From Desulfobacteraceae bacterium (GTDB lineage: Bacteria; Desulfobacterota; Desulfobacteria; Desulfobacterales; Desulfosalsimonadaceae): a stretch of 64,000 nt of DNA. Every line of letters starts with the position of its first letter. Position 1 is the stretch's first letter. The notes beneath the pieces were generated by a model, which was given only the letters and a program-made list of their open reading frames with translations, had not been told where the DNA came from and searched no databases. The position numbers and the translations under genes were made by a program. Location: contig JAABSH010000013.1 of the NCBI GenBank assembly GCA_011390465.1, forward strand, positions 1 through 64,000, written 5' to 3'. This document shows positions 1-64,000 of the stretch, piece after piece.

Positions 1-99
1 ATGTAGGGGAGGGGTTTACCCCCTCCCGTGAAAAAGGCGACCCATGCCGGGAGGGGATAAACCCCTCCCCTACGCATATGGCCTAAGTTAATGACATTG
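1..99. repeat. MITE-like 125-bp element, copy 1 (cut by window edge)
   Basis: The right part of a palindromic element is seen. It contains a long G-rich/C-rich hairpin (arms starting GTAGGGGAGGGG and ending CCCCTCCCCTAC) and the right terminal inverted repeat CCTAAGTTAATGACATTG ending at 99. Full copies lie at 31214-31338 and, inverted, at 47697-47821. The left end falls before base 1. There is no coding capacity. Confidence 0.85.
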
Positions 100-141
100 A
101 ACCGCAACCGGAATCAGGATTGGTGCTATTGATTATTGGTG

Positions 142-738
142 CTATTCCGCAATATACCCCTGCTCCACCGCCTCATCCAGAAGTCCTGAAATATATTCCC
201 ACAAAATTGCCGAGCCTTCTTCCATGGGCCGGTTTTTGTCAATGACCTGAGAAATTGTGATCCCATGGGTTTGCCAGGCTTTTCCCTTCGTGATTACATT
301 GTGAAGCATTGGCTGAAGCCGATCCAGGGCATAGGCAAATTTCGCGGTACGGGTGTTACGGGCCTCAAATTCCTCCCACAAGGCCCGGAACGCTGCTTCC
401 TGATCCGCGGGCAGCAGGGCAAAAATCCGGTCGGCTGCCGCGATTTCCCGGTCTCTTTTGCTTTCGGTATTTTCCTGGTCATACAAAAACGTATCGCCTG
501 CGTCAATTTCCACGATATCGTGAATCAGCACCATTTTGATGACCCGGAACATATCAATATCCGGGTTATTGGCATGCTCCGCCAGCACCATGGCCATCAT
601 TGCCAGGTGCCAGGAATGTTCAACGGAATTTTCCCGGCGGGAGCCGTCAGTGAGCCAGGACTGACGCACAATCTGCTTTAATTTATCTATTTCAACGATA
701 AACCGGATCTGCTGGTTGAGACGGTTGCGGTTTGACAT
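142..738 (-). CDS. HD-domain metal-dependent phosphohydrolase (YfbR/HDDC2-like)
   Basis: A 198-residue protein made almost entirely of one HD domain. The metal-binding residues are visible as H41 in ENSVEHSWH, the H73-D74 pair in LIHDIVEIDAGD, and acidic residues just after it. Family members of this size (HD_3, YfbR/HDDC2 type) are cytoplasmic nucleotide 5'-monophosphatases or related phosphohydrolases; the substrate cannot be read from the sequence. The gene is alone, with repeats on both sides, and ends just inside a short direct repeat (ATTGGTGCTATT twice at about 124-148). The start at 738 is preceded on its strand by AGGACACCCCCC, an acceptable ribosome-binding site. Confidence 0.85.
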   Translation of the reverse strand: MSNRNRLNQQIRFIVEIDKLKQIVRQSWLTDGSRRENSVEHSWHLAMMAMVLAEHANNPDIDMFRVIKMVLIHDIVEIDAGDTFLYDQENTESKRDREIAAADRIFALLPADQEAAFRALWEEFEARNTRTAKFAYALDRLQPMLHNVITKGKAWQTHGITISQVIDKNRPMEEGSAILWEYISGLLDEAVEQGYIAE

Positions 739-885
739 GGGGGGTGTCCTTTACCTGATAATCAGATTTTCAAAACTCATTTTTTTTGCGGATTTGTCTG
801 AATCTGAGTTTTTACGGTTACCTTATTCAGGGTAAATTTGTTCTACCCTCAAAGCCCATAACCATAGGTCTTTTGTCATATTACA

Positions 886-958
886 GGACGGCACGGTGGC
901 CGTCCCTACAACGCACGGAGGCCTTGACCGGTTCGTAGGGCAGGCCACCGCGCCTGCC
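886..958. repeat. GGCACGGTGGCC-type intergenic palindrome, copy 1
   Basis: An imperfect inverted repeat: the left arm GGCACGGTGGCCGTCCCTAC pairs with a right arm GTAGGGCAGGCCACCGCGCC. A second copy at 16742-16810 shares both arms and the internal CGACCGGTTCG/TGACCGGTTCG segment. Confidence 0.75.
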
Positions 959-1089
959 TCAAAAAAAGACAGAACAAATTTACCGTGTTACCTTATTTCC
1001 TGTGCTTTTAAAATCATAAAAAATATGGTATCTGTTTTTTATCATAAATCCCGGCAGGCCATTTGTGTGATTGGGTTATCCCCTTTGGT

Positions 1090-1194
1090 CAAGCTGCCGT
1101 GTTTTTATCGGGATCGAAATCGAAATCGGGATCGAAATCGGGATCGGATTCGATAGCGATCCCGATCCCGATAGCGATTGCCATGACTGAACTT
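1090..1194. repeat. ATCGGG/ATCGAA hexamer repeat block, copy 1
   Basis: Runs of the hexamers GGGATC and GAAATC, then an inverted run (CGATCCCGATCCCGATAG), so the block can fold on itself. It is bounded by the shared flanks CAAGCTG..GTGTTTTTATCGGG on the left and CTGAACTT on the right, both also present at 16588-16680. A shorter piece is at 36656-36694. Confidence 0.8.
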
Positions 1195-1200
1195 GATCGA

Positions 1201-1268
1201 ACCAAATAAACAAATCAACCAAATAAACAAATCAACCGGACAAACAAGTTAACCGGATAAACAAATTG
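1201..1268. repeat. 17-bp tandem repeat, four units
   Basis: Four head-to-tail units: ACCAAATAAACAAATCA occurs twice exactly (1201-1217, 1218-1234), followed by two diverged units (1235-1251, 1252-1268) beginning ACCGGA. It directly follows the hexamer block and lies about 75 bp upstream of the DUF3783 gene. Confidence 0.85.
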
Positions 1269-1342
1269 TATTCTTTGCGTGAATGGAAAAACAGTCAACA
1301 TCTGATGCTGTCGTTAACCTGAAAAACATCACAAGGAGTCCC

Positions 1343-1768
1343 ATGAACCAGTCTTTAAAAAAAGTCGGCGCATCCCATCAAAAAATGTTCGGCCCCAGAG
1401 GCATTCTGGTATGCGGATTTTCCGCTGAGGACCGAGCTGCCATTTTAAAAATGTTTGCGGATAAAAAATTTAAAAAAATTTCCGTTGTGTTTACCGGTGA
1501 AAAAGACGGCGAAACCTTGGTGAAAAACATGCTGAGCCGGGAACACCAGACCGGCATGGCAGAATCCTGCAACCTGATGCCGGCCATTGTCATGAGCGGA
1601 CTCACGGAAAAGGAACTTCATTATACCATGGCCACTTTTAAAAAAACCGGCCTGCCCCGGCCCCTGTGGGCCACCCTGACCCCCACCTCCCAGAACTGGA
1701 CCGTGGCCGCCCTGGTGGACGAACTGAACGGCGAACGCCTGCATTTTGAGCAGCAACCATCCGGTTAA
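1343..1768 (+). CDS. DUF3783 domain protein
   Basis: A 141-residue cytoplasmic protein. The C-terminal half (MSGLTEKELHYTMATFKKTG through TLTPTSQNWTVAALVDEL, about residues 83-135) matches my memory of the DUF3783 family, whose function is not known. The start at 1343 is chosen because AAGGAG lies 6-10 bases upstream; the frame could be read 20 codons further up, but that stretch lacks a ribosome-binding site and reaches into repeat DNA. No signal peptide or membrane segment. It stands alone between repeats and yedF, which is on the other strand. Confidence 0.75.
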   Translation: MNQSLKKVGASHQKMFGPRGILVCGFSAEDRAAILKMFADKKFKKISVVFTGEKDGETLVKNMLSREHQTGMAESCNLMPAIVMSGLTEKELHYTMATFKKTGLPRPLWATLTPTSQNWTVAALVDELNGERLHFEQQPSG

Positions 1769-1814
1769 ATATTCATGAAAGCGCAACAAGGAATTTGCAC
1801 TTTTTACGAAGCCG

Positions 1815-2465
1815 TCAAATATTAATGACTTTGTCCGCCAACTGCATGGCAGTCACAATATCCAGCATATTGGTGGTTTCTCCCACCTGTTTTTCGTCCA
1901 AAAGATCAAAATGCATCAGGCAGGTGCCGCAGACCAGAATATGAACCCCGTTGTGAGCCAGTTTTTTGACGTCCTCCAGCACCCCGGACCCTTGGGTGGT
2001 CAGTTTGACCCCGCTGTTGACAAACACGAGGCGCCAGAGTTCCGGGCCCATTTCCCCAAGGGTTTTCACAAAACTCGCCATGAGTTTTTCCCCCAGCGCA
2101 TCATCTCCGTGACCCATGCAGTCCGTGGCAATCATGACCATAATTTTTTGGGTTTCAGGGTTCGGGTGCGGCATCATTGAACCCTCAGAAACCGGTGATG
2201 CTGCACCCCCCTGCTTATCCCCCACATCTTCCGGCGCATCCCCCTCCCGGGTGCCGGTGACCCGGATGTCAACTCCGTCTGCCGCAACCGCAACCTGGTA
2301 GGCGCGGGATGCCAAAAACCGCGATACATTCTGGCTGGCCGCCGCATTGTCCACCAGCACCTGAATCACGGCCGGGTGTTCTGATTCCACGGCCTCTTTG
2401 GCCGCCAGTACCGGGGCGGGACAGGAAAGGTTGCGGGCATCGATTTGTTTAACTGGCTGTTTCAT
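1815..2465 (-). CDS. yedF: YedF, selenium-metabolism-type TusA/DsrE fusion
   Basis: 216 residues. The N-terminal 75 residues form a TusA/SirA-like domain with the signature CPAP (C15, the sulfur- or selenium-carrying cysteine of the family). The C-terminal 115 residues form a DsrE-like domain (MVMIATDCMGHGDDALGEKL, then HILVCGTCLMHFDLL, with paired cysteines). Family knowledge: YedF proteins of this two-domain type occur with selD/selA in selenium users; the exact reaction is unproven. The gene is divergent from a LysR gene of the type linked to selenium metabolism, and the two share a 178-bp promoter region. The ribosome-binding site GGAAAAAATT precedes the start. Confidence 0.9.
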   Translation of the reverse strand: MKQPVKQIDARNLSCPAPVLAAKEAVESEHPAVIQVLVDNAAASQNVSRFLASRAYQVAVAADGVDIRVTGTREGDAPEDVGDKQGGAASPVSEGSMMPHPNPETQKIMVMIATDCMGHGDDALGEKLMASFVKTLGEMGPELWRLVFVNSGVKLTTQGSGVLEDVKKLAHNGVHILVCGTCLMHFDLLDEKQVGETTNMLDIVTAMQLADKVINI

Positions 2466-2643
2466 AATTTTTTCCTTTTTTGTTGCAGGCAGATTTTGCG
2501 GCGCCTGGGAGAACCCTTATGATTGCATTAACGTTAAAAAAAATATATATTTTTCACCAATATGACAAATTGTAATTTTCTATCAAAAAATTTATTTCCA
2601 TAGATAAAATCTATCCACCTGTTAGCGGTTCAGAGGAAACGTC
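2466..2643. promoter_or_regulatory. Divergent yedF/LysR promoter region
   Basis: Strongly A+T-rich 178 bp between two divergent genes. It contains the palindrome ATAGAT-AAA-ATCTAT at 2600-2614, which also fits the T-N11-A LysR box (T2601, A2613). LysR regulators usually bind such a box and act on both divergent genes, so autoregulation and control of yedF are inferred. Confidence 0.55.
2600..2614. promoter_or_regulatory. Putative LysR operator (T-N11-A palindrome)
   Basis: Perfect 6-bp arms ATAGAT and ATCTAT with an AAA spacer, 30 bp upstream of the LysR start codon. Seen directly; the binding role is inferred from the family rule. Confidence 0.5.
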
Positions 2644-3546
2644 ATGGATTTATGGCATTTAAAAGTATTTCAAAAAGTCATCGAAGAAAAGGGATTTTCA
2701 AAGGCGTCCCGTATTGTCAATCTGACCCAGCCCACCATCAGCAACCACATCAAGGAACTGGAAAATTATTATGGCTGCCGCCTGGTGGACCGGCTGGGCA
2801 AACAAACCCTTGCCACGCAGGCCGGGCTGCTGTTGTATGAATATGCCGGAAAAATTCTTGCGCTTTTTGAGGAAACCGATACCGCCATGGCTGAATTTCT
2901 GGGAAACGTCAAAGGCCGGCTGTCTGTGGGCGGCAGCACCATTCCGGGCAATTACCTGCTGCCCCGGAAAATCGGCCAGTTCATTCAAAGATACCCGGAT
3001 GCAAAAATTTCCATTGTAATCGGCGATACCGATCAAATGATTCACAATATACTGGATTACCGCCTGGATCTTGCCATTGTGGGCGCCCAAAGCGATCACA
3101 GCCAGATTCTGCAGGAAAAACTGACACAAGATGAAATGGCCCTGATTGTTCCGAAAAATCACCAGTGGGCGGACAAATCCCGGATCACTGTTGACATGCT
3201 GAGCCGGGTGCCGTTTATTATCCGGGAGCCGGGTTCCGGCACCCTGACATCCATTGAAAAAAGTTTCGCCAAAACCGGCAGGGATTTATCGGCATTCAAG
3301 ATCAGCGCCCAGCTGGGAAGCACGGCCGCGGTCATTGAAGGCATTAAAAACAATGTGGGGGTTTCCATATTATCCACCCTGGCCGTGGAGGCAGAGCTGG
3401 CCGCCGGCAGCCTCAAGGCCCTGGCAGTAAAGGGTGTAAATCTGAAACGGAATTTTTATCTGACCCGGCACAAAGGCCGGGACCTGTCTCCCCTTTGCCG
3501 GGCATTTACAGAATTTCTACAGGAACAATTCAACGGAAAAGCGTAA
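2644..3546 (+). CDS. LysR-family regulator, selenium-metabolism type
   Basis: 300 residues, the normal LysR length. The N-terminal winged helix is residues 1-60 (LKVFQKVIEEKGFSKASRIV, TQPTISNHIKELE). The rest is a type-2 periplasmic-binding-fold effector domain (VGGSTIPGNYLLPRKIGQF, LDLAIVG, PFIIREPGSGT). The sequence style and its position divergent from yedF match the LysR group that accompanies selenium-metabolism genes; the effector is unknown. A good ribosome-binding site (GAGGAAAC) precedes the ATG. The trmJ-like gene follows 9 bp downstream on the same strand and may be co-transcribed. Confidence 0.85.
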   Translation: MDLWHLKVFQKVIEEKGFSKASRIVNLTQPTISNHIKELENYYGCRLVDRLGKQTLATQAGLLLYEYAGKILALFEETDTAMAEFLGNVKGRLSVGGSTIPGNYLLPRKIGQFIQRYPDAKISIVIGDTDQMIHNILDYRLDLAIVGAQSDHSQILQEKLTQDEMALIVPKNHQWADKSRITVDMLSRVPFIIREPGSGTLTSIEKSFAKTGRDLSAFKISAQLGSTAAVIEGIKNNVGVSILSTLAVEAELAAGSLKALAVKGVNLKRNFYLTRHKGRDLSPLCRAFTEFLQEQFNGKA

Positions 3547-3555
3547 AAAATCATA

Positions 3556-4332
3556 ATGCAAGAGAAAAACAACCTGAATAATATTCATATTGTGCTGAAC
3601 CGGCCCCGGTTTCCGGAAAACATCGGCTCCGTGGTCCGGGCCATGCGGAACATGGGGCTCTCCCGGCTGCGGGTGGTGGCGCCTGAAAATTATGACACGG
3701 AAAAAATCCTGCGGCTGGCGACTCATGACTCCGCTGAAATGGTGGCACGGATAGAACAATACGCGGATCTGGCCGCGGCAGTGGGGTCCATGAATTATGT
3801 GGTGGGCACCACGGCCCGGCTGGGAGGGGAACGCCAGGCCGTGCGCAAGCCCGGGGATCTGGCCCGGCAGCTTGTTACCATTTCACAGGACAATCAGGTG
3901 GCCGTGGTGTTCGGGCCTGAAGACCGGGGGCTGGTCAATGAAGAAATCCGGCTTTGCCATGTGCTGGTCAACATCCCCACCGCGGACTTTTCATCCATCA
4001 ACCTGGCCCAGGCAGTGATGATCATCTGCTATGAAATTTTTAAGGCCGTCAAAGCGCCGGGGGCGGAATTTGCCCCGCGCCTGGCGTCCCGGCAGGAACT
4101 GGACGGAATGTATGATCAGGTCAAAGACATGCTGGTGCGCATTGATTATATTTTGCCGGACAACCCGGATTACTGGATGAACAAACTCCGGGTGTTTTTT
4201 TCCCGTATGCCGCTGAGAGCCCGGGAGGTCAGCATTATCCGGGGCATCTGCCGGCAGATGAACTGGTATGGGAAAAAATGCTATGAAGACGGTCGAAACG
4301 GGAAGCTGCCGGATCCGGCCCTGAAGGTTTGA
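3556..4332 (+). CDS. trmJ: TrmJ-like SPOUT RNA 2'-O-methyltransferase
   Basis: 258 residues. SPOUT/TrmH-family motifs are clear: motif 1 NRPRFPENIGSVVRAM (15-30) with the catalytic-type Asn and Arg, motif 2 VVFGPEDRGL (116-125), motif 3 NIPTADFSSINLAQAV (138-153) forming the knot that binds S-adenosylmethionine. The C-terminal helical tail (about 170-250) fits TrmJ (tRNA Cm32/Um32) rather than the shorter TrmL. TrmH-like rRNA methylation cannot be excluded. There is no strong ribosome-binding site, and the start follows the LysR stop by 9 bp, so translation may be coupled. Confidence 0.85.
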   Translation: MQEKNNLNNIHIVLNRPRFPENIGSVVRAMRNMGLSRLRVVAPENYDTEKILRLATHDSAEMVARIEQYADLAAAVGSMNYVVGTTARLGGERQAVRKPGDLARQLVTISQDNQVAVVFGPEDRGLVNEEIRLCHVLVNIPTADFSSINLAQAVMIICYEIFKAVKAPGAEFAPRLASRQELDGMYDQVKDMLVRIDYILPDNPDYWMNKLRVFFSRMPLRAREVSIIRGICRQMNWYGKKCYEDGRNGKLPDPALKV

Positions 4333-4348
4333 ATCTGATGTTGATACC

Positions 4349-4381
4349 GCTTCAGCCGTGTTTTACAAAACAGGCTGAAGC
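4349..4381. terminator. Hairpin between trmJ and HU (possible shared terminator)
   Basis: Stem GCTTCAGCC / GGCTGAAGC, 9 perfect base pairs with a 15-nt loop, between two convergent genes. There is no strong T-run directly after the stem on either strand, so terminator function is only likely. Confidence 0.4.
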
Positions 4382-4428
4382 GGCAGATGCTTTTGTTCTT
4401 CCAATGTTATTCCATGCTTATCCCACGG

Positions 4429-4704
4429 TTATTCCACTGCGTCGCTTAACTTTTTACCCGGTTTAAATTTGACCGCGTTCTGGGCCGGGATGTCGATTTC
4501 AGCGCCGGTGGCCGGATTTCTGCCCTTGCGCGCCTTGCGGTGGACTTTTGAGAAAGTGCCGAATCCGGTTAACTGAATTTTTCCGTCTTCTGTGCTCAGG
4601 GCCTCCTGAATCCCGTCGATAAGGGAATTTAACGCAATGCCAGCTTTTTCCTTGGTAATTTTTGCTTCCTGGGCCATGTAGTCAATCAACTCTGCTTTGG
4701 TCAT
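4429..4704 (-). CDS. hup: HU-family DNA-binding protein
   Basis: 91 residues, the standard HU length. The start MTKAELIDYMAQEA is preceded by AGGAGAC; a longer frame reaching 4797 has no ribosome-binding site and a non-HU sequence. The beta-arm signature GRNPATGAEIDIPA (about 60-73) is intact and the C-terminus VKFKPGKKLSDAVE is typical. HU bends DNA and organises the nucleoid. The gene stands alone, convergent with trmJ. Confidence 0.95.
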   Translation of the reverse strand: MTKAELIDYMAQEAKITKEKAGIALNSLIDGIQEALSTEDGKIQLTGFGTFSKVHRKARKGRNPATGAEIDIPAQNAVKFKPGKKLSDAVE

Positions 4705-4797
4705 CTTTGTCTCCTTTTTTTGATTGTAAAAAAAAACGGGGTTTTTAGTTACCACTGAAATGTACACAAAATAAAGCAATGCGCCGGTGCCGGCCAT

Positions 4798-5303
4798 CCC
4801 TGAATTTTTTTTATTGAACCGACTTTACCAGAAAAATATGAAAAGACAAACCCAAAAAATATCCGCCTTGCTTTTCAATGTGTCAAAAAACCTGACATCC
4901 CGGCCGCCTGTTTTTCCCGTAATTGTCCCCCTGTTGCTATTTTAATTCTAACTGCTTGAAATATATTTTAATTATATAGCATAAGGCATTGTAAACTTTT
5001 CTAAAAACTGGCATTTTAGTTGCATTAGCTATCATCTGACATGCAAAATTACCTTAAAAATTTCAGCAAAGCAAATGACCCCTTTACAAAGTCCTTAAAA
5101 TTAAATTGTGGAAAATTTCTATATCTGATAATCATTAAATATACGCCGCCGACCAGCCGCATGTACGTGCTTGCACTCAACCACTGTTGCGCCGATACAC
5201 TGTCACAGCAACACGTTATAACAGTCCATGACCCCGACGTTTTCTTAGAAAAAACCTTCTGTAAATGGCTTAGCTGCTGAAATTTAATAGGTACATCAGA
5301 CAA
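4798..5303. other. 500-bp non-coding region upstream of the glycogen operon
   Basis: Contains the HU promoter side (near 4800), an A+T-rich tract around 4950-5000, and a sigma-54-type site at 5008-5024. A 79-codon frame at 5041-5280 has no ribosome-binding site, odd composition and no recognisable domain, so I treat this stretch as a long 5' untranslated leader. Confidence 0.6.
5008..5024 (+). promoter_or_regulatory. Putative sigma-54 (-24/-12) promoter of the glycogen operon
   Basis: CTGGCATTTTAGTTGCA keeps the GG-N10-GC spacing and matches the YTGGCACGN4TTGCW consensus at all conserved positions except the CG after TGGCA. Transcription would start near 5036 and give a leader of about 270 nt before the debranching-enzyme start. 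Confidence 0.45.
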
Positions 5304-8300
5304 ATGACAGATTTTCGACCTGAACAAACACCGCCGCCCCGCACCCGATGGGTAAAATTTCGCGGGGATACCATTACCTTTGTGCTTTATCCGGACCCCT
5401 ATGCAAACCCGCCCCGCAAAGGAAAGGCCTGGCTCCGGACCACCCTGGGACATGCCAGAACCTGCCGGGAGGAACTCCGGGAGACAGTGCTTTCTGAAGT
5501 CCCTCCCCTTGGCCGGGCCTGGTACGATATTCCCATGACCCAGGTGAGCCCTGAAAAATTTGAAATCACCGTGGGCCTTTGTGAAGTGGGCCACTTTGAG
5601 GCCAAATGTTATTTCCTGCCGGAAAATGCGTCCATCCCGGTCTGGCCGGAAGGCGGCAACACCATCATTAATGTGGAACCCGCGGACCTGTGCTGCGCCA
5701 ATATCATTTACAACGCCTTTGTCCGGCAGTTCGGCCCCAACAAATCCGGCACCTTTCACCATGAAAACGCTGACCAGGCGCCCATCCGGGAACTGGACCA
5801 GCAGGGATACACCGTCATTCCCCCTTCCGGCACTTTCCGGGACCTGATTCAGGAACTGGATTTTATTTTCACCACCCTGGGATGCCGGATTCTTCATCTT
5901 TTGCCCATCAATCCGACGCCCACCACCTACGGCCGGATGGGCCGGTTCGGCAGCCCCTATGCGGCCCTTGATTTCACCGGCATTGACCCGGCCCTGGCCG
6001 TGTTTGACCCAAAAGCCACCCCTTTGGAACAGTTTATTGAGCTGGTGGATGCGGTGCACGCCCGGCACGGAAAAATCATCATTGACCTGGCGCCGAACCA
6101 TACCGGCTGGGCCGCCGAACTCCACGAAACCCACCCGGAGTGGCTGGTCCGGGATGAAGAAGGGGAAATCCAGGCCCCCGGTGCCTGGGGGGTAACCTGG
6201 GCGGATCTGACACGGCTGGATTATACCAACAAAGCCCTCTGGAAATACATGGCCCATGTGTTTCTGCTGTGGTGCGCCCGGGGGGTGGACGGATTCCGGT
6301 GCGACGCCGGATACATGATTCCCCTCCCTGCCTGGCATTTTATTGTGGCAACAATTCGCGAACAGTTTCCGGACACAATTTTTTTCCTGGAAGGACTGGG
6401 CGGCAAACTTTCCGTTACCCGGGAAATTTTAAGTTCATCCAATTTTAACTGGGCCTACTCGGAACTGTTTCAAAACTATCATATTCATGAAATCGAAACC
6501 TATCTGTCCCTTTCAGACAATATCTCAGCTGAAGACGGTCTGATGATTCATTTTGCCGAAACCCACGACAACAATCGCCTGGCCGCTGCGTCCCGGGAAT
6601 ACGCCGCCATGCGCACAGCCCTGTGCGCCCTGGTGTCCCACTGCGGCGGATTCGGGTTTGCCAATGGCGTGGAGTGGTTTGCCACGGAAAAAGTCAATGT
6701 ACACGATGCCTGCTCCCTCAACTGGGGAGCGGATGTCAACCAGGTGGAGGCCATTCAGCGCATTTCCCTGCTGCTCAAATACCACCCGGCATTTTTCGAC
6801 CAGACCACCATCAAAACCGTTCGTCAGGGAGATGGCAATTATCTTGCCATGCTGCGGCATCACCCGCCCACGGGCAAACGCCTGCTGGTGCTGGTGAATC
6901 TGGACACCCATCATCCCATAACCGCCAGGTGGGACCGGGCCGGGTTTCCCCTGGAAGATACGTCCGCCATTGACCTGCTTTCCGGCCGGTCCGTGGCCGT
7001 CGACCCGGAAGACGATCTGGGCGCCTGTTTTCTGGGGCCCGCGGAAGTGCTCTGCCTATCTCCGGACCCGGACGATCTGGACAGGGTTTTTACGGGCCGG
7101 GATCACATCCTTTTGCCGCACCGGATACAGGAACAGCGGTTCCGGGCCCTGGTGGTGGAATTGGTGCATTTTTTTACCGGCACAATTGTCCTTGATGCCC
7201 ATAACGGATCGGATATGGACGCATTGAACATGGATGATGCGGTAAGCCGGCTCATTCTTGATCCTTCGCGGTTCTGCCGCAGCCTGTTTCCGGATGCAAA
7301 AGCGCCCCGGGTGGTGACATGGCAGTGGCCGGCTGACAGCCGGCGGGAAGTCATGATTCCGCCGGGCCATGTACTGATGGTGCAGGCGCCCGGTGCTTTT
7401 CGCGCCAGAATCGTCACGCCCGGCCGGGCCCGGGAAACGGATCCGGAAATCACCCTGGCTGCGCAGGAAAGTCTTGCGGACGCAAGCGGAAGCCATTTTG
7501 CCCTGTTTCCGGTGCGATTCAACAAAAAAACCCATGTCACCGCGCACCTGAAAATTTCCGTTTTCAGAGACAACGGGGCGGACCATGTTACCGCGCCCCT
7601 GCTCTATCTGGCCCTGCCGCGGCATGCGGCCTGCAAAACCGGTTTTTACAGAAAAGACCTTCTCGCCCAGCCATTGCGCTATCTGGGCACCAACCAGCGG
7701 GGCGCCATGATGCGGGTCAGCGCCCAATGGGGGGAGCTGGAAAGCCGGTACGACGGATTTCTGGCCGCCAACCTGAATCCGGATTTTCCGGACAACCGCT
7801 GGATGATGCTGATCCGGTGCCGTGCCTGGATCGTGTTTCAGGGATTTTCCCAGGAAATCGCCGCAAACTGTCTGACCCGGTTCCTGACGGATCCGGATAC
7901 CGGGTGTCAGTGGGAATTTACCATTCCCACGGGCCAGGGCCAGCACATTGTACTGCACATTTTTGCCCACATGCTTGCCGACCGCAACCAGATCGCGCTG
8001 AGTTTCACCCGGGAGCCGGCCGAGGGCAAACCCGGTATTTTGAGCGACCGGCAGCCGGTTCGGCTGATCATCCGGCCGGATGTGGACGACCGGGATTTTC
8101 ATTCCCTGACCAAGGCCTATGCCGGTCCGGAGCACCATTTTCCCGCCGCGGTCACGGCCATGTCCGAAGGCGTGGTGTTTGCGCCGCATTCGGACCGCAA
8201 ACTTATCATCACCGCATCAAAAGGCACCTTTGTCCGGGAACCGGAGTGGCAGTATATGGTCTATCTGCGGTCTGACGGGGAACGGGGCATGGACCCGCAC

Positions 8301-9665
8301 ACGGATCTGTTCAGCCCGGGATATTTTTCCATTTTTCTCAAAGGAGACTGCGCCGTCTCCCTTTCCGCGGCCGTGCTGTCCCCGGGCTACACCGCTGCCC
8401 CGCCCGCCGGCCATGCACTGGCGGACGGACCGGTTCTCACCCCTCCCCCGGGCCGGTATCAGAGCATGGAAACCGCCATGAGCCGGGCACTGGCCCAGTT
8501 TCTGGTCCGCCGAAACCATCACAAAACCGTTATTGCCGGCTATCCCTGGTTTCTGGACTGGGGACGGGATACCCTGATTGTCTGCCGGGGCCTGATTGCC
8601 GCCGGGTTCATCCCGGAAACCCGGTCCATTTTAATACAATTTGCCACCTTTGAATCCAAAGGCACCCTGCCCAATGTTATTTTCGGATCAGACACCGCGA
8701 ATCGCGATACCTCCGATGCGCCCCTGTGGCTGATTGCGGCCTGCCGCGATCTGATCCGTCAGCACCGGGAGGTTGATTTTTTAAATACGCCCTGCGGGGA
8801 CCGGCCCCTGCGGCAGGTGTTGGGCTCTATTGTCGAGCATTATATTTCCGGCACCCCCAACGGCATTATCATGGACCCGGCATCCGGACTGATTTACAGC
8901 CCGTCGCATTTCACCTGGATGGATACCAATTTCCCCGCCGGTACGCCCCGACAGGGGTATCCCATTGAAATTCAGGCCCTGTGGCATCATGCCCTGAAGT
9001 TTATGGCAGAAACCGTTGATCCGGAAAATGCGCTCAAATGGGAATCCCTTGCCGCCCGGGTCGCCGGTTCCATCCAGGATCTGTTTTACTTAAAACCAGA
9101 AGGCTATCTGGCGGACTGCCTCCATGGCGGTCCCGGCGTACCGGCCAAAAACGCGGACATTGACGACGCCCTCCGGCCCAATCAGCTCTATGCCATTACC
9201 CTGGGGGCGGTGGATAATCCGGAGATACGGGAAACCATGATGCATCACTGTGCCTCGCTTCTGGTGCCGGGCGGCATCCGGAGCCTGGCGGACCGGCCGG
9301 TAAAACGTCCCCTGGAAATTATCCACAACAGCCATGTGCTCAACACCCCGCATCATCCTTACCAGGGCCAATATGCCGGCGATGAAGATACCCGGCGGAA
9401 ACCCGCCTATCACAACGGTACTGCCTGGACATGGGTGTTTCCCGCTTTTTGCGAGGCATGGCCCATGGTTTTTGGTGATGATGCCAACGGCACGGCCCTG
9501 GCCCTGCTGGCCTCCAGTTCCCGTATTTTTGAGTCCGGCTGCGCCGGTCAGATGCCGGAAATTCTGGACGGAGATTATCCTCACCATCAGCGCGGATGCG
9601 ATGCCCAGGCCTGGGGAGCCAGTGAATGGCTCCGGGTCTGGAAAAAAATGTCCGATGAACCCTAA
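5304..9665 (+). CDS. Two-domain glycogen debranching enzyme (GH13 + GH133)
   Basis: 1453 residues, far longer than the bacterial GH133 debranching enzymes of about 650-700. The N-terminal half is a GH13 alpha-amylase-fold domain: DLAPNHTG (D261-H266), nucleophile D334 in DGFRCDAG, acid/base E363 in FFLEG, and the H421-D422 pair in ETHDNN. The C-terminal half is an amylo-alpha-1,6-glucosidase domain with WFLDWGRDTLI (D1085-D1089) and QMPEILDGDYPHHQRGCDAQAWG near the end. This is the layout of eukaryotic AGL (4-alpha-glucanotransferase plus alpha-1,6-glucosidase), so one polypeptide may do both debranching steps. First gene of the glycogen operon; no strong ribosome-binding site at this ATG. 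Confidence 0.85.
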   Translation: MTDFRPEQTPPPRTRWVKFRGDTITFVLYPDPYANPPRKGKAWLRTTLGHARTCREELRETVLSEVPPLGRAWYDIPMTQVSPEKFEITVGLCEVGHFEAKCYFLPENASIPVWPEGGNTIINVEPADLCCANIIYNAFVRQFGPNKSGTFHHENADQAPIRELDQQGYTVIPPSGTFRDLIQELDFIFTTLGCRILHLLPINPTPTTYGRMGRFGSPYAALDFTGIDPALAVFDPKATPLEQFIELVDAVHARHGKIIIDLAPNHTGWAAELHETHPEWLVRDEEGEIQAPGAWGVTWADLTRLDYTNKALWKYMAHVFLLWCARGVDGFRCDAGYMIPLPAWHFIVATIREQFPDTIFFLEGLGGKLSVTREILSSSNFNWAYSELFQNYHIHEIETYLSLSDNISAEDGLMIHFAETHDNNRLAAASREYAAMRTALCALVSHCGGFGFANGVEWFATEKVNVHDACSLNWGADVNQVEAIQRISLLLKYHPAFFDQTTIKTVRQGDGNYLAMLRHHPPTGKRLLVLVNLDTHHPITARWDRAGFPLEDTSAIDLLSGRSVAVDPEDDLGACFLGPAEVLCLSPDPDDLDRVFTGRDHILLPHRIQEQRFRALVVELVHFFTGTIVLDAHNGSDMDALNMDDAVSRLILDPSRFCRSLFPDAKAPRVVTWQWPADSRREVMIPPGHVLMVQAPGAFRARIVTPGRARETDPEITLAAQESLADASGSHFALFPVRFNKKTHVTAHLKISVFRDNGADHVTAPLLYLALPRHAACKTGFYRKDLLAQPLRYLGTNQRGAMMRVSAQWGELESRYDGFLAANLNPDFPDNRWMMLIRCRAWIVFQGFSQEIAANCLTRFLTDPDTGCQWEFTIPTGQGQHIVLHIFAHMLADRNQIALSFTREPAEGKPGILSDRQPVRLIIRPDVDDRDFHSLTKAYAGPEHHFPAAVTAMSEGVVFAPHSDRKLIITASKGTFVREPEWQYMVYLRSDGERGMDPHTDLFSPGYFSIFLKGDCAVSLSAAVLSPGYTAAPPAGHALADGPVLTPPPGRYQSMETAMSRALAQFLVRRNHHKTVIAGYPWFLDWGRDTLIVCRGLIAAGFIPETRSILIQFATFESKGTLPNVIFGSDTANRDTSDAPLWLIAACRDLIRQHREVDFLNTPCGDRPLRQVLGSIVEHYISGTPNGIIMDPASGLIYSPSHFTWMDTNFPAGTPRQGYPIEIQALWHHALKFMAETVDPENALKWESLAARVAGSIQDLFYLKPEGYLADCLHGGPGVPAKNADIDDALRPNQLYAITLGAVDNPEIRETMMHHCASLLVPGGIRSLADRPVKRPLEIIHNSHVLNTPHHPYQGQYAGDEDTRRKPAYHNGTAWTWVFPAFCEAWPMVFGDDANGTALALLASSSRIFESGCAGQMPEILDGDYPHHQRGCDAQAWGASEWLRVWKKMSDEP

Positions 9666-9691
9666 TCGAAAGTTTAAAGGAGGGAGATATC

Positions 9692-10000
9692 ATGAGTATT
9701 AAAAAACAATTTCTGAAAACCCGGCCGGTTTGCAAGGTAACCTTTCGTCTCTCCTGCGAAGATGTGGAAAACGCAGACTCCGTGCATCTCACAGGGGAGT
9801 TCAACGACTGGAACAAACCGGGCACGCCCATGAAAGCCCTGAAAAACGGCGCTTTTACCCTGACGCTGGATTTGGAAAAAGACAGGGAGCACCAGTTCCG
9901 GTATTTTGTCAACAAACAAACCTGGATCAATGATCCGGAAGCTGATAAATATGTGAACAGCGGTTTTTCAGGCAGTGAAAATTTCGTGATCTGTCTTTGA
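9692..10000 (+). CDS. Stand-alone CBM48 glycogen-binding protein
   Basis: 102 residues forming one early-set/CBM48 domain: VCKVTFRLSCEDVENADSVH, then LTGEFNDWN and the HQFRYFVNKQTWINDPEADKY segment found in AMPK-beta and isoamylase N-domains. No catalytic domain is attached. The AAAGGAGGGA ribosome-binding site is excellent. It lies 26 bp after the debranching enzyme and 36 bp before the phosphorylase. A role in holding operon enzymes on the glycogen particle is inferred from the family and context. Confidence 0.85.
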   Translation: MSIKKQFLKTRPVCKVTFRLSCEDVENADSVHLTGEFNDWNKPGTPMKALKNGAFTLTLDLEKDREHQFRYFVNKQTWINDPEADKYVNSGFSGSENFVICL

Positions 10001-10036
10001 TGGATCTTTAACTTGGTTGTTTAAGAGGATTTGTTG

Positions 10037-12592
10037 ATGAGCTATATCAAAACCTATCAGGTATATCCAAAGGTTCCGGAAAAACTGATTTTTGCGGAAA
10101 AACTGGTTAGAAATATGTGGTGGTCCTGGAACCTGGATGCCATTGAATTGTGGCGGCGGGTGGACCCCAGGCTGTGGAACCAGTCCCAGAGAAACCCGAT
10201 TCAGTTCTTTTCCATGCTTTCCCAGTCCCAGCTGGAAAATATCTGCAATGATGAGGGCTTCATGGCGCACCTGAAACGGGTGGAGGCCTCCTTTGAAAAG
10301 CAGGTGGAAGCCCCGCCGGAAATGCTGGAAGCCGAAACCCAAATTCAGGGAACCGTGGCCTATTTTTCCATGGAGTACGGTATTCACGAAAGCCTCCCCC
10401 TGTATGCCGGGGGACTGGGGATACTGGCCGGCGATCATCTGAAAGCGGCCTCGGACCGGGGCACCCCCCTGGTGGCGGTGGGGCTGCTGTACCGCATGGG
10501 ATATTTTCATCAGTATCTGGACCAGAACGGCTGGCAGCAGGAAAATTATCCTGAAACCGATCTGTTCCATCTTCCCATCCGCCGGGCCAAAGATACCAGC
10601 GGCAACGACCTCTATATCTCTGTTGCCGGCCCTGACGGCGACATTCACGCCCAGGTGTTCAAGATTATGGTCGGCCGGATTCCGCTTTTTCTCATAGACA
10701 CCAATGTGCGGGAAAATTCTCCGGAAAAACGCAACATCACCTCCCGGCTGTATGTGGCAGACGCCAAAATTCGGCTGGCCCAGGAAATTATTCTGGGCAT
10801 CGGCGGAATGCGCGCTCTTGACGCCATGGGCATTTATCCGTCCACATGCCATTTAAATGAAGGCCATTGTTCGTTTGTGGGCATTGAACGGGCCGTGCAC
10901 CTGATGCACAACAACAACCTGGATCTGCCGACCACCCTGGAGCTGGTGCCCCGGACCACGGTTTTCACCACTCACACCCCGGTGGCGGCAGGTCATGACG
11001 AATTTCCCACGGATATGGTGAAACCCTATCTCAAACCCTTTGAAATTCCACTGAACACCAGCATTGACGAAATTATTTCCTGGGGCCAGAACAATCCTTA
11101 TGAACCTTTTTCCATGTTCGCCCTGGGCCTTCGCATGTCCCAGTTCTGCAACGGGGTCAGCCAACTTCACGGCCAGGTGGCCCGGAAAATGTGGGCCAAG
11201 CTCTGGCCGAGCCGGCCGGAGGAAGAAATCCCCATCTCCCACATTACCAACGGGGTTCATATCCCTTCCTGGATTTCCATTGAAAAATCCATGCTGTTTG
11301 AACGTTATCTGTCGCCGAACTGGAATCTGCTCACCTGGAAAAACCCGGAAATCATCGACCGGGTGGATGATATCTATAATGAAGAACTGTGGCGGGCCCA
11401 TGAAATGTCCCGGGCCCGGCTGGTTCGGACCTGCCGGAATCTCATGATCAAACAATACGGCCGCCGCAACGCGCCCAAAGACGTGATGGAAGAAGCCGCC
11501 TCCATACTGGATCATGATGCCCTCACCATCGGGTTTGCCCGCCGGTTTGCCACATACAAGCGGGCCTATCTGCTGCTGAGAGATCCCGACCGCCTTAAAG
11601 CGATGTTAACTTCCAAGGAATTTCCCGTGCAGATTATCGTTTCCGGAAAAGCCCATCCCAAGGACAATGAAGGAAAAGAAGTCATCCGCAAACTCGTGGA
11701 ATTCGCGCGGCGGGAATCCATCCGCCACCGGTTCATTTTTCTGGAAGATTATGATCCCAATATCGCCCGGCATCTGGTCCAGGGTTGTGATGTCTGGCTC
11801 AACACCCCGCGCCGGCCCTATGAAGCCTGCGGCACCTCGGGCATCAAAGCCGCGGCCAACGGCGTGCTGAATGTCAGCATTATGGACGGCTGGTGGTGCG
11901 AAGGGTATGATGAAACCACCGGCTGGCGGATCGGCAACGGTGATGAATATCCGGATTACGATTATCAGGACGATATTGAAAGCCAGGCCCTGTACAATAT
12001 CCTTGAAAACAGCGTTATCCCCTGCTTTTACGAACGCAAACTGGGAGATACGCCCAATTTGTGGATCGCCATGATGAAGGCATCCATTAAAATGGCGTTG
12101 AGCAGATTCTGTGCCCACGGCATGGTTCACAAATATGTCACAAGCTCCTATATCCCGGCATCCCGGAACTTTTTCGAACTGACCCGGGACAATGCTGCCG
12201 GGGCCCGGCGGATTGCCGAACTGCACAAGCACCTGAAAACCCACTGGCCCGGCATCAAGATCGAGTATCCGGTACGGAACATCGAAGGCCCTTATCGGGT
12301 AACAGACCGGATGGAGGTCACAGTTTCGGTTTATCTCGGCGCCATCCGGCCGGAGGAAGTGGAAGTGGAACTCTGCTACGGAAAAATTAAAAATGTGGAC
12401 AAACTGGAATCCATCAGCATCCAGAAAATGGTTTTATCCCAAAATCCCGGAGACGACCCGGAGGACGGGCACTACCAGTACCGCACAGAGCTGTTATGTA
12501 ACGCCGCCGGCCGTTTCGGTCTCACGGCCCGGGTCATACCGGCCGGCGATGATCATCTGAAATATTCCCCCGGACTTATTACCTGGGCTTAA
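10037..12592 (+). CDS. glgP: Alpha-glucan phosphorylase (GT35, DUF3417-containing type)
   Basis: 851 residues. The N-terminal segment with NMWWSWNLDAIELWRRVDP is the DUF3417 region typical of the alternative bacterial/archaeal phosphorylases. YFSMEYGIHESLPLYAGGLG and HLNEGHCSF are family landmarks. K604 in EACGTSGIKAAANG aligns with the lysine that carries pyridoxal phosphate. It releases glucose-1-phosphate from the outer chains of glycogen, complementing the debranching enzyme upstream. The ATG at 10037 is preferred over TTG codons six bases upstream; AAGAGGA is the ribosome-binding site. Confidence 0.93.
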   Translation: MSYIKTYQVYPKVPEKLIFAEKLVRNMWWSWNLDAIELWRRVDPRLWNQSQRNPIQFFSMLSQSQLENICNDEGFMAHLKRVEASFEKQVEAPPEMLEAETQIQGTVAYFSMEYGIHESLPLYAGGLGILAGDHLKAASDRGTPLVAVGLLYRMGYFHQYLDQNGWQQENYPETDLFHLPIRRAKDTSGNDLYISVAGPDGDIHAQVFKIMVGRIPLFLIDTNVRENSPEKRNITSRLYVADAKIRLAQEIILGIGGMRALDAMGIYPSTCHLNEGHCSFVGIERAVHLMHNNNLDLPTTLELVPRTTVFTTHTPVAAGHDEFPTDMVKPYLKPFEIPLNTSIDEIISWGQNNPYEPFSMFALGLRMSQFCNGVSQLHGQVARKMWAKLWPSRPEEEIPISHITNGVHIPSWISIEKSMLFERYLSPNWNLLTWKNPEIIDRVDDIYNEELWRAHEMSRARLVRTCRNLMIKQYGRRNAPKDVMEEAASILDHDALTIGFARRFATYKRAYLLLRDPDRLKAMLTSKEFPVQIIVSGKAHPKDNEGKEVIRKLVEFARRESIRHRFIFLEDYDPNIARHLVQGCDVWLNTPRRPYEACGTSGIKAAANGVLNVSIMDGWWCEGYDETTGWRIGNGDEYPDYDYQDDIESQALYNILENSVIPCFYERKLGDTPNLWIAMMKASIKMALSRFCAHGMVHKYVTSSYIPASRNFFELTRDNAAGARRIAELHKHLKTHWPGIKIEYPVRNIEGPYRVTDRMEVTVSVYLGAIRPEEVEVELCYGKIKNVDKLESISIQKMVLSQNPGDDPEDGHYQYRTELLCNAAGRFGLTARVIPAGDDHLKYSPGLITWA

Positions 12593-12624
12593 CATAATTT
12601 CTACTGCTGGACTTATTTAATCTG

Positions 12625-14142
12625 ATGATAAAAAGTAAAACCAAAAATCCGAGAATCCTGATCGTCACTCCTGAAACCACCTATCTCCCCGAAGGCATGG
12701 GGAATCTGGCCAATGCCATGGTGGCCAAAGCCGGGGGGCTGGCGGATGTTTCCGCGGCCCTGATCAGCGCGCTGTTTAAGCAGGGAGCGGACGTTCATGT
12801 GGCCATGCCGCACTACCGGGCCATGTTTGACAATCAACTGGACCCGCTGCTGCGCAAACAGCACATAATGATCCGGGAGCAGATGCCCGAAGACCGGATT
12901 CATCTGGCCGAAGACCGGGCTTTTTTTTACATGAATCATGTCTATTCCAGCTATGGATGGGAAAACCTGCGCATGTCTTTGGCCTTTCAGCGGGAGGTGA
13001 TGAACAATATTGTGCCCCGGGTCAAGCCGGATCTCATCCACTGCAATGACTGGATGACGGCTCTGGTGCCGGCCATGAGCCGGGAAATGAAAATCCCGTG
13101 TCTGTTCACCGTACACAACATTCATACCGTCAAGACCACCCTGGCCCAGATCGAAGACCGGGGCATTGACGCGGCCTATTTCTGGGACCATCTCTATTAC
13201 GAGCAGATGGCCGATGAGTACGAAGACGCGCGGGACACCAATGCCGTGGATTTTCTCACTTCCGGCATTTTCGCAGCCCACTTTGTCAACACCGTGAGCC
13301 CCACCTTTTTAACGGAAATTGTGGACGGGTATCATGATTTTGTGGCCCCCCATGTGCGCCGGGAACTTTCCAATAAATATCATGCGGCCTGCGCCACCGG
13401 TATTTTAAATGCCCCGGACCCCAGCTACCATCCGGCATCTGATCCGGCCCTGCACCGTCAGTATGACGAAAAAACCCATGTTTCCGCAAAAAAAGAAAAC
13501 AAGCAGTTTCTTCAGAAAAAGCTGGGCCTGCTTCAGGATGCAAAGGCCCCCCTGTTCTTCTGGCCGTCCCGGATGGACACCATTCAAAAAGGATGTCCGC
13601 TCATGGCGGAAATCCTGTACCATACCATTGATACTTTCTGGAAAGACCACCTTCAGGTGGTGTTTGTGGCCAATGGCGGGTTCCGCCAGCACTTTGTGGA
13701 TATTGTGGATTTTCACGGCATCAAAGACCGGGTGGCAGTGTGTGAGTTTAATGAAAACCTGTCCCGGCTGGCCTTTGCGGCATCAGATTTTATTATCATG
13801 CCGTCTTTGTTTGAGCCCTGCGGCCTGCCCCAGATGATTGCGCCCATTTACGGATCGCTGCCCGTGGCCCGGGATACCGGCGGCATTCACGATACCGTGG
13901 CCCACTTAGACATCCGCCAAAACACCGGCAATGGCTTTTTGTTTGAAACTTATGATTCCGGCGGTCTGTTCTGGGCCATCAATCAGGCCATGGCGTTTTA
14001 CAAAAAACCTTCCGCAGTCCGGGAAAAACAGATTAAAAGGATCATGATTCAGGCGGCCCAGAGGTTCAATCACAATGTAACGGCAAAACATTATATTGAT
14101 TTATACGAAAAAATGCTGGACCGGCCCCTGATTCATGAGTAA
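12625..14142 (+). CDS. glgA: Glycogen synthase (GT5)
   Basis: 505 residues. The K35-AGGLADV motif, the equivalent of KxGGLADV that binds the sugar nucleotide, is near the N-terminus, and LFEPCGLPQMIAPIYGSLPV with DTGGIHDTV marks the C-terminal donor-binding Rossmann domain. HCNDWMTALVP and FTVHNIHTV are further GT5 landmarks. It elongates alpha-1,4-glucan chains. No glgC (ADP-glucose pyrophosphorylase) is in the window, so the donor supply lies elsewhere. The stop overlaps the next gene's start as TAATG, which implies coupled translation. Confidence 0.93.
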   Translation: MIKSKTKNPRILIVTPETTYLPEGMGNLANAMVAKAGGLADVSAALISALFKQGADVHVAMPHYRAMFDNQLDPLLRKQHIMIREQMPEDRIHLAEDRAFFYMNHVYSSYGWENLRMSLAFQREVMNNIVPRVKPDLIHCNDWMTALVPAMSREMKIPCLFTVHNIHTVKTTLAQIEDRGIDAAYFWDHLYYEQMADEYEDARDTNAVDFLTSGIFAAHFVNTVSPTFLTEIVDGYHDFVAPHVRRELSNKYHAACATGILNAPDPSYHPASDPALHRQYDEKTHVSAKKENKQFLQKKLGLLQDAKAPLFFWPSRMDTIQKGCPLMAEILYHTIDTFWKDHLQVVFVANGGFRQHFVDIVDFHGIKDRVAVCEFNENLSRLAFAASDFIIMPSLFEPCGLPQMIAPIYGSLPVARDTGGIHDTVAHLDIRQNTGNGFLFETYDSGGLFWAINQAMAFYKKPSAVREKQIKRIMIQAAQRFNHNVTAKHYIDLYEKMLDRPLIHE

Positions 14143-16205
14143 TGTTTCCGCTTATGGCCACTTTTTTCACAAAAACAGAAAAAGCCAGATATCTGGCCCA
14201 GCGCAGCGTCCGGTTTGATCCCCTGCTCAGGCCCTATGAACCCGCAATTGCCCGGCGGCATCTGAAAATCATCACCACTGAAGAACGCCTGACCCGCAAC
14301 CGGTTTTCCCTGGTTGATTTTGCGGCCGGCCATGAATTCTTCGGCCTGCATTTCAAAAACAACCAATGGGTTTTCCGGGAATGGGCCCCCAACGCAACCG
14401 CAATTTATTTTATCGGTGAAACCAACGGCTGGCAGGAACTTCCGGATTACCGGCTTCGTCCCTGCGAACCGCCCGGGGCCTGGGAAATCGTGCTGCCGGC
14501 GGAAACCCTGGCGCATCTCTCCCTTTACCGGTTGCGCATTCACTGGCCCGGCGAGGCCGGGGACCGGATTCCGGCCTGGACCCGGCGGGTAGTTCAGGAT
14601 TTCGACACGGGTATTTTTAACGCCCAGGTCTGGCACCCGGAAACTCCCTACCAATGGAAACATAGCGCCCCGGATGTAAACGGGGACGCCCTGCTTGTCT
14701 ATGAAGTCCATGTGGGCATGGCCCAGGAAAAAGGCGGCGTCGGCACGTTCCGGGAATTTGAAAAAACCGTGCTGCCCCGGATTGTCCGCTCCGGCTACAA
14801 CACCCTTCAGCTCATGGCCATTCAGGAGCATCCCTATTACGCGTCTTTTGGTTATCATATATCCAGTTTTTTTGCCGTGTCCTCCCGGTTTGGCACCCCT
14901 TTTGAATTCAAATCCCTGGTGGACGCGGCCCATGGGGCCGGCCTCCGGGTCATCATGGACCTGGTGCATTCCCATGCGGTAAAAAATGAAACCGAAGGCA
15001 TCAGCCGGTTTGACGGCACCTTGTATCAATATTTTCATGAAGGCCCCCGGGGGGATCATCCGGCCTGGGATTCCCGGTGTTTTAATTATGGCAAGCCCGA
15101 AGTGCTGCATTTTCTCCTGTCCAACTGCCGGTTCTGGCTGGACGAATACCATGTGGACGGTTTCCGGTTTGACGGCATCACCAGCATGCTGTACCTGGAC
15201 CACGGCCTTGAAAAAGCCTTCACCTCCTATGATGATTACTACAACCCGGATGTGGATGAAGACGCTCTGGTGTATCTGGCCCTTGCCAACCGGGTAATCC
15301 ACGGGGTAAATCCCGCCCATACAACCATTGGCGAAGATATCAGCGGCATGCCGGGCCTGGCAGCGGCGGAGCAGGACGGGGGCATCGGGTTTGATTTCCG
15401 GTTTGCCATGGGCGTTCCGGATTTATGGATCAAACTGGTAAAAGAATACGCGGACGAAGACTGGCCCCTGAACACCCTCTGGTTTGAACTCAACAACCGC
15501 CGGTCCGATGAAAAAACCATCAGCTACTGTGAATCCCACGACCAGGCCCTGGTGGGGGATCAGACCTTGGCCTTCCGGCTCATGGGCCAGGGCATGTATG
15601 ACCACATGCATGTAAGCGATCTGAATCTGGAAGTGGACCGGGGCATGGCATTGCACAAGCTGATCCGGCTGATCACCCTGGCCACCGCCGGCAGCGGCTA
15701 CCTGAATTTCATGGGCAATGAATTCGGCCATCCGGAATGGATTGATTTTCCAAGGCAGGGAAACAACTGGAGCTACCACTATGCCCGGCGGCAGTGGTCC
15801 CTTGCGGATAATCCGGTGCTCAAATACCAGTTTTTAAAACAATTCGACCAGGGCATGATTTTTCTGGCCAGGGCCTGCCGGCTGCTGAATGCTTCTTCTG
15901 CCCGGCTTGTTTATGAACACAACAGCGACAAGGTGCTGGCCTTTGAACGGGCCGGGCTTGTGTTTGTGTTTAATTTTCACCCCGGCCGATCCTATACGGA
16001 TTATCATATTTCCGCGCCGCCCGGCAAATACCGGATGATCTTTAATTCAGATGATGCCGGTTACGGCGGCCACGGACGGCTCGCGGAAAATCAACTGCAT
16101 TTTACCCTTGACAACCAATCTGATAATTCAAAAGATAATTGCTTAAGTCTGTATCTGCCCACCCGGACAGGACTTGTTCTGGAAAAATGCAACACCGGAG
16201 GTTGA
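14142..16205 (+). CDS. glgB: 1,4-alpha-glucan branching enzyme, eukaryote-like (GH13_8 type)
   Basis: 687 residues. An N-terminal CBM48 (VFREWAPNATAIYFIGETNGW, about 70-90) is followed by the GH13 barrel: nucleophile D344 in DGFRFDGITSML, acid/base E398 in IGEDISGMPG, and H466-D467 in CESHDQALVGDQ. The wording of the barrel (YYASFGYHISSFFAVSSRFG, LVHSHAVKN, GGIGFDFRFAMGVPD) follows the animal/plant subfamily GH13_8 rather than the E. coli GlgB subfamily. It transfers chain segments to alpha-1,6 positions. The start overlaps the glgA stop by one base; an internal ATG at 14154 is an alternative. Confidence 0.9.
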   Translation: MFPLMATFFTKTEKARYLAQRSVRFDPLLRPYEPAIARRHLKIITTEERLTRNRFSLVDFAAGHEFFGLHFKNNQWVFREWAPNATAIYFIGETNGWQELPDYRLRPCEPPGAWEIVLPAETLAHLSLYRLRIHWPGEAGDRIPAWTRRVVQDFDTGIFNAQVWHPETPYQWKHSAPDVNGDALLVYEVHVGMAQEKGGVGTFREFEKTVLPRIVRSGYNTLQLMAIQEHPYYASFGYHISSFFAVSSRFGTPFEFKSLVDAAHGAGLRVIMDLVHSHAVKNETEGISRFDGTLYQYFHEGPRGDHPAWDSRCFNYGKPEVLHFLLSNCRFWLDEYHVDGFRFDGITSMLYLDHGLEKAFTSYDDYYNPDVDEDALVYLALANRVIHGVNPAHTTIGEDISGMPGLAAAEQDGGIGFDFRFAMGVPDLWIKLVKEYADEDWPLNTLWFELNNRRSDEKTISYCESHDQALVGDQTLAFRLMGQGMYDHMHVSDLNLEVDRGMALHKLIRLITLATAGSGYLNFMGNEFGHPEWIDFPRQGNNWSYHYARRQWSLADNPVLKYQFLKQFDQGMIFLARACRLLNASSARLVYEHNSDKVLAFERAGLVFVFNFHPGRSYTDYHISAPPGKYRMIFNSDDAGYGGHGRLAENQLHFTLDNQSDNSKDNCLSLYLPTRTGLVLEKCNTGG

Positions 16206-16546
16206 TGATGCCCATTAAAACATTGCTTCAAAAAGCGGAAAAATTTGAAATCGAAAAATACAAAAAGCCCAGAGACCGGAAAACCCTGATTGAAACCCAC
16301 CTCCCGTTTTCCGGCTCCCCGCACAAGCATCCCTATGACGGCAAAAAAATGATTCTGCTGGCGGATCCTTACTACACCACTACTTTTTATTTTGAATTCA
16401 ACAAATCCGATATTTCATTTATTGAAGAACTGCCCAACCTGATCAATCTGGAAGGTGAGGTGTTCACCATGGTGCGGATCTGGGTGAAAAAAACCAGCGT
16501 TGCGGTGCATTGCACTCCCTTTATAGTGGGAAATATTCAACGATGA
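16205..16546 (+). CDS. Small conserved protein ending the glycogen operon
   Basis: 113 residues, starting in a TGATG overlap with the branching enzyme stop and served by GGAGG. The sequence (KTLLQKAEKFEIEKYKKPRD, FSGSPHKHPYDGKKMILLAD, VRIWVKKTSVAVHCTPF) has the look of a conserved single-domain cytoplasmic protein and resembles uncharacterised Desulfobacterota proteins; I cannot assign a function. There is no membrane segment or signal peptide. Translational coupling to glgB suggests a job in glycogen metabolism or its regulation. Confidence 0.7.
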   Translation: MMPIKTLLQKAEKFEIEKYKKPRDRKTLIETHLPFSGSPHKHPYDGKKMILLADPYYTTTFYFEFNKSDISFIEELPNLINLEGEVFTMVRIWVKKTSVAVHCTPFIVGNIQR

Positions 16547-16587
16547 CGGCTTCGTTAAAAGTCGAATCTGGTTATCTGCTTCCATCA

Positions 16588-16680
16588 CAAGCTGTAGTGT
16601 TTTTATCGGGATCGGGATCGGGATCGGGATCGGATTCGATAGCGATTTCGATCCCGATACCGATTTCGATAGCTGAACTT
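16588..16680. repeat. ATCGGG/ATCGAA hexamer repeat block, copy 2
   Basis: Same architecture and flanks as 1090-1194: CAAGCTG..GTGTTTTTATCGGG, then GGGATC hexamers, the shared core GGATCGGATTCGATAGCGAT, an inverted run, and CTGAACTT. Confidence 0.8.
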
Positions 16681-16741
16681 AAGCAAACAGGATAAACAAA
16701 AAATCGAATCTGCTTATCCGCTTGGCTCAAGTTCGACCGGT

Positions 16742-16810
16742 CGGCACGGTGGCCGACCCTACACAGTCCGGAGATTTCGACCGGTTCGCAGGGCAGGCCA
16801 CCGTGCCTAC
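16742..16810. repeat. GGCACGGTGGCC-type intergenic palindrome, copy 2
   Basis: Left arm GGCACGGTGGCCGACCCTAC, right arm GCAGGGCAGGCCACCGTGCC, with CGACCGGTTCG between them. Counterpart of 886-958. Confidence 0.75.
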
Positions 16811-16899
16811 CGGAAATGAAATAAGGGTCTTTATTGTGTATCAACTTGAGTTAAGTGGATAACCAAAAAATCGAATTAAGACGGCAAAGAAAAAAATGC

Positions 16900-16989
16900 C
16901 ACCAATCTCATAAAATTGGGGAGGCGCGCAAATCCACAGCAATGAGGCGTATTTGGCGTCCGTTGAAGCAGCTGGGGATGCAGCGCAAC
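16900..16989. repeat. Dispersed repeat with GCGCGCAAATCCACAGCAATGAG core, copy 1
   Basis: Begins ACCAATCTCATAAA and contains GCGCGCAAATCCACAGCAA, GTATTTGGCGTCCGTT and AGCAGCTG. The reverse complement of 62656-62758 carries the same core words in the same order with about one change in five bases. Confidence 0.65.
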
Positions 16990-17042
16990 AAAAAAGTTGA
17001 AATTTTTTCAAAGCCGTCAACAATAGCTGACAAATAATACAC

Positions 17043-19313
17043 ATGACCCCCAAAGCGCGCTCCCGCACAACCGACCGTCTGGCCCGGGCCACCAGTATCC
17101 TGCCGCTTATCCTGTTTCTGGCGGCTGCCGCCCGGATTCCCGCTCTTGCCGCAGGGAAAACCTGGCGGTTCAGCCTTGACTGGGCACCGTCTCTGGGCAT
17201 TCATCTGTCCTTTCTGTTCGACGGGCTGAGTGTGTTTTTTGTGCTCATTGTCACGGGCATCGGGTTTTTCGTCACCCTCTATGCGGTCACCTATCTGCAC
17301 GGTCATTCCCAGACCGGCCGGTTTTTCTTTTTTCTGCATGCGTTTATGATCTCCATGCTGGGGCTTGTGTGCGCGGACAATGCCATCTGTCTGTTTGTGT
17401 TCTGGGAAATGACCACCCTGTTTTCCTTTCTGCTCATCGGGTTTGATCATGAAAAAGAAGCCTCCCGAAAAGCCGCCCGCCAGGCCCTGCTGGTCACGGG
17501 CGCGGGGGGCCTGGCCCTGCTGGTGGCGTTTCTGTTGATGGAACAGGCCGCCGGTACCTTTGAAATTTCCCGCATGGTACCTGTGGCCGGCGATATCAAA
17601 AATCACACCCTGTATCTGCCCATTCTGGTACTGATTTTTCTGGGGGCCTTTACCAAGTCCGCCCAGTTTCCCTTTCATTTCTGGCTGCCCAATGCCATGG
17701 CCGCGCCCGCGCCGGTTTCCGCGTTTCTGCACTCCGCCACCATGGTCAAAGGCGGCATCTATCTTCTGGCGCGGCTTCATCCGGTGCTGGGAGGGACTAC
17801 CCCATGGATGGCCACCCTGGTGATTGTTGGCGCGGTGACCGCTATTTTCGGGGCCGTAACAGCGCTGGGCCAGACAGATCTCAAAAAAATTCTGGCTTAT
17901 ACCACCCTTACCGGACTCGGCATCATGACCCTGCTGCTGGGCGGCGAAACCCATCCTTCCCTGGTGGCGGCCATGACGTTTCTTCTGGTGCATGCCCTTT
18001 ACAAATCCGCGCTTTTTCTGGCCGCCGGCATTGTTGATCACCAGACCGGCACCCGGGATATCCGGGATCTGGGCGGACTCATGCGGCCCATGCCCTTTAC
18101 CGCCGCAGCTGTGTTTGCCGCCTGCCTGTCCATGGCCGGATTCCCCTTATTTTTCGGGTTTATCGGCAAGGAAATCATGTATCAGGGCACGCTTGCGGAA
18201 GCCATGATGCCGGAATTGGCCACTTTTGCCGCCGTCTTTGCCAACGGGTTCATGACCGCCGTGGCCGGCATTCTGATGATGCAGGCGTTCATCCATAAAA
18301 ACACCACCGTTTCCGGACCGGTGAAGGAAGCCGGTCTTTCCATGTGGATTGGCCCCCTGGTGCTCGGGGCCACGGGCATTGTTTTTGGTATTGTTCCGGA
18401 CATGGTGGGCACCTGGCTGATCTGTCCGGCAGTGCATGCGTTTCACCCTTCAGAAGAACATATTCAAATGGCCCTGTACCACGGCATTAATCCCCCGCTG
18501 CTGCTGAGCGCTGTCACCATCACCACGGGCTGCCTGCTTTATCTGTGGCGGCGGCCGGCCATCAAGGGGATTGCCGCCATCTTCCGAACCCTTCCCGCTG
18601 ATGCCACGGGAATCTATGAATATCTGCTGGACGGGGTGGGAAAAGTGGCCCGTTTTCAGACCCGGATCATCCAGAACGGGTCCCTGCACCGCTACCTGTA
18701 TGTAATCTGCGCGTTTTTTGTCTTTTTAGCCGGGTTCAGCTACCTCCGGGGAGGGGCCGTGGCATTGCCGGCCCTTTGGTCAAATACCCCTCTTCCGGCG
18801 GCGGATTTGGGAATGCTGATGCTTTTGATTGCGGTTGCGGCGATTACAGTGGTTTTTTCGCGCTCCGTGCTGCTGGCCATTTGTGCCTTAGGGATTATGG
18901 GCGCCGGCATTGCCATGATTTTTCTGCGTTCCGGGGCCCCGGATCTGGCCCTGACCCAGCTCCTGGTGGAAACCCTGACGGTAATCATTGTGGCCGTTAT
19001 TCTCCTGCGCCTGCCCGGCCTTCAAAAATCCGGAAATACCGGATTTTTAAAAACCGCCATGAACGCGGTGCTGGCGGTTACGGTGGGACTGATGATGACC
19101 TTTATGCTGCTCATAGAGCCCGGCGGACCGCCCAATGATTCCCTGACCCGGTTTTTTGAAGAAAACAGCTATGTCGCGGCCCATGGCCGCAATATTGTCA
19201 ATGTGATTCTGGTGGATTTCCGGGGATTCGACACCATGGGAGAAATTATTGTGGTGGCAGCCGCCGCACTGGCGGGCGTGGCCCTGATCCGGAACCGGAA
19301 GGAAACGCCATGA
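17043..19313 (+). CDS. mrpA: Mrp antiporter subunit A
   Basis: 756 residues and many membrane helices. The proton-channel module resembles NuoL, with the key charged residues E122 ([13 protein letters not shown]), K205 ([15 protein letters not shown]) and K236 ([11 protein letters not shown]). The C-terminal part carries the MbhD/MbhE-like segments ([20 protein letters not shown] and [17 protein letters not shown]) usual in full-length MrpA. Inner-membrane part of a Na+/H+ antiporter that exports Na+ using the proton gradient. First of seven tightly packed genes; its end overlaps mrpB by 4 bp. No clear ribosome-binding site before the ATG. Confidence 0.95.
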
Positions 19314-19738
19314 AACCGTCGCTGATTTTAAAAACCGCCACCCGCTTGCTGGTGAGCCTGATTCTGGTTTTTTCCGTCTATCTGCTCTTGCGGGGCCATA
19401 ACGCCCCGGGCGGGGGGTTTGCCGGCGCTCTGGTGGCGGCCACGGGATTTGCCATGTATGCCATGGCCGAAGGGGCCGCATCCGTGCGCCAGGCCCTTCG
19501 GGTAGGGCCTTCCCGGCTGATTGTCGCGGGTATTTTTCTGGTCATCGCCACCGGCCTGGTGCCCATGTTCTGGCAAATGCCTTTTCTCACCGGTAAATGG
19601 TGGCAGATTTCCCTGTTCAACAACATGGAAATTACCCTTGGCACCCCGTTTTTCTTTGACCTGGGAGTGTATGCCATTGTTCTGGGGGCCATCCTAACCC
19701 TGATTCTGGCCCTGGAAGATAAAATGGAGGAAAGCTGA
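19310..19738 (+). CDS. mrpB: Mrp antiporter subunit B
   Basis: 142 residues with four predicted membrane helices. [20 protein letters not shown] is the MrpB/MnhB hallmark. Starts inside the mrpA stop (ATGA overlap). Confidence 0.95.
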
Positions 19739-19739
19739 G

Positions 19740-20201
19740 GTGGAAATCCTGTTGTCCCTGCTCTGCGGCACCCTGACGGCGGCTGCTGTTTTCCTGATGC
19801 TCTCCGGCAACCTGATCCGGTTTATTTTCGGGCTGGTGGTTGCCACCAACGCGGTCAATCTGATTATCTTTATTGCCGGCGGCATTTCCCAGGCCCGGCC
19901 CCCGCTGATTCCGGAAGGCGAAAGCCTGCCGATACCGCCGGTGGCCAATGCCCTGCCCCAGGCCCTGATTCTCACGGCCATTGTAATTGGATTTGCCCTG
20001 CTGAGCTTTATTTTTATCCTTTTTTACAGAACCTACGAGCGCCTGGGCACGGTGGAAACGGAAGCCATGCGGGTATCTGAGCCGGCAGACCTGTATCAAG
20101 CGCCCCACGCCAAAAATGTGGCGGACATGGCGGACACCGGCACAACGCCCGCGAATACGGCAAATACGGCGAATAAAATCACTTCCGGAGAAAAATCATG
20201 A
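19740..20201 (+). CDS. mrpC: Mrp antiporter subunit C
   Basis: 153 residues starting with GTG right after the mrpB stop. Three NuoK-like helices (GTLTAAAVFLMLSGNLIRFI, VVATNAVNLIIFIAGG, ALILTAIVIGFALLSFIFIL). The last 45 residues form a hydrophilic tail with short Thr/Ala/Asn repeats (ANTANTANK) not usual in MrpC. Confidence 0.92.
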   Translation: MEILLSLLCGTLTAAAVFLMLSGNLIRFIFGLVVATNAVNLIIFIAGGISQARPPLIPEGESLPIPPVANALPQALILTAIVIGFALLSFIFILFYRTYERLGTVETEAMRVSEPADLYQAPHAKNVADMADTGTTPANTANTANKITSGEKS

Positions 20202-21706
20202 ACTGGCTGCTGGTTGTTCCCATTATTCTGCCGTTTGCCACAGCAGCCGCCACATTAGGCTTGAAAAACCATCTCCGGCTTCAGCAGCAGGTCTCATTTT
20301 TCGGGGCCGCAATACACTCTGTTGCCGCAATGGTCCTGCTTTACACGATTTCTACCCAGGGCATCCTGGTCATGCAGGCGGGCAACTGGCCGGCGCCGTT
20401 CGGGATCACCCTGGCCGCGGATCATTTAAGCGGCATCATGACCCTGGTCACCGCTGTCCTCGGCCTTGCAACAATCATTTATTCCCGGGCGGATCTTGCT
20501 GCTTCCATGCTGGAAAGCGGATTTCATCCGTTGATGCAGATTCTTATCGGCGGGGTGTGCGGGGCGTTTCTCACCGGCGATCTGTTCAACCTTTATGTGT
20601 GGTTTGAAGTCATGCTCATGGCCTCCTTTGGTCTTTTGGTGCTGGGCCAGGAAAAAATGCAGTTTGACGGCGGGGTGAAATACGTGATGCTCAATCTCTT
20701 TTCCACCCTGCTTTTTATCACCGGCATCGGGCTTCTCTATGGCATTACCGGCACCCTGAACATGGCGGATCTGCACCAGGCGGTCCGGACCGTGCCGGAC
20801 AAGGGGCTGCTCATGGCAGTGGCCGCCATTTTCATGACCGCCTTTGGCATCAAGGCCGGCCTGTTTCCGCTGTTCTTCTGGCTGCCGGTATCCTACCACA
20901 CCCCGCCGGCCACGGTATCGGCCATTCTGGCGGGACTGCTCACCAAAGTGGGGGTATATGCCCTGATCCGGATGTTCACCCTGGTGTTTATTTTTGACGT
21001 GGCATGGACCCATGGGGTACTGATGGTCATGGCGGTGCTGACCATGGTGATTGGTGTTTTGGGTGCGGCCGCGGGCAATGATTTCCGGAGGATTCTTTCT
21101 TTTCATATCATCAGCCAGGTGGGATATATGGTGCTCGGTCTGGCCCTGTTCACGCCCCTGGCCCTGACCGGCGCGATTTTTTACCTCATGCACCACATGA
21201 TCGTCAAAGCCAACCTGTTTCTCATCAGCGGGGCCGCCCGTAAAGCCGGCGGTTCCTTTGCCCTTGCCGATCTTGGGGATCTTTACAAAAACAACGGCTG
21301 GCTGGCCCTGCTTTTTTTCATTCCCGCGTTTTCCCTTGCCGGATTTCCGCCGTTGTCCGGATTCTGGGCCAAAATGCTGATCATCAAGGCAAGTCTGGAA
21401 AGCCAGGCCTGGGGATCGGCCGCGGCTGCCGTGGTGGTGGGGCTGCTCACGGTCTATTCCATGACCAAAATCTGGGGAGAAGCCTTTTGGAAGCCCCGGC
21501 CGGCCAATGCCCGCGGCCTTTCCGCTGAAGCGGCCGCAGCCGCCCCGCTGGACAGGGCGCTGCTCATTCCCATTGCGGCCCTTGCCGCCATCACCGTGTT
21601 TATCGGCCTCATTCCCGGGCCATTTATTGCCCTGGCGGAAAAGGCAGCATTTGAACTCACCCATCCGGAAATTTATGTCCGGGCGGTTTTGGGCCCACTG
21701 CCATAA
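20198..21706 (+). CDS. mrpD: Mrp antiporter subunit D
   Basis: 502 residues, the second NuoL/N-like proton-channel subunit. Landmarks are WFEVMLMASFGLL (channel Glu), AFGIKAGLFPLFFWLPVSYHTPP (Lys) and GLLTKVGVYALIR. Overlaps mrpC by 4 bp; about 14 membrane segments. Confidence 0.95.
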   Translation: MNWLLVVPIILPFATAAATLGLKNHLRLQQQVSFFGAAIHSVAAMVLLYTISTQGILVMQAGNWPAPFGITLAADHLSGIMTLVTAVLGLATIIYSRADLAASMLESGFHPLMQILIGGVCGAFLTGDLFNLYVWFEVMLMASFGLLVLGQEKMQFDGGVKYVMLNLFSTLLFITGIGLLYGITGTLNMADLHQAVRTVPDKGLLMAVAAIFMTAFGIKAGLFPLFFWLPVSYHTPPATVSAILAGLLTKVGVYALIRMFTLVFIFDVAWTHGVLMVMAVLTMVIGVLGAAAGNDFRRILSFHIISQVGYMVLGLALFTPLALTGAIFYLMHHMIVKANLFLISGAARKAGGSFALADLGDLYKNNGWLALLFFIPAFSLAGFPPLSGFWAKMLIIKASLESQAWGSAAAAVVVGLLTVYSMTKIWGEAFWKPRPANARGLSAEAAAAAPLDRALLIPIAALAAITVFIGLIPGPFIALAEKAAFELTHPEIYVRAVLGPLP

Positions 21707-21715
21707 GGAGGCCAA

Positions 21716-22192
21716 ATGAGTCACCTGTTTATTCTGAATCTGGTACTTGCCATGGGGTTTACCGCGATCATGGGCCAAATCAGCCTGACCGGGTTTATCG
21801 CCGGATTCTTCATCGGCTATCTGGCCCTCTGGATTACCCGTCCTCTTTACGGCCCGGCCACCTATTTTAGAAAGGTGCCGAATGTGCTGATGCTGATGGT
21901 GAGCTTTGTGTGGCAGCTTATCATATCCAATTTCAGGGTATTGTGGGATGTGGTCACCCCCAGTCATTTCAGCAGACCGGCCGTGATCGGCGTTCCCCTG
22001 GATGCCAGCACCGATTTTGAAATTCTGCTGCTGGCAAACATGATTTCCCTGACACCGGGTTCTCTCACCCTGGATGTATCTGCGGACCGCTCCATGATTT
22101 TTGTTCATGTGATGTTTTTGGACGACATTGAATCTGCCCGCCGGGAAATCAAGGAAAAAATCGAAAAACCGCTTCTGGAGGCCATTCGGTAG
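21716..22192 (+). CDS. mrpE: Mrp antiporter subunit E
   Basis: 158 residues: N-terminal membrane helices, then the conserved NMISLTPGSLTLDVSADRSMIFVHVMF segment typical of MrpE. AAGGAGG ribosome-binding site. Confidence 0.95.
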   Translation: MSHLFILNLVLAMGFTAIMGQISLTGFIAGFFIGYLALWITRPLYGPATYFRKVPNVLMLMVSFVWQLIISNFRVLWDVVTPSHFSRPAVIGVPLDASTDFEILLLANMISLTPGSLTLDVSADRSMIFVHVMFLDDIESARREIKEKIEKPLLEAIR

Positions 22193-22196
22193 GTTT

Positions 22197-22529
22197 ATGG
22201 AAAACACCATTATCACCTTTTGCGCGGAAATCACCCTGATCCTGTTAACCCTTGCAATTTTTTTCGCGTTTATCCGCCTGTGCATGGGTCCGGACCCGGC
22301 AGACCGCATTGTGGCCCTGGACCTGGTGTCTGTGCTCATTGTTTCTTATCTGGCGGCCCTGTCCATTTATACGGGAGAAAAATCTTTTCTGGACGTGGCC
22401 ATCAGCTATGCCCTGATTGCGTTTCTCGGCACCGTGGCCCTGGCCCGGTTTCGGGAACGCCTGGCCCGGCGCGGGCCGGATGGCAAATACCCGCCAGAAA
22501 ACGGCACGGCGAGGGAGGACGGCAAATGA
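22197..22529 (+). CDS. mrpF: Mrp antiporter subunit F
   Basis: 110 residues with three helices and the MrpF signature CMGPDPADRIVALDLVS. The start is set 4 bp after the mrpE stop; a longer in-frame extension would overlap mrpE. Confidence 0.93.
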   Translation: MENTIITFCAEITLILLTLAIFFAFIRLCMGPDPADRIVALDLVSVLIVSYLAALSIYTGEKSFLDVAISYALIAFLGTVALARFRERLARRGPDGKYPPENGTAREDGK

Positions 22530-22921
22530 TGGCCTGGGTGGTTGGATTTTTGATGATCAGCGGCGGTATTTTCTGCCTGATTGCTTCCGTGGGCATGCTG
22601 CGGCTGCCGGACACCATTATCCGGATGCATGCGGCCACCAAAGCCGGGGCCTTTGGCGGGGGGCTCATGTTTCTGGCCCTGGCCGCTTTTTACATGGACC
22701 TCAGCACCATCCTGCGGTCCTTTGCCGCGATTTTGTTTCTGCTGCTCACCGCTCCGGTGGCGGCCCATCTCATCGGCCGGGCCGCCTACTGCACGCGGGT
22801 CCAACTCTCCGAACGGACCCAGATTGACGAACTGGCCAATGTCTGCGACTGGTGCGAACAGCAGTCCGCCTGCGAACCCGATCCTGCCTTCATTGAAAAG
22901 CCGCCGGAAAAATCTTTCTGA
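22526..22921 (+). CDS. mrpG: Mrp antiporter subunit G
   Basis: 131 residues with three helices and the MrpG signature GMLRLPDTIIRMHAATKAGAFG. Starts in an ATGATG overlapping the mrpF stop. The last 30 residues are cytoplasmic and include a CDWCEQQSAC cysteine cluster that is not usual for MrpG. Confidence 0.93.
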   Translation: MMAWVVGFLMISGGIFCLIASVGMLRLPDTIIRMHAATKAGAFGGGLMFLALAAFYMDLSTILRSFAAILFLLLTAPVAAHLIGRAAYCTRVQLSERTQIDELANVCDWCEQQSACEPDPAFIEKPPEKSF

Positions 22922-22971
22922 CGACCCGGTTGAAACGATTTGAATCTTGATGATAAAAAAAGTATAACCTG

Positions 22972-23056
22972 TTAACCACAGAGAGCACTGAGATCACGGA
23001 GTTGGTTCATTCCTGGAATAATAAAAGAATCGTTTCTCTGTGATCTCTGTGGTTAA
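22972..23056. repeat. CTCTGTG-type intergenic inverted repeat, copy 1
   Basis: Left arm TTAACCACAGAGAGCACTGA..CACGGAG, right arm CTCTGTGATCTCTGTGGTTAA, about 35 bp of spacer. Related elements lie at 24821-24912, 46563-46653 and 57441-57497. Downstream of mrpG, it could act as a transcript-end hairpin. Confidence 0.8.
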
Positions 23057-23148
23057 AAGATTTATTTTTAAAACGCGACAATTTTGAGTGGCTTTTTATC
23101 GATCCATCCCATAGACAGACCCCCTTTGCGAAAGGAATCCAACGCTCT

Positions 23149-24789
23149 ATGCTCAACCGTTTTATTGAAAACCAAACAGACAAATTCTATGACATCATCG
23201 TCATCGGCGGCGGCATTACCGGCGCGGCCGTGGCCTATGATGCCGCCGTCCGGGGGGTCAGCGTGGCCCTGGTGGAAAAAAAGGATTATGGCTGGGCCAC
23301 ATCGGCTGCCACATCCAAGCTCATTCACGGCGGGCTCCGGTATCTTCAGAATCTGGAATTTTCCCTGGTCCGGGAATCCTTAAAAGAGCGGCTGATCCTT
23401 GAAAATATTGCCGGTCATCTGGTGCATCCCATTCCTTTTCTGGTACCCGGATATACGGATCTCAAGCGCAACAAATGGATTCTCCGGGCAGGACTCACCC
23501 TCTATGATATCCTTTCCTATGACCGGAACCGGACCTGGGATCCGGGTAAACATATTCCCCATCACGCGTGGCTTGCCAGAAACAACATCATGGGCCTGGA
23601 GCCGGAAGTCCGAACAAAAAACATGACCGGCGGCTCCATTTACCATGACTGCCAGAGCATTTATCCGGAACGTCTGACCCTGGCGTTTATCAAATCAGCG
23701 GCCCGGCATGGCGCGGATGTGGCCAATTACGCAAAAGTGGAAAATTTTCTGCACGCAGACGACGGCAAAATTACCGGTGTCCGGGTGAAGGATCTGCTGC
23801 ACGAAAAAACAACGGACATAAAAGGCGCACTGGTGATCAACTGTGCCGGCCCATGGGCCGATATTGTGCTGAACCTGGCAGACGCCACCGGCGCTTCCAA
23901 ACACCAGATCAAGCGGTCCGAGGGCATCCACATTCTCACGAAAAAATTCAAAACCCGGCACGCGGTGGTCATGTGGACCCCGGCCGGCCGGCATTTTTTC
24001 ACCATTCCCTGGCGGGGGTACCAGCTCATCGGCACAACAGACAAAGATTACGAAGGAGACCCGGACGATTACCGGGTGAGCCGTAAAAGCATCCAGGAAC
24101 TCATTGACGACACCAATGCCTCCATTGGCGACGGTACCCTGGCCTATGAAGATGTGGCCCATGCCTGGGGCGGCCTGCGGCCCCTGGTGGATGACCAGAC
24201 CGAAGGCACCTATGAATCCTCCCGCAAATATGAAATTTATGATAACGCAGAAGACGGGTTTGACGGCCTCATCACTGTGGAAGGCGGCAAATACACCACC
24301 AGCCGGCATCTGGCAAAAAATGTGCTGGAAATGGTGGAAAAAAAGCTGAACCGTTCGCCAAAATCCTGCATCACGGACCAGTCCCCGCTGGCCGGCTGCG
24401 ATATTCCGGATATGGCCGCTTTTATGAAGGACCTGAACACCCGATTTTCCAATTTTGATCCCGCGACCGTGGCCTTTGTCGGCAAAAACTACGGCACGGA
24501 AAGCCAGGCCGTATTTGATCTGGCCCGGCAGGAACCGGGGCTTCAGGAAATTATCTGCAAAGACGGCCAGATCATGGCCGCCGTCATCTATGCCGTGCGC
24601 GAAGAATCCGCCCAAACCTTAACCGACATTCTCCTGCGCCGCACCGGTGTGGGCACGATCGGCCACCCGGGCATGGCAATGCTGGAAAAAATTGCAGCCG
24701 TGGCCGCAACAGAATTGGGCTGGGATGCGGCCAGAATGGAAAGGGAAATTCAGGCAGCAGACATGGAATTGCGGCTGCCCGGGGAATGA
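23149..24789 (+). CDS. glpD: FAD-dependent glycerol-3-phosphate dehydrogenase
   Basis: 546 residues. The FAD-binding motif DIIVIGGGITGAAVAYDAAV is at 15-34, followed by the GlpD landmarks TSAATSKLIHGGLRYL, INCAGPWAD, WRGYQLIGTTDKDY and VEGGKYTT. A C-terminal GlpD-C helical domain spans about 400-540. It oxidises glycerol-3-phosphate to dihydroxyacetone phosphate and passes electrons to the quinone pool at the inner membrane. Alone, flanked by CTCTGTG repeats on both sides. AAAGGA lies 12 bases before the ATG. Confidence 0.92.
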   Translation: MLNRFIENQTDKFYDIIVIGGGITGAAVAYDAAVRGVSVALVEKKDYGWATSAATSKLIHGGLRYLQNLEFSLVRESLKERLILENIAGHLVHPIPFLVPGYTDLKRNKWILRAGLTLYDILSYDRNRTWDPGKHIPHHAWLARNNIMGLEPEVRTKNMTGGSIYHDCQSIYPERLTLAFIKSAARHGADVANYAKVENFLHADDGKITGVRVKDLLHEKTTDIKGALVINCAGPWADIVLNLADATGASKHQIKRSEGIHILTKKFKTRHAVVMWTPAGRHFFTIPWRGYQLIGTTDKDYEGDPDDYRVSRKSIQELIDDTNASIGDGTLAYEDVAHAWGGLRPLVDDQTEGTYESSRKYEIYDNAEDGFDGLITVEGGKYTTSRHLAKNVLEMVEKKLNRSPKSCITDQSPLAGCDIPDMAAFMKDLNTRFSNFDPATVAFVGKNYGTESQAVFDLARQEPGLQEIICKDGQIMAAVIYAVREESAQTLTDILLRRTGVGTIGHPGMAMLEKIAAVAATELGWDAARMEREIQAADMELRLPGE

Positions 24790-24820
24790 AACGATGAAGA
24801 GAAGTGCCCTGTCCTATTTA

Positions 24821-24912
24821 TAACCAACCCCAAAGGGCACTGAGACCACGGAGAAGGTATCTTGCTGATGTAAAAATTATCTTCTCTGTGATCTCTGTGC
24901 CCTCGGTGGTTA
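24821..24912. repeat. CTCTGTG-type intergenic inverted repeat, copy 2
   Basis: Left arm AAAGGGCACTGAGACCACGGAGAAG, right arm CTTCTCTGTGATCTCTGTGCCCTCGGTGGTTA. Lies between convergent glpD and the nucleotidase gene. Confidence 0.75.
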
Positions 24913-24938
24913 CAAAAAGGTTAAGCCAATTCCCAGAA

Positions 24939-26978
24939 TCACGGCATGGGAACCTCTGTAATCCGGCTGCTGTCTCCGGATTCAAGGGCTTCATCACCAT
25001 ACACCGCATCCGGGATCACATGATTTTCAAATCCCCCGGCCGCGGCATCCGCGCCCAGAAATGTCAGCAGCGCCATCCATTCTTTGACTTCCTGAATTCC
25101 GGCCGTTGACAAATCCCGGTCCAGCCGGGAATCCAGCATCGTGGCCATTGTTACCGGATCTCCGGTAGTATCCAGGGGCGTGATGGGAAGATTAAGCGCC
25201 GTCAACAGCATTTGCAAATCCGCGCTCTGCACCATCATAAACAGGTAAATGTCAAACACGCAGGGGTATAGATTATCGTCCACAATTTCCGTTGCCGGCA
25301 TCTGGCAGGTAAAATCCAACCCGTTGTAAATCTTCACAGATCCCGGCACCACCGTATATCCGCCGGCCGCGTCAAAATGCGCGTACTGAATCCCGGAAAG
25401 ATTGAGAAAATAATCTGACTGGAGATGGCTTAAAGCCCCTGCCAGTCCCATAAGGGCTGCGTCACCGGATGCGGCAAGATTTGCCGTAAACGTGCTGTCC
25501 CGGGCGGCCGTAATATAGGCATTGAACTGACACATATTTTTAAGATGCGCGCCGGAAAGCATGACCTGCAGCAGGGGATATCCCGGTACATCCTGCTCGG
25601 CGGGATCCACCGTCATGCCCAGGGGAAGCACGCTGTACATATCGGCAAAACTCACCTGCTGGCCGAATTCAAACCCGTTTCGGATCACGCCGTTGGCTGC
25701 AATACCGATGGCCCCGTTAGCACCGCCCAGAAGATACCGCAGGGAATCCGCCACCAGATTTCCCATGCCGGTTTCCTGCGCCCCGGAAGGCTTGTTCACA
25801 TTATCCGTGCCCACCCCGGCAATAACCGAATCAATCTGAAGCCCCAGCACCGGTTGGATGGCCGCGTTGATGCTGCTGTTGATGCTGTCCATCACCACAT
25901 TCATGGCCGGATCACCGGCTATACTGTCGTCAATGGCATGATTGGTCAATTCCGCGTCTGTAATTCCCGTGCCGATTTCAACGGTCACATCCAGCTGGGC
26001 CAGATTTTTGCCGTAATTGCCCGCGCAGATAATCCGGGTGCCGTTTTCCAGCACCACATCCTGCGTCATCTGATGTTCATGGCCCGAGGCAATAATATCA
26101 ATGCCGTTGACGTTTCGCGCAAGCTCCACATCATCCCCTTGAGGGGTGGCGTTGGGATCAATAATGCCGGAATGGGACAGGGCCACCACAACGTGGGCGC
26201 CCATGTCATTTTTCAGGGAATCCACCTGCTCCTGGATAAACGCGTAATCATGATCAAACACAAGGGGCGGTGTCAGCGGCGCGTAAGCATCCGCCCCGGG
26301 TCCGAGCAGCCCGATAATGCCGATTTTAAGGCCATTGTCCAATGTTTTGACCATCACATCCTGAATCACGCCGCTTTCCACATAGGCTTCAATGCCATCA
26401 TCACCCGTACCGGCCACGCCGTCGGTTTTCATGTTGGTGGCAATGAGCGGAACCGTGAATCCGGCGCCGTCTTCCCCCAGGGCCTTATCCATTATCATTG
26501 CCAGCCCGGCCGGGCCGTAATCGAATTCATGATTGCCGATGGTGGCGGCGTCATAATTCATATATTCCAGAAAATAAAACCCCGCGGGCATGTCCCCCAT
26601 GGTCAGGTCATACACCGTTCCCATGAGAAAATCCCCGGAATCCACCAGCAGCACCGGCTCGTCCCGGTCCTCGGCGTCCTGCCGGAGTTCATTGATTTTA
26701 GCGGTTAGTCGGGCATAGCCCCCTTCGGTCTGATCGCTGCCGCCGGGACCGGAATTATCAACGCCGTCCGCCGGGCTGTACGTCAAAAACGCGCCCGTAC
26801 CGCTGGCCCGGTGGTGGACGTCTGTTGTCTGAAGCAGGGAAAAAGACGCCACATCGCCGGCTTTCAGTTCGGGAATTTTGTTTGGATCGTCGTCGTCTGA
26901 ATTGTCGCAGCCGGCAACAAAAAAAACCACGAACACGCAGACCGTCAGCAGATAAAATTTTTTCATCAGATCTCTCAT
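24939..26978 (-). CDS. Exported 5'-nucleotidase / metallophosphoesterase lipoprotein
   Basis: 679 residues. The signal peptide ends in a lipobox (FFVAGC, Cys about 24) followed by an acidic linker (DNSDDDDPN), so it is likely lipid-anchored. The calcineurin-like metallophosphatase domain shows TTDVHH, VDSGDFLMG, IGNHEFDYG, ALSHSG and SGHEHQ. The C-terminal 5'-nucleotidase domain (GNLVADSLRYLLGGANGAIG onward) gives substrate binding. It releases phosphate from nucleotides or related esters outside the inner membrane. AGGAGGTGTT precedes ATG 26978; the Met four residues later is an alternative start. About 80 C-terminal residues lie outside the recognised domains. Confidence 0.88.
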   Translation of the reverse strand: MRDLMKKFYLLTVCVFVVFFVAGCDNSDDDDPNKIPELKAGDVASFSLLQTTDVHHRASGTGAFLTYSPADGVDNSGPGGSDQTEGGYARLTAKINELRQDAEDRDEPVLLVDSGDFLMGTVYDLTMGDMPAGFYFLEYMNYDAATIGNHEFDYGPAGLAMIMDKALGEDGAGFTVPLIATNMKTDGVAGTGDDGIEAYVESGVIQDVMVKTLDNGLKIGIIGLLGPGADAYAPLTPPLVFDHDYAFIQEQVDSLKNDMGAHVVVALSHSGIIDPNATPQGDDVELARNVNGIDIIASGHEHQMTQDVVLENGTRIICAGNYGKNLAQLDVTVEIGTGITDAELTNHAIDDSIAGDPAMNVVMDSINSSINAAIQPVLGLQIDSVIAGVGTDNVNKPSGAQETGMGNLVADSLRYLLGGANGAIGIAANGVIRNGFEFGQQVSFADMYSVLPLGMTVDPAEQDVPGYPLLQVMLSGAHLKNMCQFNAYITAARDSTFTANLAASGDAALMGLAGALSHLQSDYFLNLSGIQYAHFDAAGGYTVVPGSVKIYNGLDFTCQMPATEIVDDNLYPCVFDIYLFMMVQSADLQMLLTALNLPITPLDTTGDPVTMATMLDSRLDRDLSTAGIQEVKEWMALLTFLGADAAAGGFENHVIPDAVYGDEALESGDSSRITEVPMP

Positions 26979-27195
26979 AACACCTCCTGGATATGGATTG
27001 TGAATGGAAAAAAGAAAAGCACAAAGCGGATTAACATGCCGGATCAGATGCAGGTAAAAAAATCACCTCCTTTTACGAGAACATCAATGGTAAAGGATGA
27101 AAACAGGTTAAAAATGACGGGATCCCGGGTTTTTGTCAATAAAAGAAAGGAATTTCAGATTGATAAAAATTCCTGTCACCGATAAGATTCCATGA

Positions 27196-27209
27196 AATGA
27201 CATTGAACC
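27196..27209. repeat. Possible solo end of the 125-bp element
   Basis: AATGACATTGAACC is identical to the right end of copy 1 plus its flank (86-104 region). Only 14 bp match, so it may be chance. Confidence 0.25.
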
Positions 27210-27251
27210 TTCAGGCATCAATTTCTGATTGTGCAACCAAAGGACCCCAAC

Positions 27252-28784
27252 ATGCCGGACATTTCGCAATCCATTCCACCCCGCCCCCAGTGGCGAACGG
27301 GCATCGGCTTTCTGCTGGCCGCCATTGGTTCTGCCGTGGGACTTGGCAATATCTGGCGGTTTCCGTATATTGCCTATAAAAACGGGGGCGGTGCATTTCT
27401 AATCCCCTATTTAACGGCCCTCATCACTGCGGGCATTCCCATTCTGCTGCTCGAATTTGCCCTGGGCCACCAGAAAAAAGCATCCGCGCCCAAGGCGTTT
27501 GCCCTGATTCACGAGAGGTGGGAATGGATCGGCTGGTGGTCTGTGATTTTTATCATGTTCGGCATTATGGCCTATTACACCGTGGTCATCGGCTGGTGTT
27601 TCAATTATCTCTGTTTTTCTTTCACCCAGGCCTGGGGCAGTGATCCCAACACTTATTTTTTCAAAGAATTTTTACATACGTCATCCGGGGTATGGGATCT
27701 TCAGGGCCTCAACCTCCGGGTGCTGGGGGCCGTGGCCCTGATCTGGGCCGTCAACTGGGCCATTACCTGGAAAGGCCTGGAAAACGGCATTGAACGGGCG
27801 GTAAAATTCATGATGCCGGTCCTGTTTGGCATCACCGTGATCATCGTGGTCTGGTCCGTATTTCTGGAAGGGGCTGCAGACGGCATCCGGCTGTATCTGA
27901 CACCGGATTTTTCAAAAATTGCCAATGTGGATGTCTGGGTGGCGGCTTACGGCCAGATTTTTTTCACCCTGTCTCTGGGATTTGGCATCATGATCGCATA
28001 TGCCTCCTATCTTCCCCAGGATGCCAATATTTTAAAAAACAGCGTAATTGTGGCTGCGACCAACAGTTTCTATGAAATATTCGCCGGCTTCGGGGTGTTT
28101 GCGGTGCTGGGATACATGGCGTTCAAACAAAGTCTGCCCATCCAGGAAACCGTTACCTCGGGCATTGGTCTCGCCTTTGTGGCCTATCCCAAGGCCATTT
28201 CCATGCTGCCTTTTGGCACGGTGTTCGGCGTTCTGTTCTTTTTTCTGCTCTGCATTGCCGGCATTTCCTCTTCGATCTCGATTATAGAAGCTTTCACCGC
28301 GGCCCTCTCCGACAAGTTCGGCCTGAAACGCCGCCAAATGGTCAGTCTGCTGTGCGCCTTCGGGTTTGCCGAATCCATTCTTTTCACCACAGACGCCGGG
28401 CTGTACTGGCTGGATATTGTGGATCATTTTATCAATCACTACGGGTTGATTTCCGTGGGAATTTTTGAAGCACTGGTGGTGGGATGGCTATTCAAGACAG
28501 AAACCTTGAAAATGCACATCATGGAGCGAATGACACCCGCAAAAAACAAAACAGTCCTTCGCCGGGCGATTTTAAATATCTGGGTTTTCTGCATCCGGTG
28601 CATTACCCCGGCCGCCCTTGGCATTGCCATAATCAACAGCCTAATTACCGAATTCTCCGCCCCCTATGAAGGATATCCAGTCTCCGGCATCATTGTCTTA
28701 GGCGTCGGCTGGCTTCTGGTCACCCATATCGCGGCAATGGGGGTTTCCCGGCTGCCATGGAAAAACCGGCAAGAGCAGGAATAA
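27252..28784 (+). CDS. Sodium-dependent transporter (NSS/SNF family)
   Basis: 510 residues with about 12 membrane helices. The N-terminal signature FLLAAIGSAVGLGNIWRFPY and GGGAFLIPY form the Na+/substrate site of the LeuT-like family. The substrate is probably an amino acid or amine but cannot be named. ATG 27252 is preferred over GTG 27231 because AAAGGA lies at the right distance before it. Monocistronic, followed by a repeat. Confidence 0.9.
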   Translation: MPDISQSIPPRPQWRTGIGFLLAAIGSAVGLGNIWRFPYIAYKNGGGAFLIPYLTALITAGIPILLLEFALGHQKKASAPKAFALIHERWEWIGWWSVIFIMFGIMAYYTVVIGWCFNYLCFSFTQAWGSDPNTYFFKEFLHTSSGVWDLQGLNLRVLGAVALIWAVNWAITWKGLENGIERAVKFMMPVLFGITVIIVVWSVFLEGAADGIRLYLTPDFSKIANVDVWVAAYGQIFFTLSLGFGIMIAYASYLPQDANILKNSVIVAATNSFYEIFAGFGVFAVLGYMAFKQSLPIQETVTSGIGLAFVAYPKAISMLPFGTVFGVLFFFLLCIAGISSSISIIEAFTAALSDKFGLKRRQMVSLLCAFGFAESILFTTDAGLYWLDIVDHFINHYGLISVGIFEALVVGWLFKTETLKMHIMERMTPAKNKTVLRRAILNIWVFCIRCITPAALGIAIINSLITEFSAPYEGYPVSGIIVLGVGWLLVTHIAAMGVSRLPWKNRQEQE

Positions 28785-28811
28785 TTTTACATTGCCGGAA
28801 TGGCTGAATCA

Positions 28812-28880
28812 GCCGCAGATAAACGCAGACACACGCAGATATATAAAGATAATCCGCGTTTATCTGCGTGAATCTGCGGC
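28812..28880. repeat. CGCAGAT-type inverted repeat
   Basis: Left arm CCGCAGATAAACGCAGACAC, right arm CGCGTTTATCTGCGTGAATCTGCGG. Same design as the CTCTGTG repeats (short words repeated on each arm) but with a different word. Between convergent genes. Confidence 0.7.
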
Positions 28881-28916
28881 GAATGAAAAGGTGTTAGGCG
28901 CAAATAAGCAGAAAAT

Positions 28917-30176
28917 TCAAACCGGCATCACATACATCCATGCGAGCAGAATCACCAGGGAGGCAGCGGTTACCGGAAGACCGATTCGGGCGTGGTCTTT
29001 GAATGTGATGGTCACGTCAAAATTTTTCGCCTGTTCAACAACAATGAGGTTGGCAATGCTGCCGATCAGGATCAGGTTGCCGGCAAAAGTGCTGGAAACC
29101 GCCAGCACATACCACTGGGCAGGATTTACCGGATCGATAAACTGGATGAGCAGCAGCACGGCCGGCACATTGCTCACCAGGTTGCTCATAACCGTTGAAA
29201 CGCCGGTAAGCACAACCAGATTTTGGAAATTGATGCCGTATTGTCCCAAAAAATCCATGACCATTTCCGGGATGCCATACAGGACAATGCCCTGGATCAC
29301 CACAAACAGGGCGCAGAAAAGGGTGATCAGATGCCAGTCCACAAGGTCCAGAATGCTGCGGGACCGCAATTTTCGGCTGCACAAGAGAATTCCGGCAATG
29401 GCAATGGCGGAAAATTCCCGGGGAATGGATGTGAAAAACAACCCGCAGAGCACCGCAGCAGCCAGCAGCCCTTTTACACTCTGCCTTTGATTGAAATCCG
29501 GCCAGACATCCTCATTCGGCGAGGGTTCTGATGCACTGGCCGGTGGAATATCAAAACGGCGAGCGAGCGATTCCCTGCACAGGCGGCAAATGATCCCATA
29601 AGCGGCAATCAAAGACAAAACTGCCGGCGGGGCACACCATAGGAGAAATTTACCAAAATGGAGACTTCCCATCTGGCCGATCAGCATGTTCTGGGGGTTG
29701 CCGATAATGATGGCGGCAGAGCCGATATTGCTGGCAGCGGCAAGCCCGAGCAGAAACGGCACCGGATTTCTGCGGGCGGACCGAACCGTCAAAAGCATCA
29801 CCGGTGTAAAGGCAAGACACACAATATCATTTGCCAGCACAGCGGACAACACCGCGGAAAGCATCATGGTGATCATTAAAAACACCCGGGGCCGGGAAAG
29901 ACTGGCCGTGCTTTTCAGCACCACCCAGGTATAAAAGCCTCCCAGCCGAAGCTGGGCCGATACGATCATCAGCGCATAGAGCAGCAGAATCGTGGGGACA
30001 TTGATGGCCTGGACAGACTGGTCCAGGGAAACGACCCCGGAAATCACCATGGCAATGGCCCCGAGCAGGGCAATGCCGGTCCGGTCCAGCATGAGGCCGG
30101 GAATGCGGCCAAGGGCCACACCAATGTATGTGATGATAAAGATGATCGCGGCGGTGGTCACAGCAAAAGCAGACAT
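28917..30176 (-). CDS. SLC13/ArsB-superfamily ion permease
   Basis: 419 residues with 10-12 membrane helices. Two repeated halves carry family landmarks: VLANDIVCLAFTPVMLL and IGNPQNMLIG in the first, VSNVPAVLLLIQ and IGSIANLIVVEQA in the second. The family includes Na+-coupled dicarboxylate/sulfate carriers, ArsB and NhaD; substrate unknown. It follows the pldA-like gene on the same strand with a 9-bp gap, so the two are likely co-transcribed. Confidence 0.82.
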   Translation of the reverse strand: MSAFAVTTAAIIFIITYIGVALGRIPGLMLDRTGIALLGAIAMVISGVVSLDQSVQAINVPTILLLYALMIVSAQLRLGGFYTWVVLKSTASLSRPRVFLMITMMLSAVLSAVLANDIVCLAFTPVMLLTVRSARRNPVPFLLGLAAASNIGSAAIIIGNPQNMLIGQMGSLHFGKFLLWCAPPAVLSLIAAYGIICRLCRESLARRFDIPPASASEPSPNEDVWPDFNQRQSVKGLLAAAVLCGLFFTSIPREFSAIAIAGILLCSRKLRSRSILDLVDWHLITLFCALFVVIQGIVLYGIPEMVMDFLGQYGINFQNLVVLTGVSTVMSNLVSNVPAVLLLIQFIDPVNPAQWYVLAVSSTFAGNLILIGSIANLIVVEQAKNFDVTITFKDHARIGLPVTAASLVILLAWMYVMPV

Positions 30177-30185
30177 TAAAGGATT

Positions 30186-31082
30186 TTATCTGACAATGGA
30201 AAAGCCGATCCGAAAGGCCCGGGTGCGTTCCTGATAATTGATCAGGTTTTCCGCCAGCGCATTGACATACTGAATCTGGAGATACAAATCAATATTCTCC
30301 AATAAATTGTTCAGCGGATAGGTCATGCCCAGCTCCACGGAACTTCCCTTGCCTGCATGGCGAAAAAGGGATCTGAAAACAAGGCCATCTGCTTTTCCTG
30401 CTTTTATCTCCAGGTCGAAATACCCCCTGTAGTCGGATAAATCCGGATTGGTCTTGTCATCATTTCTCACGTAGGTCCAGATTCTCGGCGCAACCTGAAC
30501 CCCCAGCTCATTTTTCTTGTTAAAAAAAATGATCAGCGGTTTTACGTAAAAATAATTGGTGCTCCGGGAAAGGTCTCCATCCTGGCCGTTGGACTCATGC
30601 TGATACCCGGTCTGAAAAAAAACTTCCGCAAACCTGCAACATTTTTTCACAAGATTGGGAGAAAGAAAAAAAACCTCCGGCATATAGCTGCTGTCTTCGA
30701 ACGGCTCGGATTTCGCTTCCAGATCCCAGAACGAGGTCTGAGTGTAGGCGATATGAAATCCCCGAATCCAGTGATGTCTTTTCACCAGAGACAGCCCGGG
30801 GCTTAAAAACCGGTACCGAAAGCTGAATTGAAACCGGGTTTCCGATGGATCCGCGCCCACCAGAAAATAGATGGGCTTATAGGCGGAAATGTTTTCCAGA
30901 TAAGGCTGATAAAGGGAAAGTAAAGAATCCAGGGGTTGGGACGCCGGGCGGGTGTCTGTTTCAGACGCTGTCACAGAGGCCTCATCCGCCGGCAAGACGT
31001 CCCCGGCAATGACAGTTGCCGGTATCACTGCCCGGAAAAAAACACCGACGACAATCCAAAAAAAAACTGCGAAACGATTCAC
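30186..31082 (-). CDS. pldA: Outer-membrane phospholipase A1 (OMPLA family)
   Basis: 298 residues from a GTG at 31082. This start gives a normal signal peptide (VNRFAVFFWIVVGVFF..) with AGGA about 8 bases upstream; a TTG at 31157 would add 25 residues and bury the signal peptide. The OMPLA active site is visible as YQHESNGQDGDLSRS (H162, S164 from this start), with the downstream Asn candidate in RSTNYFYVKP. The rest alternates like a beta-barrel. It hydrolyses phospholipid acyl chains in the outer membrane when lipid asymmetry is lost. Confidence 0.82.
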   Translation of the reverse strand: MNRFAVFFWIVVGVFFRAVIPATVIAGDVLPADEASVTASETDTRPASQPLDSLLSLYQPYLENISAYKPIYFLVGADPSETRFQFSFRYRFLSPGLSLVKRHHWIRGFHIAYTQTSFWDLEAKSEPFEDSSYMPEVFFLSPNLVKKCCRFAEVFFQTGYQHESNGQDGDLSRSTNYFYVKPLIIFFNKKNELGVQVAPRIWTYVRNDDKTNPDLSDYRGYFDLEIKAGKADGLVFRSLFRHAGKGSSVELGMTYPLNNLLENIDLYLQIQYVNALAENLINYQERTRAFRIGFSIVR

Positions 31083-31181
31083 AAAATATCCTGACAAGGG
31101 TTGAGGTATTGGAAAATATTTATGGTAGTCTATAACAGAAAGCGTGCTTGATTTCAATCCGCGTCTTCTTTATTATTTAAA

Positions 31182-31212
31182 GGGTTTCAGGTTTCAGGTT
31201 TCAGGTTGCAGG
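31182..31212. repeat. TTTCAGG heptamer repeat (4 units)
   Basis: Three TTTCAGG units and one TTGCAGG unit end exactly where the 125-bp element begins. The same TTTCAGGTTGCAGG word also borders the copy at 47697-47821. Confidence 0.8.
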
Positions 31213-31213
31213 T

Positions 31214-31338
31214 CAATGTCGTTAACTTAAGAGGTTTTAATGTAGGGGAGGGGTTTACCCCCTCCCGCGAAAAAGGCGACCCATGCCGGGAGGGGATAAA
31301 CCCCTCCCCTACGCATATCGCCTAAGTTAATGACATTG
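31214..31338. mobile_element. MITE-like 125-bp element, copy 2 (complete)
   Basis: Terminal inverted repeats CAATGTCGTTAACTTAAG and CTAAGTTAATGACATTG bound a long internal hairpin (GTAGGGGAGGGGTTTACCCC against its near complement). It is the same length as the inverted copy at 47697-47821 and nearly identical to it. It encodes nothing and would need a transposase in trans. Confidence 0.8.
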
Positions 31339-31415
31339 GATTTCAGGCTGCACCAATTGGCGCAAATGATGGCGCAACAGGTCTTGCAGCCTCACAATAG
31401 AAAGAAAGGAGCACA

Positions 31416-32669
31416 ATGCCTTCGTCTTCATCTCCGGATGAATCTGCCGGCCGGTTTACCATGGAATGGATTTCCACCAACGATTTTACCCTGCCGGCCG
31501 GCACCATTCAGACGACCTTTAAAACGCGGTTTTTGTCGTTTTTAAAATCCGGCCGGGCTTCCAAAAGCATGGATGACACCCTGAAACCGGAATCCCTGGA
31601 ATCCCTTCCCCTGGAATTTCTGGATCACCTGGCCCCGACCCCGGACTGGAAAGACGAGGCCCTGAGCCTTGATGAAAAGCTGCTGCCGTGGTGTGAATCG
31701 CCGGGAAACAATTTTGTGCTGATCTTAAACGTACCCTGCAGTGGAAACGCGACAGTGCTTAAATACTGGGCAGCGGAACACGGTTATCGCATCATTGATC
31801 CGCCAAACCCCCGAGACCTTCTGAAACCGGACGAAAAATGGTTTGCGCAATTTGAAAACCCGGACACCATCTGGGTGCTGCCGGCCCTGGAAGAGTGCTG
31901 GCTCCGGCACGAATCCGGTCTCTGGCTGGTGCGGCAGTTTTTCCGGCGGCTGCTTTCCGGGCAGCTCGGGCCGGGAGTTCTGGGATGCGGGAGCTGGGCC
32001 TGGGCCTTTTTCCGCCATGCCCTGGGCGTCTCCGCGCCGGTTTCCCTGACGGTGCGGCCCTTTGACGCGGAAACCCTTAGAAGCTGGTTCAGCGCCCTGG
32101 CCTTTAAAAAAAACCACCGAAAAATTCATTTCCTGCAGGCGGATAACGGCAACCTGGTATTGTCCTGCGGAGTTGAAAGCAGCAACAGCCAAAACCGGAA
32201 ACCAAGCCAAAAACCAGACCAGAAAACGGAACAAAGTTTTTTTTTAAAGGATCTTGCGGCATTCAGCTACGGGATTCCGGGTGTGGCAATGGCCTACTGG
32301 CGCGCCAGTCTTCAACTGGAACCCGACACCACCGAACCGGAGAATACCGGCAAAAACGCGGATCCGGTCCGCTCCACCATCTGGGTGAAGCCCTGGATGA
32401 ATGTTGAAAGACCCGGGCTGCCCAGCGCGATGAAACGGCATCACGCGTTTATTCTGCACAATCTGCTGCTGCACAACACCCTGGATATGGATACCCTGTC
32501 CAAGCTGCTCCCGGCGGGCCATCACCTTTTTGATCAATGTTTTTATGATCTCTCGGACAATGGGTTGATCTCATTTTCGGAAAATCAGTGGCAGGTGACG
32601 CCAAAAGGCTATCCCGTGGTGCGGGGATTTTTAAAAACCGAGGGCTTCCTCTCAGACGATTTCAGGTAG
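31416..32669 (+). CDS. Unrecognised protein upstream of mscS, degenerate-NTPase-like with C-terminal winged helix
   Basis: 417 residues, cytoplasmic (no signal peptide or membrane helix). I do not recognise the family. A segment near residue 100 (FVLILNVPCSGNATVLKYWA) has the shape of a beta-strand/P-loop/helix but lacks GxxxxGK[ST], and DTIWVLPALEECWLRHE could be a Walker-B-like strand. The C-terminal 85 residues (LHNLLLHNTLDMDTLSKLL through PVVRGFLKTEGF) look like a winged helix. AAAGGAGCACA precedes the ATG. It ends 4 bp before mscS, so the two are almost certainly one operon, suggesting a function tied to the channel or membrane stress. Confidence 0.75.
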   Translation: MPSSSSPDESAGRFTMEWISTNDFTLPAGTIQTTFKTRFLSFLKSGRASKSMDDTLKPESLESLPLEFLDHLAPTPDWKDEALSLDEKLLPWCESPGNNFVLILNVPCSGNATVLKYWAAEHGYRIIDPPNPRDLLKPDEKWFAQFENPDTIWVLPALEECWLRHESGLWLVRQFFRRLLSGQLGPGVLGCGSWAWAFFRHALGVSAPVSLTVRPFDAETLRSWFSALAFKKNHRKIHFLQADNGNLVLSCGVESSNSQNRKPSQKPDQKTEQSFFLKDLAAFSYGIPGVAMAYWRASLQLEPDTTEPENTGKNADPVRSTIWVKPWMNVERPGLPSAMKRHHAFILHNLLLHNTLDMDTLSKLLPAGHHLFDQCFYDLSDNGLISFSENQWQVTPKGYPVVRGFLKTEGFLSDDFR

Positions 32670-32673
32670 ATCA

Positions 32674-33480
32674 ATGACTGAAACAGAAAAAGTTTCAAAC
32701 ATTTTCAGCCAGTTAAATGAGACTACGATAACACAGGTCTTTGTTATCATTGCAGTGGCCATTGGGTTGATCGTTTTTTCGCAAAAGTTTTTCCGCTGGC
32801 TTTCGGAAAGGCTGTCCGGCCGGTATAAGCTCTATGCCCTTGCCTCTGTTCCGGTGCTCCGAATGATCATTATTATCCTGGCAGTGACCATGATCATCCC
32901 CCGGGTGGTGGAGCCCTCTTTTGAAAATCTGGTGGCTGTGATGGGGGCGGTGGGCCTGGCCCTGGGGTTCGCGTTCAAGGATTATATCAGCAGCCTGATC
33001 GCCGGGGTGGTGACCCTCTATGAAATTCCCTACCGGGTGGGAGACTGGATCGAAGTGGACGGCACCTATGGAGAAGTCCGGTCCATCAATATGCGGACCT
33101 TGGAAATCGTGACCCCGGACGATACAGTGGTGGTAATTCCCCACATCAAGCTGTGGGACCGGATGTTTTTCAATGCCAATGACGGCTCCCGAAACCTGCA
33201 GTGTGTGGCCGGGTTTTACCTCCATCCCGGTCATGACGGAAACCAGGTAAAAAACATCCTCATGGACGTGGCCCTGACCAGTCCGTTTCTAAAACTGGAA
33301 AATCCGGTAAAAGTGGTTGCCAAAGAGGAAATTCAGGGCACTTATTACCGCATCCGGGCCTATCCGGTATATCCGGGAGATCAGTTTGAATTTATAACGG
33401 ATTTGACACTGAGAGGAAAATCCGCGCTCCTGGCCGCGGAAGTTAAATTCGCGTATTTTCCGTTTCAAAGCAACGGGTAA
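32674..33480 (+). CDS. mscS: MscS-family mechanosensitive channel
   Basis: 268 residues, a minimal MscS. Three N-terminal helices, then the pore helix and beta domain: VMGAVGLALGFAFKDYISSLIAGV is the conserved TM3 region, and YRVGDWIEVDGTYGEVRSINMRT is the cytoplasmic beta domain. It opens on membrane tension to release solutes during hypo-osmotic shock. Downstream partner of the unrecognised gene before it. Confidence 0.9.
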   Translation: MTETEKVSNIFSQLNETTITQVFVIIAVAIGLIVFSQKFFRWLSERLSGRYKLYALASVPVLRMIIIILAVTMIIPRVVEPSFENLVAVMGAVGLALGFAFKDYISSLIAGVVTLYEIPYRVGDWIEVDGTYGEVRSINMRTLEIVTPDDTVVVIPHIKLWDRMFFNANDGSRNLQCVAGFYLHPGHDGNQVKNILMDVALTSPFLKLENPVKVVAKEEIQGTYYRIRAYPVYPGDQFEFITDLTLRGKSALLAAEVKFAYFPFQSNG

Positions 33481-33529
33481 AGCCAGCCCAACTGATCAAA
33501 TAAAACAAAATCACCGTGGCCGCAGCGTC

Positions 33530-34186
33530 TTATTTCAGCTCCCGAATCTTTTGAATGTCGTTTTCTTTGCCGATCATAATCAGAATATCACTGTCCTTCA
33601 CCATAAAATCCGCGTGCGGCACCATAACGAATTTTTCCGGCACCAGTTCCTTGACCGCGATAATGTTCACCTCATAGCGGTTGCGCAGGTTTAATTCTTT
33701 CAGCATTTTTCCGACAAACGAAGGCGGCGGGCTGACCTGGACAATGGTATACTCATCTTCAAACGGAAGAAATTCCAGAATATTGGGTTTGGTCAGACGC
33801 ATGGCCAGCCGGCTGGCCATATCCATTCCCGGCTGAATGATTTCACCGGCTCCGAGCTGACGAAGAATCTCACCGTGATCCTTGTCTTCGGCCTTGACAA
33901 CGATATTGTTGATCCCGAGTTTTTTTAAATAAAAACAGATCAGGATACTGGACTTGATGTTGGCGCCCGTGCTGATAATTACCGCGTCCATTTCCTCCAG
34001 GCCCAGCCCTTTCAGGGATTCGGCATCCGTGGCATCCTGCACAATGGCGGTGGTGACAAACGGGTCAATGGCCTGTATTTTTTCCTTGCTGCGATCAATG
34101 ACAATCACCTGATTTTTATTTTCAAAAAGGGCTTTTGCCAGGTAAAAACCAAAGTTTCCACAGCCAATAACGGCAAATCGTTTCAT
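33530..34186 (-). CDS. ktrA: Potassium uptake regulatory subunit (KtrA/TrkA type)
   Basis: 218 residues. The N-terminal RCK/TrkA-N Rossmann domain has GCGNFGFYLAKAL and the acidic end VIVIDRSKEK, and the C-terminal TrkA-C domain begins near residue 140. One RCK pair only, as in KtrA, not the doubled TrkA. It binds nucleotides in the cytoplasm and gates KtrB. It follows ktrB on the same strand after an 11-bp gap. Confidence 0.9.
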   Translation of the reverse strand: MKRFAVIGCGNFGFYLAKALFENKNQVIVIDRSKEKIQAIDPFVTTAIVQDATDAESLKGLGLEEMDAVIISTGANIKSSILICFYLKKLGINNIVVKAEDKDHGEILRQLGAGEIIQPGMDMASRLAMRLTKPNILEFLPFEDEYTIVQVSPPPSFVGKMLKELNLRNRYEVNIIAVKELVPEKFVMVPHADFMVKDSDILIMIGKENDIQKIRELK

Positions 34187-34197
34187 ATCACCTCTTT

Positions 34198-35568
34198 TTA
34201 TCCGATCATCATGTTTTCTTCCGCGTACTGAAGCCCTCTGGGCGATCCGCTGCCCGCAATAATATAAGTAAATGCGGGAACCCCTACCCTGCCGACGATC
34301 ATAAGCATCATGATCATTAGTTTGCCCGGCCCGGTCAGATTCGGGGTCACCCCCATGGAAAGACCGACCGTGGCAAAGGCTGAAACCGTTTCAAACAAAT
34401 AGCTTAAAAACTGGCGCTCCCCGCCCACCCGACTGCCGTGTTCAGGATCAAAAAGGAGAATCAGAAAAACCACAACGCAAATGGTAACAAGGGACAGTAC
34501 CAGGACCGTAACGCTTTTGGACACGGTTTCCTCGGAAAGGGTTTTCCGGAACAGATTAACGCACTTATACCGCCACAGCCGGCTCCAGGAAAATGCGGCC
34601 AGTACCGCCAGGGTGGTGGTTTTGATCCCGCCGCCGCAGGACCCGGGAGAGGCGCCCACCAGCATGAGAAACATCATGAATAGTAACACCGCTGTATTCA
34701 GAGAAGCAATATCAAGGGTATTGAATCCGGCCGTCCGGCAGGTCACGGATTGAAAAACCGCGGCCATCAGACCGCGCCAGAATCCCATCTCCGGTATGAG
34801 TTCCCGTTCCGCTGCCAGAATCACCAATGCCCCGGCCAGAATCAGGATCGCGCTGGTGGTCATGACCACTTTGGACTGAAGGGACAGCCGGCCTTTGGTT
34901 TTTCGTCGGCAACGCTCATAAACCTCGTAAACCACAGGAAATCCGATGCCGCCGAATGTAATTAACAGCACAACAGCGGCATTAACGGTAAAAGACCCGT
35001 TTTCCTGCATCAAGCTGGTTTCAAACAGGGAAAACCCCGCATTGCAGAACGCGGAAACCGAATGAAAAACCGCGTTAAACGCCGCTTCAGGAAAGGGATA
35101 GTGCCGGCTCCAGTGCAAAAAAAGAACCAGGGCCCCTGCCAGCTCAAGGGTAATGGTAAATTTAAAGACCGACCAGATCAGGTTGTAAATGTCGGCCCGG
35201 GGGGTATGGGAAAATATCTCCTGCATGGCCATGCGCTGCTGAAACACTACTTTTTTGCCGATAATCTGGAAAAGGGCCACGGAAATGGTCATGATGCCCA
35301 ATCCGCCGATCTGGATCAAAAAAAGGATCACGCACTGGCCGAAAAAAGAAAAATACGTGCCCGTATCCACCACGATCAGTCCGGTAACGCAAACCGCTGA
35401 TGTTGCGGTAAACAATGCGTCGATAATACCCATATCCCCGCTGACCGCCGATACCGGCAGCATCAGCAGTGCGGCTCCGACTCCGATAGCGGCCAGAAAG
35501 CTCAGCAGAAGCAAAAACGTGGGATGGACCCGGTTTAAAATTTTATGTCTGCCTGGAATTATCTTCAC
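34198..35568 (-). CDS. ktrB: Potassium uptake channel subunit (KtrB/TrkH type)
   Basis: 456 residues, inner membrane. Four pore loops are visible with the selectivity-filter glycines: SAVCVTGLIVVDTG, SAFCNAGFSLF, TCRTAGFNTLDI and SAFATVGLSMGVTP. The length fits KtrB. Together with ktrA it imports K+, probably driven by Na+ or the membrane potential. The Na+ gradient could come from the Mrp system in the same window, though the genes are not adjacent. Confidence 0.92.
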   Translation of the reverse strand: MKIIPGRHKILNRVHPTFLLLLSFLAAIGVGAALLMLPVSAVSGDMGIIDALFTATSAVCVTGLIVVDTGTYFSFFGQCVILFLIQIGGLGIMTISVALFQIIGKKVVFQQRMAMQEIFSHTPRADIYNLIWSVFKFTITLELAGALVLFLHWSRHYPFPEAAFNAVFHSVSAFCNAGFSLFETSLMQENGSFTVNAAVVLLITFGGIGFPVVYEVYERCRRKTKGRLSLQSKVVMTTSAILILAGALVILAAERELIPEMGFWRGLMAAVFQSVTCRTAGFNTLDIASLNTAVLLFMMFLMLVGASPGSCGGGIKTTTLAVLAAFSWSRLWRYKCVNLFRKTLSEETVSKSVTVLVLSLVTICVVVFLILLFDPEHGSRVGGERQFLSYLFETVSAFATVGLSMGVTPNLTGPGKLMIMMLMIVGRVGVPAFTYIIAGSGSPRGLQYAEENMMIG

Positions 35569-35604
35569 GGCGCCACCGGCAATGTGGGGGAAAATGATAA
35601 CTGA

Positions 35605-36627
35605 CTATTTATCGTAATACCCGCGGTACCACTCTATAAATTTTTCAATGCCGGTTTCAATGGGGGTTTCCGGCTTAAATCCCACGGCATTGTACAAATC
35701 ATCAATATTGGCAAAGGTGGCGGCCACATCCCCGGGCTGGAGGTCCATAAACTCTTTTTTTGCTTCTTTGCCCAGGGCGTTTTCAATGGCCTGGATAAAC
35801 CGGGTCAGTTCCACGGGATTGTTGTTTCCGATATTGAAAAGCCGGTAAGGTTTGTACGATGTACCAGGGTCCGGCGCGTCTCCGGACCACGCCGGATTGG
35901 GCCGGGGTACCGCGCGGATCACCCGAACCACGCCTTCCACAATATCATCAACATAGGTAAAATCCCGCAGCATTTTGCCGTGGTTGAACACCTGGATGGG
36001 GTTGTCTTCCAAAATGGCTTTGGTAAACAGAAAAAGCGCCATGTCCGGCCGACCCCAGGGACCGTAGACCGTGAAAAATCGAAGACCGGTGCACGGCAGA
36101 TCATAAAGATGACTGTAGGTATGGGCCATGAGTTCATTGGATTTTTTTGTGGCCGCATACAGGGACACGGGATGATCCACATTGTCATGCACGGAAAAGG
36201 GCATGCGGGTGTTGGCCCCGTAAACCGAGCTGGAAGAGGCGAATACCAGATGCCGGATCCCGTGATGGCGGCAGCATTCCAGAAGGTTGACAAATCCCAC
36301 CAGGTTGGACTGAACATAGGCGTGGGGATTAACCAGGGAATACCGGACCCCGGCCTGGGCCGCCAGATTTACCGCCACCTCCACAGGGTGATCGGTAAAA
36401 ATCGCGGAAAGCCCGTCAAGATCAGCCAGGTCGGTCTGAAAAAAAGAAAATGCCGGGGATTTTTCAAGAATGGCCAGGCGGTTTTTTTTAAGCTGAACAT
36501 CATAATAATCATTTAGATTATCCACCCCCAGAACGGTGCAGCCGTCCGCCAGCAGCCGTTTTGCCAGATGAAACCCGATAAACCCGGCCGCACCGGTGAT
36601 CAGGATATTTTTAAATTCAGAAGTCAT
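35605..36627 (-). CDS. UDP-glucuronate 4-epimerase-like SDR
   Basis: 340 residues of the extended SDR family. NAD-binding [16 protein letters not shown], catalytic YAATKKSNE, and SSSSVYG before it. [19 protein letters not shown] and [19 protein letters not shown] are typical of UDP-glucuronate 4-epimerases. It converts UDP-GlcA and UDP-GalA for cell-surface polysaccharide. Related in theme to the nucleotide-sugar dehydrogenase at 52583-53875 but 16 kb away. Confidence 0.88.
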
Positions 36628-36655
36628 GGTCTTTGTCTCGCTTGCATCGCTTTAT

Positions 36656-36707
36656 AGTTATCGGTATCTCTATCGAAATCGGGATCGAAATCGCGGGCAT
36701 GGCCCGC
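36656..36707. repeat. Hexamer repeat fragment plus GCGGGC hairpin
   Basis: TATCGAAATCGGGATCGAAATCG hexamers (36671-36694) followed by a perfect GCGGGC-ATG-GCCCGC stem (36693-36707). It lies in the 100-bp gap between pepA and the epimerase. A short third member of the hexamer family. Confidence 0.65.
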
Positions 36708-36727
36708 TCTTACGGCCAAAAAAATCA

Positions 36728-38230
36728 TCACGCCTGACCGGTCAAAAAATCCACCAGCAGCCGCACCCCGAAACCACTGCCTCCGGCCCCGCAGTAATCG
36801 CCGGCTTTTTTGGAATAGGCCGGCCCGGCAATGTCAATATGGGCCCAGGGCGTGTCTTCCACAAATTCAGACAAAAACAGGGCCGCCGTGATGGCCCCGC
36901 CATACCGGGTGCTGCTCATGTTGTTGATGTCCGCGAATTCACTTTTTAACAACGGCTTATAATCTTCCGGCAACGGCATGGCCCAGCAGCGCTCGCCTGT
37001 GGCCACACCCGAGGTTACAATATCTTTTGCAAGCCCTTCATCCGCGGAAAACACCCCCGCGATCTTTTCCCCCAGCGCCACCACACAGGCTCCGGTCAAA
37101 GTGGCCATGTCGATCATGACATCCGGCTTGAACATTTTATTGGCATAGGCCAGGGCGTCAATCAGAATAAGCCGGCCTTCCGCGTCCGTGTTGCCGATTT
37201 CAATGGTTTTGCCGTTGTATGCGGTGATGATGTCGCCGGGACGGAAGGCATCGCCGGAGGGCATGTTCTCCACCACCGGAATCACCCCCACCACCCGGAA
37301 TTTATGCTTGAGCCGGGCCAGGGTAATGAGAGTGGCGGCCACTGACGCGGCACCGGACATATCCATTTTCATTTCACCCATGGAGCCGGAGGATTTCAAA
37401 TTCAACCCGCCGGAATCAAAGGTCACGCCCTTGCCCACCAGCACACAGGTTTTCCGGTTTTTAACGGATTTTTTGTTTTTATAAGGATTGTAATCCAAAA
37501 TCAGCAGCCGGGGCTTGCTTCGGCTGCCCGCCCCCACCGCCAGAATGGCGCCCATGCCGTTCTGGCGCAGGGTTTTTTCATCCAGCACGGAAAAAGAAAG
37601 TTCTTCTTTTTCAGCGGCTTTTACCATAGAGCGCACAAACCGATCCGGCCGTTTTTCATTGGGCGGCATGCTCACCCATTCCCTGGCAAGTACCGTGCCC
37701 TTGCAGATGGTTTCAATCCGGGCGGGCAGCAGCCGCTGGTTTGCTGCGATTTCCGCGTCCGTAAAAAGGGCGATGGTTTTAAGGGGAATGTCTTTTTTCC
37801 CTTTTTTATATTTGTCAAAAACATGATTGCCGAGAAAGGCGCCTTCAAAAAGCGCAACGGATGCTTCCGAAGGCGTTATTGCCAGTTTGTCCCGGGCCGG
37901 GACGCAGATCACCATGTCGGCCAGGTTTTTTTTGATCATTTGTTTTACGCATTTTCCCGCCACCTGGCGCAGGGTTTCGGGGTCCACTTTTTCTTTTTTT
38001 CCAAGGCCTGCGAACAAAATCCGTTCGGCCGCATGTTCCGGCGCATGTTCCGGCGCCGCATACAAAAGCAGTACGTCCTCTTTTTTACCGGTAAATTCTT
38101 TGATTTTTTCTGCTGTTTCCGTAAGGGCAATCACTTCCGGATCGTCATAAACAATTTCGTCTTCACATACCAGCACCACCAGGCAGGCGGTTTTCTGATT
38201 CTGGATACTGCCGGATACAAATTTTAACAT
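36728..38230 (-). CDS. pepA: Leucyl aminopeptidase (M17)
   Basis: 500 residues. The two-metal site is carried by VGKGVTFDSGG (with Lys) and NTDAEGRLILIDAL, the M17 signature; MKMDMSGAASV supplies a further Asp. The N-terminal macro-like domain is intact. A cytoplasmic exopeptidase that removes N-terminal residues. A tandem EHAPEHAAE near residue 60 comes from a short DNA duplication. It lies downstream of djlA and cinA on the same strand. Confidence 0.93.
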   Translation of the reverse strand: MLKFVSGSIQNQKTACLVVLVCEDEIVYDDPEVIALTETAEKIKEFTGKKEDVLLLYAAPEHAPEHAAERILFAGLGKKEKVDPETLRQVAGKCVKQMIKKNLADMVICVPARDKLAITPSEASVALFEGAFLGNHVFDKYKKGKKDIPLKTIALFTDAEIAANQRLLPARIETICKGTVLAREWVSMPPNEKRPDRFVRSMVKAAEKEELSFSVLDEKTLRQNGMGAILAVGAGSRSKPRLLILDYNPYKNKKSVKNRKTCVLVGKGVTFDSGGLNLKSSGSMGEMKMDMSGAASVAATLITLARLKHKFRVVGVIPVVENMPSGDAFRPGDIITAYNGKTIEIGNTDAEGRLILIDALAYANKMFKPDVMIDMATLTGACVVALGEKIAGVFSADEGLAKDIVTSGVATGERCWAMPLPEDYKPLLKSEFADINNMSSTRYGGAITAALFLSEFVEDTPWAHIDIAGPAYSKKAGDYCGAGGSGFGVRLLVDFLTGQA

Positions 38231-38279
38231 AACCAGACTCCTTGGGTTTTATGTTGGATAAAGGTGACGGGCGGGCCGG

Positions 38280-39038
38280 CTAGATGCTGCGTTCTTTTTT
38301 CACCATTTCCCAGGCTTCCTGAATTTCCCGGAACTTGTCATGGGCAAAGTCAACAAACTCATCCGGCAGGCCCTTAGAGGCAATGGTGTCCGGATGAAAA
38401 TCCCGCACCAGCTTGCGGTACCGGGCTTTGATGGTTTCATTGGTGTCGGAACTGGAAACCCCCAGAAGGGTGTAATATTTATCCGAATCCGGCGCGTACC
38501 GGGACCGGAAGGCCTGATACCGGTCATCTGAGAGATGGAAAATCCCCGCGGCAGACCGGATCAGCTGCTCTTCGGTCCCGTGCAGTTCCCCGTCCGCCAG
38601 GGCCACCCGGAACAAAATATCCATCATCAGGTCCAGAAGCTGGGGCTGATCGTGAAACTGCCCGTAAAACTGCCGGGCAAAATCCTCAAAAGATTCAGAA
38701 GATGCCATGGCGGTGCGGAAAATATTTTCCGCTGCCAGGCGGCTCTGGGCGTTCAAATGAAGATCTTCCGTCATAAACTGCCGCACGGACTGGATTTCCG
38801 GTTCGGTCACCCGGCCGTCCACCTGGACCAGCCTTGCCAGCATGGAAAAGGATGCCACAAAAAAGGTCATCTGCGCGGTTTCGTTGGTGGACAGGCGATT
38901 GTTCTGATTTGCGACGCTGCCCTGATTCTTGCTGTCTCCGTCAAACATATGGCCGAAGGCCGCGCCGGCCACCGCCCCCACGGGCCCGCCCACGGCAAAT
39001 CCGAGGGTACCGCCCACAATTTTACCCAACCAGCTCAT
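38280..39038 (-). CDS. djlA: DjlA-like co-chaperone (TerB + DnaJ)
   Basis: 252 residues. A glycine-rich N-terminal hydrophobic stretch (GGTLGFAVGGPVGAVAGAAFG) may touch the membrane. A TerB-like helical domain (about 55-170, VDGRVTEPEIQSVRQ and ADGELHGTE) is followed by a C-terminal J domain (180-250) with HPD in DFHPDTIA. It would stimulate DnaK ATPase. Its ATG overlaps the cinA stop as TAATG, so the genes are coupled. Confidence 0.9.
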   Translation of the reverse strand: MSWLGKIVGGTLGFAVGGPVGAVAGAAFGHMFDGDSKNQGSVANQNNRLSTNETAQMTFFVASFSMLARLVQVDGRVTEPEIQSVRQFMTEDLHLNAQSRLAAENIFRTAMASSESFEDFARQFYGQFHDQPQLLDLMMDILFRVALADGELHGTEEQLIRSAAGIFHLSDDRYQAFRSRYAPDSDKYYTLLGVSSSDTNETIKARYRKLVRDFHPDTIASKGLPDEFVDFAHDKFREIQEAWEMVKKERSI

Positions 39039-40300
39039 TAATTATCCTTTGTCATAAAAGTTCGAAACAAATCCAACGCACATATGGCAAAAATCTGCTT
39101 GTTTGACAAGCGCTCTTTAAACGGCGAATGGAAAGTTTTTGCCATGGTCCGGTCTTTGGCGGATATGCCGACACAAACCGTGCCCACGGGTTTGGCATCG
39201 GTTCCGCCGTCAGGGCCGGCAATGCCGGTGGTGGCAAGCCCGAAATCAGCGCCGGAAATCCTGCGCGCACCGTCCGCCATTTCCCGCGCGGTTTCTTCGG
39301 ACACGGCCCCGTATTTTTCAAGGGTTTTGCCGGACACTCCCAGCACGGTTTTTTTGGCGCTGTTTGCATAGGTGACCCCGGAAAACAAAAAATATTCTGA
39401 ACTGCCGGGCACATTGGTCAGCAGATGGGAAATAAGCCCGCCGGTGCAGCTTTCCGCCACTCCGATGGTGGCACGGGCGGTTTTCAGAAGCCCTGCGACT
39501 TCCTGCTCCATGGATTGTCCGGCAAGGGAAAAAACCCTGTCCCCGAGCCGGGCCGCGCACCACTGAGCGGCTTTTTCAATTTCCAGCAGGGATTGTGCTG
39601 AATTTTCCGCTGCTGCCGTCATTTTTACCGTAATCACGGGAAAACGCGCCAGCATGCCCAGTTTGATTCCGGGAAACCGGAGCGGCAGGTCTTTGAGTTT
39701 GTCATTTACCAGGGCCTCAGGCAGGCCGAACACGGAAAGGTCCCGCCGCAGTGGAGCAGATGATTTTTTCCCCTGAACCGATAAAATGTCCGACAAAATT
39801 TTCGGGACCACAGATTTGGCAAACATTTTTTCCATTTCCCATGGCACCCCCGGCAGAAAATAACACCGGCAGCTGCCGATGGTCATGCAAAATCCCGGGG
39901 CCGTGCCGGCGGTATTTATAATGGGTTTTGCCCCCTTCGGCAGCATGGCCTGCTTGATGTCCGACCCGGACATGCTTCGGGAAAACCGGGCAAAATAGGC
40001 TTCAATGGAGGACGCGGCCGTCTGATCCAGGTGCACGTCAACACCGGCGGCACGGGCAGCGGCTTCCGCGCTCAGATCATCCACCGTGGGCCCAAGCCCG
40101 CCGGTAACCACCGCGATGTCCGCCCGGGCTCCGATTTCCAGAAGTATGGCCGCCAACGCGTCCAGATCATCCCCCACACAGGTATGGCGGGTGACGGTGA
40201 CGCCGATTTCATCCAGTCCGGCGGCTAAAAACGCTGCATTTGAATCCACCAGCGCACCCGTTAAAACTTCATCGCCGGTGGATAATATTTCTCCGATCAT
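39038..40300 (-). CDS. cinA: CinA, nicotinamide-nucleotide amidase / pyrophosphatase
   Basis: 420 residues. The N-terminal MoCF-like COG1058 domain (EILSTGDEVLTGALVDSN, VVTGGLGPTVDDLS) is an ADP-ribose/NMN-type pyrophosphatase; the C-terminal CinA domain (GVAESCTGGLISHLLT, GIAGPDGGTDAKPVGTV) is the PncC amidase. The start at 40300 is set by AGAGGAAAC upstream; an 11-residue extension lacks one. It recycles NMN in NAD salvage. Divergent from the trp operon. Confidence 0.93.
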   Translation of the reverse strand: MIGEILSTGDEVLTGALVDSNAAFLAAGLDEIGVTVTRHTCVGDDLDALAAILLEIGARADIAVVTGGLGPTVDDLSAEAAARAAGVDVHLDQTAASSIEAYFARFSRSMSGSDIKQAMLPKGAKPIINTAGTAPGFCMTIGSCRCYFLPGVPWEMEKMFAKSVVPKILSDILSVQGKKSSAPLRRDLSVFGLPEALVNDKLKDLPLRFPGIKLGMLARFPVITVKMTAAAENSAQSLLEIEKAAQWCAARLGDRVFSLAGQSMEQEVAGLLKTARATIGVAESCTGGLISHLLTNVPGSSEYFLFSGVTYANSAKKTVLGVSGKTLEKYGAVSEETAREMADGARRISGADFGLATTGIAGPDGGTDAKPVGTVCVGISAKDRTMAKTFHSPFKERLSNKQIFAICALDLFRTFMTKDN

Positions 40301-40428
40301 TTTGTTTCCTCTTTCCAAAAAAGCACTTGACAAAAAATTAAGTTCTATTTATTTCATTAAAATCTGTAAATCACAATAAAAGATAACAGAAATAATTTAC
40401 CCTAAAATAAAAAATAACAATTGAACAA
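40301..40428. promoter_or_regulatory. cinA/trp divergent promoter region
   Basis: A+T-rich. On the + strand a perfect -35 box TTGACA sits at 40327-40332; 17 bp later TATTTC (40350-40355) is a fair -10. This would start the trp transcript near 40362 and give a leader of about 300 nt before trpE. Confidence 0.5.
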
Positions 40429-40506
40429 ATGACGACTCGAAAAAAAATCAACACACATAACTGGTGGTGGTGGCAGGCGCACATAAGGAAGCTTGCTCAC
40501 GGGTAG
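40429..40506 (+). CDS. trpL: trp leader peptide with four consecutive Trp codons
   Basis: A 25-codon frame, ATG to TAG, whose codons 12-15 are TGG TGG TGG TGG (40462-40473), preceded by MTTRKKINTHN. Runs of Trp codons at mid-peptide just before a terminator and trpE are the hallmark of ribosome-mediated attenuation. The peptide itself needs no function; stalling at the Trp codons when charged tRNA-Trp is scarce is the signal. Ribosome-binding site is weak. Confidence 0.92.
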   Translation: MTTRKKINTHNWWWWQAHIRKLAHG

Positions 40507-40545
40507 ACGGGTATATACAAACATAAAACCATAAAAACCATCAGG

Positions 40546-40577
40546 ACCGCGGGAAGCTTCACCTCCGCGGTTTTTTT
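40546..40577 (+). terminator. trp attenuator terminator
   Basis: Stem ACCGCGG / CCGCGGT (40546-40552 with 40565-40571), loop containing GAAGCTTC, followed directly by seven T. The loop word AAGCTTC (40554-40560) is complementary to GAAGCTT in the leader frame (40488-40494), just downstream of the Trp codons. A ribosome stalled on the Trp codons would leave that segment free to pair and disrupt the terminator; one reaching the stop codon would cover it. Confidence 0.85.
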
Positions 40578-40585
40578 ATCTCAAA

Positions 40586-40620
40586 AAAAGACCGCGGAAA
40601 ATTCCTTCGGTCTTTTTTTT
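40586..40620 (+). terminator. Second hairpin with T-run in the trp leader
   Basis: AAAGACCG pairs with CGGTCTTT, followed by a T-run, 15 bp after the attenuator and 48 bp before trpE. It contains a third copy of the self-complementary word CCGCGG (40592-40597), which could pair with either copy in the attenuator stem. Confidence 0.6.
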
Positions 40621-40668
40621 TGCGGTAAAAATCGTCTTATACCGTCATTATATACACAAGGAGAAAAA

Positions 40669-42213
40669 ATGTACTTACAGCAATTCCCAACCCCGGAAAC
40701 CTTTGCCCGGCTTTTTGACGAGCACAATGTGGTTCCCCTGTGCCGGGAAATACTGGCGGATATGGATACACCGGTGACGGTGCTCAAAAAAATCTATTCC
40801 TCAGCCAGCCCCGCGTTTTTGTTTGAAAGTGTGGAAGGCGGAGAGCGCTGGGGCCGGTACAGCTTTTTAAGCGTTTCCGCCCGCACCCATGTCCGGATTT
40901 TTACTTCTCATGTGGAAATCACCAAAAACGGTCATCAGGAAAAAATTGCCCACCACAATGATCCGTTTTCCATTTTGCGGGAATTCATGAAGCGTTACCA
41001 GCCGGCGGTAATGACCGATCTGCCCCGGTTCTGGGGCGGCCTGGTGGGGTATCTTACCTATGAGACGATCTCGTTTTTTGAAAAAATTCCAAACCGCCTG
41101 CCCGCGGACCGGCCCCTGGCCCATTTTATCATGCCCGATGAAATGCTGATATTTGACAACATCCGCAACACCCTCATGATGGTGGCCATTGCCTTTAAAA
41201 AAGATCATGCGGATGCGGATGCGGCGTTTTCCGCACTGACGGACAAAATTCAGCGGCTGGAGGCCAAAATATCCCGGAGCCTCCCGAATGAAACAGACGA
41301 ACGGGATAAGACGAATGAAACGAAAAACACGGAAATACCCGATCAATCTTTTGCGCTATCGCCTTTGGTGAATGAAACGGATTTCCGCGCCACCGTGGAA
41401 ACCATTAAATCCGCCATCACCGCCGGCGAAGTAATTCAAACCGTTATTTCCCAGCCGTTTGTGTGTGATGCCCCAAAGGATCTGATCGCCCTTTACCGGG
41501 CCCAGCGATACATTAATCCGTCTCCGTATCTTTTTTTCATGCACCTGGATCACACCATTCTGGTGGGATCTTCGCCGGAAACCATGGTGCGCCTTGAAAA
41601 CGGGGTGGCCACTCTCCGGCCCATTGCCGGCACCCGGCCCCGGGGGAAAACGGAACAGGCGGACCGGGCCCTGGCGGATGAGCTGCTGGCGGATGAAAAG
41701 GAACGGGCCGAACATCTCATGCTGGTGGATCTGGGCAGAAACGACCTGGGCCGGGTGGCGGAAACCGGAACCGTGCAGGTAACGGATTTGATGACCATTG
41801 AGCGATACTCTCACGTCATGCACATGGTGTCCAACATCAAATGTGATTTAAAACCGGAATATGACGCATGGGATCTCATGGCTGCGGGATTTCCTGCGGG
41901 CACCCTTTCCGGAGCCCCCAAAGTGCGGGCCATGGAGATTATCGCGGACCTGGAAAAATATCCCCGGGGCCCCTATGGGGGCGCGGTGGGCTATATTTCA
42001 TTCACCGGAAACATGGATCTGGCCATTACCATCCGCACCGCCTGCATTGAAAACGGGCAACTGACGGTAAATGCCGGGGCCGGCATTGTGTTTGATTCCG
42101 ATCCGGAAACAGAACGGCAGGAGACGGTTAACAAGGCCATGGCCATCCAAAAGGCCCTTGAGCTCCTGGCACCGGCATCGCAAAAAAATTTATCGGGAGA
42201 TCATAAAAAATGA
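40669..42213 (+). CDS. trpE: Anthranilate synthase component I
   Basis: 514 residues. The N-terminal tryptophan-feedback site motif appears as FLFESVEGGERWGRYS (equivalent of LLES). The C-terminal chorismate-binding domain has GSSPETMV, PIAGTRPRGKTEQAD and DLGRNDLGRV. With TrpG it makes anthranilate from chorismate and glutamine. AAGGAG precedes the ATG. Overlaps trpG by 4 bp. Expression should be set by the attenuator upstream. Confidence 0.97.
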   Translation: MYLQQFPTPETFARLFDEHNVVPLCREILADMDTPVTVLKKIYSSASPAFLFESVEGGERWGRYSFLSVSARTHVRIFTSHVEITKNGHQEKIAHHNDPFSILREFMKRYQPAVMTDLPRFWGGLVGYLTYETISFFEKIPNRLPADRPLAHFIMPDEMLIFDNIRNTLMMVAIAFKKDHADADAAFSALTDKIQRLEAKISRSLPNETDERDKTNETKNTEIPDQSFALSPLVNETDFRATVETIKSAITAGEVIQTVISQPFVCDAPKDLIALYRAQRYINPSPYLFFMHLDHTILVGSSPETMVRLENGVATLRPIAGTRPRGKTEQADRALADELLADEKERAEHLMLVDLGRNDLGRVAETGTVQVTDLMTIERYSHVMHMVSNIKCDLKPEYDAWDLMAAGFPAGTLSGAPKVRAMEIIADLEKYPRGPYGGAVGYISFTGNMDLAITIRTACIENGQLTVNAGAGIVFDSDPETERQETVNKAMAIQKALELLAPASQKNLSGDHKK

Positions 42214-42779
42214 TTGTTATGATTGATAATTATGATTCGTTTACCTATAATCTGGTGCAGTACCTGCGCCAGCTGGGACAAGACATCAGTGTGCTTCGAA
42301 ATGACGCGTTCACCCTGAAAGATCTTGAAAAACCGGAAATCACCGGTATTGTCATTTCCCCCGGCCCGGGCAGCCCCGAATCCGCGGGCCTGTCCATTTC
42401 CGTGATCCGGCATTTTTCCGGCAAAATTCCGATTCTGGGGGTCTGTCTGGGTCACCAGGCCATTGCCGCCGCATTCGGGGGAAAGATTATGTCGGCAAAA
42501 AAAATCATGCACGGCAAAACTTCCATGATAACGGCCGACGGCAAAACCCTTTTTCATAAAATCAATAAGCCGTTTTCCGCCATGCGGTATCATTCCCTTG
42601 CCGTGTCCCGGGACCAGCTGCCCGACTGTCTGGAGATCAGCGCGGAAACCGAAGACAAAGAAATCATGGGACTGCGGCACCGGCGCCACCCCACGGAAGG
42701 CATTCAGTTTCACCCGGAATCCATTATGACACCGGTGGGAAAACGGGTTTTACGGAATTTTATCACCCTTGGCAGGTGA
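42210..42779 (+). CDS. trpG: Anthranilate synthase component II (glutamine amidotransferase)
   Basis: 189 residues, class I glutamine amidotransferase. Catalytic Cys in GVCLGHQAIAAAFGG and the His/Glu pair in GIQFHPESIMT; DNYDSFTYNLVQYL is the N-terminal signature. It supplies ammonia to TrpE. Not fused to trpD. Could also serve PabB, as in bacteria with one subunit for both, but no pab gene is seen here. Confidence 0.96.
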   Translation: MIVMIDNYDSFTYNLVQYLRQLGQDISVLRNDAFTLKDLEKPEITGIVISPGPGSPESAGLSISVIRHFSGKIPILGVCLGHQAIAAAFGGKIMSAKKIMHGKTSMITADGKTLFHKINKPFSAMRYHSLAVSRDQLPDCLEISAETEDKEIMGLRHRRHPTEGIQFHPESIMTPVGKRVLRNFITLGR

Positions 42780-42808
42780 CAGGGATATTAAAAAACAGGA
42801 GACACCCC

Positions 42809-43825
42809 ATGTTTAAATCATTGCTCAATAAACTCATGCACCGGGAAAACCTGACCGAAATCGAAATGTCGCAGATGATGACAGAAATTTTTTCCGGCAA
42901 TATTACCGATGCCCAGATCGGCGCGTTCATGGGCTCCCTGGCCACCAAAGGGGAAACCTTTGAAGAACTTGCCGGCGCGGCCACGGCCATGCGCAGAAAA
43001 GCCCTTCGCATTGAAACCATGGCCCAGACCCTTGTCGATACCGTTGGCACGGGCGGCGACGGCGCCAAAACCTTTAATATCTCCACCACCACCGCTTTTG
43101 TGGTGGCCGGCTGCGGCGTGAGTGTGGCCAAGCACGGCAACCGGTCTGTTTCCAGCCAGTGCGGATCAGCCGATGTGCTTGAAGCCCTGGGCATGAAAAT
43201 TGACGTTGATCCGGAAATCATCGAAGAAGCCATTGCTGAAATCGGCATCGGATTTTTGTTCGCGCCCATTTACCACAGTGCCATGCGCTTTGCCGCCAAT
43301 GCCAGAAAAGAAATCGGCCTCAGAAGCATCTTTAATATGCTCGGCCCCCTGACCAACCCGGCGGCGGCAAACTGTCTGCTCATCGGCGTCTTTGCGCCCG
43401 AATTAACCGAAATGTTTGCCCGGGCCTTAAAGCTTCTGGGGGCCCGGCGCGCTTTTGTGGTCTACGGTCACGACGGCATTGATGAAATCACGGTGTGCGC
43501 GCCCACCCGCGTATCTGAACTTAAAGAGGGCCAAATCCGCACCTATGATATTTTTCCGGAACAGTTTTTCGGCGAACTTGCCGCCCCCGGGGCCATGGCC
43601 GGCGGCCCGCCCCTGGAAAACGCAGAAATCACAAAACAGATTTTAAACGGGGAACCCGGCCCCCGGCGCAATGTGGTGCTGATCAATGCTGCCGCGGCCC
43701 TGGTATTGGCGGAAAAAGCCCCTGATGTAACAACCGGTATTCAACTGGCGGAAACCGCCATTGACAGCGGCGCGGCCTTGTCCAAACTCAACGCCCTGAT
43801 TGATTTTACCCGGGAGAACGGATAA
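42809..43825 (+). CDS. trpD: Anthranilate phosphoribosyltransferase
   Basis: 338 residues. VDTVGTGGDGAKTFNISTTTAFV and KHGNRSVSSQCGSADVLEALG are the PRPP- and anthranilate-binding motifs. ATG 42809 is chosen because CAGGAGAC lies before it; the GTG at 42776 inside the trpG end has no such site. It transfers phosphoribose to anthranilate. Confidence 0.96.
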   Translation: MFKSLLNKLMHRENLTEIEMSQMMTEIFSGNITDAQIGAFMGSLATKGETFEELAGAATAMRRKALRIETMAQTLVDTVGTGGDGAKTFNISTTTAFVVAGCGVSVAKHGNRSVSSQCGSADVLEALGMKIDVDPEIIEEAIAEIGIGFLFAPIYHSAMRFAANARKEIGLRSIFNMLGPLTNPAAANCLLIGVFAPELTEMFARALKLLGARRAFVVYGHDGIDEITVCAPTRVSELKEGQIRTYDIFPEQFFGELAAPGAMAGGPPLENAEITKQILNGEPGPRRNVVLINAAAALVLAEKAPDVTTGIQLAETAIDSGAALSKLNALIDFTRENG

Positions 43826-43827
43826 TC

Positions 43828-44616
43828 ATGGCCCCTGATTTTTTAAGCCAAATCATTGAATACAAGCAGCATGTGACGCAAAACCAGAAAAAATACCGCT
43901 CCCTTGCAAGCCTTCGGCGGGACGCGGAGCACTGCGGCCCCGGCCGGCCCTTTACCCAATGTTTTGAAGCCGGCAATGATGAGAGAATTCATATTATCGC
44001 GGAAATCAAACGGGCGTCTCCGTCCAAAGGAATGATACGGTTGGATCTGAATGCCGCAGATACCGCCCGGGCCTATGAACAGGGCGGCGCGTCGGCCATT
44101 TCCGTGCTCACGGAAGACCACTGGTTCAAGGGCGGTATTGAGGATTTGATTGCGGCCCGGGCAGTAACCACCCTGCCCGTGCTGCGCAAGGATTTTGTTA
44201 TTTCCGAATACCAGATCTATGAATCCGCGGTTATCAGCGCGGATGCCGTGCTTTTGATTGTCCGCATTCTTTCAGAAAACCAGCTCAAAGACTACCTTGA
44301 CCTGTGCGCGGAGCTGGGTCTGGATGCGCTGGTGGAAATTCATTGCCCCGGGGATATCGCGCATCTGGAAGGTACCTCCGCCCGGCTCATCGGCATCAAC
44401 AACCGGAACCTCCGGACATTTGACACCGATACAGGCACCGCCGCCGGACTTGCCGGACAGCTTGCACCGCACCAGATACCTGTGGCGGCCAGCGGCATTG
44501 GGTGCCGCGAGGATATCCTGAAAAACAGACAAGCCGGCATCCGCTGTTTTTTAATCGGTGAAAGCATTGTGCGGGCGGATGACCCGGCGGCATTTATTCA
44601 AACGCTTATGAAGTAG
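43828..44616 (+). CDS. trpC: Indole-3-glycerol-phosphate synthase
   Basis: 262 residues, a TIM barrel. EIKRASPSKGMIR, SVLTEDHWFKGGIEDL, VLRKDFVISEYQIYE and IGINNRNLRTFDTD are family landmarks including the catalytic lysines. Follows trpD after 2 bp. Not fused to trpF. Confidence 0.97.
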   Translation: MAPDFLSQIIEYKQHVTQNQKKYRSLASLRRDAEHCGPGRPFTQCFEAGNDERIHIIAEIKRASPSKGMIRLDLNAADTARAYEQGGASAISVLTEDHWFKGGIEDLIAARAVTTLPVLRKDFVISEYQIYESAVISADAVLLIVRILSENQLKDYLDLCAELGLDALVEIHCPGDIAHLEGTSARLIGINNRNLRTFDTDTGTAAGLAGQLAPHQIPVAASGIGCREDILKNRQAGIRCFLIGESIVRADDPAAFIQTLMK

Positions 44617-44624
44617 GTATTGTT

Positions 44625-45299
44625 ATGGAATCTTTAAATCACCGGAAATATCCGCAAATTAAAATCTGCGGGCTCACAAAAATCCAGGAAGCCCAGAAAT
44701 GCGCACAACTGGGGGCGGACGCCATTGGAATGGTATTTTTCAAACGCAGCCCCCGTTATGTCACCCGGGAAAAAGCAAAAGCCATTTGCGACGCCCTGCC
44801 GAAACATGTGGCAAAAGTGGGCGTATTTGTGGATGAACCCTTCCAATCCCTGACGGAAACAGCCTTTTTCTGCCGCCTGACCACGGTTCAGCTTCATGGA
44901 AACGAGCCCCCGAAGCTGGTCCGGGATCTTACGGCCATGGGCCTGAACGTCATCAAGGCGCTCTATATGGAACACCGGCCGTCTGTCTCCCAGGTGGGCA
45001 CCTATGATGCCGCCGCCTATCTGGTGGAGTGCGCCCAGGGCGAGCTTCCCGGCGGCAATGCCATGACCTGGAACTGGGCCGATGCAAGGGAATTTGCCGC
45101 CAGTCATCCCATGGTGCTGGCAGGGGGACTGTCCCCGGACAATGTGGCACAGGCCATTTCAGAGGCCATGCCGGATGCCGTGGATGTGAGTTCCGGAGTT
45201 GAGAACCTGCCGGGTCAAAAAGACCTGTATAAAGTAAAACAATTCATCACCGCCGTCCGGTCAGGTGCCCCGGAGCGGGAATTAAGGAGGATTTTTTAA
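44625..45299 (+). CDS. trpF: Phosphoribosylanthranilate isomerase
   Basis: 224 residues. KICGLTKIQEAQ with the catalytic Cys, FFKRSPRYVT, VGVFVDEP, VQLHGNE and VDVSSGVEN with the catalytic Asp. Slightly longer than most TrpF (about 205). The stop touches the trpB start. Confidence 0.95.
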   Translation: MESLNHRKYPQIKICGLTKIQEAQKCAQLGADAIGMVFFKRSPRYVTREKAKAICDALPKHVAKVGVFVDEPFQSLTETAFFCRLTTVQLHGNEPPKLVRDLTAMGLNVIKALYMEHRPSVSQVGTYDAAAYLVECAQGELPGGNAMTWNWADAREFAASHPMVLAGGLSPDNVAQAISEAMPDAVDVSSGVENLPGQKDLYKVKQFITAVRSGAPERELRRIF

Positions 45300-46520
45300 A
45301 TGAATCCGGAAACAGACACCCATCTGAAAAATTATGACACCCAAAAATACCCGGATGCCAGCGGGCATTTCGGTGTCTACGGCGGCCGGTATGTGGCCGA
45401 AACCCTGATGCCGGCGCTGATTGAACTGGAAGAAGCCTATCACCGGTTTCTGCCGGACCCGACATTCCAGAAAGCGCTCAGCGACCTGCTTCAGAATTAT
45501 ACGGGCCGCCCTACCCCGCTGTTTCTGGCCCGGCGGCTCACAGAATCCGTGGGCGGCGCCGCGATTTATCTTAAACGCGAAGACCTGACCCACACCGGTG
45601 CCCACAAAATCAACAACACCCTTGGCCAGACCCTGCTGGCCAGTTTTATGGGGAAAAAAAAGGTGATCGCGGAAACCGGGGCCGGCCAGCACGGCGTGGC
45701 CACCGCCACCACCGCGGCCCTGTTCGGCATGGAATGCAAAGTTTTCATGGGCGTAGAAGACATCGAACGCCAGGCTCCTAATGTGAAACGCATGAAACTG
45801 CTGGGAGCGGAAGTGGTGCCTGTGGATTCCGGCACCGGCACCCTGAAGGATGCCATGAATGAAGCCCTGCGGTACTGGGTGGCAGCGGTGCGGGATACAT
45901 TCTACGTCATCGGATCCGTGGCCGGGCCCCATCCTTATCCGGTCATGGTCCGGGAATTCCAGAAAATCATCGGCCAGGAGGCAAAAGCCCAGATCCTGGA
46001 ACAGGCCGGCCGTCTGCCCGATCTGCTGGTGGCCTGTGTGGGCGGGGGCAGCAATGCCATGGGGCTTTTTTATCCGTTTATCAACGATCCGGACGTTGCC
46101 ATGCTGGGTGCGGAGGCAGCCGGCACGGGCATCCACACGGGCAAGCACGCCGCCACCCTGTGCGCGGGAACCATTGGCGTGCTCCACGGGTCCAAATCCT
46201 ATCTGCTTCAGGACCATCGCGGTCAAATTCAGGAAGCCCATTCCGTTTCCGCAGGCCTGGATTATCCGGGCGTGGGCCCTGAGCATTCCCTGTTTAAAGA
46301 TATCCAGCGGGTGAAATATATCGGCGTCACGGACGAGGAGGCCCTGAACGCGTTTTCCGCCCTTTGCCGCCTTGAAGGCATTATCCCGGCCCTGGAGAGT
46401 TCCCATGCCCTGGCCGCAGCCATGATCGAAGCCAAAAACCGGCCAAAAGACGAAATTGTTCTGGTAAATCTCTCCGGCCGGGGAGACAAGGATCTGGGCA
46501 TTGTCAGCCGGTTTTTGTAA
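45300..46520 (+). CDS. trpB: Tryptophan synthase beta chain
   Basis: 406 residues. [24 protein letters not shown] lysine in [15 protein letters not shown], and the phosphate-binding [12 protein letters not shown]. The TrpB1 type that partners TrpA. AAGGAGG precedes the start at good spacing. Confidence 0.97.
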
Positions 46521-46562
46521 CCCTGTATCAGATGGATAATCCCCGGTTAACCCTAAAATTTT

Positions 46563-46653
46563 AAACCACGGCGACCACAGAAATCACGGAAACAGGTGAG
46601 TTCAAATTCCAAAAAAATCTCTTCGCTCTGTGTTCTCTGTGCGCTCAGTGGTT
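46563..46653. repeat. CTCTGTG-type inverted repeat between trpB and trpA
   Basis: Left arm AACCACGGCGACCACAGAAATCACGG, right arm CTCTGTGTTCTCTGTGCGCTCAGTGGTT. It accounts for most of the 161-bp gap between two genes that are normally adjacent or overlapping. Confidence 0.78.
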
Positions 46654-46681
46654 AAAAAAAAACAGTAAAGGAACGCTGAGA

Positions 46682-47479
46682 ATGAACCGGTTGCAACATA
46701 CATTTAACACGCTGGCTGAAAAAAAAGAAAAAGCCCTGGTGGGGTTTATCACGGCCGGTGATCCGGATGTGGAGACATCCTTAAAAATAATTCGCGCCAT
46801 GTGTGAAAACGGCATGGACATTCTGGAAATGGGGGTGCCCTTTTCAGACCCGTCCGCGGATGGGCCGGTGATCCAGCGCTCATCCAATCGGGCACTGAAA
46901 CATCAGGTTTCCCTTGAAACCGTCATGGAAATGATCCGGCGCATCCGGACCTTTACGTCCATTCCCATTATTATTTTCAGCTATTACAACCCGATCATTG
47001 CTTACGGCATGGGAAAATTTCAACCGGATGCGGTGGCCGCCGGCGCGGACGGGGTGCTGGTGGTGGATCTGCCCATGGAGGAATCCGCGGAACTTACCTC
47101 ATTATGGGAAAAAAAGGATTTTTCCCTGATTAACCTGGTGGCCCCCACCACGCCCAGAGACCGGATGGCAAACATCGCTGCCGCGTCATCCGGATTCCTG
47201 TATTTGGTATCCAAAACCGGGGTTACGGGCAGCGACGGGCTGGACACTTCGGAAATCAACACCCAGATGGAGATTCTGCGGTCTGTTACAAATCTTCCCG
47301 TGTGCGTGGGGTTCGGCATTTCAACGGCCGAAGACGTGGCAACCGTCGCATCCATGGCCGATGGCGTGGTCATCGGCAGCGCCTTTGAACGGCTGATCGA
47401 AGAAAATCTTGAAAATCCGGAGCTGGCCACGATTCTTGGCAGACGCACAGGGGAATACAAAGCCGCCACAAGGCTGTAG
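46682..47479 (+). CDS. trpA: Tryptophan synthase alpha chain
   Basis: 265 residues. Catalytic Glu in LEMGVPFSDPSADGPVIQ and Asp in VDLPMEES, and GFGISTAEDVATVASMADGVVIGSAF at the phosphate end. It cleaves indole-glycerol-phosphate and passes indole to TrpB. AAAGGA precedes the ATG. Last gene of the trp operon. Confidence 0.97.
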   Translation: MNRLQHTFNTLAEKKEKALVGFITAGDPDVETSLKIIRAMCENGMDILEMGVPFSDPSADGPVIQRSSNRALKHQVSLETVMEMIRRIRTFTSIPIIIFSYYNPIIAYGMGKFQPDAVAAGADGVLVVDLPMEESAELTSLWEKKDFSLINLVAPTTPRDRMANIAAASSGFLYLVSKTGVTGSDGLDTSEINTQMEILRSVTNLPVCVGFGISTAEDVATVASMADGVVIGSAFERLIEENLENPELATILGRRTGEYKAATRL

Positions 47480-47570
47480 CCACGCTCTGCTTCCGGCCGG
47501 ACTTTCAGGCCCGAATCGGCAGGGAAAACAAAATTTTTGAGTCATTGTCGGCCCATCATATTTTATTTTC

Positions 47571-47630
47571 CCGCAGACGCGCTGAGGCGCTGAGATTTTC
47601 TACTCTGCGAGCTCAGCGGCGCGGCGCGAG
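47571..47630. repeat. CGCTGAG/GCGCTGAG inverted repeat
   Basis: Left arm CGCAGACGCGCTGAGGCGCTGAG, right arm CTCTGCGAGCTCAGCGGCGCGGCG. Same construction as the CTCTGTG repeats with another word set; a half-copy (CCCGCAGAGACGCGGAGGCG) is at 57404-57428. Confidence 0.6.
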
Positions 47631-47696
47631 ATAAATTTTTTTTAGATACACGGATTCCAAACTGCTTCTGATCCCCGGCTCCTGCAACCCGAAACC

Positions 47697-47821
47697 CAAT
47701 GTCATTAACTTAGGCCATATGCGTAGGGGAGGGGTTTATCCCCTCCCGGCATGGGTCGCCTTTTTCGCGGGAGGGGGTAAACCCCTCCCCTACATTGAAA
47801 CCGCTTAAGTTAACGACATTG
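47697..47821. mobile_element. MITE-like 125-bp element, copy 3 (complete, inverted)
   Basis: Starts CAATGTCATTAACTTAGG and ends CTTAAGTTAACGACATTG. It is the inverted orientation of the copy at 31214-31338 and the same length. Both copies are bordered by TTTCAGG/TTGCAGG-type words on each side. Confidence 0.8.
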
Positions 47822-47882
47822 ACCTGCAACCTGAAACCCTTACTGCCGACAGGCCCAGGCTTTGCCGAGGCCCTGCGTCAAT

Positions 47883-48707
47883 CTATGACTTTTGCGGTTC
47901 CACGAGACTCTGCCAGGTCGGGCGCTGAAGAAAACTGCCGTCCACATGGGCCTCCATTTCCTGAAACAACGTCCAGGGCATTGCAAAGGTCAAATATTCG
48001 GCTCCCAGAAGCTTACGGGTATATTTTCGGGCGGAAATGTCGGTAAGTCCCACCACGGCCCGGGGGCTTTCCGATCGGCCTTCCCGAAAAGGAAGCAGCC
48101 CCACGGTCTGGCACCCCGCGGCCCAGGGGATAATCACGTTTTCCATGCCGCGCCGGGCATAATTGGCCAGGATAACGAGAGCGGAAAGCTGGTCCGCGTC
48201 TGCCACAAAAACCACTGTGGCCGGGGTTTCATTTTCCGGATTTACTTCGGAAAGCGGCTTAAACAGAACATAGGGTGACGCGGGATCGGTAATGGGCAGC
48301 TCGTTGATCCATTCTTTGACCAGATCGGGATTTTTTACATAGCGCTCGCCTTTTAAAAAATCATCGGCAAATTCCTTGCCCGCGGCCTCTTTTACCCCTT
48401 CTCCCACCTGCCGGCCGGTTTCCCACCCGTCATTGCCGGAAGAAAGAAAATGGGCAAAACAGTCCACCCCGCCAGGGAATGCTTCATAGGCATTGCCGAA
48501 TCCCAGGCCCACGCCGCCACCCCAGCAACCATAGGTTTCCGCGTCAAAAACCGCAATTTTGCCCCGGGCCGCATTGGCAAACATAAACATCACGCACCCC
48601 CACTTGCCCGGCTTAAACTGCAGGGCCCCGTCCGGTTTGTCATTGGAAAAAATGACAGCCACGGGATGATGTTTGTGGTTGATTGCGGTAGCGATTCGCG
48701 ATTCCAT
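47883..48707 (-). CDS. DUF169 family protein
   Basis: 274 residues. The opening MESRIATAINHKHHPVAVIF and the Gly/Cys-rich CWGGGVGLGFG segment are typical of DUF169, a family of unknown function common in anaerobes. The start at 48707 has GGAGGAAAT before it; a 26-residue extension upstream does not. No export signal or membrane helix. Alone on the minus strand, with repeats downstream. Confidence 0.8.
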   Translation of the reverse strand: MESRIATAINHKHHPVAVIFSNDKPDGALQFKPGKWGCVMFMFANAARGKIAVFDAETYGCWGGGVGLGFGNAYEAFPGGVDCFAHFLSSGNDGWETGRQVGEGVKEAAGKEFADDFLKGERYVKNPDLVKEWINELPITDPASPYVLFKPLSEVNPENETPATVVFVADADQLSALVILANYARRGMENVIIPWAAGCQTVGLLPFREGRSESPRAVVGLTDISARKYTRKLLGAEYLTFAMPWTLFQEMEAHVDGSFLQRPTWQSLVEPQKS

Positions 48708-48921
48708 GATTTCCTCCTTCTGTTTCCCGCAATTTTGCACGAACAGGTACTTTTCAAAATCTATAAATTGATAACCAGATAACACCCTGATTAACCGGCC
48801 AAGAAAACACGGGCAAACAATATCGCATTAAAAAAATCCATTGCTTACCCTTTTGTTAACATGCAGAATATTATAAAATATGAAGCAGGAAATCAACCCT
48901 GGCATAAAATGGAGGCTGAAG

Positions 48922-49614
48922 TTGAAAACAAAATCCATGCAAGTGACGCTTTGTTCATTTATTCTGGTTTTTCTTTTTTCAAATACCGCCGTCAGTGAAA
49001 TCAAGAAACCAGAAAAAAAACCGTTCTTTACCATTTCTTTTGATCAGATCATGACGGATGTGGCGGATTCGCCCCATGACTTTCCCAAATATACCACCCA
49101 GCTTATCAACATAGCCAACCAGAATTCCCAGGCCACCCGGGCCTATAATGTGGGCCAGATGTCGGATCTGATCCAGGAATTTCCCGGCCGGTCCTATGAT
49201 GAATGGGTAAGCTGGTATGCGGAAAAATACCCGGATGCCGTGGAACAGGCCACAGACAAAACCTGGAACATGATACTCAAAATGCAACAGGCCATGGCAG
49301 ACATTGACCGGGAAATGGTCCGCCGATGGATTGAAGAATTGATTCTGGCCAAAACCTATGCCGGCCTTAAATTTCAGGCATCCATCCTGAAATCCATTGC
49401 TGAAAAACAAGACATCCCCTGGCGCCTGGCCCGGCCGGATGAAGAATCCAAAGGAATTGACGGATTTTTAAGCAAAACACCGGTTTCCATCAAACCGGTC
49501 TCGTACCGGTCCAAGGGCTTTCTGGCTGAAACCATTGATGCGGAAATTATTTATTATGAAAAAATCCGCGGCGGCATCCGGGTGTGGTATGAACAATTTG
49601 ATACAAAAAAATAA
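48922..49614 (+). CDS. Exported MjaI-like restriction-endonuclease-fold protein
   Basis: 230 residues from TTG 48922, chosen because GGAGG lies exactly 6 bases upstream; an ATG 14 codons earlier has no ribosome-binding site. Residues 1-25 form a signal peptide (basic start, hydrophobic core TLCSFILVFLFSNTA, AVS cleavage site). The mature part resembles my memory of the MjaI type II restriction endonuclease family: FPKYTTQLINIANQNSQATR, NVGQMSDLIQEFPGRSYDEW (76-95), EKYPDAVEQATDK, and DEESKGIDG..PVSIKP (174-192). D180 and K191 could be the PD-(D/E)xK pair. No methyltransferase gene is nearby. The family call is from recall, not a search. Confidence 0.6.
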   Translation: MKTKSMQVTLCSFILVFLFSNTAVSEIKKPEKKPFFTISFDQIMTDVADSPHDFPKYTTQLINIANQNSQATRAYNVGQMSDLIQEFPGRSYDEWVSWYAEKYPDAVEQATDKTWNMILKMQQAMADIDREMVRRWIEELILAKTYAGLKFQASILKSIAEKQDIPWRLARPDEESKGIDGFLSKTPVSIKPVSYRSKGFLAETIDAEIIYYEKIRGGIRVWYEQFDTKK

Positions 49615-49622
49615 TTATTAAT

Positions 49623-49646
49623 AAAGAAAGAAAGAAAGAAAGAAAG
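49623..49646. repeat. AAAG microsatellite, six units
   Basis: (AAAG)6 exactly, ending 9 bp before the ATG of the HTH-PilZ gene, where the Shine-Dalgarno sequence should be. No other purine-rich site is present, so the repeat itself is the likely ribosome-binding region. Confidence 0.9.
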
Positions 49647-49655
49647 ACAATTTTA

Positions 49656-50393
49656 ATGACCATTAAAATCAAAAGCAATGTCAAGACCCTGATGGCCGGC
49701 AAAGGTCTCAGCACTGCTGATTTAAGCAAAAAAACCGGCCTGCCGCATATCGCCATTGTCAATGCCTGTTGCGAACGGATTGAATTCACAGGGTTGAATG
49801 TTTTAAGCAAAATAGCAAGCGCTTTGGATTTGCCGATCAAGGAATTGTTTGATGAGATACATCCCGCCAAAAATCAGGCCGCTCCCAGAAAGGCCACAAC
49901 CGGTGAAACCAGTATTTCTTCCGTGACCGAACAGCTCATCAGTATTATCATGAAAATGAAAACCACGGACAAAGACAAACTGCTGGAAAAATACAATGAA
50001 CTGAAAAAATCCGATGCCCCGCAAAGCAACACGTCCAATGTCACCACCAATCTGGTGAACATGATCATGACCATGTCTCTGGACGCTCGGTGCCGCCTGC
50101 TGGGAGATTTTATTTCATACAGCGGCCAGACCAAGCGAAAATTCGGTCGAAAGCAATATTTCAGACCGGTGCCGTTTACGGTAAACGAGCGGCTCTATCA
50201 CGGCAGCACCCGGGATATCAGCCTGGGTGGCGTGTTTATTGAAATCAAGGATGCAAAAAAACAGTTTACCGCAGGCGACAAAATTAAAATGAACATAGAA
50301 CATCCGGAAACCCTTCAGCATTTCAACATCACCGGTACCATTGTTCGCATTGTCAATGCCGGCTTTGGGGTTGCATTTGATGATCAATTGTGA
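49656..50393 (+). CDS. HTH (XRE-like) - PilZ fusion protein
   Basis: 245 residues. Residues 5-65 look like an XRE/Cro helix-turn-helix (LMAGKGLSTADLSKKTGLPH, LSKIASALDLPIKELFDE). The middle holds two similar helical segments (about 92-117 and 132-157). The C-terminal PilZ domain has both c-di-GMP motifs: RKFGR (161-165) and DISLGG (187-192). Such an arrangement would let c-di-GMP control DNA binding; this is inferred. It lies 41 bp after the MjaI-like gene on the same strand, so co-transcription is possible. Cytoplasmic. Confidence 0.75.
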   Translation: MTIKIKSNVKTLMAGKGLSTADLSKKTGLPHIAIVNACCERIEFTGLNVLSKIASALDLPIKELFDEIHPAKNQAAPRKATTGETSISSVTEQLISIIMKMKTTDKDKLLEKYNELKKSDAPQSNTSNVTTNLVNMIMTMSLDARCRLLGDFISYSGQTKRKFGRKQYFRPVPFTVNERLYHGSTRDISLGGVFIEIKDAKKQFTAGDKIKMNIEHPETLQHFNITGTIVRIVNAGFGVAFDDQL

Positions 50394-50448
50394 CGGCTTC
50401 GGAAAAAACTTTCCACGGCCCTTGGTTCAGGAACTGAATATATGACTC

Positions 50449-52221
50449 TTATGCATACATGCTTTCAATTTCTTTGGCATATTTTTCATGAACCACCCGA
50501 CGTTTGAGCTTCATGGTGGGGGTCAATTCATCACCTTCCACCGACAGTTCCAGGGGCAGAAGGGTAAACTTTTTAATGGTCTGCACCCTTGCCAGGGTTT
50601 TATTGATATTGTCCACCTTCTCCTGGATATAGGCGTTGAATTTCCGGCATTCTGACGCTTCCGCAGCGGTTTTGGCCGGACTGCCGGCTTCGGCGGCCGC
50701 CTGGGCCACTTTTTCCGGATCAAGAGTGAAAAGAGCGCTCAGGTATTTACGCTTGTCCCCGATCACCACTGCCTGACTCAGCACGGGAATCGATTTCAGC
50801 TTGCCTTCCAGCACCTGGGGCGAAATATTTTCACCCCCCGCGGTAATGATCAGTTCTTTTTTCCGGTCTGTAATTTTTAAAAATCCCCGGTCGTCGATAA
50901 TGCCCACATCACCGGAATGAAGCCATCCATCCGCATCAATAGTGTCTTTAGTCGCGGCCTCATTTTTATAGTACCCCTTAAACACATGCCGGCCGCTCAT
51001 CAGAACTTCGCCGTCATCCGCAATTTTCATTTTCGTACCCGGCACCGGCGGCCCGGCCCAGCCGGTTTCAAAATTAAAGGGCTCGGGCAGCGAAACAGTG
51101 CCGGGGCCGGTGCATTCGCTCATGCCGTATACTTCGGTAATGGGGAGATTCAGGCTTAAAAAGAACTCTAACGTATCCATGGAAATCGGCGCGGCGGTTG
51201 AAACAAAAATTTTACACCGATCCAGGCCCAGTTTCTCCCGCACCTTGGAAAACACCAGTTTATTGGCAAGTCCGTGAAGGAACGGCATGGGTTCCCCTTT
51301 CTGAAACGCATACCCGCCTTCAAGCCCTTTTTTTCTGGCCCATGCGGCAATTTTCTTTTTCAGAGGCGGATTGGCGGCCCCGGCAATCATCATTTTCGCC
51401 TGGATTTTTTCCCAAACCCGGGGCACCCCAACAAAAACCGTGGGATGCACTTCCGTTAGATTATCCCCCAGCCTGTCCAGGCTTTCCGCAAACCAGACCG
51501 TACACCCCATGATATAAGGCGCGTGAAGGCTGACGATCTGCTCGGCAATATGGCTGAGGGGCAGATAGCTGATGATGTGATCGTCTGAGCCGGCACCCAG
51601 AAGATTGATCACCTGCCGGGCGGTCCATACGATATTGTCATGGCTGATCATGACGCCTTTGGGATTTCCGGTGGTCCCTGACGTATAAATCAGCGTACAG
51701 GTATCATCCGGCTGCTGGGGGGTAATGCGTTTTTCAAGCTCGGCGTCACTCACTTTGTCCGCCAGTTTCGGCAAATCACTCCAGGAATAGACAGTATCAT
51801 CCGGATCAGACCCGTTCATCAAAACAATGGCTTTAAGATTCGGGAGCTGGTCCCGGATCTGTTTGAATTTGGCCAGCTGGTCTGCGTTTTCCACCACCGC
51901 GATATTGGCTTCGCTGTGTTCGGCGATATAGTGGCATTGATCCGGGCTGCTGGTGGTGTAGATGCCACCTGGCACGGCCCCTGCGAAAATCCCGGCCAGG
52001 TCGCTGATAAACCACTGGGGGCAATTGTTGCCGAGAATGCTCACGCCCTTTTTTTCTTTCAGGCCCAGGGCAATAAAGGCCCGGGCCGCTGTCCGCACCT
52101 GTTGATAGTATTCATTCCAGGTCATACCCGTCCATTCACCATCAACCTTTGTTTTCAGCGCCACATTGTTTCCGAATTTCGCCACAGTGGCCTTCATGGT
52201 ATCCATTATTGTCGTTTTCAT
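50449..52221 (-). CDS. Long-chain fatty-acyl-CoA synthetase (AMP-forming)
   Basis: 590 residues of the ANL superfamily. P-loop YTSGTTGNPKGVMISH, A5 motif VYGMSECTGPGT, hinge GWLHSGDVGIIDDRGFLKITDRKKE, and catalytic Lys in LTPTMKLKRR. The wording is close to the bubblegum-type/FAA1-like group. It activates fatty acids to acyl-CoA through an acyl-AMP. GGAGGGGTT precedes the ATG. Monocistronic, downstream of the sulfation operon by 360 bp. Confidence 0.88.
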   Translation of the reverse strand: MKTTIMDTMKATVAKFGNNVALKTKVDGEWTGMTWNEYYQQVRTAARAFIALGLKEKKGVSILGNNCPQWFISDLAGIFAGAVPGGIYTTSSPDQCHYIAEHSEANIAVVENADQLAKFKQIRDQLPNLKAIVLMNGSDPDDTVYSWSDLPKLADKVSDAELEKRITPQQPDDTCTLIYTSGTTGNPKGVMISHDNIVWTARQVINLLGAGSDDHIISYLPLSHIAEQIVSLHAPYIMGCTVWFAESLDRLGDNLTEVHPTVFVGVPRVWEKIQAKMMIAGAANPPLKKKIAAWARKKGLEGGYAFQKGEPMPFLHGLANKLVFSKVREKLGLDRCKIFVSTAAPISMDTLEFFLSLNLPITEVYGMSECTGPGTVSLPEPFNFETGWAGPPVPGTKMKIADDGEVLMSGRHVFKGYYKNEAATKDTIDADGWLHSGDVGIIDDRGFLKITDRKKELIITAGGENISPQVLEGKLKSIPVLSQAVVIGDKRKYLSALFTLDPEKVAQAAAEAGSPAKTAAEASECRKFNAYIQEKVDNINKTLARVQTIKKFTLLPLELSVEGDELTPTMKLKRRVVHEKYAKEIESMYA

Positions 52222-52582
52222 AACCCCTCCTCAACAGATATTGCGATGAATGAATAAAAACCGGAATCAATACATCCGTGCCTCTCCTCAGGGTGCCGCT
52301 CCGGCGCTTCCAGCAGCGAACCTGCGGACGGCGGCGGCGGCCCTCTATTTTCCAAAAACCCGTCAAAACAACGATAACCAGGCTAAACAATGTTTATTTT
52401 TACGGCAAAAAAAGTAAATTTGCCTATCCAGTTTGTTCTGTCATTGCGAGAGAGGTACACCCGAAGCAATCCCCTGAAAACAGAGAGATTACTTCGTCGT
52501 TCGTTCCTCTCTTCTCGCAATGACTGCTGATTTTATGCAGATTACAGCATCAACTTGAATTATGTGGATAATTAGAAAATTT
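52222..52582. other. 360-bp gap with a CATTGCGAG repeat
   Basis: No gene. Includes the synthetase promoter side and a common proteobacterial-type palindrome at 52441-52523. Confidence 0.65.
52441..52523. repeat. CATTGCGAG-type intergenic palindrome
   Basis: TCATTGCGAG at one end and CTCGCAATGA at the other, with inner arms GAAGCAATC / GATTACTTCGTCG. This is a widespread type of intergenic repeat; only one copy is in the window. Confidence 0.7.
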
Positions 52583-53875
52583 TTACAACCGCCAAAAATT
52601 AACACCTGCTTTTTTTACTTCCGAAACATCAAGTATTGATTTAATATCTATAATACAACCATCTGGATTTAATATACTTAATAATTTATCAAGGGACAGG
52701 GTTTTATACAGCTGATGGCCCACGGCAATTACAATGGCATCCAGGTTCGTCATTTCTTCCATGGGCGTCAGGCGGATGTTGAAAATTTGTTCCGCATCTT
52801 CCGGGTCTGCCAGGGGATCGTGGACCATGGGCGAAACCGAATAAGATGTCAGTTCATCAATAATGTTGATGACCCTGGAATTTCGTAAATCCGCGCAGTC
52901 TTCCTTAAACGTCAGCCCGAAAATGCCCACCCGGGCCCCCCGGATGTTTGCGCCGGACCGGGCCATGAGCTTAATGGTCTGATCCGCCACGAATTTGCCC
53001 ATGGTGTCATTAATCCGGCGACCGGCCAGGATCACCTCGGGATGATATCCCATGGTCTCGGCCTTGTAAGTCAGGTAATACGGATCCACACCGATGCAGT
53101 GCCCGCCCACCAGGCCGGGGCGGAACGGCAAAAAATTCCACTTGGTGCCGGCCGCCTCAAGAACATTAAGCGTGTCGATATTCAACCGATCAAAAATAAC
53201 GGCCAGTTCGTTCATGAGCGCGATATTCAAATCCCGCTGGGTGTTTTCAATCACTTTGGCGGCTTCCGCGGTTTTGACGTCCGGAGCCCGGTAAATGCCT
53301 GCCGTAATAATGGATTCATAAAGATCCGCCACCTGCTCAAGGACTTCGTCCGTGTCCGCGGACACAATTTTGGTAATGCTGGTCAGGGTGTGGGCCTTGT
53401 CTCCGGGGTTTATCCGCTCCGGTGAATATCCCACATTAAAATCCCGCTTCCACTGAAATCCGGACATTTTTTCAAGAATGGGCACACAGACCTCTTCCGT
53501 GGTACCCGGGTATACCGTGGATTCATACACCACCACCGCCCCTTTTTTCATATACCGGCCCGCGGTTTCAGATGCGCTTTTTACGGGCAGCAGGTCCGGC
53601 TGCCGGGCATTGTCAATGGGAGTGGGAACCGCAATGATAATGAAATCCGCTTTGGCAAGGCGCCCGGGATCAGTGGTGTATTCAATTTTATCCGCTGCTT
53701 TGAGATCTTCGGAGGAAAGCTCTCCCGTGGGATCCACATTCCGCTGATAGGCTTCTATACTGCGGGATTTGATATCATATCCAATGGTGGCGTATTTTTT
53801 TCCAAATTCCACAGCCACGGGCAACCCCACATATCCCAGCCCCATGACCGCGACAACCGTATCCTGAGAGATCAT
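52583..53875 (-). CDS. tviB: Nucleotide-sugar dehydrogenase (TviB/WbpO-like)
   Basis: 430 residues. NAD-binding VVAVMGLGYVGLPVAVEFG, catalytic C260 in GGHCIGVDPYY, and FGLTFKEDCADLRNSRV in the C-terminal domain. Matches UDP-N-acetyl-hexosamine 6-dehydrogenases (UDP-GalNAcA makers) better than UDP-glucose dehydrogenases. It makes an N-acetyl-hexuronate for surface polysaccharide. Its ATG abuts the stop of the sulfate-activation gene, so the three genes cysQ, sat-cysC and this one form one transcript. Confidence 0.88.
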   Translation of the reverse strand: MISQDTVVAVMGLGYVGLPVAVEFGKKYATIGYDIKSRSIEAYQRNVDPTGELSSEDLKAADKIEYTTDPGRLAKADFIIIAVPTPIDNARQPDLLPVKSASETAGRYMKKGAVVVYESTVYPGTTEEVCVPILEKMSGFQWKRDFNVGYSPERINPGDKAHTLTSITKIVSADTDEVLEQVADLYESIITAGIYRAPDVKTAEAAKVIENTQRDLNIALMNELAVIFDRLNIDTLNVLEAAGTKWNFLPFRPGLVGGHCIGVDPYYLTYKAETMGYHPEVILAGRRINDTMGKFVADQTIKLMARSGANIRGARVGIFGLTFKEDCADLRNSRVINIIDELTSYSVSPMVHDPLADPEDAEQIFNIRLTPMEEMTNLDAIVIAVGHQLYKTLSLDKLLSILNPDGCIIDIKSILDVSEVKKAGVNFWRL

Positions 53876-55588
53876 CTAAATATACCCTTTTTTCCCTAAA
53901 AACAGTAAAATTTCCTGGGCGGCCTCCACCGGCGTCAGGTCCGTGGTATTAATCCGCAATTCCGGATTTTCCGGCGCTTCATAGGGGTCGTCCACTCCGG
54001 TAAATCCCTTGATCAACCCTGCCCGGGCCTTGGCATACATGCCTTTGCGATCCCGGCGCTCACATTCTTCAATGGGGGTTGCCACATGCACTTCAATGAA
54101 ACCGCCGGTCTGCTCGATCACCTCCCGGATTTCCCGGCGGGTGTGCTCATAGGGCGCAATGGGCGCGCAGATGGCAATGCCCCGGTTCTTGGTAATTTCA
54201 CTGGCCACAAACCCAATGCGGCGCACGTTAATGTCCCGGTGCTCTTTGCTGAAATTCAGCTCATTGGACAGATTCTGGCGCACAATATCGCCGTCCAGAA
54301 GGGTCACGGGCCGGTCTCCGATTTCCAGGAACATGGAATACAGCACCTTGGCCACCGTGGATTTTCCCGCGCCGGAAAGGCCGGTGAGAAACACGGTAAA
54401 TCCCTGCTGACGCGGCGGCGGATAGGCTTTTTGAAGTTCGGTTACAATTTCTTCAAACGTGGCCCACTCCGGAATGCGGCGCCCTTCCCGGACCCGTTTC
54501 CGGATGTCCGAACCCGTCATGAAAATGGTCTGGGTCCCTTCCGGCACTTCATCAAGGGAATGGTATTCATCTTCAAAAGGCAGATAAACAAATTTTTCAA
54601 ATGAAACGATTTCAACGCCCACCTCAGCACTGTATTCCGCTGCAAGCGTCCGGGCCCGGTCACTTTCATAAAAACTTCTGCCGTTTTCATCACACCCGGG
54701 ACTGGCATGGTCATGGCCCACAATAAAATGGGAGCATCCGTGATTTTTGGCAATAATGGCATCCAGCAGCGCGTCCCGGGGACCGGACAGGCGTGTGGCC
54801 AGGGGCAGCAGGGTCATGAGATGGGTATTGGGGGGATAATGGCTGGAAACGGCCTGGTAACAGCGCACCCGAGTATAATGATCAAAATCACCCGGCCGGG
54901 TCATGCCCACCGCGGGCATGAGCAGCAGATTGGCCCGGGCTTCCCGCATGGCCCGGGTGGTCATTTCAAACAAAAACCGGTGCAGGGGATTCCAGGTCTG
55001 AAATCCGACAATACGGTGCCAGCCGAGCTTGGCAAAAGTGGCCCGGACCTCGGCCGGGGTCAGGCGAAGCTGCTTGAAATCAAAATGCAGGGGCAGGCTG
55101 ATCACCTCAATGCTGCCGCCCACATAATAATCACCGGACTTGTTCATCAGATACCACACCCCGGGATGACCTGCATCCAGGGTCTCAAAAACCTGGCGGG
55201 CCTCTTTTTCGCGATCCACGGCCCACACATCTTCCACATTCATCACCCCCAGCAGAAACCCTTCAGGATCCCGAAGGGCCACGGACTGGCCAATGTCCAG
55301 ATTTTTGGCAATGTTTTCGGAAATATCCAGGCAAACCGGCACCGGCCAGAGGGTATTGTCCTGCAGCCGCATCCGGTCCAGCACGGATTCATAATCCGAG
55401 CGCACCATAAATCCCTTAAGCGGCGAAAAACCGCCGGTGGCCAGCAGCTCCAGATCGCACATCTGCCGGTCATTGAGGCAGATATCCGGAATATTCAGGG
55501 TAATCTCTTTTAACAGCCCGGCCCGGTCTTCATCCACCAGCAGGTTCACCAGCCGGCCGCCGTGGGCGTCGTTGATTGCGTCGGTCAT
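53876..55588 (-). CDS. cysNC-like (sat-cysC): ATP sulfurylase/APS kinase fusion with altered sulfurylase site
   Basis: 570 residues: ATP-sulfurylase domain 1-390, APS-kinase domain 395-570. The kinase looks intact: P-loop GLSGAGKST (403-411), DGDIVRQNLS, and RDRKGMYAKARAG. The sulfurylase nucleotide motif, normally QTRNPxHRAH, reads QTWNPLHRFL here: W199 replaces Arg and L206 replaces the second His; GRDH is GHDH (291-294). Canonical ATP sulfurylases need these residues, so this domain is probably impaired or changed, while PAPS could be made from APS supplied elsewhere. Between cysQ (15-bp gap) and tviB (0 bp). Confidence 0.85.
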   Translation of the reverse strand: MTDAINDAHGGRLVNLLVDEDRAGLLKEITLNIPDICLNDRQMCDLELLATGGFSPLKGFMVRSDYESVLDRMRLQDNTLWPVPVCLDISENIAKNLDIGQSVALRDPEGFLLGVMNVEDVWAVDREKEARQVFETLDAGHPGVWYLMNKSGDYYVGGSIEVISLPLHFDFKQLRLTPAEVRATFAKLGWHRIVGFQTWNPLHRFLFEMTTRAMREARANLLLMPAVGMTRPGDFDHYTRVRCYQAVSSHYPPNTHLMTLLPLATRLSGPRDALLDAIIAKNHGCSHFIVGHDHASPGCDENGRSFYESDRARTLAAEYSAEVGVEIVSFEKFVYLPFEDEYHSLDEVPEGTQTIFMTGSDIRKRVREGRRIPEWATFEEIVTELQKAYPPPRQQGFTVFLTGLSGAGKSTVAKVLYSMFLEIGDRPVTLLDGDIVRQNLSNELNFSKEHRDINVRRIGFVASEITKNRGIAICAPIAPYEHTRREIREVIEQTGGFIEVHVATPIEECERRDRKGMYAKARAGLIKGFTGVDDPYEAPENPELRINTTDLTPVEAAQEILLFLGKKGYI

Positions 55589-55603
55589 GTTCTTCCTTTT
55601 CTG

Positions 55604-56431
55604 TTAATGCCTGCCGTTAGACACAAAAAACCAGGGGTTCAGCAGATTTTTTTTGTTGTACCGCACGGGTTCGCCATTGTCGGCCCGGAACACGCAAGCG
55701 CCCGCGCATTCCGCAATAATATGGCCGGCGGCCGTGTCCCATTCCATGGTCGGTCCCAGCCGGGGATACACGTCCGCGCTGCCTTCGGCCACCCGGCACA
55801 GCTTCAGGGAGCTGCCGGCGGAAATAAATTTCAGATCGCCATGCGCTTGTCGCTTCTTTTCCACATAATCTTCAAGTTCCTTTGTGGCATGGGACCGGCT
55901 GCCCACAATGGTAAAGGGCCGATTTTCGCCGGGGCCGGCGCAGATGGTTTCGGACCGTGCGATAAGCGCGTCAAGGGACAGGTCGGAAAAATCCGCATCC
56001 GAATCCAGGACGACCCGGTATGCGCCGGCATCCCGGGCCGCAAAATAGAGCTGCCGCAGCACCGGCACATAAATCACGCCCATAATCGGTGCATCATTTT
56101 GGATCAGGGCAATATTCACGGTAAATTCATCATTTCTTTTAATAAATTCCTTGGTTCCGTCCAGGGGATCCACCATCCAGAAAAAATCCCAGTTTTTTCG
56201 CTGGTCATAGGCCAGGTGCCTGCCTTCTTCGCTCAAGACGGGGAAGTCAAAAGCCGCCAGCCGGGCCGCGATAATTTCATGGGATTGCGTATCCGCAATG
56301 GTCAAAGGGGATTTATCCGCTTTTTCCGCTACGGCAAAATCCTCAAAATCCTGATGATAGACTTCCAGAATGGCTGTCCCCGCTTCCAGTGCAGCGGCAA
56401 CCGCCGGCATGATCAATTTATTGAGGTTCAT
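55604..56431 (-). CDS. cysQ: 3'(2'),5'-bisphosphate nucleotidase
   Basis: 275 residues, inositol-monophosphatase fold. Metal-site motifs SEEGR (68-71), VDPLDGTKEFI (87-97) and EWDTAAGH near the C-terminus. It hydrolyses PAP, the by-product of PAPS-dependent sulfotransfer. First gene of the cysQ/sat-cysC/tviB operon, which supports PAPS use rather than only sulfate reduction. Confidence 0.93.
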   Translation of the reverse strand: MNLNKLIMPAVAAALEAGTAILEVYHQDFEDFAVAEKADKSPLTIADTQSHEIIAARLAAFDFPVLSEEGRHLAYDQRKNWDFFWMVDPLDGTKEFIKRNDEFTVNIALIQNDAPIMGVIYVPVLRQLYFAARDAGAYRVVLDSDADFSDLSLDALIARSETICAGPGENRPFTIVGSRSHATKELEDYVEKKRQAHGDLKFISAGSSLKLCRVAEGSADVYPRLGPTMEWDTAAGHIIAECAGACVFRADNGEPVRYNKKNLLNPWFFVSNGRH

Positions 56432-56634
56432 AATAGTTGAATCTAACTTTTAAGGGAAATAAGATACGGATTGTATGGACAATTATAAATGCGCTGACGA
56501 TAAAACGCTTTCAACGTAAACAATCACCCGGTCCAAGTCAATACCAAATGGCGGATAACCCATGCAATACGCCGGTCTGAACCACATTCCCGTTGAACCA
56601 CATTCCCATTGACGTGGCCATTAAAAGGCTTATT

Positions 56635-57348
56635 ATGACAGTGTTAACGAAAACTGCCGTTTTTAAAAACCTTTGGATTGGATACCCCATGAAAGACCGT
56701 TCGATTGAAAAATTTAATACTGTTTATGGCACAAAAGCCTGCTACTACGGATATGACCTGAGAAAAGAGTTTACCGACTATTTTGCGGATAAAGCCCTTG
56801 AAAATAAAACCGCTCTGGATCTGGGATGCGGAGAAGGCCGGTATTCGCTTTTTCTGGCGCAGAGAGGATGCCGGGTTCACGCGGTGGACCGCTCCGCCGC
56901 AGGCATTGCAAAACTGAAAAAAATGGCAGCAGCTCCCCCTCTTCCCATTGACGCGGCAGTAATGGATATCGCGGATTTTGAATTTAAACCTGGCGGGTAT
57001 GATATTATCGTGGCGGCCACTGTGCTGGATCACCTGGACCAGGACCTGCGGCAGAGGACCATCAGCAACATCATCAGCGCGCTAAAACCCTCGGGCATTC
57101 TTTACACCAATGTGTTTACGGTTTCAGATCCCGGATTTGGGGTAAAAATGGCGGCTGCCGCTCAAAAAAATCGGGAAAACGTGAGCGACACTGCGGAATG
57201 CATGGAATATTATTTTGCGGAAAACGAGCTGAAACAGGTATTCAGTGACCTTGCGGTGCTGTATTATTATGAAGGCACTGAGCCGGACACGTCCCACGGC
57301 CGGCCCCATGACCACGGCTGGGCCTGCCTCCTGGCCCAAAAAGCATGA
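56635..57348 (+). CDS. Class I SAM-dependent methyltransferase (TehB-like)
   Basis: 237 residues. The SAM-binding motif ALDLGCGEGRYSLFLAQRG (about 61-79) and VHAVDRSAAGIAKL follow; YDIIVAATVLDHLD is motif post-I/IV. The substrate is unknown; similarity is to TehB-type methyltransferases. ATG 56635 is chosen because AAAAGG lies 6 bases before it; a TTG at 56593 would extend into a short direct repeat (AACCACATTCCC twice). Confidence 0.8.
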   Translation: MTVLTKTAVFKNLWIGYPMKDRSIEKFNTVYGTKACYYGYDLRKEFTDYFADKALENKTALDLGCGEGRYSLFLAQRGCRVHAVDRSAAGIAKLKKMAAAPPLPIDAAVMDIADFEFKPGGYDIIVAATVLDHLDQDLRQRTISNIISALKPSGILYTNVFTVSDPGFGVKMAAAAQKNRENVSDTAECMEYYFAENELKQVFSDLAVLYYYEGTEPDTSHGRPHDHGWACLLAQKA

Positions 57349-57521
57349 ACCCGTAAGTCATAAGCCAGGAAGCACAACCCCTCAACCGGTCTTTTTTTTG
57401 TCTCCCGCAGAGACGCGGAGGCGCGGAGAATGTTTTTTTTACCACAGAGAGCACAGGGCGCACAGAGAAAAATATTTTTCCCTGTGCGCTCTGTGGTTCA
57501 AAATATAAGATTCAAAAGTAG
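57349..57521. repeat. Repeat-filled gap, CTCTGTG copy 4 plus half element
   Basis: A complete inverted repeat at 57441-57497 (left ACCACAGAGAGCACAGGGCG, right CTGTGCGCTCTGTGGT) follows a half-element CCCGCAGAGACGCGGAGGCG at 57404-57428, related to 47571-47630. Lies between two convergent genes. Confidence 0.75.
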
Positions 57522-59237
57522 CTACTCATCCGTCTCGAAATCCAGCCCATACTGCTTGAGCGACGCCATGCCCGCGCCCACGCTGAGCGTATCGGTAATG
57601 CCCTGGGCCGCCAGGTTAATCTGGGCTTCATAGGAGCGGACCCCGGTGTTGCAGATCAGAATCAGCTTCTTGTCTTTGGGCACTTCATCCATGCGGCCGG
57701 CCAGCTCATTGTGGGGAATGCTTTTCCAAATCTCAGGATATTTTTCCTCAAATATTTTGGCATCCGCATAGGCCCGGCAGTCCAGATACATGCACGCGTT
57801 CTTATCCCGATCCTTCCAGCAGGCTTCAAATTCATCCTGGGTCATGGGTTTATACCGGCCGTCCAGAAAATTATCCGCCGCATTGCCCAGGGCGTTGATA
57901 ACATCCATGGCCGAGGCAAAAGGCGGTGAATAGGCCAGTTCCAGATTGCTGACGGCATCCACGGTGGGTTGATACTGAAGGATGGCGGCAACAGCATTCA
58001 CCCGGGTGAACATGCCGCTGTTTTCCCCGCCATAGCCCTGGATACCCAGCACCCGGCGGGTTTTAAGATCCACCACCAGCTCCAGATAAATAATTTCCTT
58101 TTCCGGATAAAAATGGGCCCGGTCAAACTGGGCCACCTGAATGCCCACCGCATCAAAGCCGGCTCTTTGGGCCGTGGTGACGGACAATCCGGCGCCGGCC
58201 AGGGCCGTATCAAAGGTTTTGACCACAAAACTGCCTACCGCGCCTTTAAATTCCGCGTTCCCGCCGGCCATGTTGGTGCCGATTACCCGGCCCTGGCGGT
58301 TGGCCATGGAGCCCAGGGGAAAAAACCCAGGTTTTCCGGACACCAGATTCTTGATCACAACACAATCCCCGCCCGCGTAAATATCCGGATCAGAGGTCTG
58401 CATTTTTTCATTCACCTTGATAAATCCGCCCTGGGCCATTTCAAGACCGGCGTCACTGGCCAGCTCCGTATTCGGGGCGATGCCCACGGCCATGATCACC
58501 AGATCCGCATCCAGGGTACGTTTGTTGGTTTTAACCCGCTCTGCGCCATCTTTGCCTTCAATGGCCTCCACGGATTCTTCCAGATAAAACCGCACGCCTT
58601 CTTCTTCCATGCGGCGCTGGGCCAGAAGAGACAGATTTTTGCTGACAAAACCGGGCATGATCTGGTCGCAGAATTCCACCACGGTGGTTTCAATCTGCCA
58701 CATGTCGGCCAGAGCTTCGGCCATTTCCAGGCCGATAAAGCCGGCTCCGATAACCACTGCTTTTTCCACCGATCCTGCGGTCACCAGCTCCTTGATTTTG
58801 ATGGCGTCATGCATGTTGCCCACCCGGTATACATTTTTCAGCGACGTACCGGGGATATTGAGATCCCGGGGTTTGGTGCCCACGCCGATCACCAGTTTAT
58901 CATAGGGGATGTCCCGTTGTGTACCGGTTTTATCCTGCACTTGGACGGTTTTGTTTTTCCGGTCAATTTTCAGCGCGCGGGTGCCGGTAAGCGCGGTAAC
59001 GCCCTTGTCGTCCTTGAAAAATTTTTCATCCCGGACCATATGAAAACTGGTGGACCGGAGTTCGGCCTCGTCGCTCACATCGCCGGAAACATAATACGGA
59101 ATACCGCAGCCGCCGTATGAAATAATATCATCCTGGTCAATCAAGGTAACATTACCGTCCTGCCGCAAGCGTTTATACCGGCATCCGGATTTCGGGCCCA
59201 CGGCAACCGCACCAATAATTACTATATTATCAGCCAT
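57522..59237 (-). CDS. CoA-disulfide/persulfide reductase-like flavoprotein with rhodanese domain
   Basis: 571 residues. N-terminal FAD/NAD domains with the redox cysteine C44 in SYGGCGIPYYV and VVIGAGFIGLEMAEAL for NAD(P)H. The C-terminal rhodanese domain has C529 in ILICNTGVRS. This layout equals NADH-dependent persulfide or CoA-disulfide reductases. Odd point: the first dinucleotide motif reads IIGAVAVGPKSG, where the family usually has GGVAAGPKA; A10 and V13 replace Gly and Ala. Function would be reduction of polysulfide or low-molecular disulfides in the cytoplasm. Confidence 0.87.
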   Translation of the reverse strand: MADNIVIIGAVAVGPKSGCRYKRLRQDGNVTLIDQDDIISYGGCGIPYYVSGDVSDEAELRSTSFHMVRDEKFFKDDKGVTALTGTRALKIDRKNKTVQVQDKTGTQRDIPYDKLVIGVGTKPRDLNIPGTSLKNVYRVGNMHDAIKIKELVTAGSVEKAVVIGAGFIGLEMAEALADMWQIETTVVEFCDQIMPGFVSKNLSLLAQRRMEEEGVRFYLEESVEAIEGKDGAERVKTNKRTLDADLVIMAVGIAPNTELASDAGLEMAQGGFIKVNEKMQTSDPDIYAGGDCVVIKNLVSGKPGFFPLGSMANRQGRVIGTNMAGGNAEFKGAVGSFVVKTFDTALAGAGLSVTTAQRAGFDAVGIQVAQFDRAHFYPEKEIIYLELVVDLKTRRVLGIQGYGGENSGMFTRVNAVAAILQYQPTVDAVSNLELAYSPPFASAMDVINALGNAADNFLDGRYKPMTQDEFEACWKDRDKNACMYLDCRAYADAKIFEEKYPEIWKSIPHNELAGRMDEVPKDKKLILICNTGVRSYEAQINLAAQGITDTLSVGAGMASLKQYGLDFETDE

Positions 59238-59449
59238 TTTCTCACTCCTCGGGTTAAATTAATATCATCACAACTTAAAAAAAGGAAATTTAGACCGATT
59301 GTTTTGCGGGTGCAAGGAATTTTAATTTTTTTTATCCGAAAAAGGGGTGAAAAGCTGACACATTGAGCATATGATCAGCTTTCCCAGGATAGGACAATTC
59401 AAGGCAAGACATGATATAAAAGGCGGCAGTTTAACGGCGGCGGCGAATG

Positions 59450-59471
59450 CCCCCCCCCCGGCAGCGCCGGG
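59450..59471. repeat. Poly-C (10) tract and CCCGGC hairpin
   Basis: Ten C in a row (59450-59459) running into CCCGGC-AGC-GCCGGG. Located between the flavoprotein and cutA, 15 bp after the cutA stop; could be part of a transcript end but lacks a T-run. Confidence 0.5.
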
Positions 59472-59485
59472 AAGACAAAAAAAGG

Positions 59486-59806
59486 CTATTTTGTTACTTC
59501 GCCGGCAATCCAGGCAAGAAAATCCGGATTGCCGCCGGTGACCGGAAGAGAGACGATGCACGGGCATTCCGCACTGTGATTGGCTTTTACGATCTCCACG
59601 AGCTCCGGTATTTTTGGAGACAGGGTTTTGGCAATCATCACCACTTCCGCATCATACTGGAGTTCCCCGTCCCAGAAATAGATGGAATTCATCTGGTCGA
59701 TGATGTTCACACAGGCGGCCAGCCGGTGGCTGACCAGTTCATTTCCCACGGCCACGGCCTCTGCTTTGCTGGCAAAGGTTATATATACGAGGGTGATGTT
59801 TTCCAT
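59486..59806 (-). CDS. cutA: CutA divalent-ion tolerance protein
   Basis: 106 residues, typical CutA1 length. LVYITFASKAEAVAVGNELV, LAACVNII and SIYFWDGELQYDAEVVMIAKT are the family blocks. A small trimeric ferredoxin-like protein of uncertain role, linked to metal tolerance. Start at 59806 with AAAGGA before it; a 41-residue extension lacks support and overlaps the next gene. Confidence 0.94.
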   Translation of the reverse strand: MENITLVYITFASKAEAVAVGNELVSHRLAACVNIIDQMNSIYFWDGELQYDAEVVMIAKTLSPKIPELVEIVKANHSAECPCIVSLPVTGGNPDFLAWIAGEVTK

Positions 59807-59819
59807 TGGTAAATTCCTT

Positions 59820-60317
59820 TTAAAATTCGGTATCTTCCGGTTTTTTAGGCCCCTCGCACAACACTCCCAGCCGGTGTTTTCGGCGAATCTGAGCCGCCCG
59901 GTTGCGCTCTTTTTCTTTTTCTGTTTCAAAAATCAGATCGGGCACGGCGCAGGGTTTGTGGTTTTCATCCAGGCCCACAAAGGTAAGATAGGCTGAGGCG
60001 ATATGACGGGTATCACCGGTAAGCAGGTTCTCCGATTCCACCCGGGCCCCGATTTCCATGGAGGTTTTTCCCACCAGGTTCAGGCTGGCCTTGATGATCA
60101 AAAGATCACCAATATACGCCGGATAGTGAAAATCAATCTGGTCCACGGATGCGGTAACGGAATTGCGCCGGGAATGGCGAAACGCCACCACACCGGCGGC
60201 ATTGTCGATGAGCTTCATAATGGTGCCGCCGTGCACGTTGCCGGCCGGGTTGGCATCTGCCGGCTGCATCACCTGGGACACAATCACACGGCTTTCTTTC
60301 ACGGTTTTCGCTTCCAT
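59820..60317 (-). CDS. Acyl-CoA thioesterase (YciA-like hotdog)
   Basis: 165 residues. NPAGNVHGGTIMKLIDNAAGVVAFRH is the hotdog active-site block (Asn/Asp type); DFHYPAYIGDLLIIKASL follows. The basic/charged tail (KEKERNRAAQIRRKHR) is typical of this group. It hydrolyses short- to medium-chain acyl-CoA. Start 60317 with AGAGGAAA. 13 bp before cutA on the same strand. Confidence 0.9.
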   Translation of the reverse strand: MEAKTVKESRVIVSQVMQPADANPAGNVHGGTIMKLIDNAAGVVAFRHSRRNSVTASVDQIDFHYPAYIGDLLIIKASLNLVGKTSMEIGARVESENLLTGDTRHIASAYLTFVGLDENHKPCAVPDLIFETEKEKERNRAAQIRRKHRLGVLCEGPKKPEDTEF

Positions 60318-60356
60318 TTTTCCTCTTTCTCCTTGTGGGGCGAATATCAATCATAT

Positions 60357-60386
60357 TGCAGGGGCGTATGGCCATACGCCCCTGCA
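60357..60386. repeat. Perfect 30-bp palindrome
   Basis: Arms of 15 bp with no loop: TGCAGGGGCGTATGG and its exact complement. Located between the hydrolase and thioesterase genes, which are on the same strand. It resembles a frequent intergenic palindrome type in related genomes. Confidence 0.9.
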
Positions 60387-60399
60387 TCAATTTCTTTGA

Positions 60400-61254
60400 T
60401 TATCTCCCAAAAAAATCCCGCATGATGTCCGCGACTTGCCCGGGTTTTTCCATGGGAATCAGATGCCCTGCATCTTTGACCTGAAGATACCTGCCGTTTG
60501 GAAAAGACCGGGCCGCCTTTTCCTGATCAATAAATCCCCTGTTCTCCGTATTTTCCCCTTCCAGCACCAGCACCGGGCAGCTCACCTTTTCCAGCACCGG
60601 CCAGGGATCATAGGCCATGCTCCCCATGAACAGGGCGGCTTCCCTTCTGGGATGGCAGGCCAGTTCCAGCCCGCCGTTGTCAGAGGGCATCATGCCGTAT
60701 TCCACATAAAGATCCAGCATTTCTTCATCCCAGGCCGCGAACAGGGCCTTGGATTTGAGATACGCCTTGGCCTCTGCCGCGTCATTCCAGAAATTCCGGC
60801 GCTTGATGGATTTTCCGGCCAGGGGGTGATCTTCCACCTGCATCTTTATCTGATAAATTTCCTGGGGCAAAAATATCGGTTCAATCAGCAGGAGTTTTTG
60901 AACATCCACGCCGAATTTTCCCGCGGCAATGGCCATAATGGCCCCGCCCATGGAATGCCCGGCCATGTAAGGCTGGCGGATATCAAGGCGTTCGCAGAAT
61001 TTTGCCAGATCTTCGGCAAGCATCAGCCAGCTGAAACCGCCGGCCTCCGGATCAGCCGCGCGGTGATCGCAGTAATACGGGGCAATAATGCGAAAATTAT
61101 CCTTTAACGCCCGGGCAATGGGATGCCACAGCCAGGGCAGAAAGCCGGTGGCATGCAGCAGCACCAGGGTCGGTCCGGGACCGTCATACAGCAGATAGGG
61201 AATGGTGGTGTCTTCCACCTGCACGGCTTTTAAAGCCAGTTCATTTTCTTTCAT
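60400..61254 (-). CDS. Alpha/beta hydrolase
   Basis: 284 residues. Nucleophile elbow GHSMGG (about 97-102), oxyanion region LLHATGFLPWLWHP, and C-terminal His in KDAGHLIPMEKP; the acid is probably in LEGENTENRG. The substrate is unknown; no signal peptide. First gene of a minus-strand run with thioesterase and cutA. Confidence 0.85.
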   Translation of the reverse strand: MKENELALKAVQVEDTTIPYLLYDGPGPTLVLLHATGFLPWLWHPIARALKDNFRIIAPYYCDHRAADPEAGGFSWLMLAEDLAKFCERLDIRQPYMAGHSMGGAIMAIAAGKFGVDVQKLLLIEPIFLPQEIYQIKMQVEDHPLAGKSIKRRNFWNDAAEAKAYLKSKALFAAWDEEMLDLYVEYGMMPSDNGGLELACHPRREAALFMGSMAYDPWPVLEKVSCPVLVLEGENTENRGFIDQEKAARSFPNGRYLQVKDAGHLIPMEKPGQVADIMRDFFGR

Positions 61255-61271
61255 TATTTTCTCTCTCCCGT

Positions 61272-61604
61272 CTAAGGAAAAAGTTTTTCCGGCGGTCTGC
61301 GCTCGGGCACATACTGCTGTTCAATGTTTCCGTCATTCCAGTCCTTGGAAACATAGAGATTGCAATAGCAGCTCCCGTATTCTTTCACATCCGCCTCCCG
61401 ATATACGCACGGGCACACGATATCCTTGTCCCGCTCCCGTTCACCGGACGCCAGACGGCAGGGGCAGGCCATATATCCGTATCTTTCCTTGTTCTTGAGC
61501 AGGGCTTCCAAGAGTTCCAGCACCATGGTCTTGTCATTGCTGAAATAATAGCCTTTGGGCTCCTGTACTTTTTTCAACTGCTCATATAATTGCTCGGCAT
61601 TCAT
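61272..61604 (-). CDS. Ferredoxin-thioredoxin reductase catalytic-subunit-like protein
   Basis: 110 residues. Three CxC pairs with FTR-beta spacing: C47-P-C49, C64-P-C66, C79-Y-C81 in YMACPCRLASGE, DIVCPCVYRE and GSCYCNLYV. In the family these bind a 4Fe-4S cluster next to a redox disulfide. The start overlaps the glutaredoxin stop (ATGA), so the two are co-translated. It probably passes ferredoxin electrons to the glutaredoxin-like partner. Confidence 0.9.
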   Translation of the reverse strand: MNAEQLYEQLKKVQEPKGYYFSNDKTMVLELLEALLKNKERYGYMACPCRLASGERERDKDIVCPCVYREADVKEYGSCYCNLYVSKDWNDGNIEQQYVPERRPPEKLFP

Positions 61605-61858
61605 GATAGTCCCAGCGCCTCCTTGATTTCTTTTTCCTTGTATCCCACTATCACTTTATCGCCAATTTTAATGGTGGGAAATGAACATTTGGGATTGAGC
61701 TGCTTTACATCTTCCAGAATCGCCGCACGCTCCTCCCCTTCCAGAACGTCCACATCCACAAAATCATAGGCCACTTCGCACTCATTCAACAGCCGTTTGG
61801 TGGCCTTGCAGTGGCCGCAGGTACTTAGAGAATAAATCTTTACGCCCGCTTCGGTCAT
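61601..61858 (-). CDS. Glutaredoxin-like protein (CGHC)
   Basis: 85 residues. Redox site C14-GH-C17, cis-Pro in KCSFPTIKIGD, and GYKEKEIKEALGL at the end. Unusual CGHC in place of CPYC, closer to protein disulfide isomerases. Coupled to the FTR-like gene. An acceptable AAAGGAG before the start. Confidence 0.9.
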   Translation of the reverse strand: MTEAGVKIYSLSTCGHCKATKRLLNECEVAYDFVDVDVLEGEERAAILEDVKQLNPKCSFPTIKIGDKVIVGYKEKEIKEALGLS

Positions 61859-61882
61859 ATCAATACTCCTTTGTTATAAAAT

Positions 61883-62515
61883 TTAATCAAACCGTACCGT
61901 AATCTCATCAACGGATTTACGCCATTTGGCAGGCCCAAGGGTCTTGTCGCTGCGAAAATATCCCACGGACATCAGCAGGGGAATCCAGTAATTTTCCGGA
62001 ATTTTAAACTCCGCCCGCACCTTGTCAATATCAAACCCGTCCATGGGATGGGTGTCCAGGCCCAGGCTTTTGGCGGCCAGCATCAGCCCCATGGCAAAAA
62101 ACGCGGCATTCTTGCACGCAAAGGCCACGGTCCTGGCTTCGCTGGCGCCGTAAAGATTCTGACACGCCCCTTCAAACCATTCCCGCTGGTCTTCGGACAT
62201 GGCGCCGCTTTTTACCATTTCTGTAAAATTTTTTTCCAGAAACGGATTGCCCGGCTTCCACCCGGCCATATCCGCCAGCACAATAAAGGTGACCGGGGCT
62301 TCGCTGATCTTGGGCTGATTCCAGGCATGCTGCTGCAGCCGCAGTTTGTCCGCCTTGTCTTTGAGAACAATAAGACTCCAGGGTTGAATATTAAACCCTG
62401 ACGGGGCCTGGGCCGCCATTTCGATCATTTCCGTCAGCAGCGCGTCCGGCACCGGCTTGTCCGGATCAAAAAAATTCACTGCCCGCCGGCCGTAAATCAC
62501 GTCTTTAAAAGTCAT
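61883..62515 (-). CDS. Nitroreductase-family flavoprotein
   Basis: 210 residues. RRAVNFFDPDKPVPDALL and AAQAPSGFNIQPWSLIVLKD are the FMN-binding blocks; GLDTHPMDGFD near residue 155 is typical. An NAD(P)H-dependent, FMN-containing oxidoreductase; substrate unknown. ATG 62515 follows AGGAGGACCC; a 10-residue extension is possible. It precedes the Grx/FTR pair on the same strand by 24 bp and may share their transcript. Confidence 0.9.
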   Translation of the reverse strand: MTFKDVIYGRRAVNFFDPDKPVPDALLTEMIEMAAQAPSGFNIQPWSLIVLKDKADKLRLQQHAWNQPKISEAPVTFIVLADMAGWKPGNPFLEKNFTEMVKSGAMSEDQREWFEGACQNLYGASEARTVAFACKNAAFFAMGLMLAAKSLGLDTHPMDGFDIDKVRAEFKIPENYWIPLLMSVGYFRSDKTLGPAKWRKSVDEITVRFD

Positions 62516-62655
62516 GGGTCCTCCTGGATTTAATGATTTCTCCAACGTAAAAGATTTATACCGTAATTTTCACTCCCGTGAAACCCAAAAATTTAAACAG
62601 GGCTCTAAAATATATAGTCTATAAAACCCGCATTCAAACAGCAAAACAAAACCGT

Positions 62656-62758
62656 TACCAATCTCATAAAAACAGAGAAGCGCGGAAACCTACAGCTGCT
62701 CGAACGTACGCCAGGTACAACTCGTTGCTGAGGATTCGCGCGCCCCGAAGTTGGTATT
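62656..62758. repeat. Dispersed repeat, copy 2 (inverted)
   Basis: Its reverse complement contains GGCGCGCGAATCCTCAGCAA, GTACCTGGCGTACGTT and GAGCAGCTG in the order seen at 16900-16989. The + strand again opens with ACCAATCTCATAAAA. Confidence 0.6.
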
Positions 62759-62815
62759 TTTATGATTCCATTAACGCCTTACAACGTCACTGCAAGCAAG
62801 AGCACTTCCGCATTT

Positions 62816-63022
62816 TCAGCTTTTCATACGGCACTCCTTGTCCCATTCCGGGCAGGCATCTTCCATTTTGGCATGGTATTTGGCCATGCATGCGGTGCAT
62901 TCCATTTCCACGTTGGGCACATCGCCAAAGCGTTCCATCATCTCTTCCTTGCTCAGATTGGAAACCGCACTGCAGCCGCACTGCGGGCATGATGTTTTTA
63001 TTTCATAACGTTTTTTCGTCAT
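62816..63022 (-). CDS. Small zinc-ribbon-like protein
   Basis: 68 residues. Cysteines C12-PQ-C15 (and C17), C42-TA-C45, C57 and C64 can form one or two zinc sites. AAAGGAGGTAAG precedes the ATG. A 162-codon frame on the opposite strand has no ribosome-binding site and is not a gene. Function unknown. Confidence 0.75.
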   Translation of the reverse strand: MTKKRYEIKTSCPQCGCSAVSNLSKEEMMERFGDVPNVEMECTACMAKYHAKMEDACPEWDKECRMKS

Positions 63023-63059
63023 ACCACTTACCTCCTTTTAGACGTGAAATGAAAATGGG

Positions 63060-63110
63060 TTGCTGAGCACATGTCGCAGCAATAAATTTTTTGATACACT
63101 TTTGTATCAA
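63060..63110. promoter_or_regulatory. Two inverted repeats upstream of the zinc-ribbon gene
   Basis: TTGATACA-CTTT-TGTATCAA at 63091-63110 (8-bp perfect arms) and TTGCTG..CAGCAA at 63060-63082. They lie 40-90 bp before the start codon, where a repressor or activator could bind. Confidence 0.45.
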
Positions 63111-63214
63111 TAGTCTCATGCGATCCACCATCCATTGCAATCTCCTGTGTCCATTATAACAAACCGATTCTCTATTTCAATTCTTTATTTCGCATCCCTG
63201 CCGGCAAAACCTGA

Positions 63215-63571
63215 CTAATGCACCAGCTGAGATTGGAGCCAGTCTTTTATCTGGCCTTCCACCGGATACAATCCTTTGTTATGGCCGATTCCTTCCAGAA
63301 ACCGGTCTTTTAAGTTTTCCGGCATTTTGATTTCGGCAAGTTCCACTGCTTCTTCGGAATTGCGGCGGATCAGGTAAATTACCGGCAGATCATCCCAGGC
63401 GTAAACTACAAAGTAATAAGATACATCATCCTTGGAACGGATCACGTAATTTCCCCGGGCCCAGTTGTTGCCCCACTCCAGGTAAAGACGAACCGCTTCT
63501 TCCGGAGTCATGTTCCAATCAATATTGTTCAACAGGTGGGTTTCGTCCTTAAGCTCTGATAATTGCATCAT
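63215..63571 (-). CDS. DVU0772-like protein
   Basis: 118 residues. MQLSELKDETHLLNNIDWNM, TPEEAVRLYLEWGNNWARG and the alternating C-terminal half resemble, from memory, the DVU0772 family of sulfate reducers, whose function is unknown. AAGGAGGTCAGACA precedes the double Met start. Soluble, no signal peptide. Alone at the right end of the window. Confidence 0.75.
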   Translation of the reverse strand: MMQLSELKDETHLLNNIDWNMTPEEAVRLYLEWGNNWARGNYVIRSKDDVSYYFVVYAWDDLPVIYLIRRNSEEAVELAEIKMPENLKDRFLEGIGHNKGLYPVEGQIKDWLQSQLVH

Positions 63572-64000
63572 TGTCTGACCTCCTTTTGCTTGTCCTGATC
63601 GTTTGTGCTGATCTTTTAGGCTGAGAGTGAAACGCAGCTGCTGACTTTAAAATGCAGAGATTGTGCCAAATCTTGAAATAAACCTATTTCGATTAAAAAT
63701 CGGGCAATTGATATAATCTAAGGCAATCCGTCCACTGGCGCCGGGTGTTTTCCTGAGACACCTGATACCACAATGTAGCAGATTTTCATTATTTTCCCCA
63801 TATTTTTGCTTTTCCTAAAATTTTTTCGATACGGCTTGATTGGAAATATTATATTTTTATCAATGTGTTAGCGAAAAAATGGGGGAAAACAAAATTCTAC
63901 CACATCGTGGTATGAAACTTGAATGTTTAATGGGTGAAAGCGTTAACAAACCACGGGCAACGATATTTCACTCTATCTAACCCGTTGCCTGACAACCATT
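63572..64000. other. 430-bp non-coding right end
   Basis: No gene seen. Contains the promoter of the DVU0772-like gene, a palindrome TACCACATCGTGGTA (63898-63912) with a looser relative ATACCACAATGTAGCA (63768-63783), and a 7-bp stem GGCAACG/CGTTGCC near the edge. Confidence 0.6.

What the first reader, a model, noticed from the sequence alone, without database searches (positions are those of the whole stretch)
40429..40577. Ribosome-mediated trp attenuator with four consecutive Trp codons
A 25-codon leader frame has TGG x4, then a CCGCGG-stem terminator with a T-run. The loop word AAGCTTC is complementary to GAAGCTT lying 14 nt after the Trp codons, so stalling on Trp codons would expose the leader word and break the terminator, while read-through to the TAG would hide it. 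This is a compact design with the anti-terminator partner inside the leader frame, different from the E. coli 1:2/2:3/3:4 layout.
Basis: partly seen in the sequence, partly recalled or inferred. Interest (0 to 1): 0.6.

Follow-up and report, generated by a model that had tools for sequence, protein, structure and literature searches.

The report
Two-terminator relay tryptophan attenuator
Ahead of this bacterium's tryptophan-making genes sits a classic ribosome-sensing off-switch, but it has two stop signals in a row, and the RNA appears to be built so that one ribosome decision at the first stop signal is passed on, like a domino, to the second.

Summary
A 25-codon leader with four Trp codons (40429-40506) and an intrinsic terminator, T1 (40545-40577), precedes trpEGDCFB. 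Most trpE upstream regions from the same order keep this layout. It is supported in 54 relatives. A 1:2 hairpin is also supported, so the classic 1:2/2:3/3:4 scheme is present. Only the position of strand 2, inside the leader frame, departs from E. coli.

In 67 of 78 trpE upstream regions T1 and T2 occur in tandem. The 3' arm of T1 (strand 4) is complementary to the 5' arm of T2 (strand 5): 97.6% standard pairs with covariation equal to the hairpins themselves. The mirror-image control (3:6) gives 79.8% and little covariation. I propose a six-strand relay: a ribosome stalled on Trp codons gives 2:3, which frees strand 4 for 4:5, so both terminators are lost together. The architecture recurs across the phylum, also with Phe/Tyr leaders. 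This is inferred from sequence only. A 2010 survey I could not read may be prior art.

The parts
40429..40506 (+). Leader peptide ORF, 25 codons plus TAG
   Evidence: WW-run leader ORFs conserved in relatives
40462..40473 (+). Four consecutive Trp codons (stall site)
   Evidence: runs of 2-5 Trp codons in relatives
40471..40478 (+). Strand 1 (last Trp codon and following codons), pairs with 40491-40499
   Evidence: MFE fold; 1:2 duplexes own -20.6 vs swapped -18.45 kcal/mol, 0 of 5000 permutations
40488..40503 (+). Strand 2, 5' arm of the antiterminator, inside the leader frame
40545..40561 (+). Strand 3 (T1 5' arm plus loop), 3' arm of the antiterminator
40545..40577 (+). Terminator T1 (hairpin 40545-40572 and U-tract)
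40564..40577 (+). Strand 4 (T1 3' arm plus U-tract)
40585..40598 (+). Strand 5 (A-tract plus T2 5' arm); pairs with strand 4 as a 14-bp relay hairpin
   Evidence: fold -19.7 kcal/mol for 40564-40600; 4:5 conservation and covariation
40583..40621 (+).
   Evidence: tandem T1+T2 in 67 of 78 trpE upstream regions
40669..42213 (+). trpE, first gene of trpEGDCFB
   Evidence: PF00425 and PF04715; best NCBIfam match TIGR00564 trpE, just under its cut-off

Best explanation
A ribosome-mediated tryptophan attenuator of the trpEGDCFB operon with two terminators in series, wired as a six-strand relay. With Trp plentiful the ribosome runs to the stop codon and covers strand 2, or leaves and lets 1:2 form. 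Then 3:4 (T1) terminates, and polymerases that leak past T1 leave strand 4 locked in T1, so 5:6 (T2) terminates them. With Trp scarce the ribosome stalls on TGG x4, strand 2 is free and captures strand 3 (2:3). Strand 4 is released and captures strand 5 (4:5) before strand 6 is made, so neither terminator forms and trpE is transcribed. Shown by sequence and comparison: the leader ORF, both hairpins with U-tracts, and conservation with co-variation or co-adaptation of 1:2, 2:3, 3:4, 4:5 and 5:6. Inferred: ribosome stalling, actual termination at T1 and T2, and the timing of 4:5.
For: Leader Trp codons and T1 conserved. 2:3 own -21.2 vs swapped -17.95 kcal/mol, 0 of 5000. 1:2 supported. Window folding: stalled, T1 pairs 0.13-0.31 and T2 0.03-0.06; ribosome at stop, T1 0.94. 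Tandem T1+T2 in 67 of 78 upstream regions; 4:5 duplex beats the mirror control 3:6 in 63 of 67. 4:5 has 97.6% standard pairs and covariation 0.381 (0 of 500 shuffles), against 96.0% and 0.385 for the two hairpins and 79.8% and 0.198 for 3:6. 4:5 beats 3:6 in 28 of 30 and 15 of 15 further loci, many outside the class or with Phe/Tyr leaders. Upstream cinA is divergent, so T2 is not its terminator.
Against: No expression or termination data. In 55 of 64 trp leaders T2 (5:6) is more stable than the 4:5 hairpin, so the relay must act before strand 6 is made. In most relatives equilibrium folding with a masked ribosome keeps T1. In the window, equilibrium at T2 favours 4:5 even with the ribosome at the stop codon, which would weaken T2 as a backstop if T1 unfolds. 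No clear Shine-Dalgarno before the window's leader ATG. Covariation counts are not corrected for phylogeny.
Confidence: 0.72

Rival explanations
1. An ordinary classic attenuator in which only T1 is regulated. T2 is a weak or non-terminating hairpin (pause, RNA-stability element or relic of a terminator duplication), and 4:5 complementarity is a by-product of T1 and T2 sharing ancestry.
For: T1 and T2 stems are alike (CCGUGG in both), and two-terminator leaders need no relay if T2 is weak.
Against: A duplication would make 3:6 as complementary as 4:5; it is not. T2 keeps a stable stem and a U-tract across families.
Confidence: 0.17
2. T1 and T2 are two separately controlled terminators, T2 answering to an unknown protein or factor that binds the conserved CCGUGG stem, with ribosome stalling acting on T1 only.
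For: The stem motif is strongly conserved over the phylum, more than pairing within one hairpin demands.
Against: No protein site was identified, and the conservation is accounted for by overlapping pairings that each strand must satisfy.
Confidence: 0.07
3. The ORF is not translated and the element is a Trp-independent terminator pair.
For: No evident Shine-Dalgarno at 40416-40428.
Against: Trp-codon runs are conserved next to 2:3-competent RNA before trpE, and Phe/Tyr-rich leaders occupy the same place before ADH synthase and DAHP synthase genes.
Confidence: 0.04

Closest known systems
E. coli trp operon attenuator (trpL; Rfam RF00513 Trp_leader)
   Same: Leader peptide with Trp codons and alternative 1:2, 2:3 and 3:4 helices before trpE (E. 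coli side from general knowledge).
   Different: Strand 2 lies inside the leader frame instead of after the stop codon, and a second terminator with a 4:5 relay follows. The Rfam model scores 14.1 bits against a gathering score of 41.
Actinobacterial trp attenuators (Corynebacterium, Streptomyces; PMC1262725)
   Same: Leader peptides with double or triple UGG codons, antiterminator and terminator before trp operons.
   Different: The passages read describe antiterminator and terminator hairpins only; no second terminator or relay is mentioned.
rimP-leader with tandem terminators in some Gammaproteobacteria (PMC2965389)
   Same: Two terminators in tandem in a 5' leader, the upstream one with a potential antiterminator.
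   Different: No leader peptide, and no pairing between the two terminators is described.
Attenuation with 'chains of RNA helices' (Lopatovskaya, Seliverstov and Lyubetsky 2010, as cited in PMC4833913)
   Same: The citing paper says the importance of chains of RNA helices in attenuation was outlined there.
   Different: The paper is not held. Whether it covers this lineage or tandem terminators is unknown to me.

Membership tests
Classic ribosome-mediated (leader-peptide) attenuator | Short leader ORF with a run of codons for the pathway's amino acid | tested here: met
   TGG x4 before trpE; conserved in relatives
Classic ribosome-mediated (leader-peptide) attenuator | Intrinsic terminator between leader ORF and first gene | tested here: met
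   T1 hairpin and U-tract, conserved and covarying
Classic ribosome-mediated (leader-peptide) attenuator | Antiterminator 2:3 excluding 3:4, with strand 2 exposed by stalling and covered at the stop codon | tested here: met
   (computational)
Classic ribosome-mediated (leader-peptide) attenuator | 1:2 hairpin | tested here: met
   (computational)
Classic ribosome-mediated (leader-peptide) attenuator | Leader ORF has a ribosome-binding site | tested here: inconclusive
   No clear Shine-Dalgarno in the window; relatives on average better than background
Classic ribosome-mediated (leader-peptide) attenuator | Termination falls on Trp starvation | not testable with these tools
   Needs Term-seq or a reporter
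Rfam RF00513 Trp_leader | Match to the covariance model at gathering score | tested here: not met
   14.1 bits against 41; no Rfam match at gathering
Relay (six-strand) attenuator, proposed here | Conserved, covarying 4:5 pairing beyond the 3:6 control | tested here: met
Relay (six-strand) attenuator, proposed here | 4:5 actually forms in time to abolish T2 when 2:3 forms | not testable with these tools
   Needs single-round in vitro transcription or structure probing; equilibrium folding favours it in the window but not in most relatives

The most novel reading that the evidence does not exclude
A previously unnamed class of attenuator, common in this phylum (apparently Desulfobacterota) and shared by Trp and Phe/Tyr operons, in which one ribosome decision is relayed through a six-strand RNA domino to two successive intrinsic terminators. 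It could multiply repression while still allowing full derepression.
Probability: 0.65. Interest if true: 0.7.

Novelty: new variant of a known kind. Interest (0 to 1): 0.55.

Why it matters
In textbook attenuation one ribosome controls one terminator. A relay would let the same decision control two terminators in series, so leakage would multiply down while derepression stays complete, and it gives a testable design rule for stacking terminators. Matches at E 0.001 or better occur in 136 of 147 sampled genomes of the class and 84 of 148 of the phylum. Those examined control several aromatic amino-acid operons, so this may be a main control of aromatic amino-acid synthesis in the phylum, and no Rfam family matched it here.

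Tried and rejected
The sigma-70 promoter scan found nothing, and the simple terminator scan missed both hairpins because the T1 and T2 loops exceed its 8-nt limit. Equilibrium folding of relatives with a masked ribosome mostly kept T1; I judged it the wrong test for a co-transcriptional switch and used pairing conservation with swap, shuffle and mirror (3:6) controls instead. A duplication by-product was rejected by the 3:6 control. Terminator of the upstream gene was rejected because cinA is divergent. Paper searches for tandem terminators in leader-peptide attenuators returned nothing on point.

Full report
WHAT IS THERE. The window carries trpE (40669-42213), trpG, trpD, trpC, trpF and trpB in order, with cinA divergent upstream. 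The leader ORF 40429-40506 encodes MTTRKKINTHNWWWWQAHIRKLAHG. The T1 hairpin spans 40545-40572 with a U-tract to 40577. The stated coordinates, the 14-nt spacing and the AAGCTTC/GAAGCTT match are correct. A second hairpin with a U-tract, T2, lies at 40583-40621, 49 nt before trpE.

CLASSIC PART. By duplex prediction the antiterminator is GAAGCTT.CTC.CGG (40488-40502) with CCG.GGGAAGCTTC (40547-40561), 13 pairs that take up both the T1 5' arm and its loop. Modelled on the window's RNA, a ribosome stalled on the first or last Trp codon leaves T1 at 0.13-0.31 of its pairs; a ribosome at the stop codon gives T1 at 0.94. Over 54 relatives with a defined leader, own 2:3 duplexes average -21.2 kcal/mol against -17.95 (sd 0.39) when partners are swapped between genomes, 0 of 5000 permutations reaching it, and mean z is -3.0 against shuffles. 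Strand 2 generally starts 9-20 nt after the Trp run and in most leaders ends before the stop codon. A 1:2 helix is also supported (own -20.6, swapped -18.45, 0 of 5000), so the layout is the classic one with strand 2 shifted into the reading frame.

SECOND TERMINATOR. Of 78 distinct trpE upstream regions, 67 gave two consecutive hairpins with T-tracts. Of the 67, a few pairs (L034, L045, L049) are weak or doubtful and were left out of the later counts. A T2 that always worked would defeat attenuation, so something must release it. The obvious candidate is strand 4 (T1 3' arm plus U-tract) pairing with strand 5 (A-tract plus T2 5' arm). In the window this is a 14-bp hairpin, 40564-40577 with 40585-40598 (-18.9 kcal/mol for the hairpin, against -16.2 for T2). 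It can act only on T2, because strand 5 is made after polymerase has passed T1.

TEST OF THE RELAY. If T2 were merely a copy of T1, strands 3 and 6 would be as complementary as 4 and 5. They are not: mean duplex -17.8 for 4:5 against -12.2 for 3:6, 4:5 better in 63 of 67. On anchored 10-nt strands of 50 distinct leaders, 4:5 has 97.6% standard pairs, 6 pairs with changes on both sides and covariation 0.381 (0 of 500 shuffles). The two hairpins have 96.0% and 0.385; 3:6 has 79.8% and 0.198, its number of pair types reached by all shuffles. At one position strand 4 is almost always U, strand 5 G or A, and strand 6 C or U: strand 5 pairs with both, by wobble with strand 4. Swapping partners between genomes weakens 4:5 (0 of 5000). 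The strands were anchored by best match to a consensus, which favours the consensus pairs, so the informative part is the varying positions. These tests ignore phylogeny, but 3:6 shares the same tree, anchoring and composition.

SPREAD. A covariance model of T1+T2 finds a second site in this genome, G000:C41:19661-19740 (E 5e-13). There a Phe/Tyr leader MKNITGRFFYFWYFNYFYFYTKGLPVGS precedes 2-amino-3,7-dideoxy-D-threo-hept-6-ulosonate synthase. It matches 136 of 147 sampled genomes of the class and 84 of 148 of the phylum. Genes after it include trpE, ADH synthase, DAHP synthases, trpD, an ilvB-like gene and others, with Trp- or Phe/Tyr-rich leaders; some of these names rest on short N-terminal pieces. 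In these loci 4:5 again beats 3:6: 28 of 30 and 15 of 15. The model was built from trp leaders of the order and can favour similar stems, but it contains only the 3:4 and 5:6 pairs, not 4:5.

LIMITS. There are no expression data. In only 9 of 64 trp leaders is the 4:5 hairpin more stable than 5:6, so the relay needs 4:5 to form before strand 6 is made, as classic attenuation needs 2:3 before strand 4. The window's leader ATG has no evident Shine-Dalgarno. In the window, equilibrium at T2 with the ribosome at the stop codon also prefers 4:5, so T2 as a backstop depends on T1 not unfolding.

NOVELTY. What it works like: E. coli trp attenuation, with a relay added. Membership: it meets the computational features of a classic attenuator and fails the Rfam Trp_leader model (14.1 vs 41 bits). 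No Rfam family matched 12 relay loci at gathering. The nearest published tandem arrangement read here is the rimP leader, without a leader peptide or a relay described. One paper says a 2010 survey outlined 'chains of RNA helices' in attenuation; it is not held, so priority is open.

Noticed in passing
L091 / L161 (G000:C41:19661-19740, minus strand): Second tandem-terminator leader in the same genome, with a Phe/Tyr-rich leader peptide before 2-amino-3,7-dideoxy-D-threo-hept-6-ulosonate synthase (archaeal-type route to aromatics).
   Followed up: partly
L162-L167, L171, L172, L174, L176, L177, L180, L181: Phe/Tyr-rich leaders, many ending in GLPxxR, precede tandem terminators before ADH synthase or DAHP synthase; the GLP codons supply strand 2 (GGTCTGCC) complementary to the T1 loop.
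   Followed up: partly
L178 (G050:C92:2391-2467): Phe-rich leader (RFFYFCFFRFFSGFYF) and tandem hairpins before a gene whose N-terminus looks like phenylacetate-CoA ligase (no Pfam match on the 80-aa piece).
   Followed up: no
L138 (G194:C13:96139-96217): Tandem hairpins before an acetolactate-synthase-like gene (TPP_enzyme_N); the leader peptide was not identified.
   Followed up: no
L130, L139, L173: Trp-run leaders with tandem hairpins before DAHP-synthase-type genes.
   Followed up: partly
40416-40429: The leader start codon lacks a recognisable Shine-Dalgarno in an A-rich stretch, while trpE has AAGGAG; how the leader is initiated is unexplained.
   Followed up: partly
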